A stretch of DNA of 64,000 nucleotides from Pedobacter sp. SL55 (GTDB taxonomy: Bacteria > Bacteroidota > Bacteroidia > Sphingobacteriales > Sphingobacteriaceae). A program made the position numbers and the translations under genes. Location: contig NZ_CP113059.1 of the NCBI RefSeq assembly GCF_026625705.1, positions 248,001-312,000 of the forward strand, written 5' to 3'. The notes under the pieces are model-generated. The model searched no databases, was not told the DNA's origin, and saw only the letters and a program-made list of their open reading frames with translations. This document shows, piece by piece, positions 1 through 64,000 of this stretch (position 1 is its first letter; each line of letters opens with the position of its first letter).

Positions 1-1431
1 TGTATTGGGTGCCCTATTACCCAAACTTTGATCGGTAATGGTCATATTCTGATAACGTACCGATGCAGCGTTTTCAGTAAGGGCTCGGTACACATTTAAT
101 CGCCCGCTGCCCAACAAGCCTGCATAATTGGTATTTTGGGCATCAACATCATCGGCAGCTGCCCTTAGTATTTCGCCTATTTGCAAACCGGTATAGTTTG
201 GATATTTTGCTTTTAGTAAAGCTGCTGCGCTAGCTACCAAAGGTGCAGCCATAGAAGTGCCAGATTTAAAGCCATAGGTATTTCCGTAAATTGTATTATA
301 AATTCCTTGTCCGGGAGCAGAAATATCTACATAAGTACCATAATTAGAGCCAGAAGCTTTGGTATCATTTGAGTTTAAATTAGCCACAGCAAGTACCCCA
401 TCAAAAGCGGCCGGGTAAATAGGAATGTCATCTCCCGAATTGCCAGCAGCAGCTACCACTAAGCAGCCTTTGCTAACGGCATAATCAATCATCTCTTGGC
501 CAAACTGACCGCCGCCAACACCACCCCAAGAACAATTGATGATATGGGCACCTTTATCTGCAGCATACTTGATACCTTCGTAACCTTTGTAAATAGATCT
601 CGGTGCATCATCAGCGCCAGCTTTTACAATTAATAACTTGGCATTTTGGGCAATAGAGGCTACCCCTAATCCATTATCTGTAACGGCACTGGCAATACCA
701 CTTACGTGCACACCGTGATCCGCTTCACTACTTTTTACATTAGGGTCGTTATCGCCAATCATGGTACTGGCAGAAGCACCACAGAAATCCCAACCGGCAT
801 AATTATCTACATACCCATCGCCATCGTCATCAATTCCATTTACTGGATCTGCTGTATTGTAATAAATATTTCCAGCTAAATCTTGGTGTGTAATTTCCGA
901 ACCAGAATCTACAATGGCAATTACCACTCCCGAAGAGTTTTTAAGTACATCCCACGCTTGTGGCGCTTTTAACTGTGTAAGATACGCCTGTGACCCGTAA
1001 GCTGCATCATTTGGGGTATACCAAGTGCTATGAATGTAACTAGGCTCTGCATATTCAATATTATCGGTCTGTAAAAGTGTATTAATTACCGTTTCTATAT
1101 TGGCATTACCTTGATATTTTGCATGATAGTAGCGTTCGAAATGATAATTAACCCCATTATTAGCAAAGGTCTGATCTGATTTTGCATTTTGGTTGAAAAC
1201 TGGTTCTAAAATGCTTAAAGAAATACCATTGGCACTTAGCTGTGCCGTTGTACTTTGTGTAGCTACATCTAACCTAGCACCACTTTTAAATTTGATAATT
1301 AGCGAATTGGGCAGATAGTCTTTTGTAGTTACGCCAGCTGGAAGTTTAAACTTAATTTTATTAGCCGGTGTTTGATCTGTAAATCCAAACAGGATGAATA
1401 AAAAGACAACTAAAAGGTATATTTTTCTCAT
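1..1431 (-). CDS. Secreted S8 (subtilisin-family) serine peptidase, C-terminus cut by window edge
   Basis: An open frame of 477 codons runs from an ATG at 1431 to the left edge of the window without a stop, so the 3' end is missing. The protein starts with a signal peptide (MRKIYLLVVFLFILFGF) followed by a propeptide-like region of about 150 residues. The catalytic triad is visible: Asp175 in AIVDSG, His239 in DHGVHVSG and Ser393 in GTSMAAP; the oxyanion Asn lies in AAAGNSG. This makes it an exported subtilase, probably active in the periplasm or outside the cell, possibly with a C-terminal sorting domain beyond the window. Substrate cannot be told. Confidence 0.93.
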   Translation of the reverse strand, partial: MRKIYLLVVFLFILFGFTDQTPANKIKFKLPAGVTTKDYLPNSLIIKFKSGARLDVATQSTTAQLSANGISLSILEPVFNQNAKSDQTFANNGVNYHFERYYHAKYQGNANIETVINTLLQTDNIEYAEPSYIHSTWYTPNDAAYGSQAYLTQLKAPQAWDVLKNSSGVVIAIVDSGSEITHQDLAGNIYYNTADPVNGIDDDGDGYVDNYAGWDFCGASASTMIGDNDPNVKSSEADHGVHVSGIASAVTDNGLGVASIAQNAKLLIVKAGADDAPRSIYKGYEGIKYAADKGAHIINCSWGGVGGGQFGQEMIDYAVSKGCLVVAAAGNSGDDIPIYPAAFDGVLAVANLNSNDTKASGSNYGTYVDISAPGQGIYNTIYGNTYGFKSGTSMAAPLVASAAALLKAKYPNYTGLQIGEILRAAADDVDAQNTNYAGLLGSGRLNVYRALTENAASVRYQNMTITDQSLGNRAPNT

Positions 1432-1565
1432 GAAATTATAGCGTAAGGCTAAGTTACATAATATTTGATACCAAACCATAAGTTGCTTATGCGCCATTTG
1501 GCAAAGCCGATTTAAAAAACAAGTTAGAATGCTTAATTTTCAGAAACAAACTGGCGCTATAGCTT

Positions 1566-1675
1566 ATGTCAGAGGTGGCTAAAAAGATGGCTGGATGTAT
1601 GGTGGTGGTTTTACTGATTTAGATGGACATAAATGGAACGTTTTGTTCATGGATTTTAGTAAATTGAATTTTTAA
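1566..1675 (+). pseudogene. Remnant of a VOC (glyoxalase/PhnB-like) family gene
   Basis: Only the C-terminal end is recognisable. The frame ending at TAA 1673-1675 reads DGWMYGGGF, then DLDGHKWNV and LFMDFSK, which is the typical C-terminal metal-site strand of PhnB/VOC proteins. The ATG at 1566 reads MSEVA in one frame and the conserved tail lies in another; the two join if the five-A run at 1581-1585 is lengthened by one. No N-terminal half is present upstream, where the subtilisin gene starts on the other strand. It is a decayed fragment; the family call is from memory of the motif. Confidence 0.5.
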
Positions 1676-1758
1676 TTCGCCACAGATGCACAGATTTTTT
1701 TGATGAAAACCAACAACATCTTAAAAGATTGGTGTATCTGCAGCTAAAAACCAAAACC

Positions 1759-2187
1759 ATGGTAAGAATATATTTTAAAATCGAAATTGATGCGCCAAAG
1801 GAAAAAGTATGTAACGTTCTTTTAGGCGAAACCACCTATCCACAGTGGACTGCTCCTTTTGCTGAAGGTTCTAGGGCAATAACCGATTGGCAAGTAGGTA
1901 GCAAAACTTTATTTGTAAATGCAGACGGCGACGGTATGATCTCGAAAATTGCAGAGCATATTCCAAATGAGTACATTTCTATACATCATTTAGGGATGTA
2001 TATGAAAGGAGTAGAAGATTACGAAAGCGAAGAAGTGAAGAAATGGGTTGGCGCTGTTGAAAGTTACAAGTTAAGCGCTAGAGATGGCAAATCTTTGTTA
2101 AGTATAGAAACCGACACTACTGAAGAGCACCAAGGTTATTTTGAAGAAACTTGGCCAAAGAAGGTTAAGGAGTTGGCAGAGGCTTAG
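1759..2187 (+). CDS. SRPBCC (START/AHSA1-like) domain protein
   Basis: A 142-residue protein starting MVRIYFKIEID. I chose the ATG at 1759 over the TTG at 1729 because the SRPBCC fold begins here: the first strand leads into APKEKV (helix 1) and the TTYPQW turn that is typical of AHSA1-like proteins. It is cytosolic, with no signal peptide or membrane segment. Such proteins bind hydrophobic ligands or act as Hsp90-cochaperone-like domains, but no specific function can be given. It stands alone, between the VOC remnant and a palindromic repeat. Confidence 0.8.
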   Translation: MVRIYFKIEIDAPKEKVCNVLLGETTYPQWTAPFAEGSRAITDWQVGSKTLFVNADGDGMISKIAEHIPNEYISIHHLGMYMKGVEDYESEEVKKWVGAVESYKLSARDGKSLLSIETDTTEEHQGYFEETWPKKVKELAEA

Positions 2188-2242
2188 GTTATATTATTGT
2201 TATTGCGAGATGGTTAGTTCTCATCAGCACCACATTCTCCTT

Positions 2243-2355
2243 CGTTTCGAAACGTAGCGCAGCGAAGTGAGAAATCTAATCAATTGCAAAATCTTGTCTT
2301 ATACTAAAATAACAAGTCGTTAGATCTCTCCTCGTACCTCGTTCGAGATGACGGA
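2243..2355. repeat. Palindromic dispersed repeat, copy 1 (upstream of GIY-YIG gene)
   Basis: About 113 bp starting CGTTTCGAAACG and ending TTCGAGATGACGGA. It is an imperfect palindrome: GCGAAGTGAGAAATCT on the left opposes AGATCTCTCCTCG and CGTTCGAGATGACG on the right. Nearly the same sequence, in the same orientation, recurs at 2732-2837, and a more distant relative lies at 30272-30352. Confidence 0.85.
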
Positions 2356-2412
2356 ATAAATAAAGATTACGAAAGAGGTGCAGCGAAGAAATTAAAATCA
2401 ACTTTAACCATT

Positions 2413-2712
2413 ATGCAAAAAGGTGGCTCCATCTACATACTCACCAACGTAAACCGCACAGTTCTATATATTGGGGTAACGTCCGATTTATTGTCGCGTT
2501 TGATAGCGCATAGGGAGAAGAAGTATCCAAAGTCTTTTACTGCGAAGTATGGCGCTGTCATCTGCATTTACTATGAAACATTTTTCAGCATAGAAGAAGC
2601 CATCGAACGCGAAAAAGAGATCAAAAAATGGCGAAGAGAAAAGAAAAACAACCTAATTAATTCTAAGAACCCATCTTGGAAAGATTTGTGGGATGAGGTA
2701 AAGGAGTGGTAG
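2413..2712 (+). CDS. Small GIY-YIG nuclease domain protein (UPF0213/YhbQ-like)
   Basis: A 99-residue single-domain GIY-YIG protein. The motif halves are SIY (6-8) and YIG (19-21), followed by Arg29 and His33, and the metal-binding Glu is probably Glu67 in the REKEIKKW helix. The fold is known from homing nucleases and excision repair nucleases, but stand-alone copies of this size have no settled role. The gene sits 57 bp after one palindromic repeat and 19 bp before a second near-identical one, which suggests it may belong to a mobile or repeat-associated unit. Confidence 0.92.
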   Translation: MQKGGSIYILTNVNRTVLYIGVTSDLLSRLIAHREKKYPKSFTAKYGAVICIYYETFFSIEEAIEREKEIKKWRREKKNNLINSKNPSWKDLWDEVKEW

Positions 2713-2731
2713 TTGCAAACATTTTCGCCGT

Positions 2732-2837
2732 CGTTTCGAAACGTAGCGCAGCGAAGTGAGAAATCTAATCAATTGCAAAATCATATCTTATACTAAAATC
2801 GCTAGATCTCTCCTCGTACCTCGTTCGAGATGACGGA
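2732..2837. repeat. Palindromic dispersed repeat, copy 2 (downstream of GIY-YIG gene)
   Basis: A 106-bp direct repeat of the element at 2243-2355. The first 50 or so bases are identical and so are the last 35; the difference is a short indel in the middle. The copies bracket the GIY-YIG gene. Confidence 0.85.
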
Positions 2838-2846
2838 AAAGAGCAT

Positions 2847-2881
2847 AAAAAATCCCCCAAAGTGAACTTGGAGGATTTTTT
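2847..2881. terminator. Bidirectional intrinsic terminator between GIY-YIG gene and icd
   Basis: Stem ATCCCCCAA / TTGGAGGAT with one mismatch and a 7-base loop, with an A-run on the left and a T-run on the right, so it can end transcription on both strands. Confidence 0.8.
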
Positions 2882-2934
2882 CATTATATGATGACTAGGA
2901 ACTAATCCCTAGACACTAATTCCTATTACCTGGA

Positions 2935-5738
<2,804 letters not shown>

Positions 5739-5873
5739 ATGAACAGAGAAGAATTATTGAAATCTAAATGGTTTAAACTCCTACTTCCTATTATTATTTT
5801 GGCTTTGGCTATAGGAATTTATCAAAATGGCTACGCTTTGGGGCAATGGCTGTATGCTAAATTACATCGTTAA
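5739..5873 (+). CDS. Small membrane protein, 44 aa, function unknown
   Basis: ATG at 5739 opens a 44-residue frame ending TAA 5871-5873. It begins MNREELLKSKWFKLL, has one hydrophobic segment of about 15-20 residues (LLLPIIILALAIGIY) and ends in a short polar tail KLHR. The start is preceded by an A-rich leader (AACAAAAA). The amphipathic start plus one membrane helix looks like a real small inner-membrane protein rather than a chance frame, and I have the impression of similar short proteins in related bacteria. No function can be given. Confidence 0.65.
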   Translation: MNREELLKSKWFKLLLPIIILALAIGIYQNGYALGQWLYAKLHR

Positions 5874-5898
5874 GACAGACTTAGTTTCTTAAAATACC

Positions 5899-5906
5899 TA
5901 CCTTTG
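5899..5906 (+). promoter_or_regulatory. Bacteroidetes -7 box upstream of map
   Basis: TACCTTTG fits TAnnTTTG exactly and lies 31 bases before the map start codon. No clear -33 element is seen at the right spacing. Confidence 0.45.
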
Positions 5907-5937
5907 CCTCATTATTTTTGAAGCAAAATTTTAAGCG

Positions 5938-6702
5938 ATGTCTATTACCAACGAAGCCGAACTACAAGGAATGCAAAAAGCAAGCGAAGCAGTGGCCTTA
6001 ACGCTAAAAGCGATGAAGGACTATGCAAAGGTGGGTATGAGCACTAAAGAGCTAGACGATTTTGGCGGTAAAATGTTGGAAGAATTTGGCGCTAAATCGG
6101 CACCCTTTCTTACTTACAATTTCCCGGGATATACTTGCATTAGCGTAAATAATGAGTTTTGCCATGGCATACCTACGGCACAACGAATTTTAAAGGAAGG
6201 CGATTTGATCAATATTGACGTGTCTGCCGAACTCAATTGCTTTTGGTCTGACAATGGTTGCTCTTTCGTACTCGGAGAGGATATTCATCAGCACCAAAAG
6301 TTAGTAAATGCATCGAAAGAAATTTTGCAAAAAGCCATTGCAAACATTAAAGGCGGTGTACGTATTTCGGATATTGGCCATCTCATAGAAACCGAAGCCA
6401 AAAAACGTGGCTACAAAGTGATTAAAAACCTAACGGGGCATGGCGTTGGCCGCAGCTTACACGAAGAACCACATGAAGTGGCGTGCTACAAAGACCGTTT
6501 TAATTTGACCCGCTTCAAAAAAAACTCAGTGGTGGCTATAGAAACCTTTATCTCTACTACTTCTACCATTGCCGAAACTTTAGCCGATGGCTGGACCATG
6601 GTAGGCAACCGAGGCGGCTACATGGCACAGCACGAACATACTATTATAGTTACTGATGGTAAACCTATTATTCTTACCGAAGCTAACGAAATTTGGGATT
6701 AG
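5938..6702 (+). CDS. map: Methionine aminopeptidase, type I
   Basis: 254 residues. The five metal ligands of the pita-bread fold are all visible: Asp94 (INIDVS), Asp105 (WSDNG), His168 (TGHGVG), Glu202 (AIETF) and Glu233 (QHEHT). It removes the N-terminal methionine from new proteins. The gene stands alone, away from ribosomal protein genes, where many Bacteroidetes carry a map gene, so this may be a second copy; that is an inference because the rest of the genome is not in view. Confidence 0.95.
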   Translation: MSITNEAELQGMQKASEAVALTLKAMKDYAKVGMSTKELDDFGGKMLEEFGAKSAPFLTYNFPGYTCISVNNEFCHGIPTAQRILKEGDLINIDVSAELNCFWSDNGCSFVLGEDIHQHQKLVNASKEILQKAIANIKGGVRISDIGHLIETEAKKRGYKVIKNLTGHGVGRSLHEEPHEVACYKDRFNLTRFKKNSVVAIETFISTTSTIAETLADGWTMVGNRGGYMAQHEHTIIVTDGKPIILTEANEIWD

Positions 6703-6862
6703 GGATTAGGAATTAGTGGCTAGGGATTAGGTATTAGTGTACAGTAATAAACTATTTCTTAGTTGAGGATGGTTATTGGTTTTCGATTGTTAACTGGCTT
6801 CGTTTTACCGCTGATTTTGCTGATTTACCAACTCACAACCGACACTCGTAACTCACAACTGC

Positions 6863-7669
6863 TCACTCTTTCAAATTCGCTTTAATAAACACCAATTGGT
6901 AATTAATGGCATCTGCCCAATATTTCCAAGTGTGCCCACCCGGGTTAGTAATAAACGTATGAGGGATGTTCTGATAGGTCAATTTTTCGTGCAGGGCTAC
7001 GTTCACTTTGTAAAAAAAGTCTTCCGTTCCGCATTGCACAATTAAAGCCAACGAGTTTGGTGTTAGTAAATGGGTTAAATTAATTACCGAAGCATTATCC
7101 CACTGTGCGGGTTTTGCAGCATACGTACCTAACAACTTGGCCATATCCCAATTATTTGGAAAAGGCCTAATATCTACTCCACCACTCATACTGCCAGCTA
7201 CACTAAACACATCTTGATGTTTAAACGCAAGATACAAAGCGCCATGCCCGCCCATGCTTAAACCTGTAATGGCACGGGCTTTTTTATCGGCAATGGTTTT
7301 GTAATTGTCATCGATCCATTTTACCAGCTCTTTGGCAATGTAAGTTTCATATTTAGAATTTGGTTGCTCTGGACTATCTAAATACCAACTGTTAAAGTTA
7401 CCATCTGGACATACAATGATCAATTGGTGCTGATCTGCTAAATTTTTAATTGCCGGAACTGTAGTTACCCAATTGGCATAATTACCCGAATAACCGTGCA
7501 ATAGATAAACCACCTGAAATTTACTTTTTTCCTTATAATTTGCCGGAGTGATAACCACTGCTTTAATCTCCTTTTTCATAGATGGGCTATACGTTTTAAC
7601 GGTATCTACGTTTGCTGCAGCAGATTTTAAGGCAAATAATATAAAAAGGGCAAATAATATATTTTTCAT
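6863..7669 (-). CDS. Secreted alpha/beta-hydrolase esterase (esterase D/antigen 85-like)
   Basis: About 268 residues from ATG 7669; the frame is open nine codons further up, but the signal peptide MKNILFALFILFALKSAAA starts here. The nucleophile elbow is GLSMGG, an oxyanion block is VVYLLHGYSGN, and the last catalytic His is in PGGHTW near the C-terminus. The family includes feruloyl and acetyl esterases and S-formylglutathione hydrolases; the signal peptide favours an extracytoplasmic polysaccharide-ester or xenobiotic esterase. Upstream, TATATTCG (7683-7690 on the reverse strand) is a one-mismatch -7 box. Confidence 0.88.
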   Translation of the reverse strand: MKNILFALFILFALKSAAANVDTVKTYSPSMKKEIKAVVITPANYKEKSKFQVVYLLHGYSGNYANWVTTVPAIKNLADQHQLIIVCPDGNFNSWYLDSPEQPNSKYETYIAKELVKWIDDNYKTIADKKARAITGLSMGGHGALYLAFKHQDVFSVAGSMSGGVDIRPFPNNWDMAKLLGTYAAKPAQWDNASVINLTHLLTPNSLALIVQCGTEDFFYKVNVALHEKLTYQNIPHTFITNPGGHTWKYWADAINYQLVFIKANLKE

Positions 7670-8042
7670 CGTTAAGGACTTGTTAAAGTAACACATCGAA
7701 TATAGGAATTCTTATTTAGTTTCCTCACTGGTAGCTTACGGTTGTTCTACAAATTGAAAAATGATAAATTTCGCAATGCGAATTAAAAACTATTGTACAA
7801 TTTTTAATTATTTGTTTGCTTTAGGCTGTAGCTAACTATTTATTTCATACGTTCTGACCCCTCAAAAGGCTATCGTGTGGACACAAATATTAGTAAATTT
7901 CATTTTCCTTACGCTGTCCCCTCGGAGAGGCGGATGACGCCCTACTGAATTAGTATCCTAATTCACATTAATTTAATTGATTTTCAGCACTATAAAAATG
8001 TATTTACAGAACTGTTTTTTCTGCTTTGCTTCATAGCCTACT
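7670..8042. other. Intergenic region, no gene seen
   Basis: No convincing frame on either strand. The only structure I see is a perfect hairpin TGAATTAG-TATC-CTAATTCA at 7946-7965, which has no U-tract. Confidence 0.5.
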
Positions 8043-8510
8043 TTACCACTTAGCAAATGGTGTAATAGCCAAATTAGAATTTGCATATCTAACATCGTTA
8101 GTTACATTTTCGCCTACCCAATTGGGCAAAGTATAGCTTTCTTGCTCACTGTTCAGTTCAATTTCAGCAACAATAAGACCTTGGTTTAAACCCTCAAAAA
8201 CATCGACTTCCCAAGTTTTACCATTATGCACAACATGATATCTTTTCTTTTCTATCAGTTGTGAGCAAAATTTATCCAACAATTCATTAGCGTCTAGCAA
8301 CGGAATTTCGTATTCGAACTCTAATCTACTTGCACCAACGGCTTTTCCCTTAATGGTAAAATAGCCCTTATCTGCTTTTGTTCTCACACGAATGGTTTTA
8401 TTGGGGTCGGTTTGCAGATAGCCTTGTCTAATTTCAACAAATTCGGCAGCTCCCAATTTATCCCATTCCGCTCGATCAACCAAATATTTATGTTCTATCT
8501 CTATTGCCAT
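8043..8510 (-). CDS. CYTH domain protein (triphosphate tunnel metalloenzyme / class IV cyclase-like)
   Basis: 155 residues beginning MAIEIEHKYLV; the signature ExExK is Glu4, Glu6, Lys8. Further charged strands such as RVRTK, FTIKGK and LEFEYEIP fit the eight-strand tunnel that binds triphosphates. Bacterial proteins of this size are most often inorganic triphosphatases; adenylate cyclase or thiamine triphosphatase activity is also possible. It is cytosolic. It lies downstream of, and on the same strand as, the DinB-like gene, 64 bp away, so the two may be cotranscribed. Confidence 0.9.
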   Translation of the reverse strand: MAIEIEHKYLVDRAEWDKLGAAEFVEIRQGYLQTDPNKTIRVRTKADKGYFTIKGKAVGASRLEFEYEIPLLDANELLDKFCSQLIEKKRYHVVHNGKTWEVDVFEGLNQGLIVAEIELNSEQESYTLPNWVGENVTNDVRYANSNLAITPFAKW

Positions 8511-8574
8511 GATGAAACTTTTTTTAGGCCGAAGATAGCAATTCCATTTACCAATTTTTATCTGGCTTCTCGGC

Positions 8575-9022
8575 TCATCCTTCTAGTAAGCGTCTATGGT
8601 AATTAATTTGGCCTAGATGATAATTGAGGTGGCCCACTAAATGCACCATAAAATATTCTGTGGCAGTTATTTCCGGCAATACCACCAGCGGATAGTTCTT
8701 TTTTAAAATCCTCCTCTGTTAATAAGCTTAGCGAGTTTTTTATAATGATGATGGTATGTTCTAATTGGAAAACAAGCTCTGCTCTTTGTATATCTTTCTG
8801 CGAAAACTCTAGCTCCCGATTTCTTACAAAGTCTGTTTTTCCAATTTCTTTACCAATATAAGTATTCAAATTTCCGATGAGATGTAGCACCAAATTACCA
8901 GCCGAATTGGCAATTCCTGGCGCTATACGCCAAATATTTGCTTCGCTTTTGTAATGTTTCAGTTCAGTGATTACCCTATTTAAATCTCTCTCAAAAAGTG
9001 TTATTAAGGTTTCGTTTAGCAT
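8575..9022 (-). pseudogene. DinB-superfamily (DUF1572-like) protein, frameshifted in a homopolymer
   Basis: From ATG 9022 the frame reads as a DinB-like four-helix protein (LVLHLIGNLN, VRNRELEF) until residue 107 or so, then runs into unrelated residues and stops at 8603. In a neighbouring frame the expected C-terminus follows at once: NYPLVVLPEIT, then MVHLVGHLNYHLGQINYHRR, ending at TGA 8575-8577. The switch is at a run of six T at 8699-8704 (A on the coding strand). The two His of the C-terminal part would complete the metal site. Either a sequencing error or a fresh mutation; the protein would be about 148 residues. Confidence 0.85.
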
Positions 9023-9253
9023 ATTGATCCTGTTTATAATTTTCTGGCTTAAACGCTAATCAATATCAAATTTATCATCCTTTATAGCCTGCTTAAGTAC
9101 GTAGAAAGTTACCCACCTACTAAAACAAATATAAAGACTTATGTATTTCAACGAGTCTAAAAAACAACAAGCTGCATTAAAATCTTCGTGCTTCTTTTTT
9201 AAAGTTTAATCTTGCTGGTACCTATTATTAAAACCATCAAGCACACTCACGGG

Positions 9254-10249
9254 TTATTTTTCGAGTTTAAAATCAGGCATCCAATTCTTAAAGATATTTT
9301 GAATTGTATAAGCTTTCACTTCTTTTTTGGTTAATTGTTTAGCCCATAAAACCCGTTTAGTTGTGTTAGCACCAATACCAGTATTTGCATATTCGGCATA
9401 ATAGGTTGTTTTTTCTTTATTCGGAAACATTGGGTCGCCGGGCCAAGCATGCCAACCCTCGGCAACAATATGCTTGCCTAAACTACAGCCAATAAACACG
9501 GTTTTCGCAAACGGACGCCAAGGCCTACCTAAAAATACTTTTGTGGCGTTTGGCGTGGCAGTTAAATCGCAATCTAAAAACACAAAGCCAAACGTTTGCT
9601 CTTTGGTGGTAGACGCCGCCGTGATGTAAGAGTTAGCCAAACTTTTGATAATGCATTTACTAAACACGGCAGTAGCCTCGCCAAAAATAAAATCTGTGGT
9701 TCCGGTAATGGTGCAACCTTCAAAATAGTTCTTGCCATCTTTAGAAAGATACAAGGTGTCTTGATTTCCGAGGAAATTACAATTTCTTGCGGCGAATCTA
9801 TCTGCCTCTACATTTAAAGCTACTGCCTGGCCTACTGGCCCCGCCGTATTTTCGATGGTTAAATTTTCGATGATACAATCGCTTGCCTGAACCAAAACTG
9901 TGTACGAGGTATAGGTACTATATTTGGTATTACCTGTAAAATCTGTAGTTGGATGCGGCTTTCCAGAATAATCGCCATTGCTGATGGTGGTGTTTTCTTT
10001 ACTTTCTCCAATGAGGTGGATATATTTTTTCCACGCTGGGATCACTAATTTTTCGTTGTACGTACCTGCCTTAATACGGATGATTGCTTTAGACTGCATG
10101 TGATCGCGAACGGAATTAACCGCAGCTTGTATGGTTTTAAAATTTCCACTACCATCCTGAGCTACTATAATATCTTTAACTTGCTGGCCTCCAAATAAAT
10201 TAATGGTTAAACCAACAGCAAAAAACAAACAAAGCATTTTAAATTTCAT
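9254..10249 (-). CDS. Pectinesterase (carbohydrate esterase family 8)
   Basis: 331 residues with a signal peptide. The right-handed beta-helix active-site blocks are all present: GQAVAL (140-145), GNQDTLY with Asp164, GTTDFIFG with Asp186 and LGRPW with Arg242. It removes methyl esters from homogalacturonan outside the cytoplasm, which opens pectin to lyases. Its ATG shares one base with the stop of the upstream esterase (TAATG), so the two are translationally coupled. No pectate lyase or SusCD pair is next to it. Confidence 0.94.
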   Translation of the reverse strand: MKFKMLCLFFAVGLTINLFGGQQVKDIIVAQDGSGNFKTIQAAVNSVRDHMQSKAIIRIKAGTYNEKLVIPAWKKYIHLIGESKENTTISNGDYSGKPHPTTDFTGNTKYSTYTSYTVLVQASDCIIENLTIENTAGPVGQAVALNVEADRFAARNCNFLGNQDTLYLSKDGKNYFEGCTITGTTDFIFGEATAVFSKCIIKSLANSYITAASTTKEQTFGFVFLDCDLTATPNATKVFLGRPWRPFAKTVFIGCSLGKHIVAEGWHAWPGDPMFPNKEKTTYYAEYANTGIGANTTKRVLWAKQLTKKEVKAYTIQNIFKNWMPDFKLEK

Positions 10250-11244
10250 TATCTAAATACTTTTTTAAGGAAGGTATCAATATGGTTTACGGTTTGCGAA
10301 AACCAGGGTTGGTAAAGACAGAAAGAGTGTGGCGAATTTTCAAAAGTTACCACCTCTGTATAAACTCCTTTTTTATCCATTTTCTTTGTAAACTCATCAC
10401 GTCCGGCGTGCATGCGTTCTACCGAACTATTTAAAAACAGAAAAGGAATATTATTTTTATCTGCATAAGTTAATGGCGATGCTTCTTCCCATAAATCTAG
10501 CCGTTCGGTTCGCGGATATCCCAACCACTTGGCCGAAGCGTTAATGCTTTCTTTGTTTTGGGTTTCCCAAGCTTCTTCATGCACAAAAGATAACGTTCCA
10601 TCAATATCAATTACCGTAGCCACATCATTAGCGTATTTGGTATTGCCAAAATTGCCTGAAAGTTTCTGAACATCAGGGGTTAGCCCAACCAAAGCGGCGA
10701 GCTGTCCACCAGCAGAAAAACCGAGTATAGCTACCTTTGCTGTATCGATATTAAGTTTCTTTCCGTTTGCTTTTAACCATCGCACTGCGGCTTTTAAATC
10801 GTAAACCGCCGCTGGATAAAATGCTTCGGTAGATAAGCGATATTCTACTGTAAAACTAGCATACCCACGCTCAGCTAACTGTTGGGCCAACGGAATATGT
10901 TGGCTCCTATCGCCTGAGCGCCATCCACCGCCATGCACAATAAGTATTGCTGGAGTTTTAGCCGCTGGTTTCTTCGGCAAAAACGCATCTATTTTGAGTG
11001 GACGATTTCCTGCATCAGCGTAAGTTAGGTTTCTTTTTTCGATAACTTTTGGCGAAGACTTCTCCTTTACCAATTCGATATTAGGGTACTGCTTAACCGT
11101 TTTCTTAAAATCTTGCAAACTAGAATAGCTGGTATCTCGTACGCCTGTTTTCCAAAGGTACTGTTGAGCTTTTAGGCTAACTACGGAAATGCTAAGAAGA
11201 AAAATAAAGGCTGCTTTTTTCAAAAGATACATTTGGTTCATCAT
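10249..11244 (-). CDS. Secreted alpha/beta hydrolase (BD-FAE/acetylesterase-like)
   Basis: 331 residues with an N-terminal signal peptide ending near residue 26 (SLKAQQ). The oxyanion block is HGGGW (104-108) and the nucleophile elbow GFSAGG holds Ser177; a His near FENSPHSF closes the triad. This matches the carbohydrate acetylesterase/feruloyl esterase branch. Coupling to the pectinesterase downstream suggests it removes acetyl (or other) esters from pectin, so the two-gene operon would strip both kinds of ester. That substrate is inferred from the neighbour. The start could also be the second Met. Confidence 0.88.
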   Translation of the reverse strand: MMNQMYLLKKAAFIFLLSISVVSLKAQQYLWKTGVRDTSYSSLQDFKKTVKQYPNIELVKEKSSPKVIEKRNLTYADAGNRPLKIDAFLPKKPAAKTPAILIVHGGGWRSGDRSQHIPLAQQLAERGYASFTVEYRLSTEAFYPAAVYDLKAAVRWLKANGKKLNIDTAKVAILGFSAGGQLAALVGLTPDVQKLSGNFGNTKYANDVATVIDIDGTLSFVHEEAWETQNKESINASAKWLGYPRTERLDLWEEASPLTYADKNNIPFLFLNSSVERMHAGRDEFTKKMDKKGVYTEVVTFENSPHSFCLYQPWFSQTVNHIDTFLKKVFR

Positions 11245-11458
11245 TGCTTATACTAATTCGGATATAGCACTACCTAACTAGTAGTTAAGCTAGCACTTAA
11301 TCTAAGTGAATATAGTGCATTATCCGTTAGTTATTGCCAATTACTACAGCTGAAATTATGCAATCGTTGCCGTAATACAGATGTACAGAAAGGTTTTTGA
11401 ATTGAGTATTCATTTAACCGCCTCGTAACCTAAAGCTATAGCAAAAATGTTAATCAAA

Positions 11459-12769
11459 TTAGCCCCTTTTTAAATGCGGCTTAAATGTATGCGTGTTTAC
11501 CGTGGCCTTTAACTCATGCAAAATGTTATACAAACCAAAATTTGTACGGTTAATGTAGATGAAATGTTTAACCCCACGGGCTTGTTTAAACTCTGGCATT
11601 TTGGCAATTTTTTCGCCATAACTATAAAGTGACTCAAAAAAATCGTTCTGGCTAAAATCAAATGTTGGGGTTACGTAGGGTTTTGCAAAAAGCGAAATCA
11701 TTTCTTTATAGGCCTTATAGTAAAATTCGATTTGAGCCGGCGTATCATTCGGCAAAATCATTTCCAACTGACGAAAGGCTTTGATGGTTTCTTCCTTGTT
11801 TTCGAATAAATCTGTAGAAGTTAAGCTGAAAAACGGTTCGTAAAAATCATCGGGCATTTCTTTGATACAACCAAAATCTATAGCTCCCAATTTTTCATCG
11901 CTGGTAATTAAAAAATTGCCCGGATGCGGATCTGCATGCACCTTACGCAACTCATGTTGCTGGAAATTGTAGAAATCCCAAAGTGCCTGACCTATTTTAT
12001 TTTTCAGCGCTTGCGAAGGATTAGTGGCCAAAAACTCTTTCAAATGTAGCCCTTCTATCCAATCCATGGTGATGATTCTATTACTAGAAAGTGCCGGATA
12101 ATACGTAGGGAATACCACATTATTTAGGTTCTTGCAGGCCTCGGCAAATTCGATAGAGCTACGCACTTCGCGTTCGTAATCGGTTTCTTCCAACAGGCGT
12201 TCTTCTACCTCTTTAATGTAAATGTTCAACTCTTTTTCGCTCATGCCCAACAAACGAAAAGCAAAAGGTTTTATCAGTTTTAGATCAGAAGAAATACTAT
12301 CGCCAACTCCAGGGTATTGAATTTTTACCGCCAGTTTTTTACCATTCAGTTCTGCCTCGTGAACCTGGCCAATAGATGCAGCGTGGGTAGATTTGATGTT
12401 AAACTTATCATAAATCTTATCGGGAGTTTTACCGAAACTTTTGGTAAAAGTGCGCACAATGAGTGGCCCAGATAAAGGTGGTGCATTGTATTGCGACTGC
12501 GTAAATTTATTTACATAAGCTCTTGGCAAAATATTTTTGTCCATGCTTAACATTTGCGCAACTTTTAAGGCAGAGCCTTTCAATTCGCTCAAAGAGCTGT
12601 AGATATCTGCCGCATTATCTTCATTCAATTCATCACGGCTTAGCGCAGGATTGAAGATTTTTTTAGAATAGTGTTTAATATAATTTCCGCCAATCTGTAA
12701 GCCTGTTTTCACAAATTTAGCAGAACGCTCTACCTTGGTGGTAGGCATGGTTTCTTGTGCTTTCATCAT
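11459..12769 (-). CDS. ABC1/AarF (UbiB-like) atypical kinase family protein
   Basis: 436 residues. The ADCK features are visible: a KxGQ-like motif (KVAQ, 69-72), the A-rich loop ASIGQVHEA (131-139), the lysine of AVKIQ, the catalytic block HADPHPGNF and the metal-binding DFG. UbiB-type proteins support quinone synthesis or lipid homeostasis; Sphingobacteria use menaquinone, so the exact role is open. It lies only 2 bp after the TetR-like gene and both are on the reverse strand, so they form an operon. Confidence 0.9.
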   Translation of the reverse strand: MMKAQETMPTTKVERSAKFVKTGLQIGGNYIKHYSKKIFNPALSRDELNEDNAADIYSSLSELKGSALKVAQMLSMDKNILPRAYVNKFTQSQYNAPPLSGPLIVRTFTKSFGKTPDKIYDKFNIKSTHAASIGQVHEAELNGKKLAVKIQYPGVGDSISSDLKLIKPFAFRLLGMSEKELNIYIKEVEERLLEETDYEREVRSSIEFAEACKNLNNVVFPTYYPALSSNRIITMDWIEGLHLKEFLATNPSQALKNKIGQALWDFYNFQQHELRKVHADPHPGNFLITSDEKLGAIDFGCIKEMPDDFYEPFFSLTSTDLFENKEETIKAFRQLEMILPNDTPAQIEFYYKAYKEMISLFAKPYVTPTFDFSQNDFFESLYSYGEKIAKMPEFKQARGVKHFIYINRTNFGLYNILHELKATVNTHTFKPHLKRG

Positions 12770-12771
12770 AG

Positions 12772-13425
12772 TTAAAAACCCATTTTCTCTTTTAATTTTC
12801 CGTTTTGCGAAAGGAATTTTCCATATTCAAAAAGGTTGTCTATTGGCGAACGCTGAAACAGATCGAAAGTAACCTGTAGGCCACGCTCAATAGCTTCATC
12901 GGTTTTTTCAAAGCCAGTGCTATCATCATCTATCCAAAAGTTAAGGATAAAGGCATACTGCACCCAAAGCGCATCTTTATAACGTTTGGCAAAAAACTTA
13001 CGGTCGGCCAATTCGCCATTGGCTAAGCCATCACTAATAATTTCTTCGGCAAAATTTTCGAATATGGGTTTAACACCAGATAAAACTGCCGGCGTACCTA
13101 TTTTTTTCGGCTGCTTTTTTAAGCTGTAGATGACAAAACTTCTTTGGCTTTTTAGCAGCTCTATATAGCTGTAAAAGAAAGACAACATCTTTTCGCGAGA
13201 AGAATATTGCTCCCAAAGTTCCTGTTTTTTAATTTCGTCAATAGTTTCTACGGTTAGCTCAAACCAAATGTTTTTTTCTATGCTATCAAAAGAAGCATAA
13301 AAAGTATAAAATTCGGCCTCGGTAATTTTTAATTTCTTAACAAAACTATAAACTGATTTAGGTTGCTCGTTATTTGTTAGAACATAATCGATATAACCTT
13401 TTTTGATTTGTGCCTGCGTTGCCAT
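12772..13425 (-). CDS. TetR-family-like transcriptional regulator
   Basis: 217 residues. The N-terminal 50 residues (AQIKKGYIDYVLTN ... SVYSFVKKLKITEAEFYTFYASF) have the layout of a TetR three-helix DNA-binding domain, though with a weak helix-turn-helix; the rest is an all-helical ligand/dimer domain. It is the first gene of a two-gene unit with the ABC1 kinase and probably controls its own operon. The start at ATG 13425 is preceded by AT-rich sequence. Confidence 0.75.
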   Translation of the reverse strand: MATQAQIKKGYIDYVLTNNEQPKSVYSFVKKLKITEAEFYTFYASFDSIEKNIWFELTVETIDEIKKQELWEQYSSREKMLSFFYSYIELLKSQRSFVIYSLKKQPKKIGTPAVLSGVKPIFENFAEEIISDGLANGELADRKFFAKRYKDALWVQYAFILNFWIDDDSTGFEKTDEAIERGLQVTFDLFQRSPIDNLFEYGKFLSQNGKLKEKMGF

Positions 13426-13555
13426 TTTCTTTTATTTTAAAAACGTAAAAAAAGTAGTATTGGTTTGTGCAACCACTCAAATTTAAGACTTTATTTATCA
13501 CGGTTTTGCAATAAAAATTGTGTAGAATTATTCTATTTATTAAATATCCAAAATC

Positions 13556-13613
13556 CAAATCTCGAATAACCAATTATCAATATTCAAATCTCAAATAACC
13601 AATTATCAACACC
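13556..13613. repeat. 29-bp tandem duplication (two copies)
   Basis: Two adjacent 29-bp units beginning CAAATCTC and sharing AATAACCAATTATCAA, with a few substitutions. They lie in the gap between the TetR-like gene and the alkaline phosphatase promoter. Confidence 0.8.
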
Positions 13614-13655
13614 AAATAATACAAAAACTTAACCTTAACCACGCCGTTAGTTAAC

Positions 13656-13684
13656 CTTGTCTTAATCTACAGCCTTTAAATTTG
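13656..13684 (+). promoter_or_regulatory. Promoter of the alkaline phosphatase gene
   Basis: CTTG at 13656-13659, a 17-base spacer, then TAAATTTG (TAnnTTTG) at 13677-13684. The box ends 3 bases before the ATG at 13688, so the transcript probably starts at or next to the start codon. Confidence 0.65.
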
Positions 13685-13687
13685 GCC

Positions 13688-15091
13688 ATGATTAGGAGAG
13701 AATTTTTAAAAACGGGTGCATTATCTGCTCTCGGTGTTTCATTGTTAAGCGCTACCAAGCCATTAGAACAATTACTCGTTTCAAACAAAAACCTTGTTGG
13801 AGAAGCCAAAAACATTATATTTTTAGTTAGCGATGGTATGAGTAGCAGCACACTTACCATGGCCAATCTAGTTTCGCAGCGCATGAACGGCAAGGAAAGC
13901 AAGTGGATTTCGCTTTATCGCGACCGCAGCATAACCCGATCTCTTATGGATACCGCTTCTGCCAACAGCATGGTTACCGACTCTGCTGCTTCGAGCTCTG
14001 CTTGGGGCGGAGGCAAAAGGGTAAATAACGGTTCGCTTAATGTAAATGCAGATGGATCTTTTAACACACCTATTTTACAAAAATTTAAGCATGCTGGTAA
14101 AAAAGTAGGATGCGTTACCACCGTTCCAATTACCCACGCTACGCCAGCTGGTTTTTGCATTGCCAATAAATCTAGAAACAAGCAAGAAGAAATTGCACTG
14201 CAGTACCTACCCTTAAAGTTTGATGTAATGATGGGTGGTGGAGACAAATATTTTAATCCAGCTAAAAGGGCTGATAAGAAAAATGTTTACACGCAGTTTA
14301 CCGAGGCTGGATATCATTTGGTAAAAAACAAATCAGAATTAGCTGCTTTTAAGGGAAATAAGCCTTTATTAGGTATTTTTGCAGCAGACGCACTGCCTTA
14401 TACCGTAGATTATACACACGATAAGGAGCTTCAAAACCAAGTGCCCACGCTAGCCGAGATGACAGAAAATGCTATAGCGCTAATGAAAGAACACCCAGAA
14501 GGTTTTGTACTGCAAGTTGAAGGGGGAAAAGTGGACTGGGCGGCACACTCCAACGACTCTCCAGGTCTGCTATTTGACCAGCTTGAGTTTGATTTGGCCG
14601 TAGAAAAAGCGATGAATTTTGCCGAAAAAGACAAAAATACGCTTGTAATTATTACTACAGACCACGGCAATGGCAACCCAGCTATCTTTGGAGAAGATGA
14701 TGTAGATCAAAAATTTGATTTGCTACAAAAATTTAGACATAGTAACGATTGGGTACTTAACCGTATACAAAACAGCATGCCGCCAAGCCAATTGATTGAA
14801 CTTATCAATGATGCGCAAGGATATACCATTTCAAATATGCAAGCAAAAAATCTATTGTCGCATTACGAAAAACTAGATGGCGGAGGATTATATAATGTAA
14901 GAAAGTTACCTTTTGAGCTATTTGGAAAAATACAGGCCGAGTATACCGCTATACACTGGGCATCTATGGAGCACTCTTCAGACTATGTGGAGCTAGCCGC
15001 TTACGGCCCAGGAAGCGAGCTGATAAACCCGGTGTTACGAAATACAGAACTGCATCAAATTATGTTAAAGGCTGCTGGCATATCTGCTTAG
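13688..15091 (+). CDS. Alkaline phosphatase, Tat-exported
   Basis: 467 residues from ATG 13688 (a TTG two codons earlier is part of the promoter box). The N-terminus MIRREFLKTG is a twin-arginine signal. The PhoA-family metal and nucleophile site is present: SDGMS with Asp49, VTDSAAS with the phosphoryl-accepting Ser99, and TTDHGNG and EHSSDY for the zinc sites. It releases inorganic phosphate from organic esters in the periplasm. It converges on the phospholipase C gene, whose product would supply phosphorylated head groups; a bidirectional hairpin at 15163-15196 separates them. Confidence 0.93.
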   Translation: MIRREFLKTGALSALGVSLLSATKPLEQLLVSNKNLVGEAKNIIFLVSDGMSSSTLTMANLVSQRMNGKESKWISLYRDRSITRSLMDTASANSMVTDSAASSSAWGGGKRVNNGSLNVNADGSFNTPILQKFKHAGKKVGCVTTVPITHATPAGFCIANKSRNKQEEIALQYLPLKFDVMMGGGDKYFNPAKRADKKNVYTQFTEAGYHLVKNKSELAAFKGNKPLLGIFAADALPYTVDYTHDKELQNQVPTLAEMTENAIALMKEHPEGFVLQVEGGKVDWAAHSNDSPGLLFDQLEFDLAVEKAMNFAEKDKNTLVIITTDHGNGNPAIFGEDDVDQKFDLLQKFRHSNDWVLNRIQNSMPPSQLIELINDAQGYTISNMQAKNLLSHYEKLDGGGLYNVRKLPFELFGKIQAEYTAIHWASMEHSSDYVELAAYGPGSELINPVLRNTELHQIMLKAAGISA

Positions 15092-15162
15092 GCCTAAACT
15101 CAGCAAATCAAACAAAAAGAGACGATACTAAAAGCAAAAATTTGATTTTCAATAGATCAAAA

Positions 15163-15196
15163 AGCCCTGTTTCAATCCTTATATTGAAATAGGGCT
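15163..15196. terminator. Bidirectional terminator between phosphatase and phospholipase C genes
   Basis: A 14-bp stem AGCCCTGTTTCAAT / ATTGAAATAGGGCT with loop CCTTAT. On the reverse strand it is followed by TTTTT, which suits the phospholipase transcript best; the forward side has only a mixed A/T tail. Confidence 0.8.
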
Positions 15197-15253
15197 AAAT
15201 TTAAACGCTCCGCTTTATTTTATATGTAATAAACTCAGGTTATTTAACAATAA

Positions 15254-17762
15254 CTATTTTTTTGCCAACAGTCTGCCCATTAACGGATCTGAAGTTGACT
15301 CCCTTCCAGTCTCCACACGGCCCGCATATTGCTGAGAGAAGGTTTCGTCTCCTTCAATCTCAATTGTAAAATCATACCATCCTCCACTCTGCTGGCTAGG
15401 TAAAATTAACTGCTGATTGCTTCCTTTTTTTAAAGATATTACCTGCCTAGCTGCACCGTAAGCATTATCGGTAACCAGCACCTTCATGTTCCTATCTGCC
15501 AACAGATTTACCGCCATATTACCCGAAACCTTTTTATAGTTTAAGCGTTCGGCATCAACTTTTACAACGAGGCCCGAAGCCTTTTTTGTCCCTTTAAAGC
15601 ATCTAAAAAACCCATTTGCACCATAACAATCTAACTGGTAGTAGTTACCTATAAAACTTGCAATTGGCCATTGATAGCTAAGCTTATCACCTGGGATAAC
15701 ACAAAAATTCCATTGGTTCATTTCAACAGCGGGGCCATTATTTTTAACCATGAAACTGCCTGGTGCGTAAACCTGAAATACACCTGCTGCACTTTTACCG
15801 CCAAACAAGGTTTTACCCGCCGCAAATTGCATTTCCAGTATTCCGTTTTTAAGCTCAAATAAATTTACCTCATGCTCGTATGGTAATGCGTTTGATGGCT
15901 TTACACCCGGCTCTTGCGCTGGACATAGCTTTTCTACACGTCCATTTTTCTTGGCCTCATTTATCTGCTGTTGTGTAACTGCGTTAAAATTACCTGGCAA
16001 CGGCTTATAGCGGGCGGCATAAATACGTTCAATAAACTTATTACGCTCAAGGCTTTCTAGGTTTACGGGCTTACTATCTGCCGTTCTAAATATAGAGGTA
16101 AGATCTCCGCAAGCATGTCTACGCCAATCGCTAATGTTGGTCTCTTTGATAACCTTACCGGTTTTGGCAGCAATAAAATGTTCCAAAAACTGCAGGCAAG
16201 ATGTATGATCAAATACCTGTGAATTGACATAGCCACCTTTAGACCAAGGCGAAGCTACAATCATTGGCACCCTAAAACCAAGCCCAATAGGACTGTCGCT
16301 ACCTTCTTGTTGAGGTTTTTTAGGATCTAAGCCCGAAAATTCTGTAGTGGTGTGTATCCCTTCAGATACTTTTCCGGTATGTGGCCTATTGGTATGTGGT
16401 GGTACAAACGGCGATTGATGGTCAAAATAGCCATCGCTTTCGTCGTAGGTAAGTATAAAGATCGTTTTTTTCCATACCTCTTCGTTCTTTGTCAAAATAT
16501 CTAATACTTCAGAAATATACCAAGCGCCATGCCACGGAGACCCTGGATGATCTGAAAAGCGACAGGGAGCTACCAACCAAGAAACCGTAGGCAGTTGCCC
16601 TTGTGCTACATCTTTTCTAAACTGATACAGTACATCGCCCTTAGGCACGGTCATTTCTCTATCGGTGCCGTCATCGTTATACGATATACTTTCTACTTGA
16701 TGATAATCTGGATCGGCAGTATTGGTAACAAAAGCTTTGGCATGGATACTTTTTTCAAAATCAGTTAACTCGCTAAAGCCTTTTTCATGATATACTTTAG
16801 TGGCTGCCGTTACTTTTTCAAGCAAAGCCTTTTTTCACTAAGCTTTTTATCTTCCTCTACAGTTTTAGGAGATTTGGCTTCCAAATGTTGTATTTCGGAA
16901 GGCAACAACGCTGCTTGCTTATTCAAATAGGCTACATGGGCCGGATGATAGCGAACGTTGTACTGCTTAAAAAACTCCAAGCTGTTATCGGTAAAATTGG
17001 CCAGCCAATCTTCTTCTTCGTTTTTAAAGCCCACGGGCACACTTAGCTCGTTTTGATACACTCTCCAAGAAACACCTGCCTCTTCTAAGCGCTCAGGATA
17101 AGTTTTCCACCCTACGTTTTTGTAATCTATTTGCCCGTTAAAAACATGAGGAGTAGAGTTTTCGTCGTGAGGGTTTTCCTTTATTGCCCCCGACCAAAAA
17201 GCAGTACGATTTGGGCTGGTGCCGGTTAAAGTAGAACAAAAATGTTGATCACAAATGGTAAAGGCATCCGCTAGTGCGTAATAAAACGGGATGTCTTTTC
17301 TATCGAAATAGCCCATGGTTAAAGGCATTTGCGCATACGCTCTACCCGCCTTTTTGGCTTCTAACCAAGTGTCCATCTTTCCGTTATTCCTAGCCGCCAC
17401 CATGTCTGTCCACGAATGTGGAAGCGAGCCCATCCAAGTAATTTTAGAGTTGTTGATATCTAACCTAAAAGGAGTAAACGTTTGCCCAGCTTTGTTGGTT
17501 TGGAACCATAACGGATTGCCATTGGTTTGCTTAAGTACCCTCGGATCATTAAACCCCTTACGCCCTTTAACGTACCGAAGGCATGATCAAAAGATCTGTT
17601 TTCTTGCATCAGAAACACCACATGCTCGGCATCTTTATAGGTACTGCCTGGTGCGGCTTCTATAGACATTGCCTTTAGTAACGACGGAGGAACCACGTTG
17701 GCCATGGTAGCCATCCCCGCAAACAGGCTTGTTTTCTTCAGAAAATCTCTCCTAGAATTCAT
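15254..17762 (-). pseudogene. Phosphocholine-specific phospholipase C, broken by two frameshifts
   Basis: Three consecutive reverse-strand frames (17762-17460, 17433-16810, 16825-15254) together give one protein of about 836 residues. It starts with a Tat signal (MNSRRDFLKK), then EHVVFLMQENRSFDH, the phosphoesterase family start, then CSTLTGTSPNR, TYDESDGYFDHQ and two C-terminal beta domains. It would split phosphatidylcholine outside the cytoplasm. The first break is at 17551-17557 (AAACCCC), where one base is missing; the second is at six T at 16830-16835, where seven restore the frame. Two single-base losses at short runs in an otherwise perfect gene point to sequencing error. An intrinsic terminator lies 17 bases upstream of its ATG. 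Confidence 0.9.
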
Positions 17763-17778
17763 GATATTTTACGATTAT

Positions 17779-17812
17779 AAAAAAACGGGACCACTTTTTA
17801 ATATGGTCCCGC
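17779..17812 (-). terminator. Intrinsic terminator between susD and phospholipase C
   Basis: Stem CGGGACCA (17786-17793) / TGGTCCCG (17804-17811), followed on the reverse strand by seven T (17779-17785). It sits 14 bases after the SusD stop and 17 bases before the phospholipase ATG, so it should lower or gate expression of the third gene. Confidence 0.88.
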
Positions 17813-17825
17813 AATATTAAACTAT

Positions 17826-19310
17826 TTATTTGATCCACCAAGTTGCTTGGTTAATAAGATCGTTATTTGCGCCAAACTGGCTGGTAATAGCCTTAGTTAC
17901 ATTTGCTGCATTATTGTTGTACTCTGATTGCGGGTAAATCCATCGATAAGGTACTTCTACTCCAGTTTGCCTACGGTAAGTAGGGTAACCTGTACGCAAG
18001 TGATTAAATAGTGAAGTCCAACCGTTTTGAAAATAGGTTTGGAAATACCGCTGGGTAGTAATTAACTCTATTTTTTGTGCCGTACTTATTGCATTATCAA
18101 AGTTATTAAGAGGCTTGCCGAGGTAGGTCACGGCAGCCGCCTCGTTCACGTAAGTAGATAAACTGGCCACATTGCTCTCGTAAAACTTAAAGTTAGCTTT
18201 TACACTACTTTCGTATAACGCTTTTGCATCAGCGGTAATCCAACCTCGCACCGCACCCTCTGCTAAAATCATTTGTTGCTCTGCATAACCTATTAAAACC
18301 TTTGGTTCGTTCACAGGATCAGAATGATAACGTTCGTGCACCTTTGATACCCTTCCTAGTACCGCCTTATCATTGGTTTCTGCGTAAGGTGCCGCCGGGT
18401 CTCCTCCCTCATAAGAAGTAAAGTCTGAAATCGGCTTGCCCGCTTCCTTTCCTAACCTTGTTTGCGTACAGAATAAAAATAGACGTGGATCTTCCCTTTC
18501 CTTCAATCGTTCTACAAAAGTCATGTCCATGTACATTCCAGACCCAAAACTACTTGAGTTAAATTCTGGGTACCTGTTGCCCTGTTGGTTTAAGAAAACT
18601 AATTTGGCGCTTTCATCTTTTGCAAAAAGCAATTCATTAGCATAGATGTTTGCAAACTTTGCCACAATATCAAGGTCGGTCTCAGTGGTTCTTTTAGATA
18701 AGCTCATCAGTACTTTTAAACGCAATGCATTTACCGCCTTGCGCCAGCTCTGTACCGATCCGTTAAAAATAATATCCCCTTGGATAATTGTATTTTGAGC
18801 TTTAAGGATGTCGTTTGCTTCGCTTAATTCGACAAGAATACCTTTAAAAACATCCTTTTGGGCATCGTAAGCTGGTGTAAACAATTTATCACTCTCGCCC
18901 TTTAAAGCTTGGCTATAAGGAATATCACCAAAGGTAAGGGTCATGTGATAAAAATAATGGGCCCTAAAAAACTTTGCCAGCGCAGTATAGGCAGGTAAAT
19001 TAAGCTTTGCGGCTTCCTCGGCCATCTTGGTAACCACACGTAAGTTATTAAACCCATCAAAATTAGAGCGGTTCCATTTATAGTATTGTTCTAGGTTCTC
19101 GCCATCGCTCTGCACCAGCATTTTGTTGGCATACAAAGGACCTGTACCACCAAACTCCTGAAAAGCTGTCCATTCTACTTTGGTAAGTAACAATTGGGGA
19201 TGAGTTTCTTGAGGCCTATTTGGATCGATATTTAACGCTTCTAGGTCTTTTTTGCATGAAACGGCTAGAAGACAAGCAGCCAGCAAACCTATATTGATTA
19301 ACTTTTTCAT
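17826..19310 (-). CDS. SusD/RagB-like outer-membrane lipoprotein (SusD-like_2 type)
   Basis: 494 residues with a lipoprotein signal (LLAVSCKK, lipid-bearing Cys near 19). NIDPNRPQ after the Cys and the helical TPR-like body with AYTALAKFFRAHYF mark the SusD-like_2 branch. It forms the lid on the SusC channel encoded directly upstream, 17 bp away. With phospholipase C as the next gene, the pair may import a phospholipid breakdown product or another phosphorus- or nitrogen-containing ligand; this is inferred from context. Confidence 0.92.
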   Translation of the reverse strand: MKKLINIGLLAACLLAVSCKKDLEALNIDPNRPQETHPQLLLTKVEWTAFQEFGGTGPLYANKMLVQSDGENLEQYYKWNRSNFDGFNNLRVVTKMAEEAAKLNLPAYTALAKFFRAHYFYHMTLTFGDIPYSQALKGESDKLFTPAYDAQKDVFKGILVELSEANDILKAQNTIIQGDIIFNGSVQSWRKAVNALRLKVLMSLSKRTTETDLDIVAKFANIYANELLFAKDESAKLVFLNQQGNRYPEFNSSSFGSGMYMDMTFVERLKEREDPRLFLFCTQTRLGKEAGKPISDFTSYEGGDPAAPYAETNDKAVLGRVSKVHERYHSDPVNEPKVLIGYAEQQMILAEGAVRGWITADAKALYESSVKANFKFYESNVASLSTYVNEAAAVTYLGKPLNNFDNAISTAQKIELITTQRYFQTYFQNGWTSLFNHLRTGYPTYRRQTGVEVPYRWIYPQSEYNNNAANVTKAITSQFGANNDLINQATWWIK

Positions 19311-19327
19311 TTTTTCGTTGTAAATAA

Positions 19328-22300
19328 TTAGAACTTGAGATTAATTGAACAGCCGATATATCTAGCCGATGGATCTTGTAGATCGCTATCCGTACCAAAA
19401 TCTGGATCTAGGTAAGGCATTTTCTTCCACATCGCCAAGTTGTATCCGTAAAGACTTACATCTAGAGCTTTTATCTTATTCATTTTTATCACTTTGGTAA
19501 TGTCATACCCAATAGATACCCTGCGCAGTTTTACAAAAGAACGATCAAAAGTGTTGGCAAACTTTTCGCTTTCGGCTTCGGTAACCCTAGCTCTGTAAGG
19601 ATACTGTTGAGCCCAAGTTTGCCAGCTTACAGCTTTGGTATTGGCAGCATAGGTACGGGTATCAGAAATAGTAACGCCATTAACGTCGCGAACCAAAGTA
19701 CCGCCGGTAACTACCACACCTGTTGGCACATATACCGGTTTACCAGCAGCGTATTCGGCATCACGATATTCTGTAGATAGCGGATGTTTACCTCCCCACC
19801 ACATTTTTTCGATTGTGGTAGAGTTCATTATACCGCCCACAGCACCGTCGATATCAATGTTTACCACAAAATCTTTGATCTTAAATTTGTTTTGGAAACC
19901 AAATCTCCAACTTGGATCTAGGTTTCCTACTTTTCTTTGGAAAGGATCTCTGATCGGAAGCCCACTATTGGCATCCAAGATCAATTGACCATCAGCACTT
20001 TTTTCCCAAACCGTACTAAAATAACTATCGGCCCTGTCTCCTACCATTAAGTTCCCAAATTTGAGATTGTTGTTGTAAATCTCTTTGAGTTTACGGATAG
20101 ACGATGACCAGTTTACATTAAAATCCCAAGCAAAATTACGGTTGGAGATAGGCTTTGCACCCAATACAATTTCGTATCCGTTGGTTTCATATTTGTTGCC
20201 GTTAACCTTTCTTGTAGCAAACCCAGAGGCCTGCGAAACATTGAGGTCTATGATTTGGTTCTCATCAATGATGTTATAGTAGGTAAAATCTAAACTTATC
20301 TTATTTTTAAACAAGCCCGATGAAAGCCCCAGCTCGTAAGAAGTAGATTTTTCTGGCTCAATTAGCGGATTTACTAAATTACCATTATACCCAACCGAAG
20401 GCGTGCTGCCGTAAGTTACATCTTTGGTGTAAACAGATTGGATACTGTATGGCGACAAATCATTAGAAACTTGAGCCCACGACGCATTCAATTTAACAAA
20501 ATCCAAAGCCTTTGGCATCTTGATATACTCAGACAAGATGGTACTAACGGATGCCGACGGGTAGAAATAAGAGTTAGAACTCGATGGTAAAGTAGACGGC
20601 CAGTCGTTTCGGGCAGTAAAGTTTAGGTACACCGCACGAAATAAATCTAAGTTTGCAGAACCGTAAATACTCTGAATTTCTTTTTGTTCTAAATTGTTAC
20701 TTGCCGCTACGGGCCCCTGTGTATTGTTTAGGCTGTACACAAATGGCACAATGATACCATCTGTACTTTGGTACTGTTGCCTGTAACTTCTGGCAAACTT
20801 AGATGCACCCGCATTAATGGTAAAGGCCAAATTGTTATTTAACTCTTTGGTGTAGGTAGAAAGAAAATCTGCATCAAAGTTAGTTTGGTTCGAGTTCCAG
20901 TTCTTATAATCTCCGTTTCTCGAATCGCCATAGTTCATGTACGACTTAGGGCTTTGCATATCTTCAAAAAGACTGGTATTTCTTAGGTTTCCCCTTGCTT
21001 GCAACGTTAGTCCCGGCGTAACTGTCCAAGCTAAACGCATTAAACCATCTACGGTATTTTTGTTATGTACTTGGTTAAGCTCGTAGGCTGCAAAATACGG
21101 ATTGTTATACCAAGCATAGTTATAGTTGGCCTGCCTGTAACCTTCGGCTCCTGGCACATACATGTGCTCTTTCAAATCTTTGCCGTTCACATCGTCTCCC
21201 ATCCAAATTAAAATGGTGTACATGTGGTTTTTAGGCCCATAACCATATCTTGGGAAATTTGGAGAATAAACTTTGTTGTAAGATAAACTAGCCTCGGCCA
21301 CTAAGTTTTTGGTCAGGTTATAATTCCCACTAAAATTTAATCCGCCAGTGGTTAGCGAGGTGTTAGGCACCTGTCCTTTTTGGTGCGCATATTTGCCCGA
21401 AAAATAAAGTTGGGCTTTCTCGCCCTTATAGGCCATAGATAAGTGGTTATCAGTAACAATCCCTGTGCTTAAAAATTCGCCCAAGTTATCGTGACGTACC
21501 CAATCGGTAGGTACCCTTTCGTACCTTGCCTTATCATTGTAAATGGTTCCACTTACATCTCCCCACCAAGGAATAACAGCCCCAGTCTGTTTATCTCTTA
21601 TAGGGCTGTTCCATTGCCTCACTTTAACACCAGTACCAAACTTAGGTCCCCAAATCATATCACCGTCCGAGATACCACCATCGGCACCATCCCAAAACTC
21701 GTATTTGCCTTGCGATCCGTTACCGTACTCGGTTTGCGTTTCTGGGAAAACCGTGAAGCCTGCAGTAACCATGTTATTTGTACCTGCGTTGATTTCCAGA
21801 CCATCGGCCTTTGCTCTTTTCGTGGTAATGATAATGGCACCATTTTTTCCCCTAGAGCCATAAAGCGCCGAAGCGGTTACGCCTTTCAAGATGTTGATAT
21901 TCTCGATATCCGTAGAAGAAACATCATAAAGGTTACTTTCTACAGGAATACCATCTATTACCAATAATGGTGTTTTTCCCCTAAGGGTAATTTGTGGGCT
22001 TTGGAATATCCCAGTGGGATTGTTTACACTTAAACCCGCAACCTGACCGCTGAGGGCGTTACCAAGGTTCATGGTTTTGGACTTATCCAACACCTCTGTG
22101 TTTACCTCTTGTGTAGCATATCCTAATTTTCTTTTTTGTTGTTTAATACCGATGGCGGTAACTACTACCTCATTTAGGTTAGATGCTTCCATTTGAAGTA
22201 CGATTTCAAAAACGGTCTTTGTACCTACCGATACTTCCTGAGTCTTGAAACCAACCAAAGAAAACACCAATATATCTGATGATTGTACCTTGAGGTTAAA

Positions 22301-22525
22301 CTTTCCATCTCCGTTAGAAGATATCCCTCTTTTGGTTCCCTTTACTGTAATGCTAACGCCAGGCAGGGGCTGTCCGCCGGCATCTTTAATTGTACCTGAA
22401 ATTGACATTTCCTGAACTGCTTTTGAGAGCGGCAGGTGTCGGTTTACAGCCGCTGCTTCAGCTACGTTTCCCATTAATGGGATAAACAGCAACATGGCGC
22501 TGCCGAGTGCTTTTCTAAACTTCAT
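19328..22525 (-). CDS. SusC/RagA-family TonB-dependent outer-membrane transporter
   Basis: 1065 residues. The order is signal peptide, carboxypeptidase-regulatory-like domain (ISGTIKDAGGQPLPGVS, about residues 43-115), TonB box region (EVVVTAIG), plug domain (VDGIP, ILKGVTASALYGSRG), then a 22-strand barrel ending in an aromatic residue (INLKF). It has no STN domain, so unlike the transporter at 50739 it should not signal to a FecR. It is the first gene of the susC-susD-phospholipase set. Confidence 0.95.
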   Translation of the reverse strand: MKFRKALGSAMLLFIPLMGNVAEAAAVNRHLPLSKAVQEMSISGTIKDAGGQPLPGVSITVKGTKRGISSNGDGKFNLKVQSSDILVFSLVGFKTQEVSVGTKTVFEIVLQMEASNLNEVVVTAIGIKQQKRKLGYATQEVNTEVLDKSKTMNLGNALSGQVAGLSVNNPTGIFQSPQITLRGKTPLLVIDGIPVESNLYDVSSTDIENINILKGVTASALYGSRGKNGAIIITTKRAKADGLEINAGTNNMVTAGFTVFPETQTEYGNGSQGKYEFWDGADGGISDGDMIWGPKFGTGVKVRQWNSPIRDKQTGAVIPWWGDVSGTIYNDKARYERVPTDWVRHDNLGEFLSTGIVTDNHLSMAYKGEKAQLYFSGKYAHQKGQVPNTSLTTGGLNFSGNYNLTKNLVAEASLSYNKVYSPNFPRYGYGPKNHMYTILIWMGDDVNGKDLKEHMYVPGAEGYRQANYNYAWYNNPYFAAYELNQVHNKNTVDGLMRLAWTVTPGLTLQARGNLRNTSLFEDMQSPKSYMNYGDSRNGDYKNWNSNQTNFDADFLSTYTKELNNNLAFTINAGASKFARSYRQQYQSTDGIIVPFVYSLNNTQGPVAASNNLEQKEIQSIYGSANLDLFRAVYLNFTARNDWPSTLPSSSNSYFYPSASVSTILSEYIKMPKALDFVKLNASWAQVSNDLSPYSIQSVYTKDVTYGSTPSVGYNGNLVNPLIEPEKSTSYELGLSSGLFKNKISLDFTYYNIIDENQIIDLNVSQASGFATRKVNGNKYETNGYEIVLGAKPISNRNFAWDFNVNWSSSIRKLKEIYNNNLKFGNLMVGDRADSYFSTVWEKSADGQLILDANSGLPIRDPFQRKVGNLDPSWRFGFQNKFKIKDFVVNIDIDGAVGGIMNSTTIEKMWWGGKHPLSTEYRDAEYAAGKPVYVPTGVVVTGGTLVRDVNGVTISDTRTYAANTKAVSWQTWAQQYPYRARVTEAESEKFANTFDRSFVKLRRVSIGYDITKVIKMNKIKALDVSLYGYNLAMWKKMPYLDPDFGTDSDLQDPSARYIGCSINLKF

Positions 22526-23191
22526 GATGATTTTTGGTTTTACAAAACGAACGCTATCGTTATAATTTCATGCAATTTTAGACCAACGATATGAAGCTGA
22601 AGCAAAATTTAGGTTAATAAATCGCCATTAAATGCATGATTGAATATTACCAAAATATTAAGCTACTAGCAATGGCCCTGGCGCTAAATACAAACAAAGT
22701 ATAAGCACAAAAAAAACAAATGAAGTTCTATTCTTGAAGCAACTCTAAAACAAGGAGAGCATACGCCTTAACATTTCACTAACTTTAATTATAGAAAAAA
22801 AACAATCTAATTTAACCACCAATTTATTTTACGCCCTATTATCGATTTTCATTTTTCCACACTGCATTCATTTACAATGAAAAAAAGCTAAAACTTTAGT
22901 ATCAATAACAAAGAAAAAACACCGCAGCAAAACATGATTAAATGATTTAGGCTACCATCCTACGAGTGATGCTTTGTGCAAAGCATGTAAGCTGTTAGGG
23001 ATTGAGGCACTGACCAGTTGATTGTTAGTGAAAATGGATATTACAGCATGGCAGAAGAGGGTACAACGTAGCCAGCATTGTAATAAATGCGCCAAATTGT
23101 GCGCAAAAATATGATACAAATAGCTATCATATAACTAAGCTCAGTTTCATATCTCTTACCAATAAACCAGCGACTAAAAGGCCTAGAACGC
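22526..23191. other. Intergenic region between susC and tRNA-Met
   Basis: About 670 AT-rich bases without a convincing gene. It must hold the susC promoter, but I find no exact TAnnTTTG box on the reverse strand near 22525; TAAAATTG is the nearest. There is a perfect hairpin ATGCTTTG-TG-CAAAGCAT at 22969-22986. Confidence 0.5.
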
Positions 23192-23218
23192 AAAAAAGCC
23201 CACATTGCTGTGAGCTTT
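23192..23218 (-). terminator. Terminator of the tRNA-Met gene
   Basis: Reverse-strand stem AAAGCTCACA / TGTGGGCTTT with a GCAA tetraloop, followed by T6. It starts 8 bases past the tRNA. Confidence 0.85.
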
Positions 23219-23225
23219 TGCCTTG

Positions 23226-23299
23226 TAGCGGGGAGCAGGATCGAACTGCCGACCTCAGGGTTATGAATCCTGCGCTCTAACCATCTGAGCTACCCCGCC
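23226..23299 (-). tRNA. tRNA-Met (anticodon CAT)
   Basis: The reverse strand folds as a cloverleaf: acceptor GGCGGGG pairing with CCCCGCT (one G-U pair), D-arm TAGCTCAGATGG, anticodon loop TTCATAA with CAT at 23263-23265, and T-loop GTTCGATC. CCA is not encoded. The features fit the elongator Met tRNA; a tilS-modified Ile tRNA with CAT cannot be fully excluded by eye. Confidence 0.92.
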
Positions 23300-23314
23300 G
23301 AATTTTTAGAGCTG

Positions 23315-23343
23315 CAAATATAGGATTTAATCCAATAAACAAG
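23315..23343 (-). promoter_or_regulatory. Promoter of tRNA-Met
   Basis: On the reverse strand CTTG (23343-23340), a 17-base spacer, then TATATTTG (23322-23315), matching the Bacteroidetes -33/-7 consensus. The box ends 15 bases before the mature tRNA. Confidence 0.8.
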
Positions 23344-23559
23344 AAAAATATTTTAAATCCTTTCTACAGCTATTCTTAACTCTTTATGCTAGTGATAATT
23401 AATTGTGTACTGGTTATAAATTTGATTGATTTGTTAATTGTTGCAAAGCTTAAATCTGTAAGTGCTAAGATAAAAAACACTTATTTTCTAAAACTTTGCA
23501 TTTATAAAAGAAAATACTTTTCTTTAGAAAAATATAGTCAGTTTAAAATAGAAGTAAGG

Positions 23560-23940
23560 ATGTCAGAAAAGAAGAAATTTACATTAGAATATGCCATAAG
23601 GTCGTCGCCACGTATATTATACAGTTTTTTGAACGAGCCTAACGGCTTGTCGCAATGGTTTGCAGACGATGTAACCTTTAGAGATCAAACCTATACTTTT
23701 ACGTGGGATGGTGAAGTACAAAAAGCAAAACTAATTAGCGCCAAAGAAAATAAGCTAGTTAAATTTAGATGGGTTGATGACGAGCCTTATTGCTACTTTG
23801 AAATGGAGATTGTACAAGACGAACTTACCAACGATGTAGCACTGGCCATTACCGACTTTGCTACCGACGAAACTTTACAAGAAAGAAAGCAGATTTGGGA
23901 CAACCAAATTACTTACCTATTAAGCGTTTTAGGTGCATAA
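23560..23940 (+). CDS. START-like (SRPBCC) domain protein
   Basis: 126 residues from ATG 23560 (MSEKKKFTLEYAIRSSP). The frame stays open upstream to 23386, but those residues are rich in Leu/Ile/Lys and unlike the domain, and AGTAAGG just before the inner ATG can serve as a weak ribosome site. The SRPBCC start (LYSFLNEPNGLSQWFADDV) is clear. It is cytosolic, with no known partner. An exact -7 box TAAATTTG lies at 23417-23424. This compact family is common in Bacteroidetes, usually as a single-copy gene of unknown role. Confidence 0.82.
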   Translation: MSEKKKFTLEYAIRSSPRILYSFLNEPNGLSQWFADDVTFRDQTYTFTWDGEVQKAKLISAKENKLVKFRWVDDEPYCYFEMEIVQDELTNDVALAITDFATDETLQERKQIWDNQITYLLSVLGA

Positions 23941-24099
23941 ACACCAAGTTGCTTTAGCCGTTAAATTTGTGCATACGGCAGTAACACGGTTATTTGCTAT
24001 TAAAGCCAAAACTTTTAGGTGCATTTTTTTCTGTAAACATTTCATTAAAAAACTTCAGACTAGCCAAATTATAAGCATCCAATTTCTGCAAAAAACGTC

Positions 24100-24107
24100 T
24101 ATCTTTG
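24100..24107 (+). promoter_or_regulatory. -7 box directly before the LptF/G start codon
   Basis: TATCTTTG ends 5 bases before the TTG start at 24113. No clear -33 element is seen. Confidence 0.5.
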
Positions 24108-24112
24108 CATAA

Positions 24113-25573
24113 TTGAAAAAGATCCATTTACTGCTAATCAAAGCATTTATTAGGCCTTTTGCCGTCACATTTTTTATTGTGATGTTTATTTTGTTGATGT
24201 TCTTTTTGTTTAAGTACGTTGATGATTTAATAGGGAAAGGTTTCGAATGGTATGTCATTGCAGAATTGATGATGTACGCATCGGCTTCTAACGTGGCCAT
24301 GGCTTTGCCTTTGGCTATTTTGTTATCGTCCATCATGACCTTTGGTAACCTTGGCGAAAACTATGAACTGGTTGCCATCAAATCTGCGGGCGTTTCTTTG
24401 CGTAAAGCCATGCAGCCTTTGTTGGTCCTCATTGTAGGCTTGGCCGTAGCCTCCTTTTTCTTCTCAGATTATATGCTGCCCAAAGCAAACCTTAAATATG
24501 GGTCGTTGCTGTGGGATGTCCGCAATAAAAAGTTATCCTTTTTAATTAAACCAGGCGTGTTTAACAACAGCATTCCGGGCTATTCTATGCGTGTAGAGCG
24601 TAAAGGCGAAGGTGCAATAGATTCGCTTTATGGGATCATGATTTACGACCATAGCAGCGGTAATGGTATTCCACAAATCATTATGGCAGAAAAGGGCAAA
24701 ATGTCCAAAACTTCCGATGGTAATTATATGGTTTTAAACTTGGTTAATGGTGTTCGCTATCAAGAAGCGGGCTCAAATAATGGAGCTTATAACCCACGCC
24801 AAACGCTAACCAGAATGCGCTTTAAACAAACTGAAGTAAAGTTTGATTTCAGTAGTTTTAAAGACATGACCCGCACGCAGGAGCAAAATTTTAAGAACAA
24901 TGCTCCCATGCTTAACCGTAAAGAACTTTTACAAAGAAGAGACTCGCTAAGCAAAGGTTTGGATAGCATTGGAAAAGCACTACAAACTAATGCACAATAT
25001 TATTTTAAACAGAGCACTATTGTAAAAGGCTATAGTAAAATTAATGCTCCAGTAAAAACTATCAAGGGCAGCGTAATTGATTTTATCCCAAAAGACCAAA
25101 AAGTACAGGCTTTGCAAGGTGCTTTTGATCAAATTGATGCTTTGAAACAGACGATTAAAGGCCAGCTGCCAGATTACGAATTTAGGAGTAAAGAAGTATT
25201 AAAGGCAAAAATCGAATACCAGCGTAAGTATACGTTGGCAGTTTCTTGTTTGTTGCTCTTTTTTATTGGCGCACCCTTAGGAGCCATTATTAGAAAGGGA
25301 GGCTTGGGCTTGCCAGTTGTAATTGCCGTTATTTTCTTCCTTTTCTATCATATTATTTCTACAGTAGCAGAAAAATCAGCTAAAGAAGGTTCGCTAGATC
25401 CGGTTGTTGGCATGTGGATGGCGGTAATTATCCTTACCCCAGTGGGTGTGTTTTTAACCTATAAAGCTACCGTTGATTCTGCATTATTTGACCTCGATTA
25501 TTACAAGCAATTGATTGTAGGCTTGTTTAAAAAGGTTTTCAACCGCAAGAAAGTGGTTGAAGTTGAAAAATAA
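24113..25573 (+). CDS. LptF/LptG-family lipopolysaccharide export permease
   Basis: 486 residues. The start must be TTG 24113, because an in-frame TAA (24110-24112) touches it and the protein begins as expected (KKIHLLLIKAFIRP). Three membrane segments lie near residues 15-35, 55-80 and 100-120, then a large periplasmic beta-jellyroll domain, then three C-terminal segments, the LptF/G layout. The enlarged middle domain with a coiled region (RRDSLSKGLDSIGKAL) is usual in Bacteroidetes. It moves LPS from the inner membrane to the periplasmic bridge with LptB and LptC, which are not in this window. The start codon sits 5 bases after a -7 box, so the mRNA is probably leaderless. Confidence 0.92.
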   Translation: MKKIHLLLIKAFIRPFAVTFFIVMFILLMFFLFKYVDDLIGKGFEWYVIAELMMYASASNVAMALPLAILLSSIMTFGNLGENYELVAIKSAGVSLRKAMQPLLVLIVGLAVASFFFSDYMLPKANLKYGSLLWDVRNKKLSFLIKPGVFNNSIPGYSMRVERKGEGAIDSLYGIMIYDHSSGNGIPQIIMAEKGKMSKTSDGNYMVLNLVNGVRYQEAGSNNGAYNPRQTLTRMRFKQTEVKFDFSSFKDMTRTQEQNFKNNAPMLNRKELLQRRDSLSKGLDSIGKALQTNAQYYFKQSTIVKGYSKINAPVKTIKGSVIDFIPKDQKVQALQGAFDQIDALKQTIKGQLPDYEFRSKEVLKAKIEYQRKYTLAVSCLLLFFIGAPLGAIIRKGGLGLPVVIAVIFFLFYHIISTVAEKSAKEGSLDPVVGMWMAVIILTPVGVFLTYKATVDSALFDLDYYKQLIVGLFKKVFNRKKVVEVEK

Positions 25574-25847
25574 CAAAAATCAATCAACCCCCAAAAGGCT
25601 TTGTTTCTATTTGTCATCTTAAAAGCTAGTAAAAAACCTGTAGACTAAAGTAATTAGGCAACAAATACAACTTGCTGTGCTATTCTTGTATCTTGCAATC
25701 GCTCAAAACCAAAACTTTAGGCGCACAACAGAACTTGCTGCACACCGCAACTACTTTGCTAACAAATAAGTTCTAGACCAAGCCTTAATAGCCAGCTACA
25801 AAAACAACCTTCATCATTATTTGTTATCTTAACTTATAAATCCATTT

Positions 25848-28283
25848 ATGAAGCGTTGGCTCAAAATATCTTTGAAAATTATTGGTGCATTAATGGTATT
25901 GTTTGTCTTATTTTGGGCGGCAGCAGCTTACTACATCAGCAAAAACAACAAAGCCATTTTGGGCAAAATACTTAATCAGGTAAATACCCAAATAAATGGA
26001 AAACTAAGCGTTTCGCACATGGAAACCACTTTATTAAAAGGCTTCCCTGGCATCTCGGTTTCTTTAAAAAATGTGTCGTTAAGAGATAGCTTGTGGAGCC
26101 AACACCAAAAGGAATTATTGTATGCAAAAGATGTCGGTGTTTCTTTAAATGCACTTTCCTTACTTATTGGCACCGTCAATATTCGTAAAGTAGCCATCAA
26201 CAACGCCAATATTTACCTATACACCGACTCTACAGGTTACACCAACACCAGTATGTTTCGTGCAAAAAACGAGAAGAAGGCTGCCGAAAACGATGACAAC
26301 TCAAGCGACTTACAGATAAGGATTATCGACCTAAACAAAGTTGATTTAGTAATTGACAATCAAAAGCGCTTTAAACTTTTCAGCTTTTATGTAGATGAAT
26401 TAAAAGGAAAAATCAATTATCCATTTGGTAGATGGGATGGCAGTTTTAAGCTTAAAACGCAAATTAGAAGTTTTGCTTTCAACACCAGAAAAGGCAGTTT
26501 TTTGAAAAACAAAACCATTCAGGGCCACATGACAGCCCATTATGATAATGAAGCTGAAGTGATCATCATAGATCAAAAACCAATTAAAATAGGCGACGAT
26601 ACTTTCAGCATTGGCGCCAATATCAATATAGCCCAAAACCAATCTGCTTTTTCTATCGCCATCAAAGCCAATCAAATTTTGTACAACAACGTTGCGCAAT
26701 TATTGGCGCCAAACATCTCAGAAAAGCTTTTCAAATTTGGTATAGAAAAACCCATAGATGTTACTGCAAGTATTATTGATAACGACGAAAAAACCAGTAC
26801 CGACCCACTCATTAACGTGAAGATGACAGTACAAAACAACAACATATCCATCCCCTCTGGAGAATTAACAAACTGTTCTTTTACCGGTTATTTCTCTAAT
26901 CAAGATACCACCAGCAAACCCATTGGCGATGCCAACTCTATCATCAGATTTTATGGACTGAAAGCCAACTACTATAATGCACCTATAAAAATCGACACAT
27001 TTACAGTAGCTAACCTAGAAAAACCTTTTGCTCAGGGCTTGGTAACTTCCAAATTCGATTTGCAAAAACTGAACAGCTCGTTTAACGACGAAACGTTCAG
27101 ATTTGGAAAGGGCACAGCCGATTTGCGGTTATTTTGCAAGGCAGATATTGATAATTTTCTATTTACCAAACCCGTAGTTTACGGAAAAGTAACTGTTAAA
27201 AATGCTGATATCACTTATCTTCCTCGTAACCTCAAACTAACAAACAGTTCATTAGATCTGCATTTTAACCAAAAAGATCTAAACATTACCAATAGCAGGC
27301 TTCAATTAGGAAAGAGCATATTTAACATGAATTGCACCATAGCAAACTTCTTAAACTTCTATTATACCGATCCGCAAAAAATAGAGGCGAAAGTAAACTT
27401 AAGCAGCCCAAACCTAAACCTAAGCGAGTTTATACCATTTTTAAGCCCAAGGCAGGCAAAGCGCAAAACAAGCTCAAGTAAAAACGCAATTAGAGAAGCC
27501 TCTGAACAATTGAGTGCTGCGTTAGAAGCCTCGAAAGTTCATTTGCAACTGAATGTTAAACATGCTGTTTATGATAAGTTCGTGGCTAAAAATCTGGATG
27601 CAAATGTTTCTTTAGTTGGCAATGGCATTTACTTTAACAAAATTAAAGTGCAACACGCTGGTGGCTATGTTAATTTTAGCGGCAAGGTAGAGCAAATGGG
27701 TGCTATCAACAAAATGCAGGTAAATGCAAATATTGCAAAGGTTAGTGTGGCAGAATTTTTCTACGCCTTTCAAAATTTCGGGCAGCAATCTGTTACTAGC
27801 AAAAACCTAAAAGGATTTCTTTCGGCAAAGGTAAATGCCTCTGGCAATATCACATCCAAAGGCAATATGGTGCCAAAATCCATGTTTGGCAGCGTTAATT
27901 TTACGCTAGACAAAGCTGCTCTAGTTGGTTTTGAGCCTTTAGAGAAAATAGGAAAGTTCGTTTTCAGAAGTCGGAATTTATCTAATGTACAATTAGAGCA
28001 GCTCAACGGCTTGCTCACTCTACGCGGCGAAAAAGTAGATATTAGTCCAATGAAGGTAAATTCTACGGCACTTAACTTCGATGTAAAAGGCGTTTATGGT
28101 TTCAATAGTGGCACCAATATCGCGTTGGATATTCCTTTGAGAGATCCTAAAAAAAGTGCTGATATTATAGACAAAGAAGAGCGGGAATTGGCTAGGATGA
28201 AAGGCATTGTTCTACACCTAAAGGCGGTTGATGAAGATGGCGAAATTAAAATTAGATGGAATAAAAAGAAAGACAGGTTATAA
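25848..28283 (+). CDS. AsmA-family protein
   Basis: 811 residues. One N-terminal membrane anchor (IIGALMVLFVLFWAAAAYYI) is followed by a long repetitive beta-strand region and an AsmA-like C-terminal part (LEQLNGLLTLRGEKVDI, VKGVYGF). Members are thought to form hydrophobic grooves that carry phospholipids between the membranes, like TamB and YhdP. It stands alone between the LptF/G gene and aquaporin; together with the TamB-like gene at 34290 and LptF/G, three envelope lipid-handling genes lie within 15 kb. Confidence 0.87.
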   Translation: MKRWLKISLKIIGALMVLFVLFWAAAAYYISKNNKAILGKILNQVNTQINGKLSVSHMETTLLKGFPGISVSLKNVSLRDSLWSQHQKELLYAKDVGVSLNALSLLIGTVNIRKVAINNANIYLYTDSTGYTNTSMFRAKNEKKAAENDDNSSDLQIRIIDLNKVDLVIDNQKRFKLFSFYVDELKGKINYPFGRWDGSFKLKTQIRSFAFNTRKGSFLKNKTIQGHMTAHYDNEAEVIIIDQKPIKIGDDTFSIGANINIAQNQSAFSIAIKANQILYNNVAQLLAPNISEKLFKFGIEKPIDVTASIIDNDEKTSTDPLINVKMTVQNNNISIPSGELTNCSFTGYFSNQDTTSKPIGDANSIIRFYGLKANYYNAPIKIDTFTVANLEKPFAQGLVTSKFDLQKLNSSFNDETFRFGKGTADLRLFCKADIDNFLFTKPVVYGKVTVKNADITYLPRNLKLTNSSLDLHFNQKDLNITNSRLQLGKSIFNMNCTIANFLNFYYTDPQKIEAKVNLSSPNLNLSEFIPFLSPRQAKRKTSSSKNAIREASEQLSAALEASKVHLQLNVKHAVYDKFVAKNLDANVSLVGNGIYFNKIKVQHAGGYVNFSGKVEQMGAINKMQVNANIAKVSVAEFFYAFQNFGQQSVTSKNLKGFLSAKVNASGNITSKGNMVPKSMFGSVNFTLDKAALVGFEPLEKIGKFVFRSRNLSNVQLEQLNGLLTLRGEKVDISPMKVNSTALNFDVKGVYGFNSGTNIALDIPLRDPKKSADIIDKEERELARMKGIVLHLKAVDEDGEIKIRWNKKKDRL

Positions 28284-28298
28284 ACCAAAGTGTATAGC

Positions 28299-28330
28299 GA
28301 CTTACGAAGTTTTAAAAAACTTCGCAAGTC
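28299..28330. terminator. Hairpin between convergent AsmA and aquaporin genes
   Basis: Stem GACTTACGAAGTTTT / AACTTCGCAAGTC with one mismatch and an AT-rich tip. There is no clear T-run after it, so it is a weak terminator or a dispersed palindrome placed between two convergent genes. Confidence 0.55.
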
Positions 28331-28347
28331 TTGCACTAAACCATTAT

Positions 28348-29037
28348 TTAAACATTCTTTTCTTCCGAATTGAAATACCTGTAAATAAAACCCGCCAAAA
28401 TAGCACCCACTATAGGCACAACAACAAACAACCAAAGTTGTGCTAAAGCCCAATCGCCAACAAACAATGCCTGACTAATACTTCTAGCCGGATTTACCGA
28501 AGTGTTAGTTACCGGAATACTAATTAAATGAATTAAGGTTAAGGCCAAACCAATGGCTATTCCGGCAAAACCCTTGGGTGCTTTTTCGCTAGTTGCACCC
28601 AAAATTACCAGCAAAAACATTAAAGTCATTACAAACTCTGTAAGTATGGCTGCTCCCATGCTGTATTTACCGGGCGAGTGTTCTGCAAAACCGTTTGCCG
28701 CAAAGTCTCCAATTTGGCTACCGTTGCCCGTTACAATAAAATAAAGTACGGTTGCCGCCAAAGTGGCGCCCGCTACTTGCGAAATCACATAAGGAGCAAT
28801 ATCTTTTGCACTTATTCTGCCGCCGGCCCACAAACCAAAGGTTACCGCCGGATTAAGGTGCGCTCCAGAAATATGCCCAAAAGAATAGGCAATGGTTAAA
28901 ACCGTTAAACCAAATGCTAGAGAAACACCTAATAAACCAATGCCAACCCCCGGAAAACCAGCAGCCAACACGGCACTGCCACAGCCGCCCAAAACGAGCC
29001 AAAATGTTCCAATAAATTCTGCTAAATACTTTTTCAT
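28348..29037 (-). CDS. aqpZ: Aquaporin Z-like water channel
   Basis: 229 residues with six membrane helices and both NPA half-helices: HLNPAV in the first half and SVNPAR in the second. The Arg after the second NPA and a His in the VGDW/ISIP region match the narrow selectivity filter of water-specific AqpZ rather than a glycerol channel. It sits in the inner membrane. It converges on the AsmA gene and has no operon partner. Confidence 0.95.
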
Positions 29038-29330
29038 GATAGATGTTTTTGTTGATAAACCCTAGACGAGCAGCCCACTTCATAAAGCGCCGCAAGCCTA
29101 TCTAACAGCAAAATAGAAACAAAAACATATATAAAGCAGCATTGCGAGATATTCCTAACTCCTTAATGTTGTGTCAATTACAACTTAATTGAATACAACA
29201 CAATGACATTAAGAAAACTATATTGCGTGAGATAGAAATTTTCACAGCATAACATATCAATTAAACTTACCTAAATTGAGAGAACCTCACTAAACTTTTA
29301 ATGTATTAAGCTGTACTAAATCTGGCAACT

Positions 29331-30055
29331 CTAAAAATCCAGCGGCCCCAACCTTTTCATATTTCGCATAATAAGGTATTGCCTATGTTTAATGTAGCGT
29401 GTGGCTTTATTGGGGTTCCACCGTAGCGGATTAGGAAAGCAAGCCGCAATTAACGCAGCTTCAGCTCTTTTCATTTTTCTACAAGAATGGCCGTAATAAT
29501 ATTGCGAAGCAGCTTCTGCTCCATAAATGCCATCCCCCATCTCAATTACATTTAGGTAAACTTCCAAAATGCGTTCTTTGCTCCACAATAGTTCTATTAA
29601 CAAAGTAAAATAAGCTTCAAAACCCTTTCTAACGTAAGAACGGCCGGGCCATAAAAACACATTTTTAGCCGTTTGTTGCGAAATAGTACTACCCCCAATT
29701 ACCTTTTTCTTCTTTTTTTAAGATTACTCTCATAAGCTTTCTCAATGGCTTTGATATCAAAACCCATGTGTTTAAGAAAAAGCTGGTCTTCTGCCGATAC
29801 CGCCGCCCGCTTCATGTTGTCAGAAATTTCCTCGAACTTAACCCACTCCTTTTTAATTTTTGCCGGTTTGCCATCGGCTTTACGTTCCCAGTTACGCTGC
29901 ACCATTAAAAAGGTAATTGGCGGATTAATGAACCGATACGCCAACACCCAAATTAAAGAGAAAATAAAAAACCACAAGAGCACTTTGCCCACAGCTATAG
30001 CAATGCGTTTAAATAAAGACTTTTTCGTTTTTAATTTGGTTGATTGACGGGCCAT
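29331..30055 (-). pseudogene. mtgA: Monofunctional peptidoglycan glycosyltransferase, frameshifted in a homopolymer
   Basis: The N-terminal frame starts at ATG 30055 (MARQSTK; a GTG two codons earlier is also open), has one membrane anchor (WFFIFSLIWVLAYRFI) and the GT51 motif AAVSAEDQLFLKHMGFD, then stops after [10 protein letters not shown] at 29699. The next frame continues the enzyme: [35 protein letters not shown] and [10 protein letters not shown]. The two join if the T7 run at 29713-29719 had eight bases. The intact enzyme, about 242 residues, polymerises lipid II glycan strands. Sequencing error is likely. A -7 box TACCTTTG at 30061-30068 ends 5 bases before the ATG. Confidence 0.9.
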
Positions 30056-30060
30056 TACCA

Positions 30061-30068
30061 CAAAGGTA
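30061..30068 (-). promoter_or_regulatory. -7 box directly before mtgA
   Basis: TACCTTTG on the reverse strand, ending 5 bases before the ATG at 30055; no clear -33 element. Confidence 0.5.
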
Positions 30069-30454
30069 GGATTTTTGGCCTCTATTTTATTATTTGAAAA
30101 GCAGGTGCAATGCTACTATCCAACTTCAGCCCCGCCAAACGCTTTACTACGGGGCAAACACATAGGTTTGCCCCTACGTGCTCGCTTATGTCGGGTTTAA
30201 AATGCACGTGCTGTGCACAGGTTTAAGTTCTCTAAACCCGATTGCAGTGCAAATACTTTTTGTTTTTATGGCGGTCATCCTGAACGCTAGTGAAGGATCT
30301 GTTAGGTTAAAGTAGTTTAGAAGTAGATTTGTCACATGCGTTCGAAATGACGATTGTCGGAATAACAAAAAGATTGCAACGTAAAGCGGGACAGCAATTG
30401 CCAAGCATTACTGGCAAACATTTTCCAAAATCGTAATTCATAAATCTAAAATCG
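30069..30454. other. Intergenic region with palindromic repeats
   Basis: No gene seen between the divergent mtgA and nth genes. It holds a perfect hairpin GGGGCAAAC-ACATAG-GTTTGCCCC (30151-30174) and a dispersed palindromic repeat (30272-30352). Confidence 0.6.
30272..30352. repeat. Dispersed palindromic repeat related to the GIY-YIG flanking copies
   Basis: The left arm CGGTCATCCTGAACGCTAGT and the reverse complement of the right arm (ending GCGTTCGAAATGACG) match along about 28 bp with a few mismatches. The arm sequence (GTCATTTCGAACG ... GTGA ... ATCT) is the one seen at 2243-2355 and 2732-2837. Confidence 0.7.
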
Positions 30455-30462
30455 TAAATTTG
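30455..30462 (+). promoter_or_regulatory. -7 box directly before nth
   Basis: TAAATTTG ends 3 bases before the ATG at 30466. No clear -33 element is seen. Confidence 0.45.
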
Positions 30463-30465
30463 AAG

Positions 30466-31125
30466 ATGCTAAAAAAAGAACGTTACCAGCATTTTGTAGC
30501 ACATTTCTCTGCAAAGCAGCCTCATGCCGAAACAGAACTGCACTATAACAATCCGTACCAATTATTGGTTGCCGTAATTCTGTCTGCACAATGTACCGAT
30601 AAGCGCATTAACCAAGTAACGCCAGCACTTTTTGAACGTTTCCCTAATGCAAAAGCCTTGGCAGAAACCACACCAGATATTGTGTTCGACTACATTAGAA
30701 GCGTAAGTTACCCTAACAACAAGGCCAAACATTTGGTGGGTATGGCCAATATGTTACTCAACAATTTTAATAACGAAGTACCATCTGATGTAAATTTGCT
30801 GCAAAAAATGCCCGGTGTAGGCCGCAAAACGGCTAATGTAATTGCCTCGGTAGTTTATGATGCTCCCGCAATGGCAGTAGATACACACGTATTTAGAGTT
30901 GCCAACCGTTTAGGACTAACCAAAGGAAAAACTCCGCTGGCAGTTGAAAAAGATTTGGTTAAAAACTTACCAGAGCACACTATTGCCGTTGCGCACCATT
31001 GGTTAATTTTACATGGTAGATATATCTGTGTGGCTCGCAGTCCAAAATGCGAAAAATGTGAACTAACTTATTTTTGCCAATATTATGAAAAGCAGCAAAA
31101 AGCTAAAAACGTGAGCAAAACTTAA
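30466..31125 (+). CDS. nth: Endonuclease III (DNA glycosylase/AP lyase)
   Basis: 219 residues from ATG 30466; a TTG two codons earlier overlaps the promoter box and is less likely. The helix-hairpin-helix MPGVGRKTA carries the catalytic Lys, and the catalytic Asp is in AVDTHVFR. The C-terminal cluster loop has Cys spacing C-x6-C-x2-C-x5-C (CVARSPKCEKCELTYFC), which binds a [4Fe-4S] cluster. It removes oxidised pyrimidines in base excision repair. recA follows 135 bp downstream on the same strand but probably has its own promoter. Confidence 0.96.
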   Translation: MLKKERYQHFVAHFSAKQPHAETELHYNNPYQLLVAVILSAQCTDKRINQVTPALFERFPNAKALAETTPDIVFDYIRSVSYPNNKAKHLVGMANMLLNNFNNEVPSDVNLLQKMPGVGRKTANVIASVVYDAPAMAVDTHVFRVANRLGLTKGKTPLAVEKDLVKNLPEHTIAVAHHWLILHGRYICVARSPKCEKCELTYFCQYYEKQQKAKNVSKT

Positions 31126-31260
31126 ATAAACAAAAATTAATTCTAAAAAAATTTGCAAAAAACAAAAACATTTCAATATGTTTGCTAAAATTATTAGTTA
31201 AACATAATTTAGATAGTTGCCGAAACATATTGTTATATTTATCATCAGAATTTAAAAGAC

Positions 31261-32270
31261 ATGAACCCGAATACAGAAAAATTAAAAGCGTTACAGCTTA
31301 CTTTAGATAAACTTGAAAAATCTTACGGCAAAGGCTCTATCATGAAACTTGGCGACCAAGCTGTAGAAAGTATGGATGTAATTTCTACAGGCTCTATTAG
31401 CTTAGATATTGCTTTAGGCGTAGGCGGCGTACCAAAAGGACGTGTAATTGAAATTTACGGCCCCGAATCTTCTGGTAAAACTACCTTGGCAACACACATT
31501 ATTGCCGAAGCACAGAAAAAAGGCGGTATTGCTGCAATTATTGATGCTGAGCACGCTTTTGATAAATTTTATGCTAAAAAACTAGGTGTAGATACCGATA
31601 ATCTATTGATTTCGCAGCCAGATAATGGCGAGCAGGCTTTAGAGATTGCAGATAACTTGATCCGTTCTGGTGCTATTGATGTAATTGTGATTGACTCGGT
31701 TGCGGCCTTGGTACCTAAAGCAGAAATTGAAGGCGAAATGGGTGATAGCAGAATGGGTTTACAAGCTCGTTTGATGAGCCAGGCTTTACGTAAGTTAACG
31801 GGCACTATTGCTAAAACAGGTTGTTGCTGTATTTTTATTAACCAATTACGTGAAAAAATTGGGGTAATGTTTGGTAACCCAGAAACTACAACAGGTGGTA
31901 ATGCACTGAAGTTTTATGCTTCGGTACGTTTAGATATCCGTAGAACTTCGCAAATTAAAGATTCTGATGAGGTATCTGGTAACCGTGTTAAGGTAAAAAT
32001 TGTAAAAAACAAAGTTGCCCCCCTTTCCGTTTAGCAGAGTTTGACATTATGTTTGGCGAAGGAATTTCTAAAGTTGGAGAAATTATAGATCTAGGGGTTG
32101 ATTTTGGTATCGTTAAAAAAGCGGGATCTTGGTTCTCTTACGGCGACACCAAACTGGGGCAAGGTAGAGATGCAGTTAAACAATTATTGTTAGACAACCC
32201 TGAATTAGCAGAAGAAATTGAAACTCGTATTAGAGAAGAAGTAACTGGCGAGCAATTAGAAGAACAATAG
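31261..32270 (+). pseudogene. recA: Recombinase RecA, reading frame broken at a C-run
   Basis: The first frame (31261-32034, 257 residues) has the RecA core with Walker [10 protein letters not shown] (67-75) and the L2 loop region ([10 protein letters not shown]), then ends wrongly in VAPLSV. The second frame (32049-32270) carries on with [18 protein letters not shown] and a glutamate-rich tail. The break is at six C, 32018-32023; seven C would give [17 protein letters not shown], the expected RecA sequence. The whole protein would be about 336 residues, normal for RecA. It drives homologous recombination and the SOS response. A truly broken recA in a free-living bacterium is unlikely, so this is probably a base-calling error. 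Confidence 0.96.
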
Positions 32271-32272
32271 CA

Positions 32273-32316
32273 TAATATTTGTAAGGGCAAAAGATTTTTT
32301 GCCCTTACAAATATTA
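32273..32316. terminator. Strong bidirectional terminator between recA and the START-domain gene
   Basis: A nearly perfect 20-bp stem (TAATATTTGTAAGGGCAAAA and its complement) with a 4-base tip. The right arm overlaps the stop codon of the reverse-strand START-domain gene. Confidence 0.9.
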
Positions 32317-32961
32317 TCCATTGTCAATAAAACTCAAATTAGCATTTACATATTGCGCTTTTTTAACCTGTTCTTTCATTTTCTTGAAAGTTTCTGCTGG
32401 GCCACTAGTAGCAAAAAGGTTTACCAACCAAACCGGAATAGTTCCTCCTGGATCTACCTCTAAAGTATAGTCTATTTGCACCAAATTATTTTTAGTTGGC
32501 GTTAAAACCCATTTACCAACAGAATGGCTTACCCTAACTATAGAAGGTTTAACGGGTAAATAATTGGCCTCTGTAGGCCCATTAATGGTAACTACTTTAG
32601 TTTGTGGGTCTTGGCTTACTGTTAAATGAGCAATAAAATCTCTATTGCTTATTGGCCACGGAATATCAACTTCCGAATAATAATACAGCTCTGAGGGAGA
32701 AACTTTTTTTAGCAAGAAACTTGATTTTGTACCGTAAACCCACTCCTCTCCAGTATTAACATCCATAATTAAAGCTACTATTTGAGAAAGCTTTGCTGGC
32801 AACGTGCACTTTACCCTGATGCCCTTTAAGCCAGAAGAAGAAACCGTTTTTGTGTAAATGTTCAATCCGCTCTTGGCGCTTTTCAAAGTCCAATCGGCCT
32901 GGCCATACGATGCTTTATAAAGAAAGAAAAGCATCAAACACAACAGATACTTTTTATACAT
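32314..32961 (-). CDS. Exported START-domain protein
   Basis: 215 residues with a cleavable signal peptide (CLMLFFLYKASYGQA). The START fold is recognisable from EWVYGTKSS, the YYSEVDIPWPISNRDF block and DYTLEVDPGG, as in bacterial STARD-like lipid-binding proteins. It is probably periplasmic and binds a lipid or other hydrophobic molecule. It follows tsaD and a small membrane protein on the same strand (15-bp gap), so it may be the last gene of that operon, though a -7 box at 32966-32973 could also start it. Confidence 0.85.
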   Translation of the reverse strand: MYKKYLLCLMLFFLYKASYGQADWTLKSAKSGLNIYTKTVSSSGLKGIRVKCTLPAKLSQIVALIMDVNTGEEWVYGTKSSFLLKKVSPSELYYYSEVDIPWPISNRDFIAHLTVSQDPQTKVVTINGPTEANYLPVKPSIVRVSHSVGKWVLTPTKNNLVQIDYTLEVDPGGTIPVWLVNLFATSGPAETFKKMKEQVKKAQYVNANLSFIDNG

Positions 32962-32965
32962 CGTA

Positions 32966-32973
32966 CAAAAATA
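32966..32973 (-). promoter_or_regulatory. Possible -7 box directly before the START-domain gene
   Basis: TATTTTTG on the reverse strand, ending 4 bases before the ATG at 32961. It lies in the 15-bp gap after the small membrane protein gene and could be chance in AT-rich DNA. Confidence 0.35.
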
Positions 32974-32976
32974 AGC

Positions 32977-33198
32977 TTATTTAAAACTAGATGCTTTAGG
33001 CGTTGCAGCAGCGGGCATTTTCTCTTTCACAAAAGAAGAATCTAATCTCACAATGGTATACGCTGCTACCACTGCGCCAACTAACAACAATACCAAGCCC
33101 AGGTAATTTTTCTTTTTATCTTGTCTAATTACCCAAATTAAAAATGCGATTAAAGGTATCGCCAACAAGGCAAAAAAGATAAAACTATTCGTTTGCAT
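32977..33198 (-). CDS. Small membrane protein, 73 aa, function unknown
   Basis: Two predicted membrane helices (SFIFFALLAIPLIAFLIWVI and LGLVLLLVGAVVAAYTIV) joined by a basic loop RQDKKKN, with a short Ala/Pro-rich tail. It lies 12 bp after the tsaD stop on the same strand, so it is very likely cotranscribed with tsaD. I do not recognise a family. Confidence 0.8.
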   Translation of the reverse strand: MQTNSFIFFALLAIPLIAFLIWVIRQDKKKNYLGLVLLLVGAVVAAYTIVRLDSSFVKEKMPAAATPKASSFK

Positions 33199-33210
33199 AA
33201 TCTACTAATA

Positions 33211-34218
33211 TTAGAAATTCATTCTGGCCATAGGCGCAACCTCTTGACCAACAAAATCATTTTGTAAAAACTTCTGATAACCCGCTATGGCAATCATAGC
33301 AGCATTATCGGTACAATATTCAAATTTCGGGATAAACACTTGCCAGCCCAAACTGTCCTGTAAGCCCAACAACGTATTGCGCAAACCCGAATTTGCAGAA
33401 ACGCCTCCTGCAATAGCTATTTGATTACAATTATACTGCTTCGCCGCTTTCTTTAGCTTATTAAGTAAGATATTTACAATACTATGTTGTACTGATGCGC
33501 AAACATCGGCCAAGTTTTCTGCTATAAAATTTGGATTTTCTTGCTGCCGATCTCTTACAAAGTACAAAATAGCTGTCTTAAAGCCACTAAAACTATAATT
33601 TAAGCCTTGTATCTGCGGTTCGGGAAACTGATATGCTGTAGGGTTACCCTCTTTAGCATATTTATCAATTAGCGGCCCTCCAGGATAAGGCAAGTTCAAG
33701 ATTTTTGCTGTCTTATCAAAGGCTTCTCCAGCTGCATCATCTAAAGTTTCGCCAACAATTTCCATCTCAAAATAATCTTTAACCAACACAATTTGAGTAT
33801 GGCCGCCAGAAACGGTTAAACACAAGAATGGAAAAGTTGGCTTTGGCTCGTCGATAAAGTGAGCTAAAATATGCGCCTGCATGTGATTTATCGAAATTAA
33901 TGGTAAACCCAAGCCCAAAGCGAAAGATTTAGCAAAAGAAACACCCACCAATAGCGAACCCAATAAGCCTGGGCCTTGCGTAAAAGCAACACCATCTAGC
34001 TGCTTTTTATCCACTCCTGCTATTGCTAAGGCCTGTTGTACAGCGGGTACAATGTTCTGTTGGTGCACTCTTGAAGCAAGCTCAGGAATTACACCTCCAT
34101 AATTTTCATGAATTGTTTGGTTTGCAATAACATTGGCAGTAATTTTGCCGTTATCACAAATGGCAACCGAAGTTTCGTCGCAAGAAGATTCTATAGCTAG
34201 TATAATGGGCACGTACAA
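33211..34218 (-). CDS. tsaD: tRNA N6-threonylcarbamoyladenosine transferase TsaD
   Basis: About 335 residues. The N-terminus ILAIESSCDETSVA, the metal ligands in the HMQAHILAH block, SGGHTQIV, and GGVSANSGLR are all TsaD signatures. With TsaB, TsaC and TsaE it makes the t6A modification on ANN-decoding tRNAs. The start is uncertain: the frame opens with TTG at 34218, but the GTG two codons later (34212) gives the more usual MPIILAIESS start. It is divergent from the TamB-like gene with a very short gap. Confidence 0.95.
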   Translation of the reverse strand: MYVPIILAIESSCDETSVAICDNGKITANVIANQTIHENYGGVIPELASRVHQQNIVPAVQQALAIAGVDKKQLDGVAFTQGPGLLGSLLVGVSFAKSFALGLGLPLISINHMQAHILAHFIDEPKPTFPFLCLTVSGGHTQIVLVKDYFEMEIVGETLDDAAGEAFDKTAKILNLPYPGGPLIDKYAKEGNPTAYQFPEPQIQGLNYSFSGFKTAILYFVRDRQQENPNFIAENLADVCASVQHSIVNILLNKLKKAAKQYNCNQIAIAGGVSANSGLRNTLLGLQDSLGWQVFIPKFEYCTDNAAMIAIAGYQKFLQNDFVGQEVAPMARMNF

Positions 34219-34289
34219 AAGATTTAAGCTACAAAATTATTAAAAAACTATTAAAAATACTGCTATGGGTTATCGCATCAATCATAATA

Positions 34290-37200
34290 TTGATTGCCGG
34301 TGTAGTTTTTTCCCTACAATTTAAGTCTGTACAAACCTGCGTAGCTAAAAAAGCAGCCAATTATCTTTCTAAAGAGCTAAATACAACGGTTAAGGTTGGT
34401 GGCCTTTACGTGAGGCCTTTTAAATCTGTTGTTTTAGAAGAATTGCTGGTTTTAGATTTGCAGAACGATACTTTGGCACACTTTCCCAAATTTTTGGTGG
34501 ATGTTAATCAGTTTTCGTTGAAAAAACGAATTTTGGATATCAATACTGTACAATTAAACAACGGCACTTTCTTCTTAAAAACGCAGAAAGATGGCAACAC
34601 CAATCTAGATTTCATTATTGATTATTTTGATAGTGGAAAACCTAAAAAGGCATCAAAGAAGAAAAAATTCCAGATTTCATTTGATCGGGTTATTGTAAAC
34701 AACCTTCACTTTAAATACAAAAACCTTAAATACAATAAAAAAGTTAATGGTGTAAACTTCGAAGATATTGAAGCAACACAAATGAATGGCATTTTTGAAG
34801 GTTTGGACACCAAAAATCATTTGCTACAAACCAACATCAAAAACCTTACTTTAAGAGAAAAAAGTGGCTTCTATCTTAAAAATTTAAGTGCCCTAACCAC
34901 GGTAGATAGCAATGCCATAGAGCTTAAAAAATTATTGCTGGTTACCAATAAAACCCGCCTTACCGATTATTATCAAATGAAGTTTAAAAGCTTTAGCGAC
35001 TTTAATGATTATGAGAACAAGGTTAGGATGAAGGCCAGTTTCAAAAATAGTCATATCGCCTCTAGCGACGTTGCATTTTTTGCGCCTGCATTAAAGAAAA
35101 TTAAATTAGATATTGATATTGATGGACAAATTACTGGGTTGGTAAATGATTTAAGGGCAAAAAAACTTTCTCTTAAAGCGGGCAAGGCAACCTATGTTAA
35201 AGGCGATTTTTCTATGAAAGGACTTCCCAACTGGGACGAAACCTTTATGGATATGAGAATTGAACTAGCCGGAACCAACAAAAAAGATTTAGACGAAATT
35301 TTAACTGACCTCACGGGCAAGCGTGTAAAATCTATCCCAGAAATTGTAAACAAGTTTGGCAATATCAATTTTAACGGTCGCTTTACCGGGTTCCAAAATG
35401 ATTTTATCGCCTATGGCGAATTTAAAACCAAATTGGGCCGTTTAAAGTCTGATGTAAACATGAAAATCGATGGAAAAGGCATCCCTTCTTACACCGGAAA
35501 TGTAAAGACTTTTGATTTCGATATTGGCAACTTAATTAACGAAAAACTTTTAGGCCGACTAAGCTCGGAGCTCTATATTAAAGGCCGTGGCACCGAGATT
35601 AAAGACTTAAAAGAAGAACTGAAAGGCCAAATTAGCTATTTAGATTTTAAAGGATATCGTTACCGCAATATTGATATAAATGGTACTTTTGAAAAGAAAT
35701 TCTTTGACGGGAACCTAAAAATCAACGATAAAAACGTTCAGTTAGATTTTGATGGCGGCGTAAATTTAAACCCAAAATTACCCGTATTCAATTTTAAAGC
35801 TAATATTAGAAATGCCCGCTTAAAAACACTAAAACTTTATAAAGATTCTTTAAAAGTAGACGCCATTTTTAGCACCAATTTTTCTGGAACCAACTTAGAT
35901 AACCTACAGGGAAGATTATTGCTGCAAGAAATCAAGATTAATAACCTAAGGGGAATTTATCAGGTAGACTCGGTGTTCATTAATGCTAAAGGCACAGGTA
36001 TGGAGCGAAGCCTAAACATTAACTCGGATATTCTTGAAGCAGGAATTAAAGGACAATACGATTTAGGCAGCATTGTTTCTTATTTTAAAACCATAGGCAA
36101 AACCTACGTACCATCTTTAAAAACCGAAATTTATAAGTTTAACACCCAAGTATTTGATTTTAGGTTAAAAATAAAAAACTTCGAACCTATTGCCGAGCTC
36201 ATCTCTCCGGGATTAGAAATCGATAAAGAATCATTGCTTGTTGGTGCTTTCGACTCTAGAAATAACACGGCTACTTTGGGCGGAGTAATTAAACGGCTAA
36301 AATTTAAGGGCATTGTGGCTAACAATGTAATTATAGATGAGAGCACTTCTCCGCAACAACTTACGGCAATTATCTCGTCAGACAGGGTAGATTTGAATGA
36401 TAGCTTGTACATCAAAAATGTCAATATCTCCAATATCCTACGTAACGATAGCTTGGCACTAAACGTTAAGTTATCTAACGCCGATGATGCCAACCAACTT
36501 GATTTAAACGGATTGGTAGAATTTTTACCAGACACCTCAAAAATCAGCATTTTGCCCTCTAACCTAAAAATTAACTACCAAGATTGGACAATAGAAGAGA
36601 AAGTGCAGATTGGGTTTAACAAGGGAAAAACTAAAATAGAAAACTTTTCTCTTAGCAATGGCAAACAAGAACTAAAAATCAACGGCATCATATCTGAAGA
36701 CCCAACTGACGTGGTAACTTTAGCTTTAGCAAATTTTAACCTTAAAACTGTAAATCCATTCTTAAAATCTAGTGGAATTAATTTAGCAGGTTTAGCTAAC
36801 GGGAAAACAAAGGTTTTTGGGGCATTAAAATCGCCTTTAATTTCTGATAGCTTAAGAATTGACTCGCTTGGCTTTAACGACACCTACATTGGCAGTTTAA
36901 CAGATACCTCGTCTTTTAATAGCACCAGTAAAATAGTTACCGTATACACCAAAATTGTAGCTGCCGATAGAGAAACATTTAACATTACCGGAAATTTAAA
37001 CGCAGCAGAAAAGCAGATAGACCTAAATGTAAAATTAGATGATAGCGAACTTGCATTGCTAACTCCATTTGTACGCAAATTGGTATCTAACTTAAAAGGA
37101 AAAGTATCAGCAGATTTAACGGTTAAGGGAGCTTTTAATGAACCTCTAATTAATGGCGATATTGAACTAAACCAAGCCCAAGTAACCGTAAACTATCTAA

Positions 37201-38687
37201 AAACAACCTACATTATTGATGATGAGGTTACTGTTAACAACAGTGCCATACAACTGAATAATTTAGTACTTAAAGATCTTGAGGGACATACCGGAACTGC
37301 CAACGGAAGTGTGGACCTTAAAAACCTTGATAATCCGAACATCCAAGTTGAGCTTGAAGCTAAAGGATTAATGGCACTAAATACCACTTCTAAAGACAAT
37401 GCCATTTATTTCGGTAAGGCCTACGGTACAGGCAAGTTTTCGTTTAGAGGACCTACCAATGATATGTTTATTGACATTGATGCTAAAACCGAAAAAGGTA
37501 CTGTTTTTAGCTTGCCTTTAAACAGCTCAGAAACTATAAACGATAAAGATTTCATCACTTTTGTAAGTAAAGACACCACCAAGGTAGTTAAAAAAGTATC
37601 TAGCTTTGAAGGGCTGAGTATGAAATTTAAGCTGAGTGTAGACCCCAATACCACGGTTAATATTTTTACCGTTTTAGGCAAGCTTAGTGGCACAGGAAAT
37701 GCAGAGCTAGAATTAAACATCTCTAAAGTTGGCGATTTTGAGATGAAAGGCGATTATATTATTGAAAGTGGCGTGTTTGATTTTACAGCCAGAGAGGTAA
37801 TTAACAAGCGTTTTGATATTAGACAAGGCGGAACCATTAGGTGGACGGGAAACCCAGTAAACGCACAAATTAACCTTAAAGCCATTTACACCTTGCGTGC
37901 TGCTCTTGCAGATTTATACCAAGCTGCCAACCGTGATGCAAGTAGTAATGCCACACAAACTGCCCAAACCGAAGTAGAGATGGGGCTAACTGGGCTTTTA
38001 ATGAAGCCAGACATTAAGCTAGACATCTTTTTCCCTGCCAACCCAGCCATTAAAGAAGAGTTACAATCTTATTTTAATGATGGAAATAACATGAATACCC
38101 AAGCTTTGAGCTTAATTATTCAGCGTAGGTTTGCTCCTGGTTCTGGTGCAGAAAACCTAAGCCAACAATTGGGTTCGGTAGGTACAGGTACCGCCACAGA
38201 TTTAATTTTTAACCAGCTTAACAATGTACTTTCTAGCTTAAACCTCAACTTTGTAGACATCAATATCCGCTCTTTTAACGAAGCGAGTTTATCTGCTAAG
38301 TTTTTTAATGATAGGATTATTGTAAATGCGGGTATTACAGATATCAGCAAAAGTTTTATTGACAATGCCATTGGTTTTAGAAACGAAATTGGCCGTGAGG
38401 TAGAGATTTTAGGCTTAATAAAGAAAGATGGCAGCTTGGTAGGAAAAGTAGCCAATAAACCACCTACCATTCAAAGCATCTTTGCCAACCCAGGTATCAA
38501 TCCATATCAAAATATTACGTCGTTAGGTCTAATTTACAACCAACAGTTTGATACTTTTACCGAGCTGCTTCAAAAAATATCGGGCAAGTACCGTAAAGAG
38601 CAAAAGAAAAAAGAGGCCGAAAAAGAAAAGCAGCGCATTAACAAAGAGGCGATCATTAACGAAAGCAAAAAGAACCAGAGAAAATGA
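34290..38687 (+). CDS. TamB-like translocation/assembly protein (DUF490 C-terminus)
   Basis: At least 1465 residues of repetitive beta-strand sequence, with an N-terminal membrane anchor and a C-terminal DUF490/TamB domain (VINKRFDIRQGGTIRWTG, LSLIIQRRF, DISKSFIDN). TamB-like proteins span the periplasm and carry phospholipids or help outer-membrane assembly. The lysine/glutamate-rich tail (KEQKKKEAEKEKQR) is typical of the Bacteroidetes form. Start: the first ATG/GTG/TTG in frame is TTG 34290, but it falls inside the membrane helix; the basic residues and first half of the helix (KKLLKILLWVIASI) are coded upstream to about 34239, so the real start may be ATT at 34236/34239. Confidence 0.92.
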   Translation: MIAGVVFSLQFKSVQTCVAKKAANYLSKELNTTVKVGGLYVRPFKSVVLEELLVLDLQNDTLAHFPKFLVDVNQFSLKKRILDINTVQLNNGTFFLKTQKDGNTNLDFIIDYFDSGKPKKASKKKKFQISFDRVIVNNLHFKYKNLKYNKKVNGVNFEDIEATQMNGIFEGLDTKNHLLQTNIKNLTLREKSGFYLKNLSALTTVDSNAIELKKLLLVTNKTRLTDYYQMKFKSFSDFNDYENKVRMKASFKNSHIASSDVAFFAPALKKIKLDIDIDGQITGLVNDLRAKKLSLKAGKATYVKGDFSMKGLPNWDETFMDMRIELAGTNKKDLDEILTDLTGKRVKSIPEIVNKFGNINFNGRFTGFQNDFIAYGEFKTKLGRLKSDVNMKIDGKGIPSYTGNVKTFDFDIGNLINEKLLGRLSSELYIKGRGTEIKDLKEELKGQISYLDFKGYRYRNIDINGTFEKKFFDGNLKINDKNVQLDFDGGVNLNPKLPVFNFKANIRNARLKTLKLYKDSLKVDAIFSTNFSGTNLDNLQGRLLLQEIKINNLRGIYQVDSVFINAKGTGMERSLNINSDILEAGIKGQYDLGSIVSYFKTIGKTYVPSLKTEIYKFNTQVFDFRLKIKNFEPIAELISPGLEIDKESLLVGAFDSRNNTATLGGVIKRLKFKGIVANNVIIDESTSPQQLTAIISSDRVDLNDSLYIKNVNISNILRNDSLALNVKLSNADDANQLDLNGLVEFLPDTSKISILPSNLKINYQDWTIEEKVQIGFNKGKTKIENFSLSNGKQELKINGIISEDPTDVVTLALANFNLKTVNPFLKSSGINLAGLANGKTKVFGALKSPLISDSLRIDSLGFNDTYIGSLTDTSSFNSTSKIVTVYTKIVAADRETFNITGNLNAAEKQIDLNVKLDDSELALLTPFVRKLVSNLKGKVSADLTVKGAFNEPLINGDIELNQAQVTVNYLKTTYIIDDEVTVNNSAIQLNNLVLKDLEGHTGTANGSVDLKNLDNPNIQVELEAKGLMALNTTSKDNAIYFGKAYGTGKFSFRGPTNDMFIDIDAKTEKGTVFSLPLNSSETINDKDFITFVSKDTTKVVKKVSSFEGLSMKFKLSVDPNTTVNIFTVLGKLSGTGNAELELNISKVGDFEMKGDYIIESGVFDFTAREVINKRFDIRQGGTIRWTGNPVNAQINLKAIYTLRAALADLYQAANRDASSNATQTAQTEVEMGLTGLLMKPDIKLDIFFPANPAIKEELQSYFNDGNNMNTQALSLIIQRRFAPGSGAENLSQQLGSVGTGTATDLIFNQLNNVLSSLNLNFVDINIRSFNEASLSAKFFNDRIIVNAGITDISKSFIDNAIGFRNEIGREVEILGLIKKDGSLVGKVANKPPTIQSIFANPGINPYQNITSLGLIYNQQFDTFTELLQKISGKYRKEQKKKEAEKEKQRINKEAIINESKKNQRK

Positions 38688-38764
38688 GTTAGCGGTACGG
38701 AGTTAGGTATCAGGAATCAGTATCTAGCAACCCAACTATATCATTGACAATAAGAGCAACCACA

Positions 38765-38801
38765 AAAAATAGCCAGAAGCATTAAACTTCTGGCTATTTT
38801 T
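38765..38801. terminator. Bidirectional terminator after the TamB-like gene
   Basis: A 15-bp perfect stem AAAAATAGCCAGAAG / CTTCTGGCTATTTTT with loop CATTAAA, A-run on one side and T-run on the other; serves both the TamB-like gene and ribBA. Confidence 0.9.
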
Positions 38802-38810
38802 ACTTAGAAA

Positions 38811-38979
38811 CCTGAGTTCGATTATTATTTGTTTATTTTACAGCATTATTTAAACTTATTGAGTTCGCCGACCCTGAAATAAATTCAGGGTAACGGAAAA
38901 TTGGCGGTTCGTCATGCTGAATTTAGTTCAGCATCAGTTTTAAAAGTTAATAATCAATTGGTTAATAATCGAACTCAGG
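38811..38979. repeat. MITE-like element with 17-bp perfect terminal inverted repeats
   Basis: CCTGAGTTCGATTATTA (38811-38827) is repeated exactly in inverted form at 38963-38979. Inside are two more palindromes: CCCTGAAATAAATTCAGGG and GATGCTGAACTAAATTCAGC as read on the reverse strand, the latter next to a CGTCAT motif shared with other repeats of the window. No coding capacity and no clear target-site duplication. Confidence 0.7.
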
Positions 38980-39008
38980 CTAGAACGTAGAACCCAAAAC
39001 CTCTTCTA

Positions 39009-40220
39009 CTATCCTTTCAATATCTGGTGCCCCATTTTATCTCTCTTGGCAATTAAATAAGACTCGTTATGCTTGTTGCTTTCTATTTCAATAGCGATGT
39101 TTTCTACAATCTCTAAGCCATAGCCAATTAAACCAGCTCTTTTAGTTGGGTTGTTAGACATCAACTTCATGTTGGTAATGCCCTGTGCTCTTAAAATTTG
39201 TGCACCTACACCATAATCGCGTTCGTCGCCTTTAAAACCCAACTGTATATTAGCTTCTACGGTATCCATACCTGCATCTTGCAAGTTGTAAGCATGCAGT
39301 TTATTAATTAGGCCAATACCTCTGCCCTCTTGGTTCATGTACACAATTAGGCCTTTTCCTTCCTTCTCAATCATTTCCATAGCTTTATGTAATTGTGGGC
39401 CACAGTCGCATCGGCACGAGCCAAAAATATCTCCTGTAACACAAGAACTATGAATACGTGTTAACACGGCCTCTCCTTCTTGCCACTCGCCTTTAGCAAT
39501 CGCTAGATGGGTAGCGCCATTGCTTAATTGTGTGTAGGCGGTCATCTTAAAATCGCCCCATTGTGTAGGCAAATTTACGGTTACTTCTTCCTTAATTAAA
39601 CTCTCTACAGCTAAGCGGTAGCTAATTAAATCTTTGATAGATATAATTTTTAGATCGTGCTGCTTGGCAATTAGCATTAAATCTGGCAAACGAGCCATGG
39701 TACCATCTTCGTTCATAATTTCTACCAGCACACCTGCAGGCTCAAAACCGGCTAAACGGGCAATATCAATAGTAGCTTCTGTATGGCCAGTTCTACGCAA
39801 AACCCCTTCTTTTCTAGCTCTTAACGGAAAAATATGTCCAGGTCTGCCTAAATCTTCTGGCTTGGTAGCCGGATTAATTAAGGCTTGCACCGTTTTGGCC
39901 CTATCGTGTGCCGAAATACCCGTAGTGCATCCCTGACCAATTAAATCTACCGATACGGTAAAAGGGGTTTGGTGTAAAACGGTATTGTTCTGAACCATCA
40001 AATTCAGTTCCAGCCTGTCACACATTTCTTCTATTAGTGGTGCACAGATCAATCCACGTCCGTATTTAGACATGAAATTAATCACCTCTGGAGTTACATT
40101 TCTGGCGGCAGTTAAGAAATCGCCTTCATTCTCACGATCTTCATCATCAACTACGATAATGATCTTCCCAGCCCTAACATCGGCAAGTGCCTCTTCTATT
40201 GTATTTAGTTTGATTTCCAT
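39009..40220 (-). CDS. ribBA: Bifunctional DHBP synthase / GTP cyclohydrolase II (riboflavin synthesis)
   Basis: 403 residues from ATG 40220 ([12 protein letters not shown]); an upstream TTG at 40235 is open but would add only LLPK-like residues. The N-terminal half is RibB ([28 protein letters not shown]), making 3,4-dihydroxy-2-butanone 4-phosphate; the C-terminal half is RibA, with the zinc site [17 protein letters not shown] and the GTP-binding QEGRGIGL. Together they feed both branches of riboflavin synthesis. It is alone here, as often in Bacteroidetes. A -7 box lies at 40275-40282. Confidence 0.96.
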
Positions 40221-40239
40221 TTTGGGTAATAACAAAATG

Positions 40240-40261
40240 AATGAGGTTTTTGGGCCTCATT
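40240..40261 (-). promoter_or_regulatory. Hairpin in the ribBA leader
   Basis: Stem AATGAGG / CCTCATT with an 8-base loop, about 20 bases before the ATG. The leader is only about 50 nt, too short for an FMN riboswitch. Function unknown. Confidence 0.35.
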
Positions 40262-40274
40262 TTTAATTTGAGTG

Positions 40275-40282
40275 CAAAGGTA
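40275..40282 (-). promoter_or_regulatory. -7 box of ribBA
   Basis: TACCTTTG on the reverse strand, an exact TAnnTTTG, 54 bases before the ATG. A TTG lies upstream, but at a 13-base spacing that is too short for the usual -33. Confidence 0.55.
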
Positions 40283-40376
40283 CAACCTTTAACAGCAATT
40301 ATGATAGGTAATTATCATTATCAAGTAAGTTTACCATTATAACAAGAAGTATCTCTGCAACAAGGCAAACTCATAA

Positions 40377-40862
40377 TTAACTGTTAAGCTGCTCGGCAAA
40401 AATGTTTTTATGCCAACTGTGTTGCAATTGCACTTCCCATTTTTGCTCAAATTCTTCTAAGTTTTGCACTAAGTTATTAAACACTACAGTTTCTAACCCA
40501 ATTTTTTTAATGCCGATTAAAGTCTCAAAATCTTCTTTAGATGCTACATGAACATCATCTTCTATTTTATAGGCCATGTTAAAACGGTCGAACAAATCTA
40601 ATCCATATTTACTTTCAATATCTTTGATTATCCTTACAGACGAGTCTATTGAACAACCTGTGGCACTAGCTATTTCTTGATCTACAGTTAGCACGATAAA
40701 ATAATTGTGGAAAATTTCTGCTTTAGCTTTTAGTTGTGTTCCATGGGCTGTCCACTGTTCAACAAAACGATCTAAGATATGTTGTATCTCTGTTGTTTCT
40801 TGATCGGTAAACCTTCGGTTGCTTTGGTAGATCCAAACTTTAGATTGTGGAGAAAAAATCAT
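40377..40862 (-). CDS. Conserved Bacteroidetes protein of unknown function, 161 aa
   Basis: The family is recognisable from KVWIYQSNRRF, QWTAHGTQL, SATGCSID and the C-terminal SWHKNIF. Relatives are, to my memory, often labelled ABC transporter ATPase, but there is no Walker A, Walker B or ABC signature here, so that name is not supported. It is cytosolic and mixed alpha/beta. It is divergent from the 160-residue gene at 40914 with a 51-bp gap. A -7 box ends 4 bases before the ATG. Confidence 0.85.
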   Translation of the reverse strand: MIFSPQSKVWIYQSNRRFTDQETTEIQHILDRFVEQWTAHGTQLKAKAEIFHNYFIVLTVDQEIASATGCSIDSSVRIIKDIESKYGLDLFDRFNMAYKIEDDVHVASKEDFETLIGIKKIGLETVVFNNLVQNLEEFEQKWEVQLQHSWHKNIFAEQLNS

Positions 40863-40866
40863 AACC

Positions 40867-40874
40867 CAAATTTA
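40867..40874 (-). promoter_or_regulatory. -7 box directly before the gene at 40862
   Basis: TAAATTTG on the reverse strand, ending 4 bases before the start codon at 40862. Confidence 0.5.
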
Positions 40875-40913
40875 TCAAAATATTTAACTTTCATCTTTTA
40901 AACGGCAACTCTG

Positions 40914-41396
40914 ATGCAAAAGTTTACATTCGACTTAAAAAACTTAGTTTTCTTTTTGTTTGCACTAGCTTTTTTAGTGTTTTCTGGATTTGTAATTCCT
41001 GAGGACAACCGCATTTTTATTCAAAATTTACTAAATAAGCACTATGATAAAGATGGACAAAACGAACCATTAAAGCTTTACGAACTTAAGATTACTAACA
41101 ATGGTTTTTGCAGGTATAGGAAGGTTTTTACCAATGGTAAAGAAGAGTTTTTTGCATTTAATTTGTCGAAGTTTAAGTCGATGAATTTTTATGGCAATAC
41201 TGCTAGTGGCGAGCTTTGGCTGCATACCAAAAACGATGATGTGATTGTGCAGACCCGCAAAGACAAGCAGGGAGATGTAGATAGTATGGCTACTTATTTG
41301 GCGGTTCCTTTAAAGAACATTGATGTAGAGCAGTTGAATGAATTATCTGAACGTTTGCAGGCTTTAACGAAGGCAAATTTGGTGGCAAATAAATAG
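40914..41396 (+). CDS. Exported or membrane-anchored protein of unknown function, 160 aa
   Basis: An N-terminal hydrophobic segment (LVFFLFALAFLVFSGFVI) acts as signal or anchor; the rest is a soluble mixed domain with FCRYRKVFTNGKEEFFAFNL and a C-terminal helix (EQLNELSERLQALTKANL). I do not recognise a family. TAACTTTC about 20 bases upstream is a one-mismatch -7 box. It is followed by a palindromic repeat and not by another forward gene, so it is a single-gene unit. Confidence 0.75.
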   Translation: MQKFTFDLKNLVFFLFALAFLVFSGFVIPEDNRIFIQNLLNKHYDKDGQNEPLKLYELKITNNGFCRYRKVFTNGKEEFFAFNLSKFKSMNFYGNTASGELWLHTKNDDVIVQTRKDKQGDVDSMATYLAVPLKNIDVEQLNELSERLQALTKANLVANK

Positions 41397-41456
41397 GTTA
41401 TTGGTTCACTTGTTCAAAAGTTCATTAGGTTGACGCATGACCACCTGTATCCTTGC

Positions 41457-41578
41457 CGTCATTCCGAATTTATTTCGGAATCTTAATGCGATTGAAAAGC
41501 CATTTGCGTGAATTCGGATGAGAGCTTAGGTTGATAACCTATTACCGCTTTACGATTCCCGCCTACGCGGGAATGACG
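41457..41578. repeat. Palindromic repeat element bounded by CGTCATTCC / GGAATGACG
   Basis: 122 bp with perfect 9-bp outer inverted ends. Each end forms its own hairpin: ATTCCGAATTTATTTCGGAAT on the left and ATTCCCGCCTACGCGGGAAT on the right. It lies between convergent genes. Confidence 0.75.
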
Positions 41579-41603
41579 AGAAACCGACCTATCCCGATGC
41601 ACT

Positions 41604-42392
41604 CTACAGTCCATTAGCTCTTGCGGTAATCTCAGCGATATCTAAAACTTTAACTTCTTGCTCTTTGTCTTTCAGTTTTACCCCATCGTTAAGCATGGTC
41701 ATACAGAAAGGACAGCCCGCAGCAATAAATTGTGGTTGGGTAGCCAAAGCTTCCTCAATACGCTCAATATTAACATCTTTTTTTCCTTTTTCTGGCTCTT
41801 TAAACATTTGGGCACCGCCAGCACCACAACACAAGCCATTTGCTTTGCAGCGTTTCATTTCTACCAAATCGGCGTCTAAAACTTCTAAGGCCTTTCTAGG
41901 CGCTTCGTAAACGCCATTGGCCCTACCTAAATAGCAGGGGTCGTGATAGGTTATTTTTTTGCCTTTGAAGCTTTCGCCACCTTCGGCCTTAAGTTTACCC
42001 TCGTTAATTAAATCTTGTATCAATTGGGTATGATGGATCACTTCATAAGTGCCACCCAAACCTGGATATTCGTTTTTAATGGTATTGAAACAGTGTGGAC
42101 AGCCAGTTACAATCTTTTTAATATTGTAAGCGTTTAGCACTTCGATATTAGCCATGGCCTGCATTTGAAACAAGAACTCGTTGCCTGCTCGTTTAGCTGG
42201 GTCGCCAGTGCAGCTTTCTTCAGTTCCTAAAACAGCGTATTTTAAACCAACATGGTGTAAGATTTTACAGATATCTCTGGTGATCTTTTGTGCCCGTTCG
42301 TCGTAACTGCCGGCGCAGCCCACCCAAAATAATATTTCTGGTTCTTCTCCTGCGGCCATTAACTCGGCCATTGTTGGTACTTTGAATTCCAT
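41604..42392 (-). CDS. Heterodisulfide reductase subunit B-like iron-sulfur protein (CCG domains)
   Basis: 262 residues with two cysteine-rich CCG-type domains: WVGCAGSYD with GCPHCFNTIK, then HDPCYLGR with CKANGLCCGAGG and GCPFC. Such domains bind unusual [4Fe-4S] clusters and serve in electron transfer (HdrB, GlpC and LutA relatives). It follows the membrane iron-sulfur gene at 42501 on the same strand after 108 bp, so the two probably form one membrane redox complex. Its electron donor and acceptor are unknown; true CoB-CoM heterodisulfide is not expected here. Confidence 0.88.
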   Translation of the reverse strand: MEFKVPTMAELMAAGEEPEILFWVGCAGSYDERAQKITRDICKILHHVGLKYAVLGTEESCTGDPAKRAGNEFLFQMQAMANIEVLNAYNIKKIVTGCPHCFNTIKNEYPGLGGTYEVIHHTQLIQDLINEGKLKAEGGESFKGKKITYHDPCYLGRANGVYEAPRKALEVLDADLVEMKRCKANGLCCGAGGAQMFKEPEKGKKDVNIERIEEALATQPQFIAAGCPFCMTMLNDGVKLKDKEQEVKVLDIAEITARANGL

Positions 42393-42500
42393 TTTATTTT
42401 TAGTTTTTCGCTGTTTAGTTCTTTCGTTTTTTGGACTTTAAACGCTCAGCTTTTTACTTTAAATCTTTATTCTTTATTCCTTGCTCTTTTATCCTTGTTC

Positions 42501-43796
42501 TTAATTCCCTTCGCTCCAATTAAACCTATCTGCTGGCGAATATTTCCAAGGGGCACCATTGTTTTCTACATTGCCTAACATGGCGTTAATACTTGCTGGC
42601 GCTACCGATTCTTCCATTACCGCATACCTTCTTAAATCTGTGATAATCTCAAGTGGATCTATGTTTACTGGGCAGGCTTGCACACAAGCGTTGCAACTGG
42701 TACAGGCCCAAATCTCTTCTCTAGTAATGTAATCATCTAATAGTGATTTACCATCTTGATGCTCCAAGCCATGTTTATCGATGTTTCTACCAACTTCCTC
42801 TAATCGATCGCGGGTATCCATCATAATTTTACGAGGCGAAAGTAGCTTACCTGTTATATTGGCTGGACAAACAGAGGTACACCTGCCGCATTCTGTACAA
42901 GTGTAGGCATTCATTAGGTTTACCCAAGTAAGGTCTTGTACGTCTTTTGCGCCAAACTTTCCAGGTGCAGTTTCGGCAGGTACAAACGAAGGGTCTAGCA
43001 TTGCTTTTACCTCGTTGGTTACACTATCCATATTGGTAAACTGCCCCTTAGGTTTTAAGTTAGAGAAATAAGTGTTGGGGAAAGCCAACATGATGTGGAA
43101 GTGCTTAGAATAAGGGAGGTAATTTAAGAAGGCAAAAATGCCCACAATGTGAAACCACCAACAAAAGCGTTCAATAAAAATTAAGCTATCAACGCTGTTA
43201 GGCAGCAAACCTAATAACAAACCACTCACTGGAAATGCGCCAGCAGTTACATAATGCGTTGCGCCCAATGCTTGTAATTTTACATCTGCCGCATTCATGG
43301 TTAAAAAGGCAGTCATTAACAATATTTCGGTAATAAGGATATAGTTGGCATCTGATTTTGGCCAGCTTTTCATCTCTACCCCCGAAAAACGTTTGATTTT
43401 TAGGATATTTCTGCGGATCAGGAAAACTAAACAGGCCAACCAAACTCCTGCGGCCAATAATTCGAAACTACCAATTAAGAAGTTGTAAAAACCTCCTAAA
43501 CCGGCGAAAACGCGATGGGTACCAAAAGCGCCATCAATCACGATTTCTAAAACTTCGAGGTTGATGATTACAAAACCTAGATAAACAATTAGGTGTAAGA
43601 AAAATGGCACAGGCCTTACCGCCATTTTGGTTTGCCCAAAGGCAACCTTTAGCATGGTAATTAATCTTTCTTTAGGCTTGTCGCTACGGTTTGCTGCCTT
43701 TCCTAATTTAATATTACGGATAACCTTACGGCCATTATAAGAAAATAATGCCGTGCCAGCCAGGGCTAAAATGACGAATATAATTTGTGAAACCAT
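42501..43796 (-). CDS. Membrane 4Fe-4S oxidoreductase (HdrC/HdrE-like)
   Basis: 431 residues. The N-terminal 230 or so residues hold about five membrane helices of the nitrate-reductase-gamma type with His residues that could bind haem. The C-terminal part has two ferredoxin clusters: CTECGRCTSVCP and CTSCNACVQACP. It resembles fusions of a cytochrome b subunit and an HdrC-like subunit and probably exchanges electrons between the quinone pool and the HdrB-like partner encoded downstream. Upstream, TAACTTCG is a one-mismatch -7 box. Confidence 0.88.
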   Translation of the reverse strand: MVSQIIFVILALAGTALFSYNGRKVIRNIKLGKAANRSDKPKERLITMLKVAFGQTKMAVRPVPFFLHLIVYLGFVIINLEVLEIVIDGAFGTHRVFAGLGGFYNFLIGSFELLAAGVWLACLVFLIRRNILKIKRFSGVEMKSWPKSDANYILITEILLMTAFLTMNAADVKLQALGATHYVTAGAFPVSGLLLGLLPNSVDSLIFIERFCWWFHIVGIFAFLNYLPYSKHFHIMLAFPNTYFSNLKPKGQFTNMDSVTNEVKAMLDPSFVPAETAPGKFGAKDVQDLTWVNLMNAYTCTECGRCTSVCPANITGKLLSPRKIMMDTRDRLEEVGRNIDKHGLEHQDGKSLLDDYITREEIWACTSCNACVQACPVNIDPLEIITDLRRYAVMEESVAPASINAMLGNVENNGAPWKYSPADRFNWSEGN

Positions 43797-43984
43797 AATT
43801 TATCTAGCGTAATGGTACAACGAAGTTAAAATATTTCGTTTTAAAACATTTATTATGCACGCATAATTTCGTAAATTTAGAACGGTTATGAATTATCGAA
43901 TGTTTTCCTTAAAAATTAATTAGCTGATTTATAGACGAAAAAAGCGCCATTTATACGGTAATTACATTATTTGTAAAAAATAAT

Positions 43985-44014
43985 TTTGTGTTTTAAAAAA
44001 GATGGCTACATTTG
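43985..44014 (+). promoter_or_regulatory. Promoter of tRNA-Phe
   Basis: TTTG (43985-43988), an 18-base spacer and TACATTTG (44007-44014): a complete Bacteroidetes -33/-7 promoter. The box ends 15 bases before the mature tRNA, the same as for tRNA-Met. Confidence 0.85.
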
Positions 44015-44029
44015 CAATCCCAAACGGGA

Positions 44030-44102
44030 GGTGCCTTAGCTCAGTAGGTAGAGCAAAGGACTGAAAATCCTTGTGTCGCTGGTTCGATCCCAGCAGGCAC
44101 CA
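44030..44102 (+). tRNA. tRNA-Phe (anticodon GAA)
   Basis: A 73-base cloverleaf: acceptor GGTGCCT pairing with AGGCACC, D-arm TAGCTCAGTAGG, anticodon stem GGACT/AATCC region with GAA at 44063-44065, T-arm CTGGTTCGATCCCAG, discriminator A. CCA is not encoded. Confidence 0.95.
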
Positions 44103-44108
44103 CTTCCT

Positions 44109-44137
44109 AAAGCCTTGCAGCAATGCAGGGCTTTTTT
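44109..44137 (+). terminator. Terminator of tRNA-Phe
   Basis: An 11-bp stem AAAGCCTTGCA / TGCAGGGCTTT with a GCAA tetraloop, followed by a T-run. It is built like the tRNA-Met terminator. Confidence 0.88.
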
Positions 44138-44176
44138 GTTTTATGGCACTGAGAGGTGCTTCAGGGCTGTTTTTGC

Positions 44177-44200
44177 GGATCAAGCAAATAATCTGGGGGG
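44177..44200. repeat. IS left terminal inverted repeat
   Basis: 24 bp starting GGATCAAGC and ending GGGGGG; exact reverse complement of 45581-45604. Confidence 0.93.
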
Positions 44201-44210
44201 GCTAGAAAGA

Positions 44211-45197
44211 TTACGCATATATTTTGGCTAATCTGTACATAAAGAATTCAACATTTCTGACTCCTCTGAATTGAGTTCTTAGTGCTTTGATTTTAGCATT
44301 GAACGATTCTGCAGAAGCATTTGTATGCCTGTTGTCAAAGTAGTTCAGGATGGTGTGGTAGTGGTTCTGTATGGTTCTTGCCACGGTTGAAAATGCTTTT
44401 ATGGCTGATTTTTCAACCTCATCATACCATTTGGCGAGCCTGGTAAAACCGATGCCCTTCTCCTTTGTGTTTGAAAAGATATGAGACAGTTTCCTGCTCA
44501 GCCGATAGGCTTTCTCTAATAAGGGATACCTGGCAAACAGCAGCTCTGACCTGTGCTGTTGGGAAGCTGTCCAGTTTGTTTCATCTTTAAATAACAGGTG
44601 CCTGCTACGGGCCAGTAATTGCTTTAAACTATCTCCGTTTTCTAATATATCAGGCACATGGGGATGGTTTAGCTGTTTTGCCAGCTCCATTTCACTGTTT
44701 TCCTGATCGATAGCTTCCCATCGGTATTGAATGCGGATTTGTTGAACAGCATCTGCTGCAAGCTGCTGCACGTGAAAGCGGTCAGATACCAGTCTTGCCT
44801 TGGGGAAGGCACGCCTGGCAATACGCTCCATCGTTGGAGCCAGATCCAAAGTAACCTCCTTTACTTCTTTACGAAGACGATAGGGAATGCGTTCAAGTAT
44901 AGCAATCGCCTGATCGCTGATGGTTCCTTTTACCATAGCCAGTAAAGCACCCTTTTTCCCCTTTGCATCCTTATTGGTGAGTACCGTATAGAGTTCTCCC
45001 CGGGACAGGCATACTTCATCCAGGCTTAGGTATTCTCCAATATTTTGTTCGAATAGAACCCAGTGGCCTGCATGAGAACGTTGGTCCCAGTCCATGAAAT
45101 CACTTAGGTAACGAATATATTGTTCCTGCAACCGCCTGCCATCAAGCCCATACAGCTGACCCAATAGTTTGCAGCTGATAGGATGGTTATCGATCAA
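44211..45197 (-). CDS. ISAon1-like DDE transposase (second ORF)
   Basis: 328 residues of the ISL3-type DDE fold. Candidate acidic residues are Asp in YLSLDEVCLS, Asp in KARLVSDRFHVQQ and Glu in TNASAESFNAKIK. The frame begins at TTG 45197, overlapping the upstream ORF by 11 bp in the +1 frame, so translation is by coupling or by a +1 shift. No internal stop, so the element may be active. It moves the IS by cut-and-paste. Confidence 0.92.
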   Translation of the reverse strand: MIDNHPISCKLLGQLYGLDGRRLQEQYIRYLSDFMDWDQRSHAGHWVLFEQNIGEYLSLDEVCLSRGELYTVLTNKDAKGKKGALLAMVKGTISDQAIAILERIPYRLRKEVKEVTLDLAPTMERIARRAFPKARLVSDRFHVQQLAADAVQQIRIQYRWEAIDQENSEMELAKQLNHPHVPDILENGDSLKQLLARSRHLLFKDETNWTASQQHRSELLFARYPLLEKAYRLSRKLSHIFSNTKEKGIGFTRLAKWYDEVEKSAIKAFSTVARTIQNHYHTILNYFDNRHTNASAESFNAKIKALRTQFRGVRNVEFFMYRLAKIYA

Positions 45198-45534
45198 ATT
45201 CTTTTAAAAAAGCAGCGAACTCTGCGGTTAAACGCGTGCCCTCTGCCACCGTATTCCATGAACTGTAAACGGATTCGCCGGTATCATGGTCATGCCATTT
45301 GCGACGGCGAAGATGAAGGAAACAGGCTTTGCCACGCAAGGGAAAATCACGGATAATTGCCTGATCTAAAAATCCTTTGGATTCCAACTTGTGGCTGGCA
45401 AATTCCGCAGGTGGAATATTATGCTGGTCAAGAAATAAATGATAACCATCTTCCATCGGTTCGATGCGGATAAGGTCAAAATGTTCGATAAGTTCTGTCG
45501 GTAGAAGTAGTTTGAGTAGTTCCTGCTGTTCCAA
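45187..45534 (-). CDS. ISAon1-like transposase N-terminal region protein (first ORF)
   Basis: 115 residues ending KEFDR. It is the small first ORF typical of this IS group, with a basic region (LHLRRRKWHDHDTGE) that probably takes part in binding the terminal repeats. It starts at ATG 45534, close inside the right terminal repeat. Confidence 0.9.
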   Translation of the reverse strand: MEQQELLKLLLPTELIEHFDLIRIEPMEDGYHLFLDQHNIPPAEFASHKLESKGFLDQAIIRDFPLRGKACFLHLRRRKWHDHDTGESVYSSWNTVAEGTRLTAEFAAFLKEFDR

Positions 45535-45580
45535 AAAAATAAATCAAGAGTGAACAACAAAAATAAAAATCTAAATGAAT

Positions 45581-45604
45581 CCCCCCAGATTATTTGCTTG
45601 ATCC
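45581..45604. repeat. IS right terminal inverted repeat
   Basis: 24 bp starting CCCCCC and ending GCTTGATCC; exact reverse complement of 44177-44200. Confidence 0.93.
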
Positions 45605-45720
45605 CAATTCAGCCGGAGAAATTGCTGAATTTAACATCAATCTGTTACAGATATTTAACAAAGAAAATCTCGCTATTTACGACTTCCGGTATCCGTAAAC
45701 GCATTTTTTTAGTGTTAAAA

Positions 45721-45831
45721 TGGCAACAATTGATGCAAAAGTCTACGTCCACCATTAAAAAAAAATTGACGGGATCTGCAACATGAAGATCAGGATCTAT
45801 CACAAAAACCAGCAGAGGTTCATTGAATAAC
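45721..45831 (+). pseudogene. Fragment of a tyrosine-recombinase (phage integrase) N-terminal arm domain
   Basis: From ATG 45721 the frame reads MATIDAKVYVHH, a stop, then KKIDGICNMKIRIYHKNQQR and FIE before a second stop. This is the start of the arm-DNA-binding domain common in Bacteroidetes integrases (the usual form is close to VYxHHKKxDGTCNxKIRxYHK). One codon has become TAA and the gene is cut after about 36 codons. Lying about 1.6 kb after tRNA-Phe, it is probably the leftover of an element that integrated there. Family assigned from motif memory. Confidence 0.62.
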
Positions 45832-46067
45832 CTCTTTAATTTATTGGGTAGGCTTGTGCTAAACAGAAAAAATTAATACTGAACCAGATACATAGAAGTT
45901 GATAAGGATTATAACCCTACAACGATGAGATATTCGTATGTTTCAACAAATAATGGGCTATTGGATAATTTTAAATTAACTATATTGCAATGTTTTTTTT
46001 CAAACTAAAATTGCTAAGTATTGTTTTTTAACGAAGACAATTTCGATCAATACGTATTGAAACACTG

Positions 46068-47603
46068 ATGACTAAAAATTTTAAAGATATTCCGAGTCAA
46101 TTAATTTTGGCAAGCGTACTCGAGTCTACAAATACAGGTGTGGTAATCACTGATAATTTGCTTCCCGACAACCCAATAATCTATTGTAATCCCGCTTTCG
46201 AAGAACTTTCAGGATATTCCAGAGATGAGATCATTGGTCACAACTGTCGCTTTCTTCAGGGTAAAGACAGGAGCCAAGAGCAAAGACAGCAAGTACGAGA
46301 GGCTATTGAGCAGGGAAAAAGTTGCGTTGTAGAGCTTCGTAACTATTCCAAGAGTGGTAATCTTTTCTACAATGAACTCTATCTTTCTCCCGTTAAGGAT
46401 GATAATGGGCAAATTACGCACTTTGTGGGTATCCAGAACAATGTTACCGCTAGAAAGAAAGCAGAGCTTGCCTTGGAGCTCAATAGGGCAGAGACAGAGC
46501 AGAAAGTACTGCAACGTACCAATATGTTGAAAGAAAGCGAAGAATATCTTTCCAGTATTATTGAAACCATTAGGGAGAGTTTGGTGGTATTAGATAAAGA
46601 TTATACGATCTTGGATGTTAATAACCATTTTTTGAATACGTTTAAAGTAACCATTAACGATACTAAGGGCAAAGCTATTTACGAACTTGGTAATGGCCAA
46701 TGGGATATCCAGGAACTAAAGAAAATGATGACAGAGATCTTGCCAACCAATAATCCTGTGCTAGATTATGAGGTAGAACATGAATTTCCGCATATCGGGA
46801 AAAAGATCATGCTCCTGAATGCCCATCGGGTAGAATTTGAGGGGCAGTTTAAGGATAGGATACTGCTCGCTATTGAAGATATTACAGACAGAAAGGCAAT
46901 TGAACAGCGCAAAGATGATTTCCTGAGCATTGCCAGTCACGAACTTAAAACACCTCTTACAACCGTACTTGGCTATATGCAGATGATGTCGCGTATGTTA
47001 CCAGAAAATGCCAGCAGCAGGTTCATTTCGGCATTCTCAAAAACCGAAATCCAGATCAATAGGCTAAACCAACTGTTGTCCGAACTTTTAGACATGTCTA
47101 AGATACAGACCGGCAACATAGAATTACATAAAGAGATTTTTGATTTTGATAAAATGGTTAGGGAAACAGTGGAGGCCATGACCGCGGCAACACCATCTTC
47201 GAAGATATTGCTTACGGGGAAAACCGGAGCCCATCTTTTGGGAGACGAATCACATATTATCCAGGTTTTAACTAACCTGATCAGTAATGCCATCAAATAC
47301 TCGCCCGGCAGTGATAAAGTGGAATTACAGCTTTCAAGGGTAAGCAATTTCGTAAAAGTTTCAGTAACCGATCATGGAATGGGCATCGAAGCTGATGAGC
47401 TAAAAAAGATATTTGAGCGTTTTTATCGGGTTAGTGCTACACAAAAATCTTTTCCTGGAATGGGTATCGGTTTATACATCTGTGAGCAGATCGTTAAGAA
47501 CCATGGTGGCACTTTATGGGCAGAAAGTAAGCTAGGAGAAGGAGCTACATTTAGTTTTACCTTGCCTATTGATGGAAATGGAAAGGAGCTAGCGAATGCC
47601 TAG
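46068..47603 (+). CDS. LOV-PAS histidine kinase (predicted blue-light sensor)
   Basis: 511 residues, no membrane segment, cytosolic. Residues 15-130 form a PAS domain with the LOV signature GHNCRFLQG: Cys60 is the flavin-adduct cysteine, and the FMN-contacting Asn92 (RNYSKSG), Asn102 (FYNEL) and Gln123 (FVGIQN) are all kept. A coiled linker and a second PAS-like domain (about 160-280) follow, then HisKA with the phosphorylated His291 (SHELKTP) and an HATPase domain (NLISNAIKY, DHGMGI, GMGIGLYIC). Light should change its autokinase activity. The next gene, a receiver, overlaps by 8 bp and is the likely partner. That it senses light is inferred from the motif. Confidence 0.93.
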   Translation: MTKNFKDIPSQLILASVLESTNTGVVITDNLLPDNPIIYCNPAFEELSGYSRDEIIGHNCRFLQGKDRSQEQRQQVREAIEQGKSCVVELRNYSKSGNLFYNELYLSPVKDDNGQITHFVGIQNNVTARKKAELALELNRAETEQKVLQRTNMLKESEEYLSSIIETIRESLVVLDKDYTILDVNNHFLNTFKVTINDTKGKAIYELGNGQWDIQELKKMMTEILPTNNPVLDYEVEHEFPHIGKKIMLLNAHRVEFEGQFKDRILLAIEDITDRKAIEQRKDDFLSIASHELKTPLTTVLGYMQMMSRMLPENASSRFISAFSKTEIQINRLNQLLSELLDMSKIQTGNIELHKEIFDFDKMVRETVEAMTAATPSSKILLTGKTGAHLLGDESHIIQVLTNLISNAIKYSPGSDKVELQLSRVSNFVKVSVTDHGMGIEADELKKIFERFYRVSATQKSFPGMGIGLYICEQIVKNHGGTLWAESKLGEGATFSFTLPIDGNGKELANA

Positions 47604-47955
47604 AAAGATCATGATTTGTGACGATGATGAAGGTTTGTTGGAGATGATGGAGATGATGTTGGATGAGTTTGGATATGCCGTGATTACCGAATCCAAAAGT
47701 ACGATGGCACTAAAGACGCTTGAAGAGCAAATGCCAGACCTTTTGTTATTGGATATATGGATGCCTGTGATTGCTGGAGACCAGGTGCTAAAAAACATCA
47801 AGTTAAATCCTAAAGTTGCTGATATACCTGTTATCATGTATTCTGCAAGTGCCGAAGGCGCAAAGATTGCAGCTGTTGTTGGGGCAAATGACTTTATTGC
47901 TAAGCCTTTTGACCTTGAAGAAATGGAAAAAAAGATTAAGAAGTTGTTGCACTAG
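47596..47955 (+). CDS. Single-domain response regulator (CheY-like receiver)
   Basis: 119 residues, one receiver domain and nothing else. The acidic pocket is Asp9-Asp10-Asp11, the phosphorylation site Asp53 (LLDIWMP), and the switch Ser (YSAS) and Lys (AKPF) are present. It overlaps the LOV kinase by 8 bp, so they are cotranslated and surely paired. With no DNA-binding or enzyme domain, it must act by protein contact or pass phosphate on to another protein. Confidence 0.94.
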   Translation: MPRKIMICDDDEGLLEMMEMMLDEFGYAVITESKSTMALKTLEEQMPDLLLLDIWMPVIAGDQVLKNIKLNPKVADIPVIMYSASAEGAKIAAVVGANDFIAKPFDLEEMEKKIKKLLH

Positions 47956-48235
47956 ACGTAAGGGATGGTTGGTATTAAGTTATATAGTGTGGATGATAGT
48001 TGCGTGCTAGATAAAAGAAACGGAGATGCCACCAAAATCATAGTCCCATCTAAGTTGTATTAGATCAACAAAAAAATAGAGCGGGAAATATAGACTTTAC
48101 TATTTAACTAGACTGTTTCATTTTTAGAGATTAATCCTGTTAAAGTTTGAAATCTTCTAAATTATTTTTTATTCTTGAAACCTTGTGAAATCATAGGTAA
48201 ATTTCTTGAAAAGTAATGCTAAACACAGCTTTGGC

Positions 48236-48272
48236 GGGCAAGCAAGGTAAAACTGTCGCTTGCCCTTTTTTT
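48236..48272 (+). terminator. Forward intrinsic terminator, no obvious gene in front
   Basis: Stem GGGCAAGC (48236-48243) / GCTTGCCC (48258-48265), 14-base loop, then seven T. It could end the kinase/regulator transcript after a 280-nt tail or end an unannotated RNA. Confidence 0.82.
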
Positions 48273-48321
48273 GCCTTATGATTTGCTATTCATCGGATAG
48301 GTAATTTAAAAAATATAACTA

Positions 48322-48447
48322 TTTCGAACATAGTCGAGAATTGAAAATCAGCGAGGCTAAATCTTCGGGTCATTTATCAGAAATTATCCCTCTATAGATT
48401 TAGCTTTGCTTTCTTTCAGTTCTCCACTCGCTTCGCTGCGGTCGAAA
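48322..48447. repeat. Imperfect inverted-repeat element
   Basis: Matching inverted blocks run inward: TTTCGAAC / GGTCGAAA, GAGAATTGAAA / TTTCAGTTCTC, and GGCTAAATCT / AGATTTAGC. Its outer arms (TTCGAAC...GTCGAGA) resemble a repeat type known between genes in related genomes. Confidence 0.6.
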
Positions 48448-48755
48448 TTGAGTAATCAAGACCCAAAACTCACGTTAATTAGGTTTCTAAAACTGCTGTC
48501 TTTTTTCAGCTTTAGTTTTTATTCTCTTATTGTCTGAAAGATCAAGATTGCAACTCCAATTGCGATTACATCAAACAATTGATATTCTAGTAGCAAATAC
48601 CTTTCGCTAGCTCAAAGAACCAATGATGCACAGTAGGGAAATAAAAGGAAAAGCAAAATTTATGCGTTTGTGGTATTCCTTAGACGAATATCTATGAATA
48701 TGTGCGTAGTTCGCTAATAATTTTTTAATATTGTGCTTACAATCAAACATTTCTA

Positions 48756-49340
48756 ATGACACCTAGCTATGATTTTTCTTCAGATGCAGAGCTTATTGCT
48801 CTATTGCGTAAAGGAGACCATCATGCTTTTACAGAGGTTTATAAAAGGTTTTGGGATAAGATTTTTGTAGTAGCCTACCATAGATTAAAAGATCAAACCG
48901 AAGCAGAAGAAGTGGTTCAGGAAGTTTTTTATAGCTTATGGAAACGTAGAGAAACGCTACAATTACAATATAGTCTTAATACTTATTTAAATGCTGCGGT
49001 AAAATATCAAGTCATTAATAAGCAAAGCAGAAACTATGCAAAAAGTTCGGATGTTACACCAATGGACCAAATACCCGAACAAGGAGTAGATAGTACCCAA
49101 CTATGGTTTTCTGAACGGGAACTGAAACAACAATTAGATTATCATATAGCGCAACTGCCCGAAAAATGCCGCTTGGTTTTTAAAATGAGCAGAACGCAAT
49201 ACCTCAGTAATGCAGAAATTGCGAAACAAATGGGCGTGTCTGAGAAAGCCGTAGAAGCCCATATTACCCGAGCACTAAAGATACTAAAAGATAAATTGCA
49301 CATTGGTATCCCTTTAATCTCCTTTTTACTAGCTAAATAA
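48756..49340 (+). CDS. ECF-type RNA polymerase sigma factor (FecI/SusC-associated)
   Basis: 194 residues. Region 2 (AFTEVYKRFWDKIFVVAYHRLKDQTEAEEVVQEVF) and region 4 (LPEKCRLVFKMSR ... NAEIAKQMGVSEKAVEAHITRAL) are clear. It directs RNA polymerase to the SusC/D genes downstream when released by the anti-sigma FecR that follows 67 bp later. This sigma/FecR/SusC order is the classic outer-membrane signalling set of Bacteroidetes. Confidence 0.93.
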   Translation: MTPSYDFSSDAELIALLRKGDHHAFTEVYKRFWDKIFVVAYHRLKDQTEAEEVVQEVFYSLWKRRETLQLQYSLNTYLNAAVKYQVINKQSRNYAKSSDVTPMDQIPEQGVDSTQLWFSERELKQQLDYHIAQLPEKCRLVFKMSRTQYLSNAEIAKQMGVSEKAVEAHITRALKILKDKLHIGIPLISFLLAK

Positions 49341-49407
49341 AATTTTTTTTCGAGTTGATGTAGGGTTGTGTCCGTTTAATGTGACTATATACTAAAACGC
49401 ATCAAAA

Positions 49408-50574
49408 TTGGACTTGAAAAAAAACAACATATCGATACAAGAAATTGCTCATAAAAGGCAAAAAGGAATTGCTACAGCCGAAGAAATCGAATTTTACGAT
49501 ACTTGGTATGCTTCTTTTGACGATACTGATTTACAGTTGGGAGATGGAGAAGAAGACTTAACTGCTGAGCTAGGAGCAAGCCTTTATGCTAGATTAATGG
49601 TGGAAATAGTACCAGAGCAATCTAAAAAAATCTGGTTTACCCCCTACAAGAAATGGATTTCAGCTGCCGCTGCAGTGCTTGTATTAGCTATTGGCTATTC
49701 GCTTTATGAAATCAATACCTTCGATAATTTATTTGGTGGTGCCTTTGCCAAACATGAGAAAATAGTTCCGGGTAAGGCCACTGCAACATTAAAGTTGGCT
49801 AACGGCCAGCTGATACAGCTTAAAGAGAATGAAGATGGACTGGTAATTGACTCTAAAAGCTTGACTTATACCGATGGCTCTGGGGTAGCTGTACCAAAGG
49901 AACAAGCTTTGCACACGCAAGAACTGTTGCTGAGCACGCCAAAAGGCGGCACTTATCAGGTGCTATTGCCTGATGGTTCTAAAGTATGGCTCAATGCCTT
50001 AAGTAGTATCAAATTGCCAGCAAATTTTGAAAGTGCTTTTGAGAGACAAGTAGAATTAAGTGGCGAAGCTTATTTTGAAATCGCAAAATCGGAAATGAAT
50101 TTAAATGGGCAGCAGAAACGTAGGCCTTTTACGGTAAATGTTGGCAATAAAAAGATAGAAGTGTTAGGTACGCATTTTAATGTGAACAGTTATGCCGAAG
50201 AACTTGGAGTAAAAGCCACCTTATTAGAAGGTAGTGTAAAAGTAGTTACTGGAAACAATCAGAAACTAATTACCCCTGGCGAACAGGCTTTAGCTACCAA
50301 CCAAAATATTACTACTGTTAGTGCAGATTTAGAACAGGTAATGGCCTGGAAGAATGGTAATTTCCAATTCTCGGATGAGAAAATTCAGCGTATCATGCTT
50401 GATATCGGTCGCTGGTATAATGTAGAAGTAGTGTATCAAGGTGCCATTACTAATGAAACCTTTGGCGGCACCATTTCTAGAAGTAAACCGATTATAGAAG
50501 TGTTAGCTTCTTTAGAAGAAACTGGAGCTGTACATTTCAAAATTGAAGGAAGGAGGGTAATCGTTATGCCTTAG
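49408..50574 (+). CDS. FecR-family anti-sigma regulator
   Basis: About 388 residues. The N-terminal 80 cytoplasmic residues bind the sigma factor; one membrane helix follows (KWISAAAAVLVLAIGYSLY), then a periplasmic FecR domain (LSTPKGGTYQVLLPDG, VWLNALSSIKLPANF, VELSGEAYFEI) and the DUF4974 C-terminal domain. The start is TTG at 49408 or TTG at 49414; there is no ATG nearby. The periplasmic part should contact the STN domain of the transporter encoded next. Confidence 0.92.
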   Translation: MDLKKNNISIQEIAHKRQKGIATAEEIEFYDTWYASFDDTDLQLGDGEEDLTAELGASLYARLMVEIVPEQSKKIWFTPYKKWISAAAAVLVLAIGYSLYEINTFDNLFGGAFAKHEKIVPGKATATLKLANGQLIQLKENEDGLVIDSKSLTYTDGSGVAVPKEQALHTQELLLSTPKGGTYQVLLPDGSKVWLNALSSIKLPANFESAFERQVELSGEAYFEIAKSEMNLNGQQKRRPFTVNVGNKKIEVLGTHFNVNSYAEELGVKATLLEGSVKVVTGNNQKLITPGEQALATNQNITTVSADLEQVMAWKNGNFQFSDEKIQRIMLDIGRWYNVEVVYQGAITNETFGGTISRSKPIIEVLASLEETGAVHFKIEGRRVIVMP

Positions 50575-50738
50575 TAAAAATAAGGCCGTATCCTAATAAA
50601 ACCGGAAGTGGTTCGAAGCACTCCCGGCTAAAAGTTCGGAACGGTTCAGATCAAAAAGTGCGTTAATCAACTAAACCATAATAACCAAACAAACTAGGAT
50701 ACCAATGCTTCAAGCAATTTGGTATTCATTTCAAAGAT

Positions 50739-53700
50739 ATGAAAAAATCCATTTTATTGGAGAGTAAGCCCTGCGCTTACTATTCCAATCAAACTATGGG
50801 GCGAGTAAGTAAGCTAGTTATAGTTTTACTTGCCATTTTCGCCTTTCAAGTTAGGGCCAGTTATGCCCAAACAGTTACCATCGTTAAAACTAATGCAAAA
50901 ATTGTCGACATCTTTAAAGAGATAAGAAAACAAACCGGTTTCGATTTTGTGTACACATCCTCGCAAATTAGCGATGCTAAGCCGGTAAACATCAACGTAC
51001 AAAAAGTTAGCCTTGATGAGGCACTGGTAGCCTGTTTTAAAAACCAGCCATTGAGCTACACAGTAAAAAATAAAACCATCGTTGTTAAAGAAAAATCAAG
51101 CCCAACAACTAAAACTACTAATACGCAAGTAAGATATCGCATGGTTACGGGTAAGGTAATTGATGGAGAAAAGCGTCCGTTGCCTGGTGTAACGGTGTTG
51201 TCTAAAGAGTTAAATGTGCGTACGGTAACCAATAAAGACGGTGACTACAGAATAGATGTAGTAGAAGATGGGCAAGCAACCTTAATTTTTTCCTTCATCG
51301 GGATGCAGACCCGAGAGGTGGTAGTTGGAGCAAAAACTACTGTAGATGTAACCTTATCCGATATCGTGAACGAAATGGAAACGATGGTAGTAACTGGCTA
51401 TCAAATCTTAAAAAGATCTGATGTGGTAGGCTCTGTGGCTACCATACAAGCAAAGGAACTAAATTTTAATGGTATCAATACTTTAGAGCAGGCTTTGCAA
51501 GGTAAGTTGGCTGGTTTGGTGGTTACCAACCCTAGTGGTTTGGTAGGTACTAAGCAGAATGTGCGTGTAAGAGGAACATCTACACTGGTTGGTACGCAAG
51601 AACCTATTTGGGTAGTAGATGGTATTATCCAAGAAGATCCATTGCCATTTAAGGCGCAAGAACTAAATACTGCCGGTGGCGTAACTACAGACAATTTCGA
51701 TTACCTTAGGAACTTTGTAGGCAATTCTATCCGCTGGTTAAATCCTAATGATATACAAGATATTACCATACTTAAAGATGCTTCGGCAACGGCCATTTAT
51801 GGGGTGCGTGCTGCTAATGGAGTTATCGTAATTACCACCAAAAAGGGACAGGTAGGCCCGCCGTCAATCAATTATTCTACCAATTTAAGCTTAACAGAGA
51901 AGGTAAATTACGATAGATTGAATTTGATGAATTCGAAGGAACGCGTAGCTGTGTCTAGAGAAATTTTTGAAAGAGGTTTAACCTCGCCTGTGGTAAATAA
52001 CAATATAGGTTATGCCGGAGCATTAAATGAGTATCTCTATTTGAAAACCATTAATGAGACAGAATTTAATGCTAGAGTAGCCGAACTCGAAACAACAAAT
52101 ACCGATTGGTTCGATATTTTATTCAGAAAACCGTTCAGTATGTCGCATAATTTGGGGATTTCTGGCGGTAGCACCTCTACCAGATATTTTACTTCTTTCG
52201 GTTACAACGCCACCAACGGTACCGCAATTGGTAACGATAGCCGTAGCCTAAGTGGCAATTTATCCATTGTATCCGATTTAAGAAAAAACCTTACTTTAAG
52301 TTTGCGCTTATCGGCTTCTAAAGCAACTACTAACGGGTTTTACCAAATTGCACCCTACGATTATGCCAGTAAGGTAAATAGGGTAATTGCTGCCTATCAA
52401 GACAATGGAGAACTTAACTTTTACAGAAACAGATCTGGTTATTTCTTCAATTTTATCAATGAGAGAGATCAAACAGGTAACGTGAATAATGTATTGTCTA
52501 CCAATGCTGTAATGGACGTGAATTATCAAATCTTGAAAAATTTAAGGTTTCAAACTTTATTCAGCTACAACGGTTCGGCTACCAATGGATCTACCTACGC
52601 TACCGAAAAAACAGAATATGTATCTAGAGCGCTAAGGTTTGCAGAGTATGGTATTAAACCTTCTGATGCTGCGTACATCAACTCTAGGTTGCCTATTGGA
52701 GGCGAGTATAACCAGGTGATGAACACTGGACGAACTTGGGGCTGGCGTAATAATTTGTCGTTTAACGAAACTTTTGGTAAAAAACATACCGTGGCAGCAA
52801 TGCTAGGATGGGAAACGAACAGTACGCGTTATGAGGGTTTCCAATCTACCGAATATGGTTTTCTCAGAGACAGAGGAAAGTCGTTTGCTACACTTCCATT
52901 AACCTATACTACGGCAAGAACGGTTAACCCTTTGTTGGTCTCTAACCCTACAGTGATTGACAGAAGGGTAAACACCATGGGTCTATACCTCACTACTAGC
53001 TACACTTATGCAAGTAGGTACGTAGTTAACTTTAGCATTAGAAATGATAGGTCAAACCGTTTTGGGCAGTTTACCAATGAGAAGTTCAATCCGGTATGGG
53101 CAGGAGGTTTCCGTTGGAATATTGCCAACGAAAAATGGTTTGTGGCTAACAATTGGCTAAGTGGGTTAAGCCTGCGCAGTTCATTTGGTTATCAACGTAA
53201 CATTGCTTCAAACGTTAGTCCAGATTTAATCATTAGAATACCTACTGGCGCAACAGTAAATAATACCGATGCTTTTACAGGCGAGACCTTGTTAACTGTA
53301 CGCAGTCTTCCTTACGGCGATTTGCGATGGGAGCAAACCATGAGCTTAAACTTAGGTTTAGACTGGAGCCTTTTTAACAATAAAATAGGCGGATCATTTG
53401 AATATTATACCAAGCGTGGAAGAGAATTGATTACCAGTTTAGACGTACCGGCCGAATACGGTGTAACTTCGATGCTAATAAATGGTGGGTCTATGAATAA
53501 CACAGGCTACGAACTAAGTGCAAATTTTGTACCTGTAAGAACCAGAAACTTTACATGGTCGGTTAGTTTAAACACCTCAAAAAACATTAATAAGATTACC
53601 AAAACTGGCCCACAGGTGGTAAGTTGGCAAAGCGCAGCTCTGGGTCAGTTAAATTCGGCTGGCATGCCAGTTTCTGCTTTCTATGCTTTTAGGTATACGG

Positions 53701-54338
53701 GAATTAATCCTGCAAATGGCGAACCAACTTTCGATCTTTCAGTTGCTCCGGGGGGCAATCCTAAAGATCCAACATCTTTTATGCAGTATGTGGGCAAATT
53801 AGACCCAGATTTTACTTCTGGCTTAGGGATGAATTTTAGGTACAAGATGCTAAGTTTTAGTAGTTCATTTTACCTGCAGGTAGGCGGCAGCCGCTTTTTG
53901 CCACCTTTGTACAATTATGCCGAATCTAATTCTGGTTTGCCTACAGAATATGAAAATCTTTCACGCCAAATTTTAGACAGGTGGACACCTTCTAACACAA
54001 GTGCTAGCGTGCCTGCATTGCCTAATGGTACATTGCCATTTGTTGCACTACCAAACGCAGACCAAAGATCTAACAACAATCTTTACAACTTTTACAACTA
54101 CAGTACAGATAGGGTTGTAAGCGCTACCAGCTTGCGTTGTAATGATGTGAGGGTAAGCTATGCACTTCCAGAGGGATTGGTTAAAAAGTTAAAATGTAAA
54201 AATATGTCTATAGGAGGAGGTGTATCCAATCCATTTACAATAAATAGCCGAGACTTTAGAGGCATAGACCCTGAGGTAGCTTTGGGAGGCCAACCAAGAA
54301 CCAGAAATTATACGGTAAACCTAAACCTAAGTTTGTAA
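50739..54338 (+). CDS. SusC-family TonB-dependent transporter with STN signalling domain
   Basis: 1199 residues. After the signal peptide (ending near SYAQ) comes an STN/secretin domain (about residues 47-115, IVDIFKEIRKQTGFDFVY), then a carboxypeptidase-regulatory-like domain (VTGKVIDGEKRPLPGVTV), TonB box (TMVVTGYQ), plug (VDGIIQED, ILKDASATAIYG) and a long barrel ending in VNLNLSL. The STN domain means that ligand binding is reported to FecR, so the whole locus is probably switched on by its substrate. Partner: the SusD encoded next. Confidence 0.95.
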   Translation: MKKSILLESKPCAYYSNQTMGRVSKLVIVLLAIFAFQVRASYAQTVTIVKTNAKIVDIFKEIRKQTGFDFVYTSSQISDAKPVNINVQKVSLDEALVACFKNQPLSYTVKNKTIVVKEKSSPTTKTTNTQVRYRMVTGKVIDGEKRPLPGVTVLSKELNVRTVTNKDGDYRIDVVEDGQATLIFSFIGMQTREVVVGAKTTVDVTLSDIVNEMETMVVTGYQILKRSDVVGSVATIQAKELNFNGINTLEQALQGKLAGLVVTNPSGLVGTKQNVRVRGTSTLVGTQEPIWVVDGIIQEDPLPFKAQELNTAGGVTTDNFDYLRNFVGNSIRWLNPNDIQDITILKDASATAIYGVRAANGVIVITTKKGQVGPPSINYSTNLSLTEKVNYDRLNLMNSKERVAVSREIFERGLTSPVVNNNIGYAGALNEYLYLKTINETEFNARVAELETTNTDWFDILFRKPFSMSHNLGISGGSTSTRYFTSFGYNATNGTAIGNDSRSLSGNLSIVSDLRKNLTLSLRLSASKATTNGFYQIAPYDYASKVNRVIAAYQDNGELNFYRNRSGYFFNFINERDQTGNVNNVLSTNAVMDVNYQILKNLRFQTLFSYNGSATNGSTYATEKTEYVSRALRFAEYGIKPSDAAYINSRLPIGGEYNQVMNTGRTWGWRNNLSFNETFGKKHTVAAMLGWETNSTRYEGFQSTEYGFLRDRGKSFATLPLTYTTARTVNPLLVSNPTVIDRRVNTMGLYLTTSYTYASRYVVNFSIRNDRSNRFGQFTNEKFNPVWAGGFRWNIANEKWFVANNWLSGLSLRSSFGYQRNIASNVSPDLIIRIPTGATVNNTDAFTGETLLTVRSLPYGDLRWEQTMSLNLGLDWSLFNNKIGGSFEYYTKRGRELITSLDVPAEYGVTSMLINGGSMNNTGYELSANFVPVRTRNFTWSVSLNTSKNINKITKTGPQVVSWQSAALGQLNSAGMPVSAFYAFRYTGINPANGEPTFDLSVAPGGNPKDPTSFMQYVGKLDPDFTSGLGMNFRYKMLSFSSSFYLQVGGSRFLPPLYNYAESNSGLPTEYENLSRQILDRWTPSNTSASVPALPNGTLPFVALPNADQRSNNNLYNFYNYSTDRVVSATSLRCNDVRVSYALPEGLVKKLKCKNMSIGGGVSNPFTINSRDFRGIDPEVALGGQPRTRNYTVNLNLSL

Positions 54339-54425
54339 AAGATGAAACGGCTATGATTTTCAAAATCAAATTGAAGAGAAATTAATCGTAGCAGCTTTTT
54401 AACAAATAAAACAAAATTTAAGTAG

Positions 54426-55934
54426 ATGAAAAAAATATTTTTATACAACCTCATTTTCTTAGCCATGACCTTTTGTTCGTGTAAGAAATTTTTAGAGGAA
54501 TATAGTCAAGACGAAATGCGTCCGGGATCTACGGATGATTTAGCGGCATTAATGTACGGCGATGCCTATCCTTACATTGCAAGGATAGAAACATTTGAAG
54601 CACTTACCGACGATTTGCAGAATAACCCTTTGGTAGGTGTAAATGGGGCGCCCATTCCAGCCTATCTCACTACTTTAGAGGCTGCTACCCAAATGTTTAC
54701 ATTTAACCCTGTAATGTTCGATGCCATTACCACAAGTACCGATGTAGGTAATCTTTACGGTACTGCCTACCTTAAAATTAAAGGCTGCAATGTAATTATC
54801 GATCACTTAGATAAAGTGTCTGGTACCACTGTAGACAAAAACGCGATTTTAGGACAATGCTTGTTTTTACGTGGGTTTTACCTGTTAAAAGTAGTAACTA
54901 CGTATGCGCAGATGTACAATGCGCCTGGTGTAGACCCATCTACGGCAATGGGCGTGCCTTTGGTATTAAGTAGTCAGGTTAAAGATGGTGGCTTAACTAG
55001 AAATACATTAAAAGAAGTGTATGATCAGATTGAAAAAGATTTAATTACAGCTGAAGAACTGTTAAGAAACAACTATAACCCCACCACTGCATTTAGAGTA
55101 GGTAGTGATGTGGCCAACGGTTTACTTTCTCGTTTTTATCTTTACAGAGCAATGGCAGGAGATGCCGATAAAGCAATACAAGCTGCTACACGTGCCCTTC
55201 AAAATAGATCTACTTTAACGGTTTTGGCCAGCCAAGTGGCAGCCAATGGAAGCATTTCTGCCAATGGTATCTACAACGCAGCTAGCCCAGAAGTACTTTG
55301 GGTGTATGGTGGTATTCATCCCGAACTGCTTAACGTAAATGTAGATTCAAGATCGTTGCCACCTTTTTCAGTATCAGCAGACCTTATTGCGCAATACGAT
55401 AAAGGCACTGGAACTTCCAACTATGGCGATCTTCGTTACCAATACTATTTTCAGTTTTTTACCGCAGGCGGTAGCAGATTTCCTTACCGAACGGCTAAAA
55501 ACACCTTAAATGTACAGTACGGATCTAGAGGTTTTAGAGTAGCAGAACTTTACCTTAACCGTGCCGAAGCCTATGTTCAAAAATATTTAGCAAGTGGCGA
55601 TGCTGCAGACAGAACAGCGGCACTTGCCGATCTTAATGCGCTGCGCATGAGTAGGTACGATACAAGAAATACGGCCTACACGCCAATAAACATTAGCGAT
55701 GCACAGGCTTTGTATAAGTTTTGCCAAGAAGAGCGCAGGAGAGAGTTGGCCTTAGAGGAGGGACATCGTTTCATTGATTTGAAGAGATGGAGAATGGGTG
55801 TAACCCACGTGTTTACCGGAAGCGATAATGTAACCAGTGCTTACACTTTGCCAGCTAATAGCCCGCTGTTTGCTTTGCCAATTCCATTTAATATTATGGT
55901 GGCAAATCCTAACCTAATTCAAAATCCAAGATAA
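54426..55934 (+). CDS. SusD/RagB-family outer-membrane lipoprotein
   Basis: 502 residues with a lipoprotein signal (FLAMTFCSCKKFLEEYS). The SusD layout is evident: N-terminal SusD-like_3 part, TPR helices (LGQCLFLRGFYLLKVVTTYA), and the C-terminal RagB block (ADLNALRMSRY, CQEERRRELALEEGHRFIDLKRW). It caps the transporter encoded 87 bp upstream. The substrate is unknown; peptidase genes downstream suggest peptides. Confidence 0.94.
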   Translation: MKKIFLYNLIFLAMTFCSCKKFLEEYSQDEMRPGSTDDLAALMYGDAYPYIARIETFEALTDDLQNNPLVGVNGAPIPAYLTTLEAATQMFTFNPVMFDAITTSTDVGNLYGTAYLKIKGCNVIIDHLDKVSGTTVDKNAILGQCLFLRGFYLLKVVTTYAQMYNAPGVDPSTAMGVPLVLSSQVKDGGLTRNTLKEVYDQIEKDLITAEELLRNNYNPTTAFRVGSDVANGLLSRFYLYRAMAGDADKAIQAATRALQNRSTLTVLASQVAANGSISANGIYNAASPEVLWVYGGIHPELLNVNVDSRSLPPFSVSADLIAQYDKGTGTSNYGDLRYQYYFQFFTAGGSRFPYRTAKNTLNVQYGSRGFRVAELYLNRAEAYVQKYLASGDAADRTAALADLNALRMSRYDTRNTAYTPINISDAQALYKFCQEERRRELALEEGHRFIDLKRWRMGVTHVFTGSDNVTSAYTLPANSPLFALPIPFNIMVANPNLIQNPR

Positions 55935-55959
55935 ATTCATCATCACAAAAATTGATCTC

Positions 55960-56903
55960 ATGAAAATTTATTTGAACATATTACTTGCACTGCTAGCCCT
56001 TGTTGGCACAAGTTCATGTAAAAAAGAAAAAGAGGTTTTACAACCTTCTGATATTGATGTAACCTATAACGTGCCACAGGGAAGTAATGCATTTGACCAA
56101 ACTATAGTAAATTATTACGAAAAGTACGGCAGCTATTTACTATACAAGTTTAACGAACGCGATGCCTATTGGACTCCAACCGGATGGAAGAAACCTGTGG
56201 TAAGTGCTGCCGGTAATTGGAGCGTTGGTGCCGATTTGATAGCAGCAGAAGAAAGTGCTATCCCGGCACAGTTAGATTTGTTAGATAAAAGCCTGTTCAT
56301 TCTTTATCCTCAAAGTTTTCTTAAACAGTTTCTGCCAGTTAAAATTTTGCTATGCAGCAAAGTAGATTCAATTTATACAGCCTATGTTTTTAACCCAACG
56401 TATACTGCAACTAAAGGTGTTAAAAAAATACCAGCTTATTATAACTATGATAATATTTCAGTGAACTACGGCGATGCTACAATAAACCAAATGACCAATG
56501 CCGAAAAATTAGCTTTTTTGGCAAGGGTAAATCAGGTTTTTTCCAAAGTATCAACGAACGTGCGCTTATTAAGCCTAGTCAGGAGTTCATTAATAGTGCA
56601 GATTATAGTACTACTAACGCAACCCAAGCAGTGGCCTATGGTAAAGGAATTATACCAAGTTATACCTCGTCTATTACCCCAGTTAGCGATTGGAATGCCT
56701 ACGTAATGGCCATGGTTACCTTGTCTGAAGCAGACCTGAACCGTTCGGTAGCCAATACCAATACCAGTCCGGTGGGTATCTTAAATCCAACAAAAGATAC
56801 TAACAGGTTAATCCAAAAGCGTTACAACATTGTTAGAAATTATTTCATCAACACTTTTCAAGTAGATCTTCAAGCCATTGGAAATAAAGCTAGAGGGTTG
56901 TAA
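55960..56903 (+). pseudogene. SusD-linked lipoprotein, frameshifted in a T-run; resembles the zinc-metallohydrolase lipoprotein family but lacks HExxH
   Basis: The first frame (from ATG 55960) has a lipoprotein signal (LVGTSSCKK) and ITIVNYYEKYG-like helix then LLYKFNERDAYW, and goes astray after VNQVFSK. The second frame continues with ALIKPSQEFINSADYS, DWNAYVMAMVTLSEA and a tail IQKRYNIVRNYF to 56903. Adding one T to the T6 run at 56537-56542 gives VNQVFFQSINERALIKP and one protein of about 314 residues. Layout and place resemble the substrate-import-associated zinc metallohydrolase lipoproteins found next to SusD genes, but where HExxH would be I read QSINERA, so it is probably not catalytic. 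The family call is tentative. Confidence 0.7.
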
Positions 56904-56975
56904 TTTTTTATTATACACACAAATAAATGTATCGTCCACGGGTTAGCCGTGGCGATATTTTTCAAACACACAGCA

Positions 56976-59426
56976 ATGAAACTACTTAAAAAGTTGTTGC
57001 TAATTGGACAGTTGTGCCTCGCCACTACGGTAATGGCACAAACTACACCACTTCCGGCAATACAAAAGTTTATAAAACCTAGCGCCGCAAAATACGCAGG
57101 CGTATTTAACGTATACTTACAAGAAGATAAATATTACCTAGAAATACCCGATACGTTATTGAATAGAGATATTCTCTCTATGATTGTCATCAATAAAGGA
57201 TCAGCACAGGTATCGAGAGATTCTAGAAAACGTTTTGGTTTTTCTGGCGATGTGGTACATGAAGCCGTTTTTAAATTCAATAAAGGGAAAAAGGGAGCAA
57301 TAAATATAGAACAATCGCAGTTTTACGTAGCTCCTAAAAATGAGAAACTAAGCACTTACGAAGCAACATTGAAAAACAAGGTTGCACCTATCGTGTCAAC
57401 CTTTGCACCAGTAGCACAAGATGCTACAGCAACACTCATAGATATTACCGCTACATTTAACAGCGATATGCCGTTTCTTTCGCTTAGCGGCGGAAAAGAC
57501 GAGTTAGGTCTTGGCCCTTATCAGTCCAATATGTCGCGTCCGTTAGGTGTTGCTGCTTATAAAAACAATATTGTTTTTCGTTCAGTTAGGGCTTACGGTG
57601 CAGGCGCTGCTACACCCAAACCACAAGGCTTAACACCGGCCGAGCCTCAGCAGCCAGCAGAACAAGATAAGCAAATGAACGGGCCAACAATATGGGAAAT
57701 TGGCGCAAGCTGGTATTTATTGCCTGCCCAACCCATGCGCCAAAGAATTGCAGATAAAAGGGTAGGCTATTTCACTAGGTCAATTGTAGATTATTCGAAA
57801 AATGCCAATAAGACAGTAGATAGAGGCTTAGCTGCCCGATGGAAAATTGAACCTAAACCACAAGACATAGAGAAATACAAACGTGGCGAATTGGTAGAAC
57901 CAGCAGAGCCCATTGTGTTTTATGTAGATAAAAATACGCCAGCATATTTACAACCGTATTTTATTGCCGGTGTAAATGCTTGGCAAAGTGCTTTTGAAAA
58001 AATTGGTTTCAAGAATGCCATAATAGCCAAAATGGAACCTACACCAGAAGAAAATCCAGATTTTTCGATAGATAATGCAAGTTACTCGGTAATTTCTTAT
58101 AAGCCTTCTACTACAGCCAACGCTTACGGGCCAATGGTAGTTGACCCACGTTCCGGACAAATCATCAGTTCGCACGTTGCGGTTTTCCATAACATTACAG
58201 ATTTACTGCAGCGTTGGTATTTTATCATGTGTTCGGTAAATGATCCCGAAGCCCGAAAATTACCTTTATCACAAGATATCATGGGTCGTTTAATGAAGAT
58301 GGTAATTACACACGAAGTTGGTCATACCCTTGGGCTTAGACATGATTTTGCCGGCAGTCATACCTACGATGTAGACAGTGTACGTAATAAAGCATTTGTA
58401 GCTAAAAATGGTTTTGGCGCTTCTATTATGGATTACCTAAGGTTCAATTATGTGGCACAACCAGAAGACGGCTTTACCGCCGAAGAGCTTTTACCTAAAA
58501 TCGGTATTTATGATGATTATGCGATTGAGTGGGGCTACAAATACTTTCCACAGTATAAAACTGCAGAGCAAGAAGCCGAAGTTTTGAAAAATTGGGTTAC
58601 CCAAAAACGTAAAGATCCAAGGTTTTTTTATTTTCCAGAAGGCGATTTCTCAGATCCGAGGGTGCAATCTGAAGATATGGGGAGTAACGCCATGAAAGCT
58701 GGTACACTTGGCATCAAGAACTTAAAAGTGATTATGCAAAACTTAGAAGCATGGCTCGAAAAAGATGATGATGAGAACTACACCATGATGAAAAGAATGC
58801 ACAGTGCCGTGGCAAGCAGGTATAACGAATATTTAGCCCATGTGCTAAAAAATATTGGCGGCAGGTATGCCGATCAGGCTTTGGTAATAGAAGATAAACC
58901 AAATTACCAACCGGTTAGCAGAGCAGTGCAAAAAGAAGCCATGGCTTTTATTAATGAGTATTATTTTAAAGAACCCAAATGGCTTTTTCCTGATCATATT
59001 GTAGATAAGACAAGATTTACTTTTGCGGGCCCGGTAGCTGCAGATTACGAAACTTTCTTGGGTAGAGTGTTTTTCAAGTTTTCTTCTATTTCTAAAAACG
59101 AACGTATTGTTGGGCAGCAACAGTATCAGGCCAGTGAGTTTCTAGCTGATATCTATAATGGCGTTTTTTCAGATTTGGAGAACGAAACACCAATTTCTGA
59201 ATATAGAAGAACGCTACAACGTGGCTATGTGAACAAGCTCTTAAGCTCGGTTTATAATTCTGCAAACGACAATGATGTTGCAATTATCTTAAAGCAACAA
59301 ATAGAATCGGTAAAGCAATCTTGCGATAAAGCATTACAAAAGCAAACAGATGCCACTACTAAAGCGCACTTAAATGCAATTTCAGCAATGATCCAACAGT
59401 GGCAAGGCAAAAAGCCAACAAGTTAA
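56976..59426 (+). CDS. Zinc-dependent metalloprotease with DUF5117/DUF5118 domains
   Basis: 816 residues from ATG 56976, where the signal peptide starts (MKLLKKLLLIGQLCLATTVMAQ); nine more upstream codons are open. The N-terminal half is the DUF5118/DUF5117 region (YLEIPDTLLNRDILSMIVI, RSIVDYSKNANK). The catalytic motif HEVGHTLGLRHDF has zinc ligands His446, His450 and His456 with Glu447, the metzincin-type HExxHxxGxxH; the Met-turn is probably ASIMDY. It should act in the periplasm or at the outer membrane on proteins or peptides. A sister protein without the zinc site follows directly. Confidence 0.93.
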   Translation: MKLLKKLLLIGQLCLATTVMAQTTPLPAIQKFIKPSAAKYAGVFNVYLQEDKYYLEIPDTLLNRDILSMIVINKGSAQVSRDSRKRFGFSGDVVHEAVFKFNKGKKGAINIEQSQFYVAPKNEKLSTYEATLKNKVAPIVSTFAPVAQDATATLIDITATFNSDMPFLSLSGGKDELGLGPYQSNMSRPLGVAAYKNNIVFRSVRAYGAGAATPKPQGLTPAEPQQPAEQDKQMNGPTIWEIGASWYLLPAQPMRQRIADKRVGYFTRSIVDYSKNANKTVDRGLAARWKIEPKPQDIEKYKRGELVEPAEPIVFYVDKNTPAYLQPYFIAGVNAWQSAFEKIGFKNAIIAKMEPTPEENPDFSIDNASYSVISYKPSTTANAYGPMVVDPRSGQIISSHVAVFHNITDLLQRWYFIMCSVNDPEARKLPLSQDIMGRLMKMVITHEVGHTLGLRHDFAGSHTYDVDSVRNKAFVAKNGFGASIMDYLRFNYVAQPEDGFTAEELLPKIGIYDDYAIEWGYKYFPQYKTAEQEAEVLKNWVTQKRKDPRFFYFPEGDFSDPRVQSEDMGSNAMKAGTLGIKNLKVIMQNLEAWLEKDDDENYTMMKRMHSAVASRYNEYLAHVLKNIGGRYADQALVIEDKPNYQPVSRAVQKEAMAFINEYYFKEPKWLFPDHIVDKTRFTFAGPVAADYETFLGRVFFKFSSISKNERIVGQQQYQASEFLADIYNGVFSDLENETPISEYRRTLQRGYVNKLLSSVYNSANDNDVAIILKQQIESVKQSCDKALQKQTDATTKAHLNAISAMIQQWQGKKPTS

Positions 59427-59452
59427 TTATCATCAATGCTGACAACAAATAA

Positions 59453-61789
59453 ATGAAAAAAATATTCTCTATAGCAATTTTGGTGTGGGCCTGTGTGGTC
59501 CACTCGGTTGCACAGCAAGCAAAACCTAGCGTCCCTTTAACCTTCGATAAATTTTTCAAGGATAAAATGAACGAGGTTAAAGGACATTTTCCAGTATATC
59601 AACTAGATGATAAATATTACCTCCAAATTGGTGCACAGCAATTAAATAAGGATATCCTCGTAGCGGGAGATATTCGTTACGGTAGTGCTAACATTTCTAA
59701 ATCTTCAGGCGTACTTAAATTTACCAAAGGTCCGGGCGAAAGTTTATACGTAACTAGAAGTAACTATAGCGAACAGGCAATAGACAATGCCCCAATGGCT
59801 AATTTGCTAAGCGGATCAACATTAGAGCCCATCAGTTTTACTTTTAAAATAGAAGCTTTGGGTAAAGATACAGGTAGTTACATTATTGATATTACCAAAC
59901 AACTCATTGATGGTGGCGAACTGTTTTCGTTCAAAAATTACAGCCAAATCGCTAATCCAGACCCCTCTAGGTCTGCTGTAGAAAGTGTTGTGGCAATTAG
60001 CAATGGGGTAGCTTTTAATGTATACAGATCTCAGAACAATTCGGGAAGAGACTATAACGGAAAAGCTATTGAGCAAGCATCTACTTTCCAAATGGGCTTA
60101 GTGTTGCAAGAGCTTTCGGCTACGCCAATGCCAATTCAATTAAGCGACCGAAGAATTGGTTTCGAAACTCGCTCATTTACAGATTTTGGATTAGCCGGAT
60201 ACGCCGCAAAAAAGGTCAACATCATTAAAAAATGGTACTTACAGGTAAAACCTGAAGATGCTGTCAAATATAAAAACGGCAGTTTAGTAGAACCTCAAAG
60301 GCCAATTGTAGTTTACCTTCATCCATCAATCCCAAAATTTTTGATGAATGCAGTAAAAGATGGCGTGTTGGCTTGGAACAAGTGCTTCGAAACAGCGGGA
60401 TTTAAAAATGCAATCAAAGTAATTCTTCCCGAAAACTCTACACAGCAGTTAATGGAAGAGGGTACGGTACTCATTGCCTGGGGTGGTGTAGCCAATAAGC
60501 CAGCTGTAGAAACCGTTGAAGATCCACGTACTGGAGAAATAAAAACGGCAAAAATCACTTTGTCCGACTTCGTGATCGATGATTTGCTTCAAAAATACTT
60601 TGTGCAGGTTGGTGCTAATGACATACGTATCCAAAAAGATGCTTATTCTCCCGCAGTTAGAAGCGATATTTTGAAGTTTAAAGTAAGCCAAGGCATGGCA
60701 CAGGTATTGGGTATGTTGCCTAATTATGCAGGTAGTGCCGCTTATAGTGTACCACAGGTAAGTAATCCGCAATGGGTAATGCAGCATGGTTTTACCTCAT
60801 CTATTACTGATGATTTAGAGTTCAATTACCTGATGGTGCCCACCAAGAATTTCAATAGCAAATTGCTAATTCCAAGCATTGGTGCTTATGATCATTTTGC
60901 GATCAACTGGGCTTATCGTCAGTTTCAAAACGACCAAGCCAAACCAAATTTTTTAAAAGATGGCAAAATAGATCCAGTTTATTTTTATGCAGCCGAAGAT
61001 AAAAGCAATCCGCTAAGCCAAGCAAAAGATTTGTCTTCACAAAACATAGAAGCAGCGCAAAAGGGCATCAATGGGCTCATTGCATTTTACCCTAAATTAG
61101 ATGGTATTGCCGCCAAAATGGATGATGATACCTGGGACACCTACATGTTATTGGCTGCAAATTTTATCATGTCTTATGATCAGTACGTTACCAGCGTACT
61201 CCCAAATATTGGCGGTAGGCAACGTTTTACCGTAATGAAAGGATATAACACGGTACCGTTGATGTATACACCCAAAGCTAGACAGCAAGCCACATTTGAT
61301 TTCTTGTACCAAAATGTACTTAAAGGAGTACCAGCATGGACTAGAAACGATAGGGCACAATTTACCGATGGTTCTAATACAGAAACGTTGGTAACCAAAA
61401 CAGCAGTAAAAGTAGTAAATGCCTTAATTAACGCCGATTTGATTAAAAATCTACTAGAGGCAGAAAATTCTGGCCAAAAAGATGTTTTTGGTACTAAAGA
61501 CTTGTTCCAAAACATTGATCGTTACGTGTTCCAAAACTTTGATCCTAAAATAGCACTTACGGGCTACCAACGTAATGTGCAATCTACATTAATTAGAAGT
61601 TTACAGGCATTGGTAGCTAAAAACAAAATTGGTGCAGGCCTAAGCGATATCAGTGTGGTTTTAAATACTTATACAACTGCGCTTAATGAGCGCATCGGTC
61701 AGATGGCAAAATCACATACAGATGTATTAACCAGAGAACATTTTCAGTTAATGAAGATGTTAATGGACAACGAACAAAATGCGAAATAG
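59453..61789 (+). CDS. Catalytically dead paralogue of the DUF5117 metalloprotease
   Basis: 778 residues with a signal peptide (ILVWACVVHSVAQQ). It aligns along its length with the protein encoded just upstream: both have ADKR/SDRRIGFETRS-like and KWYLQVKPEDAVKYKNG blocks, GFKNAI, VEDPRTGEI, DLLQ, then the motif region and SITDDLEFNY. At the zinc site, HEVGHTLGLRHDF of the neighbour is replaced by QGMAQVLGMLPNY: Gln413, Gly414, Gln417 and Pro423 stand where His, Glu, His and His should be. The rest is intact and the frame is open, so it is a kept pseudoprotease, not a decaying gene. Possible roles are substrate binding or control of the active partner. Confidence 0.9.
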   Translation: MKKIFSIAILVWACVVHSVAQQAKPSVPLTFDKFFKDKMNEVKGHFPVYQLDDKYYLQIGAQQLNKDILVAGDIRYGSANISKSSGVLKFTKGPGESLYVTRSNYSEQAIDNAPMANLLSGSTLEPISFTFKIEALGKDTGSYIIDITKQLIDGGELFSFKNYSQIANPDPSRSAVESVVAISNGVAFNVYRSQNNSGRDYNGKAIEQASTFQMGLVLQELSATPMPIQLSDRRIGFETRSFTDFGLAGYAAKKVNIIKKWYLQVKPEDAVKYKNGSLVEPQRPIVVYLHPSIPKFLMNAVKDGVLAWNKCFETAGFKNAIKVILPENSTQQLMEEGTVLIAWGGVANKPAVETVEDPRTGEIKTAKITLSDFVIDDLLQKYFVQVGANDIRIQKDAYSPAVRSDILKFKVSQGMAQVLGMLPNYAGSAAYSVPQVSNPQWVMQHGFTSSITDDLEFNYLMVPTKNFNSKLLIPSIGAYDHFAINWAYRQFQNDQAKPNFLKDGKIDPVYFYAAEDKSNPLSQAKDLSSQNIEAAQKGINGLIAFYPKLDGIAAKMDDDTWDTYMLLAANFIMSYDQYVTSVLPNIGGRQRFTVMKGYNTVPLMYTPKARQQATFDFLYQNVLKGVPAWTRNDRAQFTDGSNTETLVTKTAVKVVNALINADLIKNLLEAENSGQKDVFGTKDLFQNIDRYVFQNFDPKIALTGYQRNVQSTLIRSLQALVAKNKIGAGLSDISVVLNTYTTALNERIGQMAKSHTDVLTREHFQLMKMLMDNEQNAK

Positions 61790-61790
61790 A

Positions 61791-62903
61791 ATGAAAAAAT
61801 TAATGATAGTAGCTTTGATGCTCGTACTGGGCATCTCGGCAAAGGCGCAAAACAGAGCTATCAATTTCGAAAAATTGACTTTTCAAGAAGCCTTGTTAAA
61901 ATCTAAAAAAGAGAACAAGCCCATTTTTGTGGATTGCTACACTACTTGGTGTATTCCTTGCAAACGCATGGAGGCAGATGTGTTTACTTTAGATAGCGTG
62001 GCCGATTTTCACAACCAAAACTTTATCAATATTAAAGTAGATATGGAAAAAGGCGAGGGGCCCGATTTGCGTAAAACATATACGGTAGAGGCCTATCCAT
62101 CTTATTTAATTGTGGATGCCGATGGTAAAGTGAAAAATAAATACGTAGGAGGCATGGCCGCCAAAGATTTTTTAGCGAATGCTAGAAAAGGGTTAGGCAC
62201 CAGCGAAGAAGCCAGGTTAAACGCACTTTACGAAAAAGGAGATCGTTCGCCAGAGTTCATGAGAAATTACATCAAACATAAAGTTAAAGTAATGGAAATA
62301 TCAAAGGCTAAAGCACTTAATGTAGAGTTAATGGGGTTGCTTACGCCAGAACAAAAGGCTACTCCAGAAAATTGGTTCCTTTTTGGCCAAAACAGATATA
62401 CCATGTACCTGTCTGATTTATTTAGCCCTAATTTTAAATACCTAGCAGATCACTGGAAAGATTTCGTAACCAAAAATACAAAGGATACAGTAGATAAGAA
62501 ATTATCGTCGGTATACAGACAAATAGCCTCTTGGACACTTAATGGTTTTTATGTAAAAGTGAAACCTTATGATAAGGCTACTTACGAAATGTACAAGGCA
62601 CAAATTAAAAAAACAGAAACGCCAGATAAAAAGCAATTATTGGTAATGATGGACATTGCTATGGCGGCAGGAGATAAGAACATAGATAAAGTAACTGATT
62701 TATTCTTGAAACACTTGGGTTCTTTTTCGGAAGATAACCGCCGCATTCTCTTTGACTATGTTACTTTCGCTACATCTATAAAAGGATACAATTATCCAAA
62801 AATTGCTGCCCTTTCAGATGAGATTGAAAGGACTTCTACTAATCCTTTTTTGGTTAGACAGTTTAAAAGCATGAAAGAACGTTATGCAAAAAAAGCAAAT
62901 TAG
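61791..62903 (+). CDS. Exported thioredoxin-like protein
   Basis: 370 residues from ATG 61791 (signal peptide MKKLMIVALMLVLGISAKAQ); an ATG at 61779 overlaps the previous gene and gives a poorer signal. The thioredoxin domain (about 25-150) has the redox pair WCIPC (Cys54, Cys57) after FVDCYTT and the cis-Pro in AYPSYLIV. A helical C-terminal region of about 220 residues follows. It is periplasmic and may reduce or shuffle disulfides in substrates or in the locus's own proteins. It follows the pseudoprotease stop by 1 base. Confidence 0.92.
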   Translation: MKKLMIVALMLVLGISAKAQNRAINFEKLTFQEALLKSKKENKPIFVDCYTTWCIPCKRMEADVFTLDSVADFHNQNFINIKVDMEKGEGPDLRKTYTVEAYPSYLIVDADGKVKNKYVGGMAAKDFLANARKGLGTSEEARLNALYEKGDRSPEFMRNYIKHKVKVMEISKAKALNVELMGLLTPEQKATPENWFLFGQNRYTMYLSDLFSPNFKYLADHWKDFVTKNTKDTVDKKLSSVYRQIASWTLNGFYVKVKPYDKATYEMYKAQIKKTETPDKKQLLVMMDIAMAAGDKNIDKVTDLFLKHLGSFSEDNRRILFDYVTFATSIKGYNYPKIAALSDEIERTSTNPFLVRQFKSMKERYAKKAN

Positions 62904-64000
62904 TTTAGTAGGCCTACTGTTGGTTTGTTGTGTGTATGTATACGCACAGCAGGCCAATTATGAGGCTGCAAAAAAATACGATGCGCCTCATCTTTCTAAG
63001 CGCATAGGCACATTAAAGGTAATTCCATTTTTCCTTAAAAAAACCAACAGCTTTTGGTTTTTAGCCGAGCAGCCTTCGTTTTCTGGTAAAGAAAGCGATA
63101 CGCTTACCAATAAAGATAGGGTCTACCATATTGTTGATCTAAAAACTGGCAAAAAGCAAGAGCTCTTTGATAAGAAAGCAATTGCCAATCAGCTACAACA
63201 ATTTATAGGAGAAAAATTTAATAGCAAACAGCTCAGTTATTTCCCTAATTTTTCGGAAGACGAAAAAACAGTAAAGCTAAAATACGGTTCTAAATCTTAC
63301 AGCTACAATTACCTAAGTAAGCAACTTACCGAAGATCATGAAGGCCAGCAACCAAAAAAAACATATCCTAAATTTGGTGTTTCGGCAGATGGTAAATGGG
63401 AATTGTACACCCGTGCGCACAACCTATACATTGCCAGTGCTGCCAATAAAGAAAAAGAGCAGCAACTCAGTAAAAATGCCGAACCCTATTATTCGTTCTG
63501 TGTAGATGAAAAAGGAGACTATACGGTAGATAAAACCTATCCTTCTACAGCAAAATGGGTTACAGCGAGGTATTTTTATGCCTTAAGAATAGATAAGCGA
63601 AAGGTGCAAACCATGTCGGTAATCAATTCTGATGTTACACCTAGGCCGCGAGTTTCTACCTACAAGTATGAGTTGCCAGAAGATAAAGATGTTGCCCAAT
63701 ACGAACTGATGATTGGAGATGCAAACAGCAGTACGATAAAGAAAGTAAATTTGGAGCGTTGGCCAGACCAGCAGTTAGAAGTGGTTGCAGCACCAGGTAA
63801 TTCGGAAGAACTCTTTGTGATACGCCGTAAACGAACCAGAGACGAAATGGAACTTTGCGCCGTAAATTTGGCCAGTGGAGAAGTAAGGTCGGTTATTCAT
63901 GAAGTAAGCAAACCTTTTATCAACGAAGATTTTTTCAATGTCTCCATTTTAAACGGAGGAAACGACATTATTTGGTGGAGCGATAGAAGTGGCTGGGGAC
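62884..64000 (+). CDS. S9 (prolyl oligopeptidase/DPP IV-like) peptidase, N-terminal part; runs off the window
   Basis: The ATG at 62884 overlaps the end of the thioredoxin gene by 20 bp in another frame. The protein opens with a signal peptide (QISLVGLLLVCCVYVYAQQ) and continues as a beta-propeller (FGVSADGKWELYTRAHNLYIAS, VDLKTGKKQELF, IWWSDRSGWG) for 372 codons to the window edge without a stop. The propeller with DGKWELYTRAHNLY and the SDRSGW block is that of S9 dipeptidyl-peptidase-like enzymes; the catalytic alpha/beta-hydrolase domain lies outside. It would trim short peptides in the periplasm. Confidence 0.88.
   Translation, partial: MQKKQISLVGLLLVCCVYVYAQQANYEAAKKYDAPHLSKRIGTLKVIPFFLKKTNSFWFLAEQPSFSGKESDTLTNKDRVYHIVDLKTGKKQELFDKKAIANQLQQFIGEKFNSKQLSYFPNFSEDEKTVKLKYGSKSYSYNYLSKQLTEDHEGQQPKKTYPKFGVSADGKWELYTRAHNLYIASAANKEKEQQLSKNAEPYYSFCVDEKGDYTVDKTYPSTAKWVTARYFYALRIDKRKVQTMSVINSDVTPRPRVSTYKYELPEDKDVAQYELMIGDANSSTIKKVNLERWPDQQLEVVAAPGNSEELFVIRRKRTRDEMELCAVNLASGEVRSVIHEVSKPFINEDFFNVSILNGGNDIIWWSDRSGWG

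Follow-up and report, generated by a model that had tools for sequence, protein, structure and literature searches.

A zinc-site-less sister gene beside an exported metzincin of Bacteroidota: a candidate two-part protease

Dead sisters that serve as obligate protease subunits are already known from the M16 family. As described in the relevant parts of two articles (PMC12731061, PMC11266112), the bacterial forms of M16B consist of an active and an inactive homologue whose genes lie side by side; the M16B heterodimers include mitochondrial processing peptidase (MPP) alpha/beta, SPH2681/SPH2682, TTHA1264/TTHA1265 and AlbF/AlbE, and the dead subunit of MPP is essential and helps to bind the substrate. 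A second precedent is the ADAM branch, whose pseudopeptidases, according to the section on them in the review PMC11266112, have the metzincin fold and no working zinc site, and are kept for non-catalytic work. In the open-licence PMC literature we found no mention of DUF5117, DUF4953 or Peptidase_Mx1, no work identifiable by title, among the papers listed, on an active/dead protease pair in Bacteroidota and no inactive-paralog metalloprotease tandems in Bacteroides; a search of the same literature for pseudopeptidase together with metzincin returned the review PMC11266112 alone, in the text of which 'Bacteroid-' is absent.

The stretch of DNA that we analysed (the window) comprises 64,000 nucleotides from Pedobacter sp. 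SL55, and all of the genes discussed from it lie on its + strand. An active-type exported Met-zincin, which we call ACT, is encoded at 56976..59426 (the ATG at 56976 is a possible start, and an in-frame GTG lies at 56949), and a pseudoprotease with the same domain set, which we call PSE, is encoded at 59453..61789, with 26 nucleotides between the ACT stop and PSE and with the next gene beginning at 61779, within the end of PSE. The original prediction held these to be adjacent exported proteins of the DUF5117 type that can be aligned over their full length, and this was borne out: both frames are present, the two proteins align end to end with 26% identity (E 1e-77), and both N termini are hydrophobic and signal-peptide-like as judged by eye. 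Both proteins, made up of DUF5118, DUF5117 and PF16313 regions, also score above the Pfam cut-offs for PF17162, PF17148 and PF16313 'Met-zincin', the PF16313 scores being 334.9 bits for ACT and 174.3 bits for PSE (cut-off 24.2). A chance alignment of the two is ruled out by these PF16313 scores together with the E value. The genome contains three more PF16313 genes, all of which keep HExxH.

The zinc site of ACT, HEVGHTLGLRHD, lies at 58311..58346 (residues 446-457) and is followed by the Met-turn SIMDY at 58422..58436 (residues 483-487). The former zinc site of PSE, QGMAQVLGMLPN, lies at 60689..60724 (residues 413-424), and its former Met-turn, SITDD, at 60800..60814 (residues 450-454). Position by position, we confirmed the claim that ACT keeps HExxHxxGxxHD and that PSE has Gln, Gly, Gln and Pro at the His, Glu, His and His columns; the Gly of the motif is retained in PSE and the last position is Asn. 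The Met and Tyr of the Met-turn are gone as well, and its Asp is retained. Thus, ACT combines the PF16313 profile with HExxHxxGxxH/D and the Met-turn, whereas PSE matches the profile and has Q, G, Q, P and T in place of the three His ligands, the Glu and the Met-turn Met of a catalytic metzincin, lacking the hallmark zinc site described for its own sequence family (Met-zincin PF16313 with DUF5117 and DUF5118). Predicting the structure of each partner, as had been proposed along with these claims, gave AlphaFold2 models with pLDDT 89.9 (ACT) and 89.7 (PSE), both of which show the metzincin fold, so that the catalytic domain of PSE is predicted to have kept this fold. When the whole PSE model was compared with the PDB using Foldseek, nothing was found at E 0.001 or less, and the best match of the ACT sequence to the PDB had an E of 0.38.

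In pairing an active zinc peptidase with a homologue that lacks the zinc motif, encoded by an adjoining gene, ACT and PSE resemble the bacterial M16B pairs as these are portrayed in the articles cited above. They differ in that M16B peptidases have HxxEH and a clam-shell fold, as outlined there, whereas ACT has the metzincin motif HExxHxxGxxH and matches PF16313, with no M16 family among the Pfam matches of either protein; in addition, ACT and PSE are exported, are encoded in SusCD operons, belong to a type of pair that arose more than once in one family, and would form a complex that is so far a candidate. PSE is like the ADAM-branch pseudopeptidases in its predicted metzincin fold, its loss of a working zinc site and its apparent retention for non-catalytic work, and unlike them in belonging to a bacterial tandem pair, the ADAM proteins being described in that part of PMC11266112 as animal membrane proteins.

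The pair sits in an operon, and the genes of this region encode an ECF-type sigma factor (48756..49340; Pfam Sigma70_r4_2, Sigma70_r2), a FecR-type anti-sigma factor (49408..50574; FecR, FecR_C), a SusC-like TonB-dependent transporter with an STN domain (50739..54338; STN, CarbopepD_reg_2, Plug), a SusD-like lipoprotein (54426..55934; SusD-like_3, SusD_RagB), a further lipoprotein (55960..56903), ACT, PSE, a thioredoxin-like exported protein (61779..62903; Thioredoxin_7, Thioredox_DsbH) and an S9 peptidase (62884..64000; DPPIV_N, Peptidase_S9), the last of which is cut by the window end and complete in locus L107. A genome scan yielded 51 loci, 13 of them with a PSE-type gene, and with the addition of whole-genome searches, in which two or three first-look candidates were scored per genome, we read 20 loci with their flanks. 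The order SusC-SusD-lipoprotein-ACT-PSE-thioredoxin-like-S9 was found at all 20 loci (19 genomes), the S9 peptidase had its GHSGG in 20/20, and FecR lay 5′ of SusC at all 15 loci for which the stretch was long enough. In Chitinophaga sedimenti (L015, 7526-9977) ACT is broken up into two frames of 299 and 627 aa that overlap, and the dead partner is intact. The SusCD 'utilisomes' of gut Bacteroidetes likewise bring together SusC, SusD and other operon-encoded outer-membrane proteins; in the portion of PMC7618045 that introduces them they are described for glycans, whereas the operon of ACT and PSE holds peptidase relatives.

Across the 20 syntenic loci the His, Glu, His and His columns were intact in every ACT, whereas PSE lacked the catalytic Glu in 20/20 and all of the ligand His in 19/20, the exception (L106) having a single ligand His, in the first of these columns. 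Several acidic residues and H755 (19/20) are conserved in PSE, as might be expected of an enzyme with some other chemistry or another metal site. Against such an enzyme, we found no His/Cys cluster replacing the former zinc site, and most of the conserved acids are common to ACT and look structural; we therefore regard this explanation as very improbable.

To place PSE among its relatives, we compared the best 120 of 305 database matches. None of the 48 nearest PSE relatives among the matches listed had HExxH, nor did two further proteins of the best 120 (P0100 and P0120), and the other 70 kept HExxH and were at most 29% identical to PSE. All 120 of the ACT relatives compared (the best 120 of 7,854 matches) had HExxHxxGxxH. 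For 22 of the 48 dead proteins the longest contig has the same length as that of an ACT relative among the matches listed, which suggests a common contig. The genera from which the PSE relatives come include Pedobacter, Mucilaginibacter, Pseudobacter and Chitinophaga; these dead relatives, and the PSE-type loci in other genomes, rule out an oddity of a single species.

Selection on the pair could be estimated in the window's clade from two unsaturated pairs of loci, the other ten pairs having dS >2 or not being computable. The dN/dS values (NG86/YN00) were 0.077/0.109 for ACT and 0.071/0.092 for PSE in L011/L101, and 0.057/0.071 for ACT and 0.088/0.096 for PSE in L010/L016; in these two pairs PSE thus ranged over 0.071-0.096 and ACT over 0.057-0.109. 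The PSE frame was open over 725-820 codons in 20/20 loci. In the DUF5117 part conservation was alike in the two proteins (0.61 in PSE, 0.60 in ACT), and in the protease core it was 0.59-0.64 in PSE versus 0.80 in ACT. This less conserved core, with the lost ligands, is what one might see if PSE were a duplicate in decay or an artefact of annotation, but the low dN/dS, the open frames and the age of the loss, which is clade-wide, rule out decay and make such an explanation exceedingly improbable. The case for a maintained pseudoprotease was to fall if homologues of the second gene kept HExxH or if dN/dS were high. Neither was found, the motif being absent from the 48 nearest relatives among the matches listed and from all 20 syntenic copies and the dN/dS being low, and hence PSE is a maintained dead protease homologue with an intact frame, as predicted. 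Its specific job would be one such as capture, chaperoning or regulation.

A second disarmed peptidase may be encoded in the same operon. The lipoprotein gene at 55960..56903, whose first frame is open only over 55960-56706, has relatives that match PF15890, which scored above its cut-off in 2 of 4 copies of the lipoprotein and, in a wider check, in the copies of 8 of 14 genomes; TIGR04549 stayed below its cut-off in 4/4. None of the 20 operon lipoprotein frames (the window's frame being incomplete) contained HExxH. To compare operon and non-operon loci alike, we sought HE..H on the frame under each PF15890 match (30 of 37 matches had a locus), and found HExxH at 17/17 non-operon loci of the same genomes versus 0/13 operon loci. 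Judging from these profile matches, the operon lipoprotein is probably a divergent Peptidase_Mx1 relative without the motif. The window's copy has a frame change near 56520, which leaves 248 aa open versus about 313 aa elsewhere and makes it the sole broken copy of the 20; this could be an assembly error.

We then turned to the history of the genes. In a tree of 81 rows, which included 35 of 64 solitary active rows, the 20 PSE formed one clade and the 20 ACT another (SH-aLRT 100 each), and these two clades together with four further dead proteins formed one group (99) separate from the solitary active rows. The ligand loss in PSE is thus old and common to the entire clade. We also built maximum-likelihood trees for seven operon genes from 19 of the 20 loci, the window's locus being left out. 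The ACT and PSE trees agreed closely (r 0.982, or 0.980-0.986 whichever locus is dropped), with 14 of 16 splits in common and no conflicts at support >=95. The SusC, SusD and lipoprotein trees also agreed with one another (r 0.88, no conflicts), and the thioredoxin-like and S9 peptidase trees nearly did so (r 0.80, one conflict). Comparisons across the three blocks gave 4 to 19 supported conflicts, including 14 between the adjacent lipoprotein and ACT and 13 between the adjacent PSE and thioredoxin-like protein. In AU tests the PSE alignment accepted the ACT tree (p 0.469) and the ACT alignment was borderline on the PSE tree (p 0.049, dlnL 11), whereas all other tree swaps were rejected at p <=0.0082 (dlnL 45 to 1338), even those within the SusC-SusD-lipoprotein block (dlnL 45-93). 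Among the seven genes, therefore, only ACT and PSE fit a common tree.

Because the blocks conflict with one another and ACT and PSE do not, 50739-64000 of the window looks like a mosaic of SusC-SusD-lipoprotein, ACT-PSE and thioredoxin-S9 blocks, in which ACT and PSE bear no sign of separation. Such agreement is expected from co-adapted partners; joint transfer of neighbours could also produce it, yet outer neighbours that lie equally close were separated. What the agreement demonstrates is common inheritance, not contact. It also bears on the possibility that PSE is a free peptide-binding protein of the same pathway that makes no contact with ACT and collects the peptides released by ACT for SusCD import or for FecR/STN sensing. 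An operon with SusCD, FecR and STN would suit such a protein, as would the lipoprotein beside SusD, a motif-less peptidase relative that likewise seems to have become a binding protein, and Tma108 and Ebp1 are thought, in the passage of PMC11266112 that treats them, to bind polypeptides via pseudo-active sites. However, a protein that only worked in the same pathway ought to have no need of one particular ACT, and ACT and PSE follow one tree and the SusCD block another; moreover, dead genes also occur in tandems with different recognised neighbours (L226, L231 and L232). We consider a free binding protein unlikely.

In the window's family 7 of 301 genomes had PSE-type genes, and in the family of genome G681 7/344 did, the latter count not being a frequency because the sample included genomes reached via the loci themselves. 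Searched for separately, ACT-type genes turned up in exactly these 7+7 genomes, which were 7/301 of the first family (at 887.5 bits or more, against 590.1 for the best other gene) and, in this search, 7/338 of the second (weakest 647, the split gene; best other 617.5). A class-wide search of 395 genomes, with a threshold that missed the Butyricimonas type described below, found two PSE-type genomes, both already known. In the same two families many active relatives occur without a PSE-type gene, and a dead partner is therefore not needed in the family generally. That most ACT relatives manage without one also speaks against PSE being devoted to ACT as its inhibitor, as an aid to its folding or as an escort in its secretion, without handling substrate, a role to which the adjacency, gene order and common history of the pair would apply equally well. 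The PSE model, in addition, keeps its full length and an exposed former cleft domain, which would go beyond an escort's needs, and we think this role quite improbable.

Starting from a Butyricimonas protein that is one of the ACT relatives, we reached seven genomes with 129 genes, from which we drew a census of 125 genes in four genomes (Butyricimonas sp. Marseille-P3923, B. synergistica, Candidatus B. faecavium and Sanguibacteroides sp. GM7, with 45, 52, 11 and 17 matches), the other four genes being those of the three further genomes. The first 20 Bacteroidales stretches were picked as adjacent pairs, and the census was then extended to the rest. It contained 97 intact genes, 25 that lacked all three ligand His (9 of which keep the Glu) and 3 that lacked the third His only. 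All 25 dead genes and all 3 third-His-only genes lay directly 3′ of an intact gene, with gaps of -75 to +75 nucleotides from open frame to open frame, in the M16B-like side-by-side arrangement of active and inactive homologues that is also found at 20/20 syntenic loci. No dead gene was found among 82 first or solo genes, and 15 later tandem genes were intact. The position of the 25 dead genes gave a Fisher p of 6e-16, which is not a probability of independent events because the census genes are related. Since 15 later tandem genes are intact, a tandem need not hold a dead gene, and L100 is another active-active tandem. As to whether the second gene always lacks the motif, it does at 20/20 syntenic loci, and every dead gene of the census directly follows an active one, but the rule is broken by the intact later genes.

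In two of the Butyricimonas genomes (those of L024 and L031) a single Met-zincin query matches 45 and 52 genes at E 1e-40, so that one family of exported proteases is unusually expanded there, and in Sanguibacteroides (L231, 2837-16151) five Met-zincin genes run active-dead-active-dead-active. The three second genes that lack only the third ligand His (G1031:C4:212877, G1032:C1:1674372 and G1032:C13:59388) keep HExxH and have Asn, Asn and Asp at that position, and may mark an early step of the loss seen in the dead genes.

The tree of active and dead genes needs five losses, whether the motif region is included (14 solitary active rows) or excluded (6 rows), and the three of these five for which the context is known are all active-then-dead pairs: type I (the window's clade with L218-L224), type II (L225 and L227) and type III (L226, L228, L231, L232 and L234-L237). 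The active partner of L228 falls on a different branch from the other type III partners. P0120, a separate loss, was sought in 247 genomes and had no match at 1e-150. A change of the third-ligand His to Pro (LPN; 60719-60721 in the window's PSE) recurs in type I, type II, P0120 and L234 of type III, and may be a shared structural solution. At all seven type I loci of Butyricimonas the pair is preceded by SusC, SusD and a lipoprotein that lacks HExxH, with S9 or thioredoxin-like genes 3′ of it in 5/7; searched against Pfam and NCBIfam, the seven lipoproteins matched no peptidase family, neither PF15890 nor TIGR04549. The dN/dS values there (NG86) were 0.051, 0.071, 0.090 and 0.164 for the dead genes and 0.018, 0.037, 0.083 and 0.146 for their partners, and in 5 of 6 comparisons overall (NG86) the dead gene evolves somewhat faster than its active partner.

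The reading that we favour, to which we assign a probability of roughly 0.6, is that PSE, a maintained pseudoprotease without zinc ligands, would be the dedicated non-catalytic half of an exported metzincin made up of two proteins. It builds on the findings above that the site is dead, the fold is predicted to be kept, selection is purifying, the gene neighbourhood is fixed, the two gene types co-occur and have a single history, and such pairs originated repeatedly. As products of consecutive genes of one operon, ACT and PSE would form a hetero-oligomer in which ACT does the cutting, while PSE would hold or present a polypeptide, or shape ACT, via its kept N-terminal DUF5117 part and former cleft; the products would be imported or processed with the help of SusCD and of the thioredoxin-like and S9 proteins. 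We infer the physical complex, the holding role and the polypeptide nature of the substrate from gene-level evidence, and by analogy the best reading is that the pair may work like the M16B pairs, with a metzincin fold. More tentatively, and with slightly less than even confidence, we propose that Bacteroidota evolved a two-subunit exported metzincin independently at least three times, with the second tandem gene as a dead substrate-holding subunit, and that in the window the lipoprotein, an unrelated zinc peptidase, was likewise disarmed; two of the four proteins that descend from peptidases would then be the binding parts of a polypeptide capture-and-import machine.

For annotation, the 25 dead genes among the 125 family genes of four genomes cannot be zinc proteases of ACT's type, and 8 of the 48 dead proteins among the matches listed are named 'zinc-dependent metalloprotease' at NCBI; both call for correction. 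If the favoured reading is true, an exported metzincin version of the dead-sister subunit, encoded in SusCD operons and repeatedly evolved, would amount to a new architecture and would offer a natural experiment on the reasons for which proteases acquire a dead partner. The role of bacterial pseudoproteases becomes testable by clean deletion of the genes, with the independent pairs as replicates and the partnerless active genes as controls. The pairing hints at an unrecognised two-part protease in some Bacteroidota, one that seems to have arisen several times.
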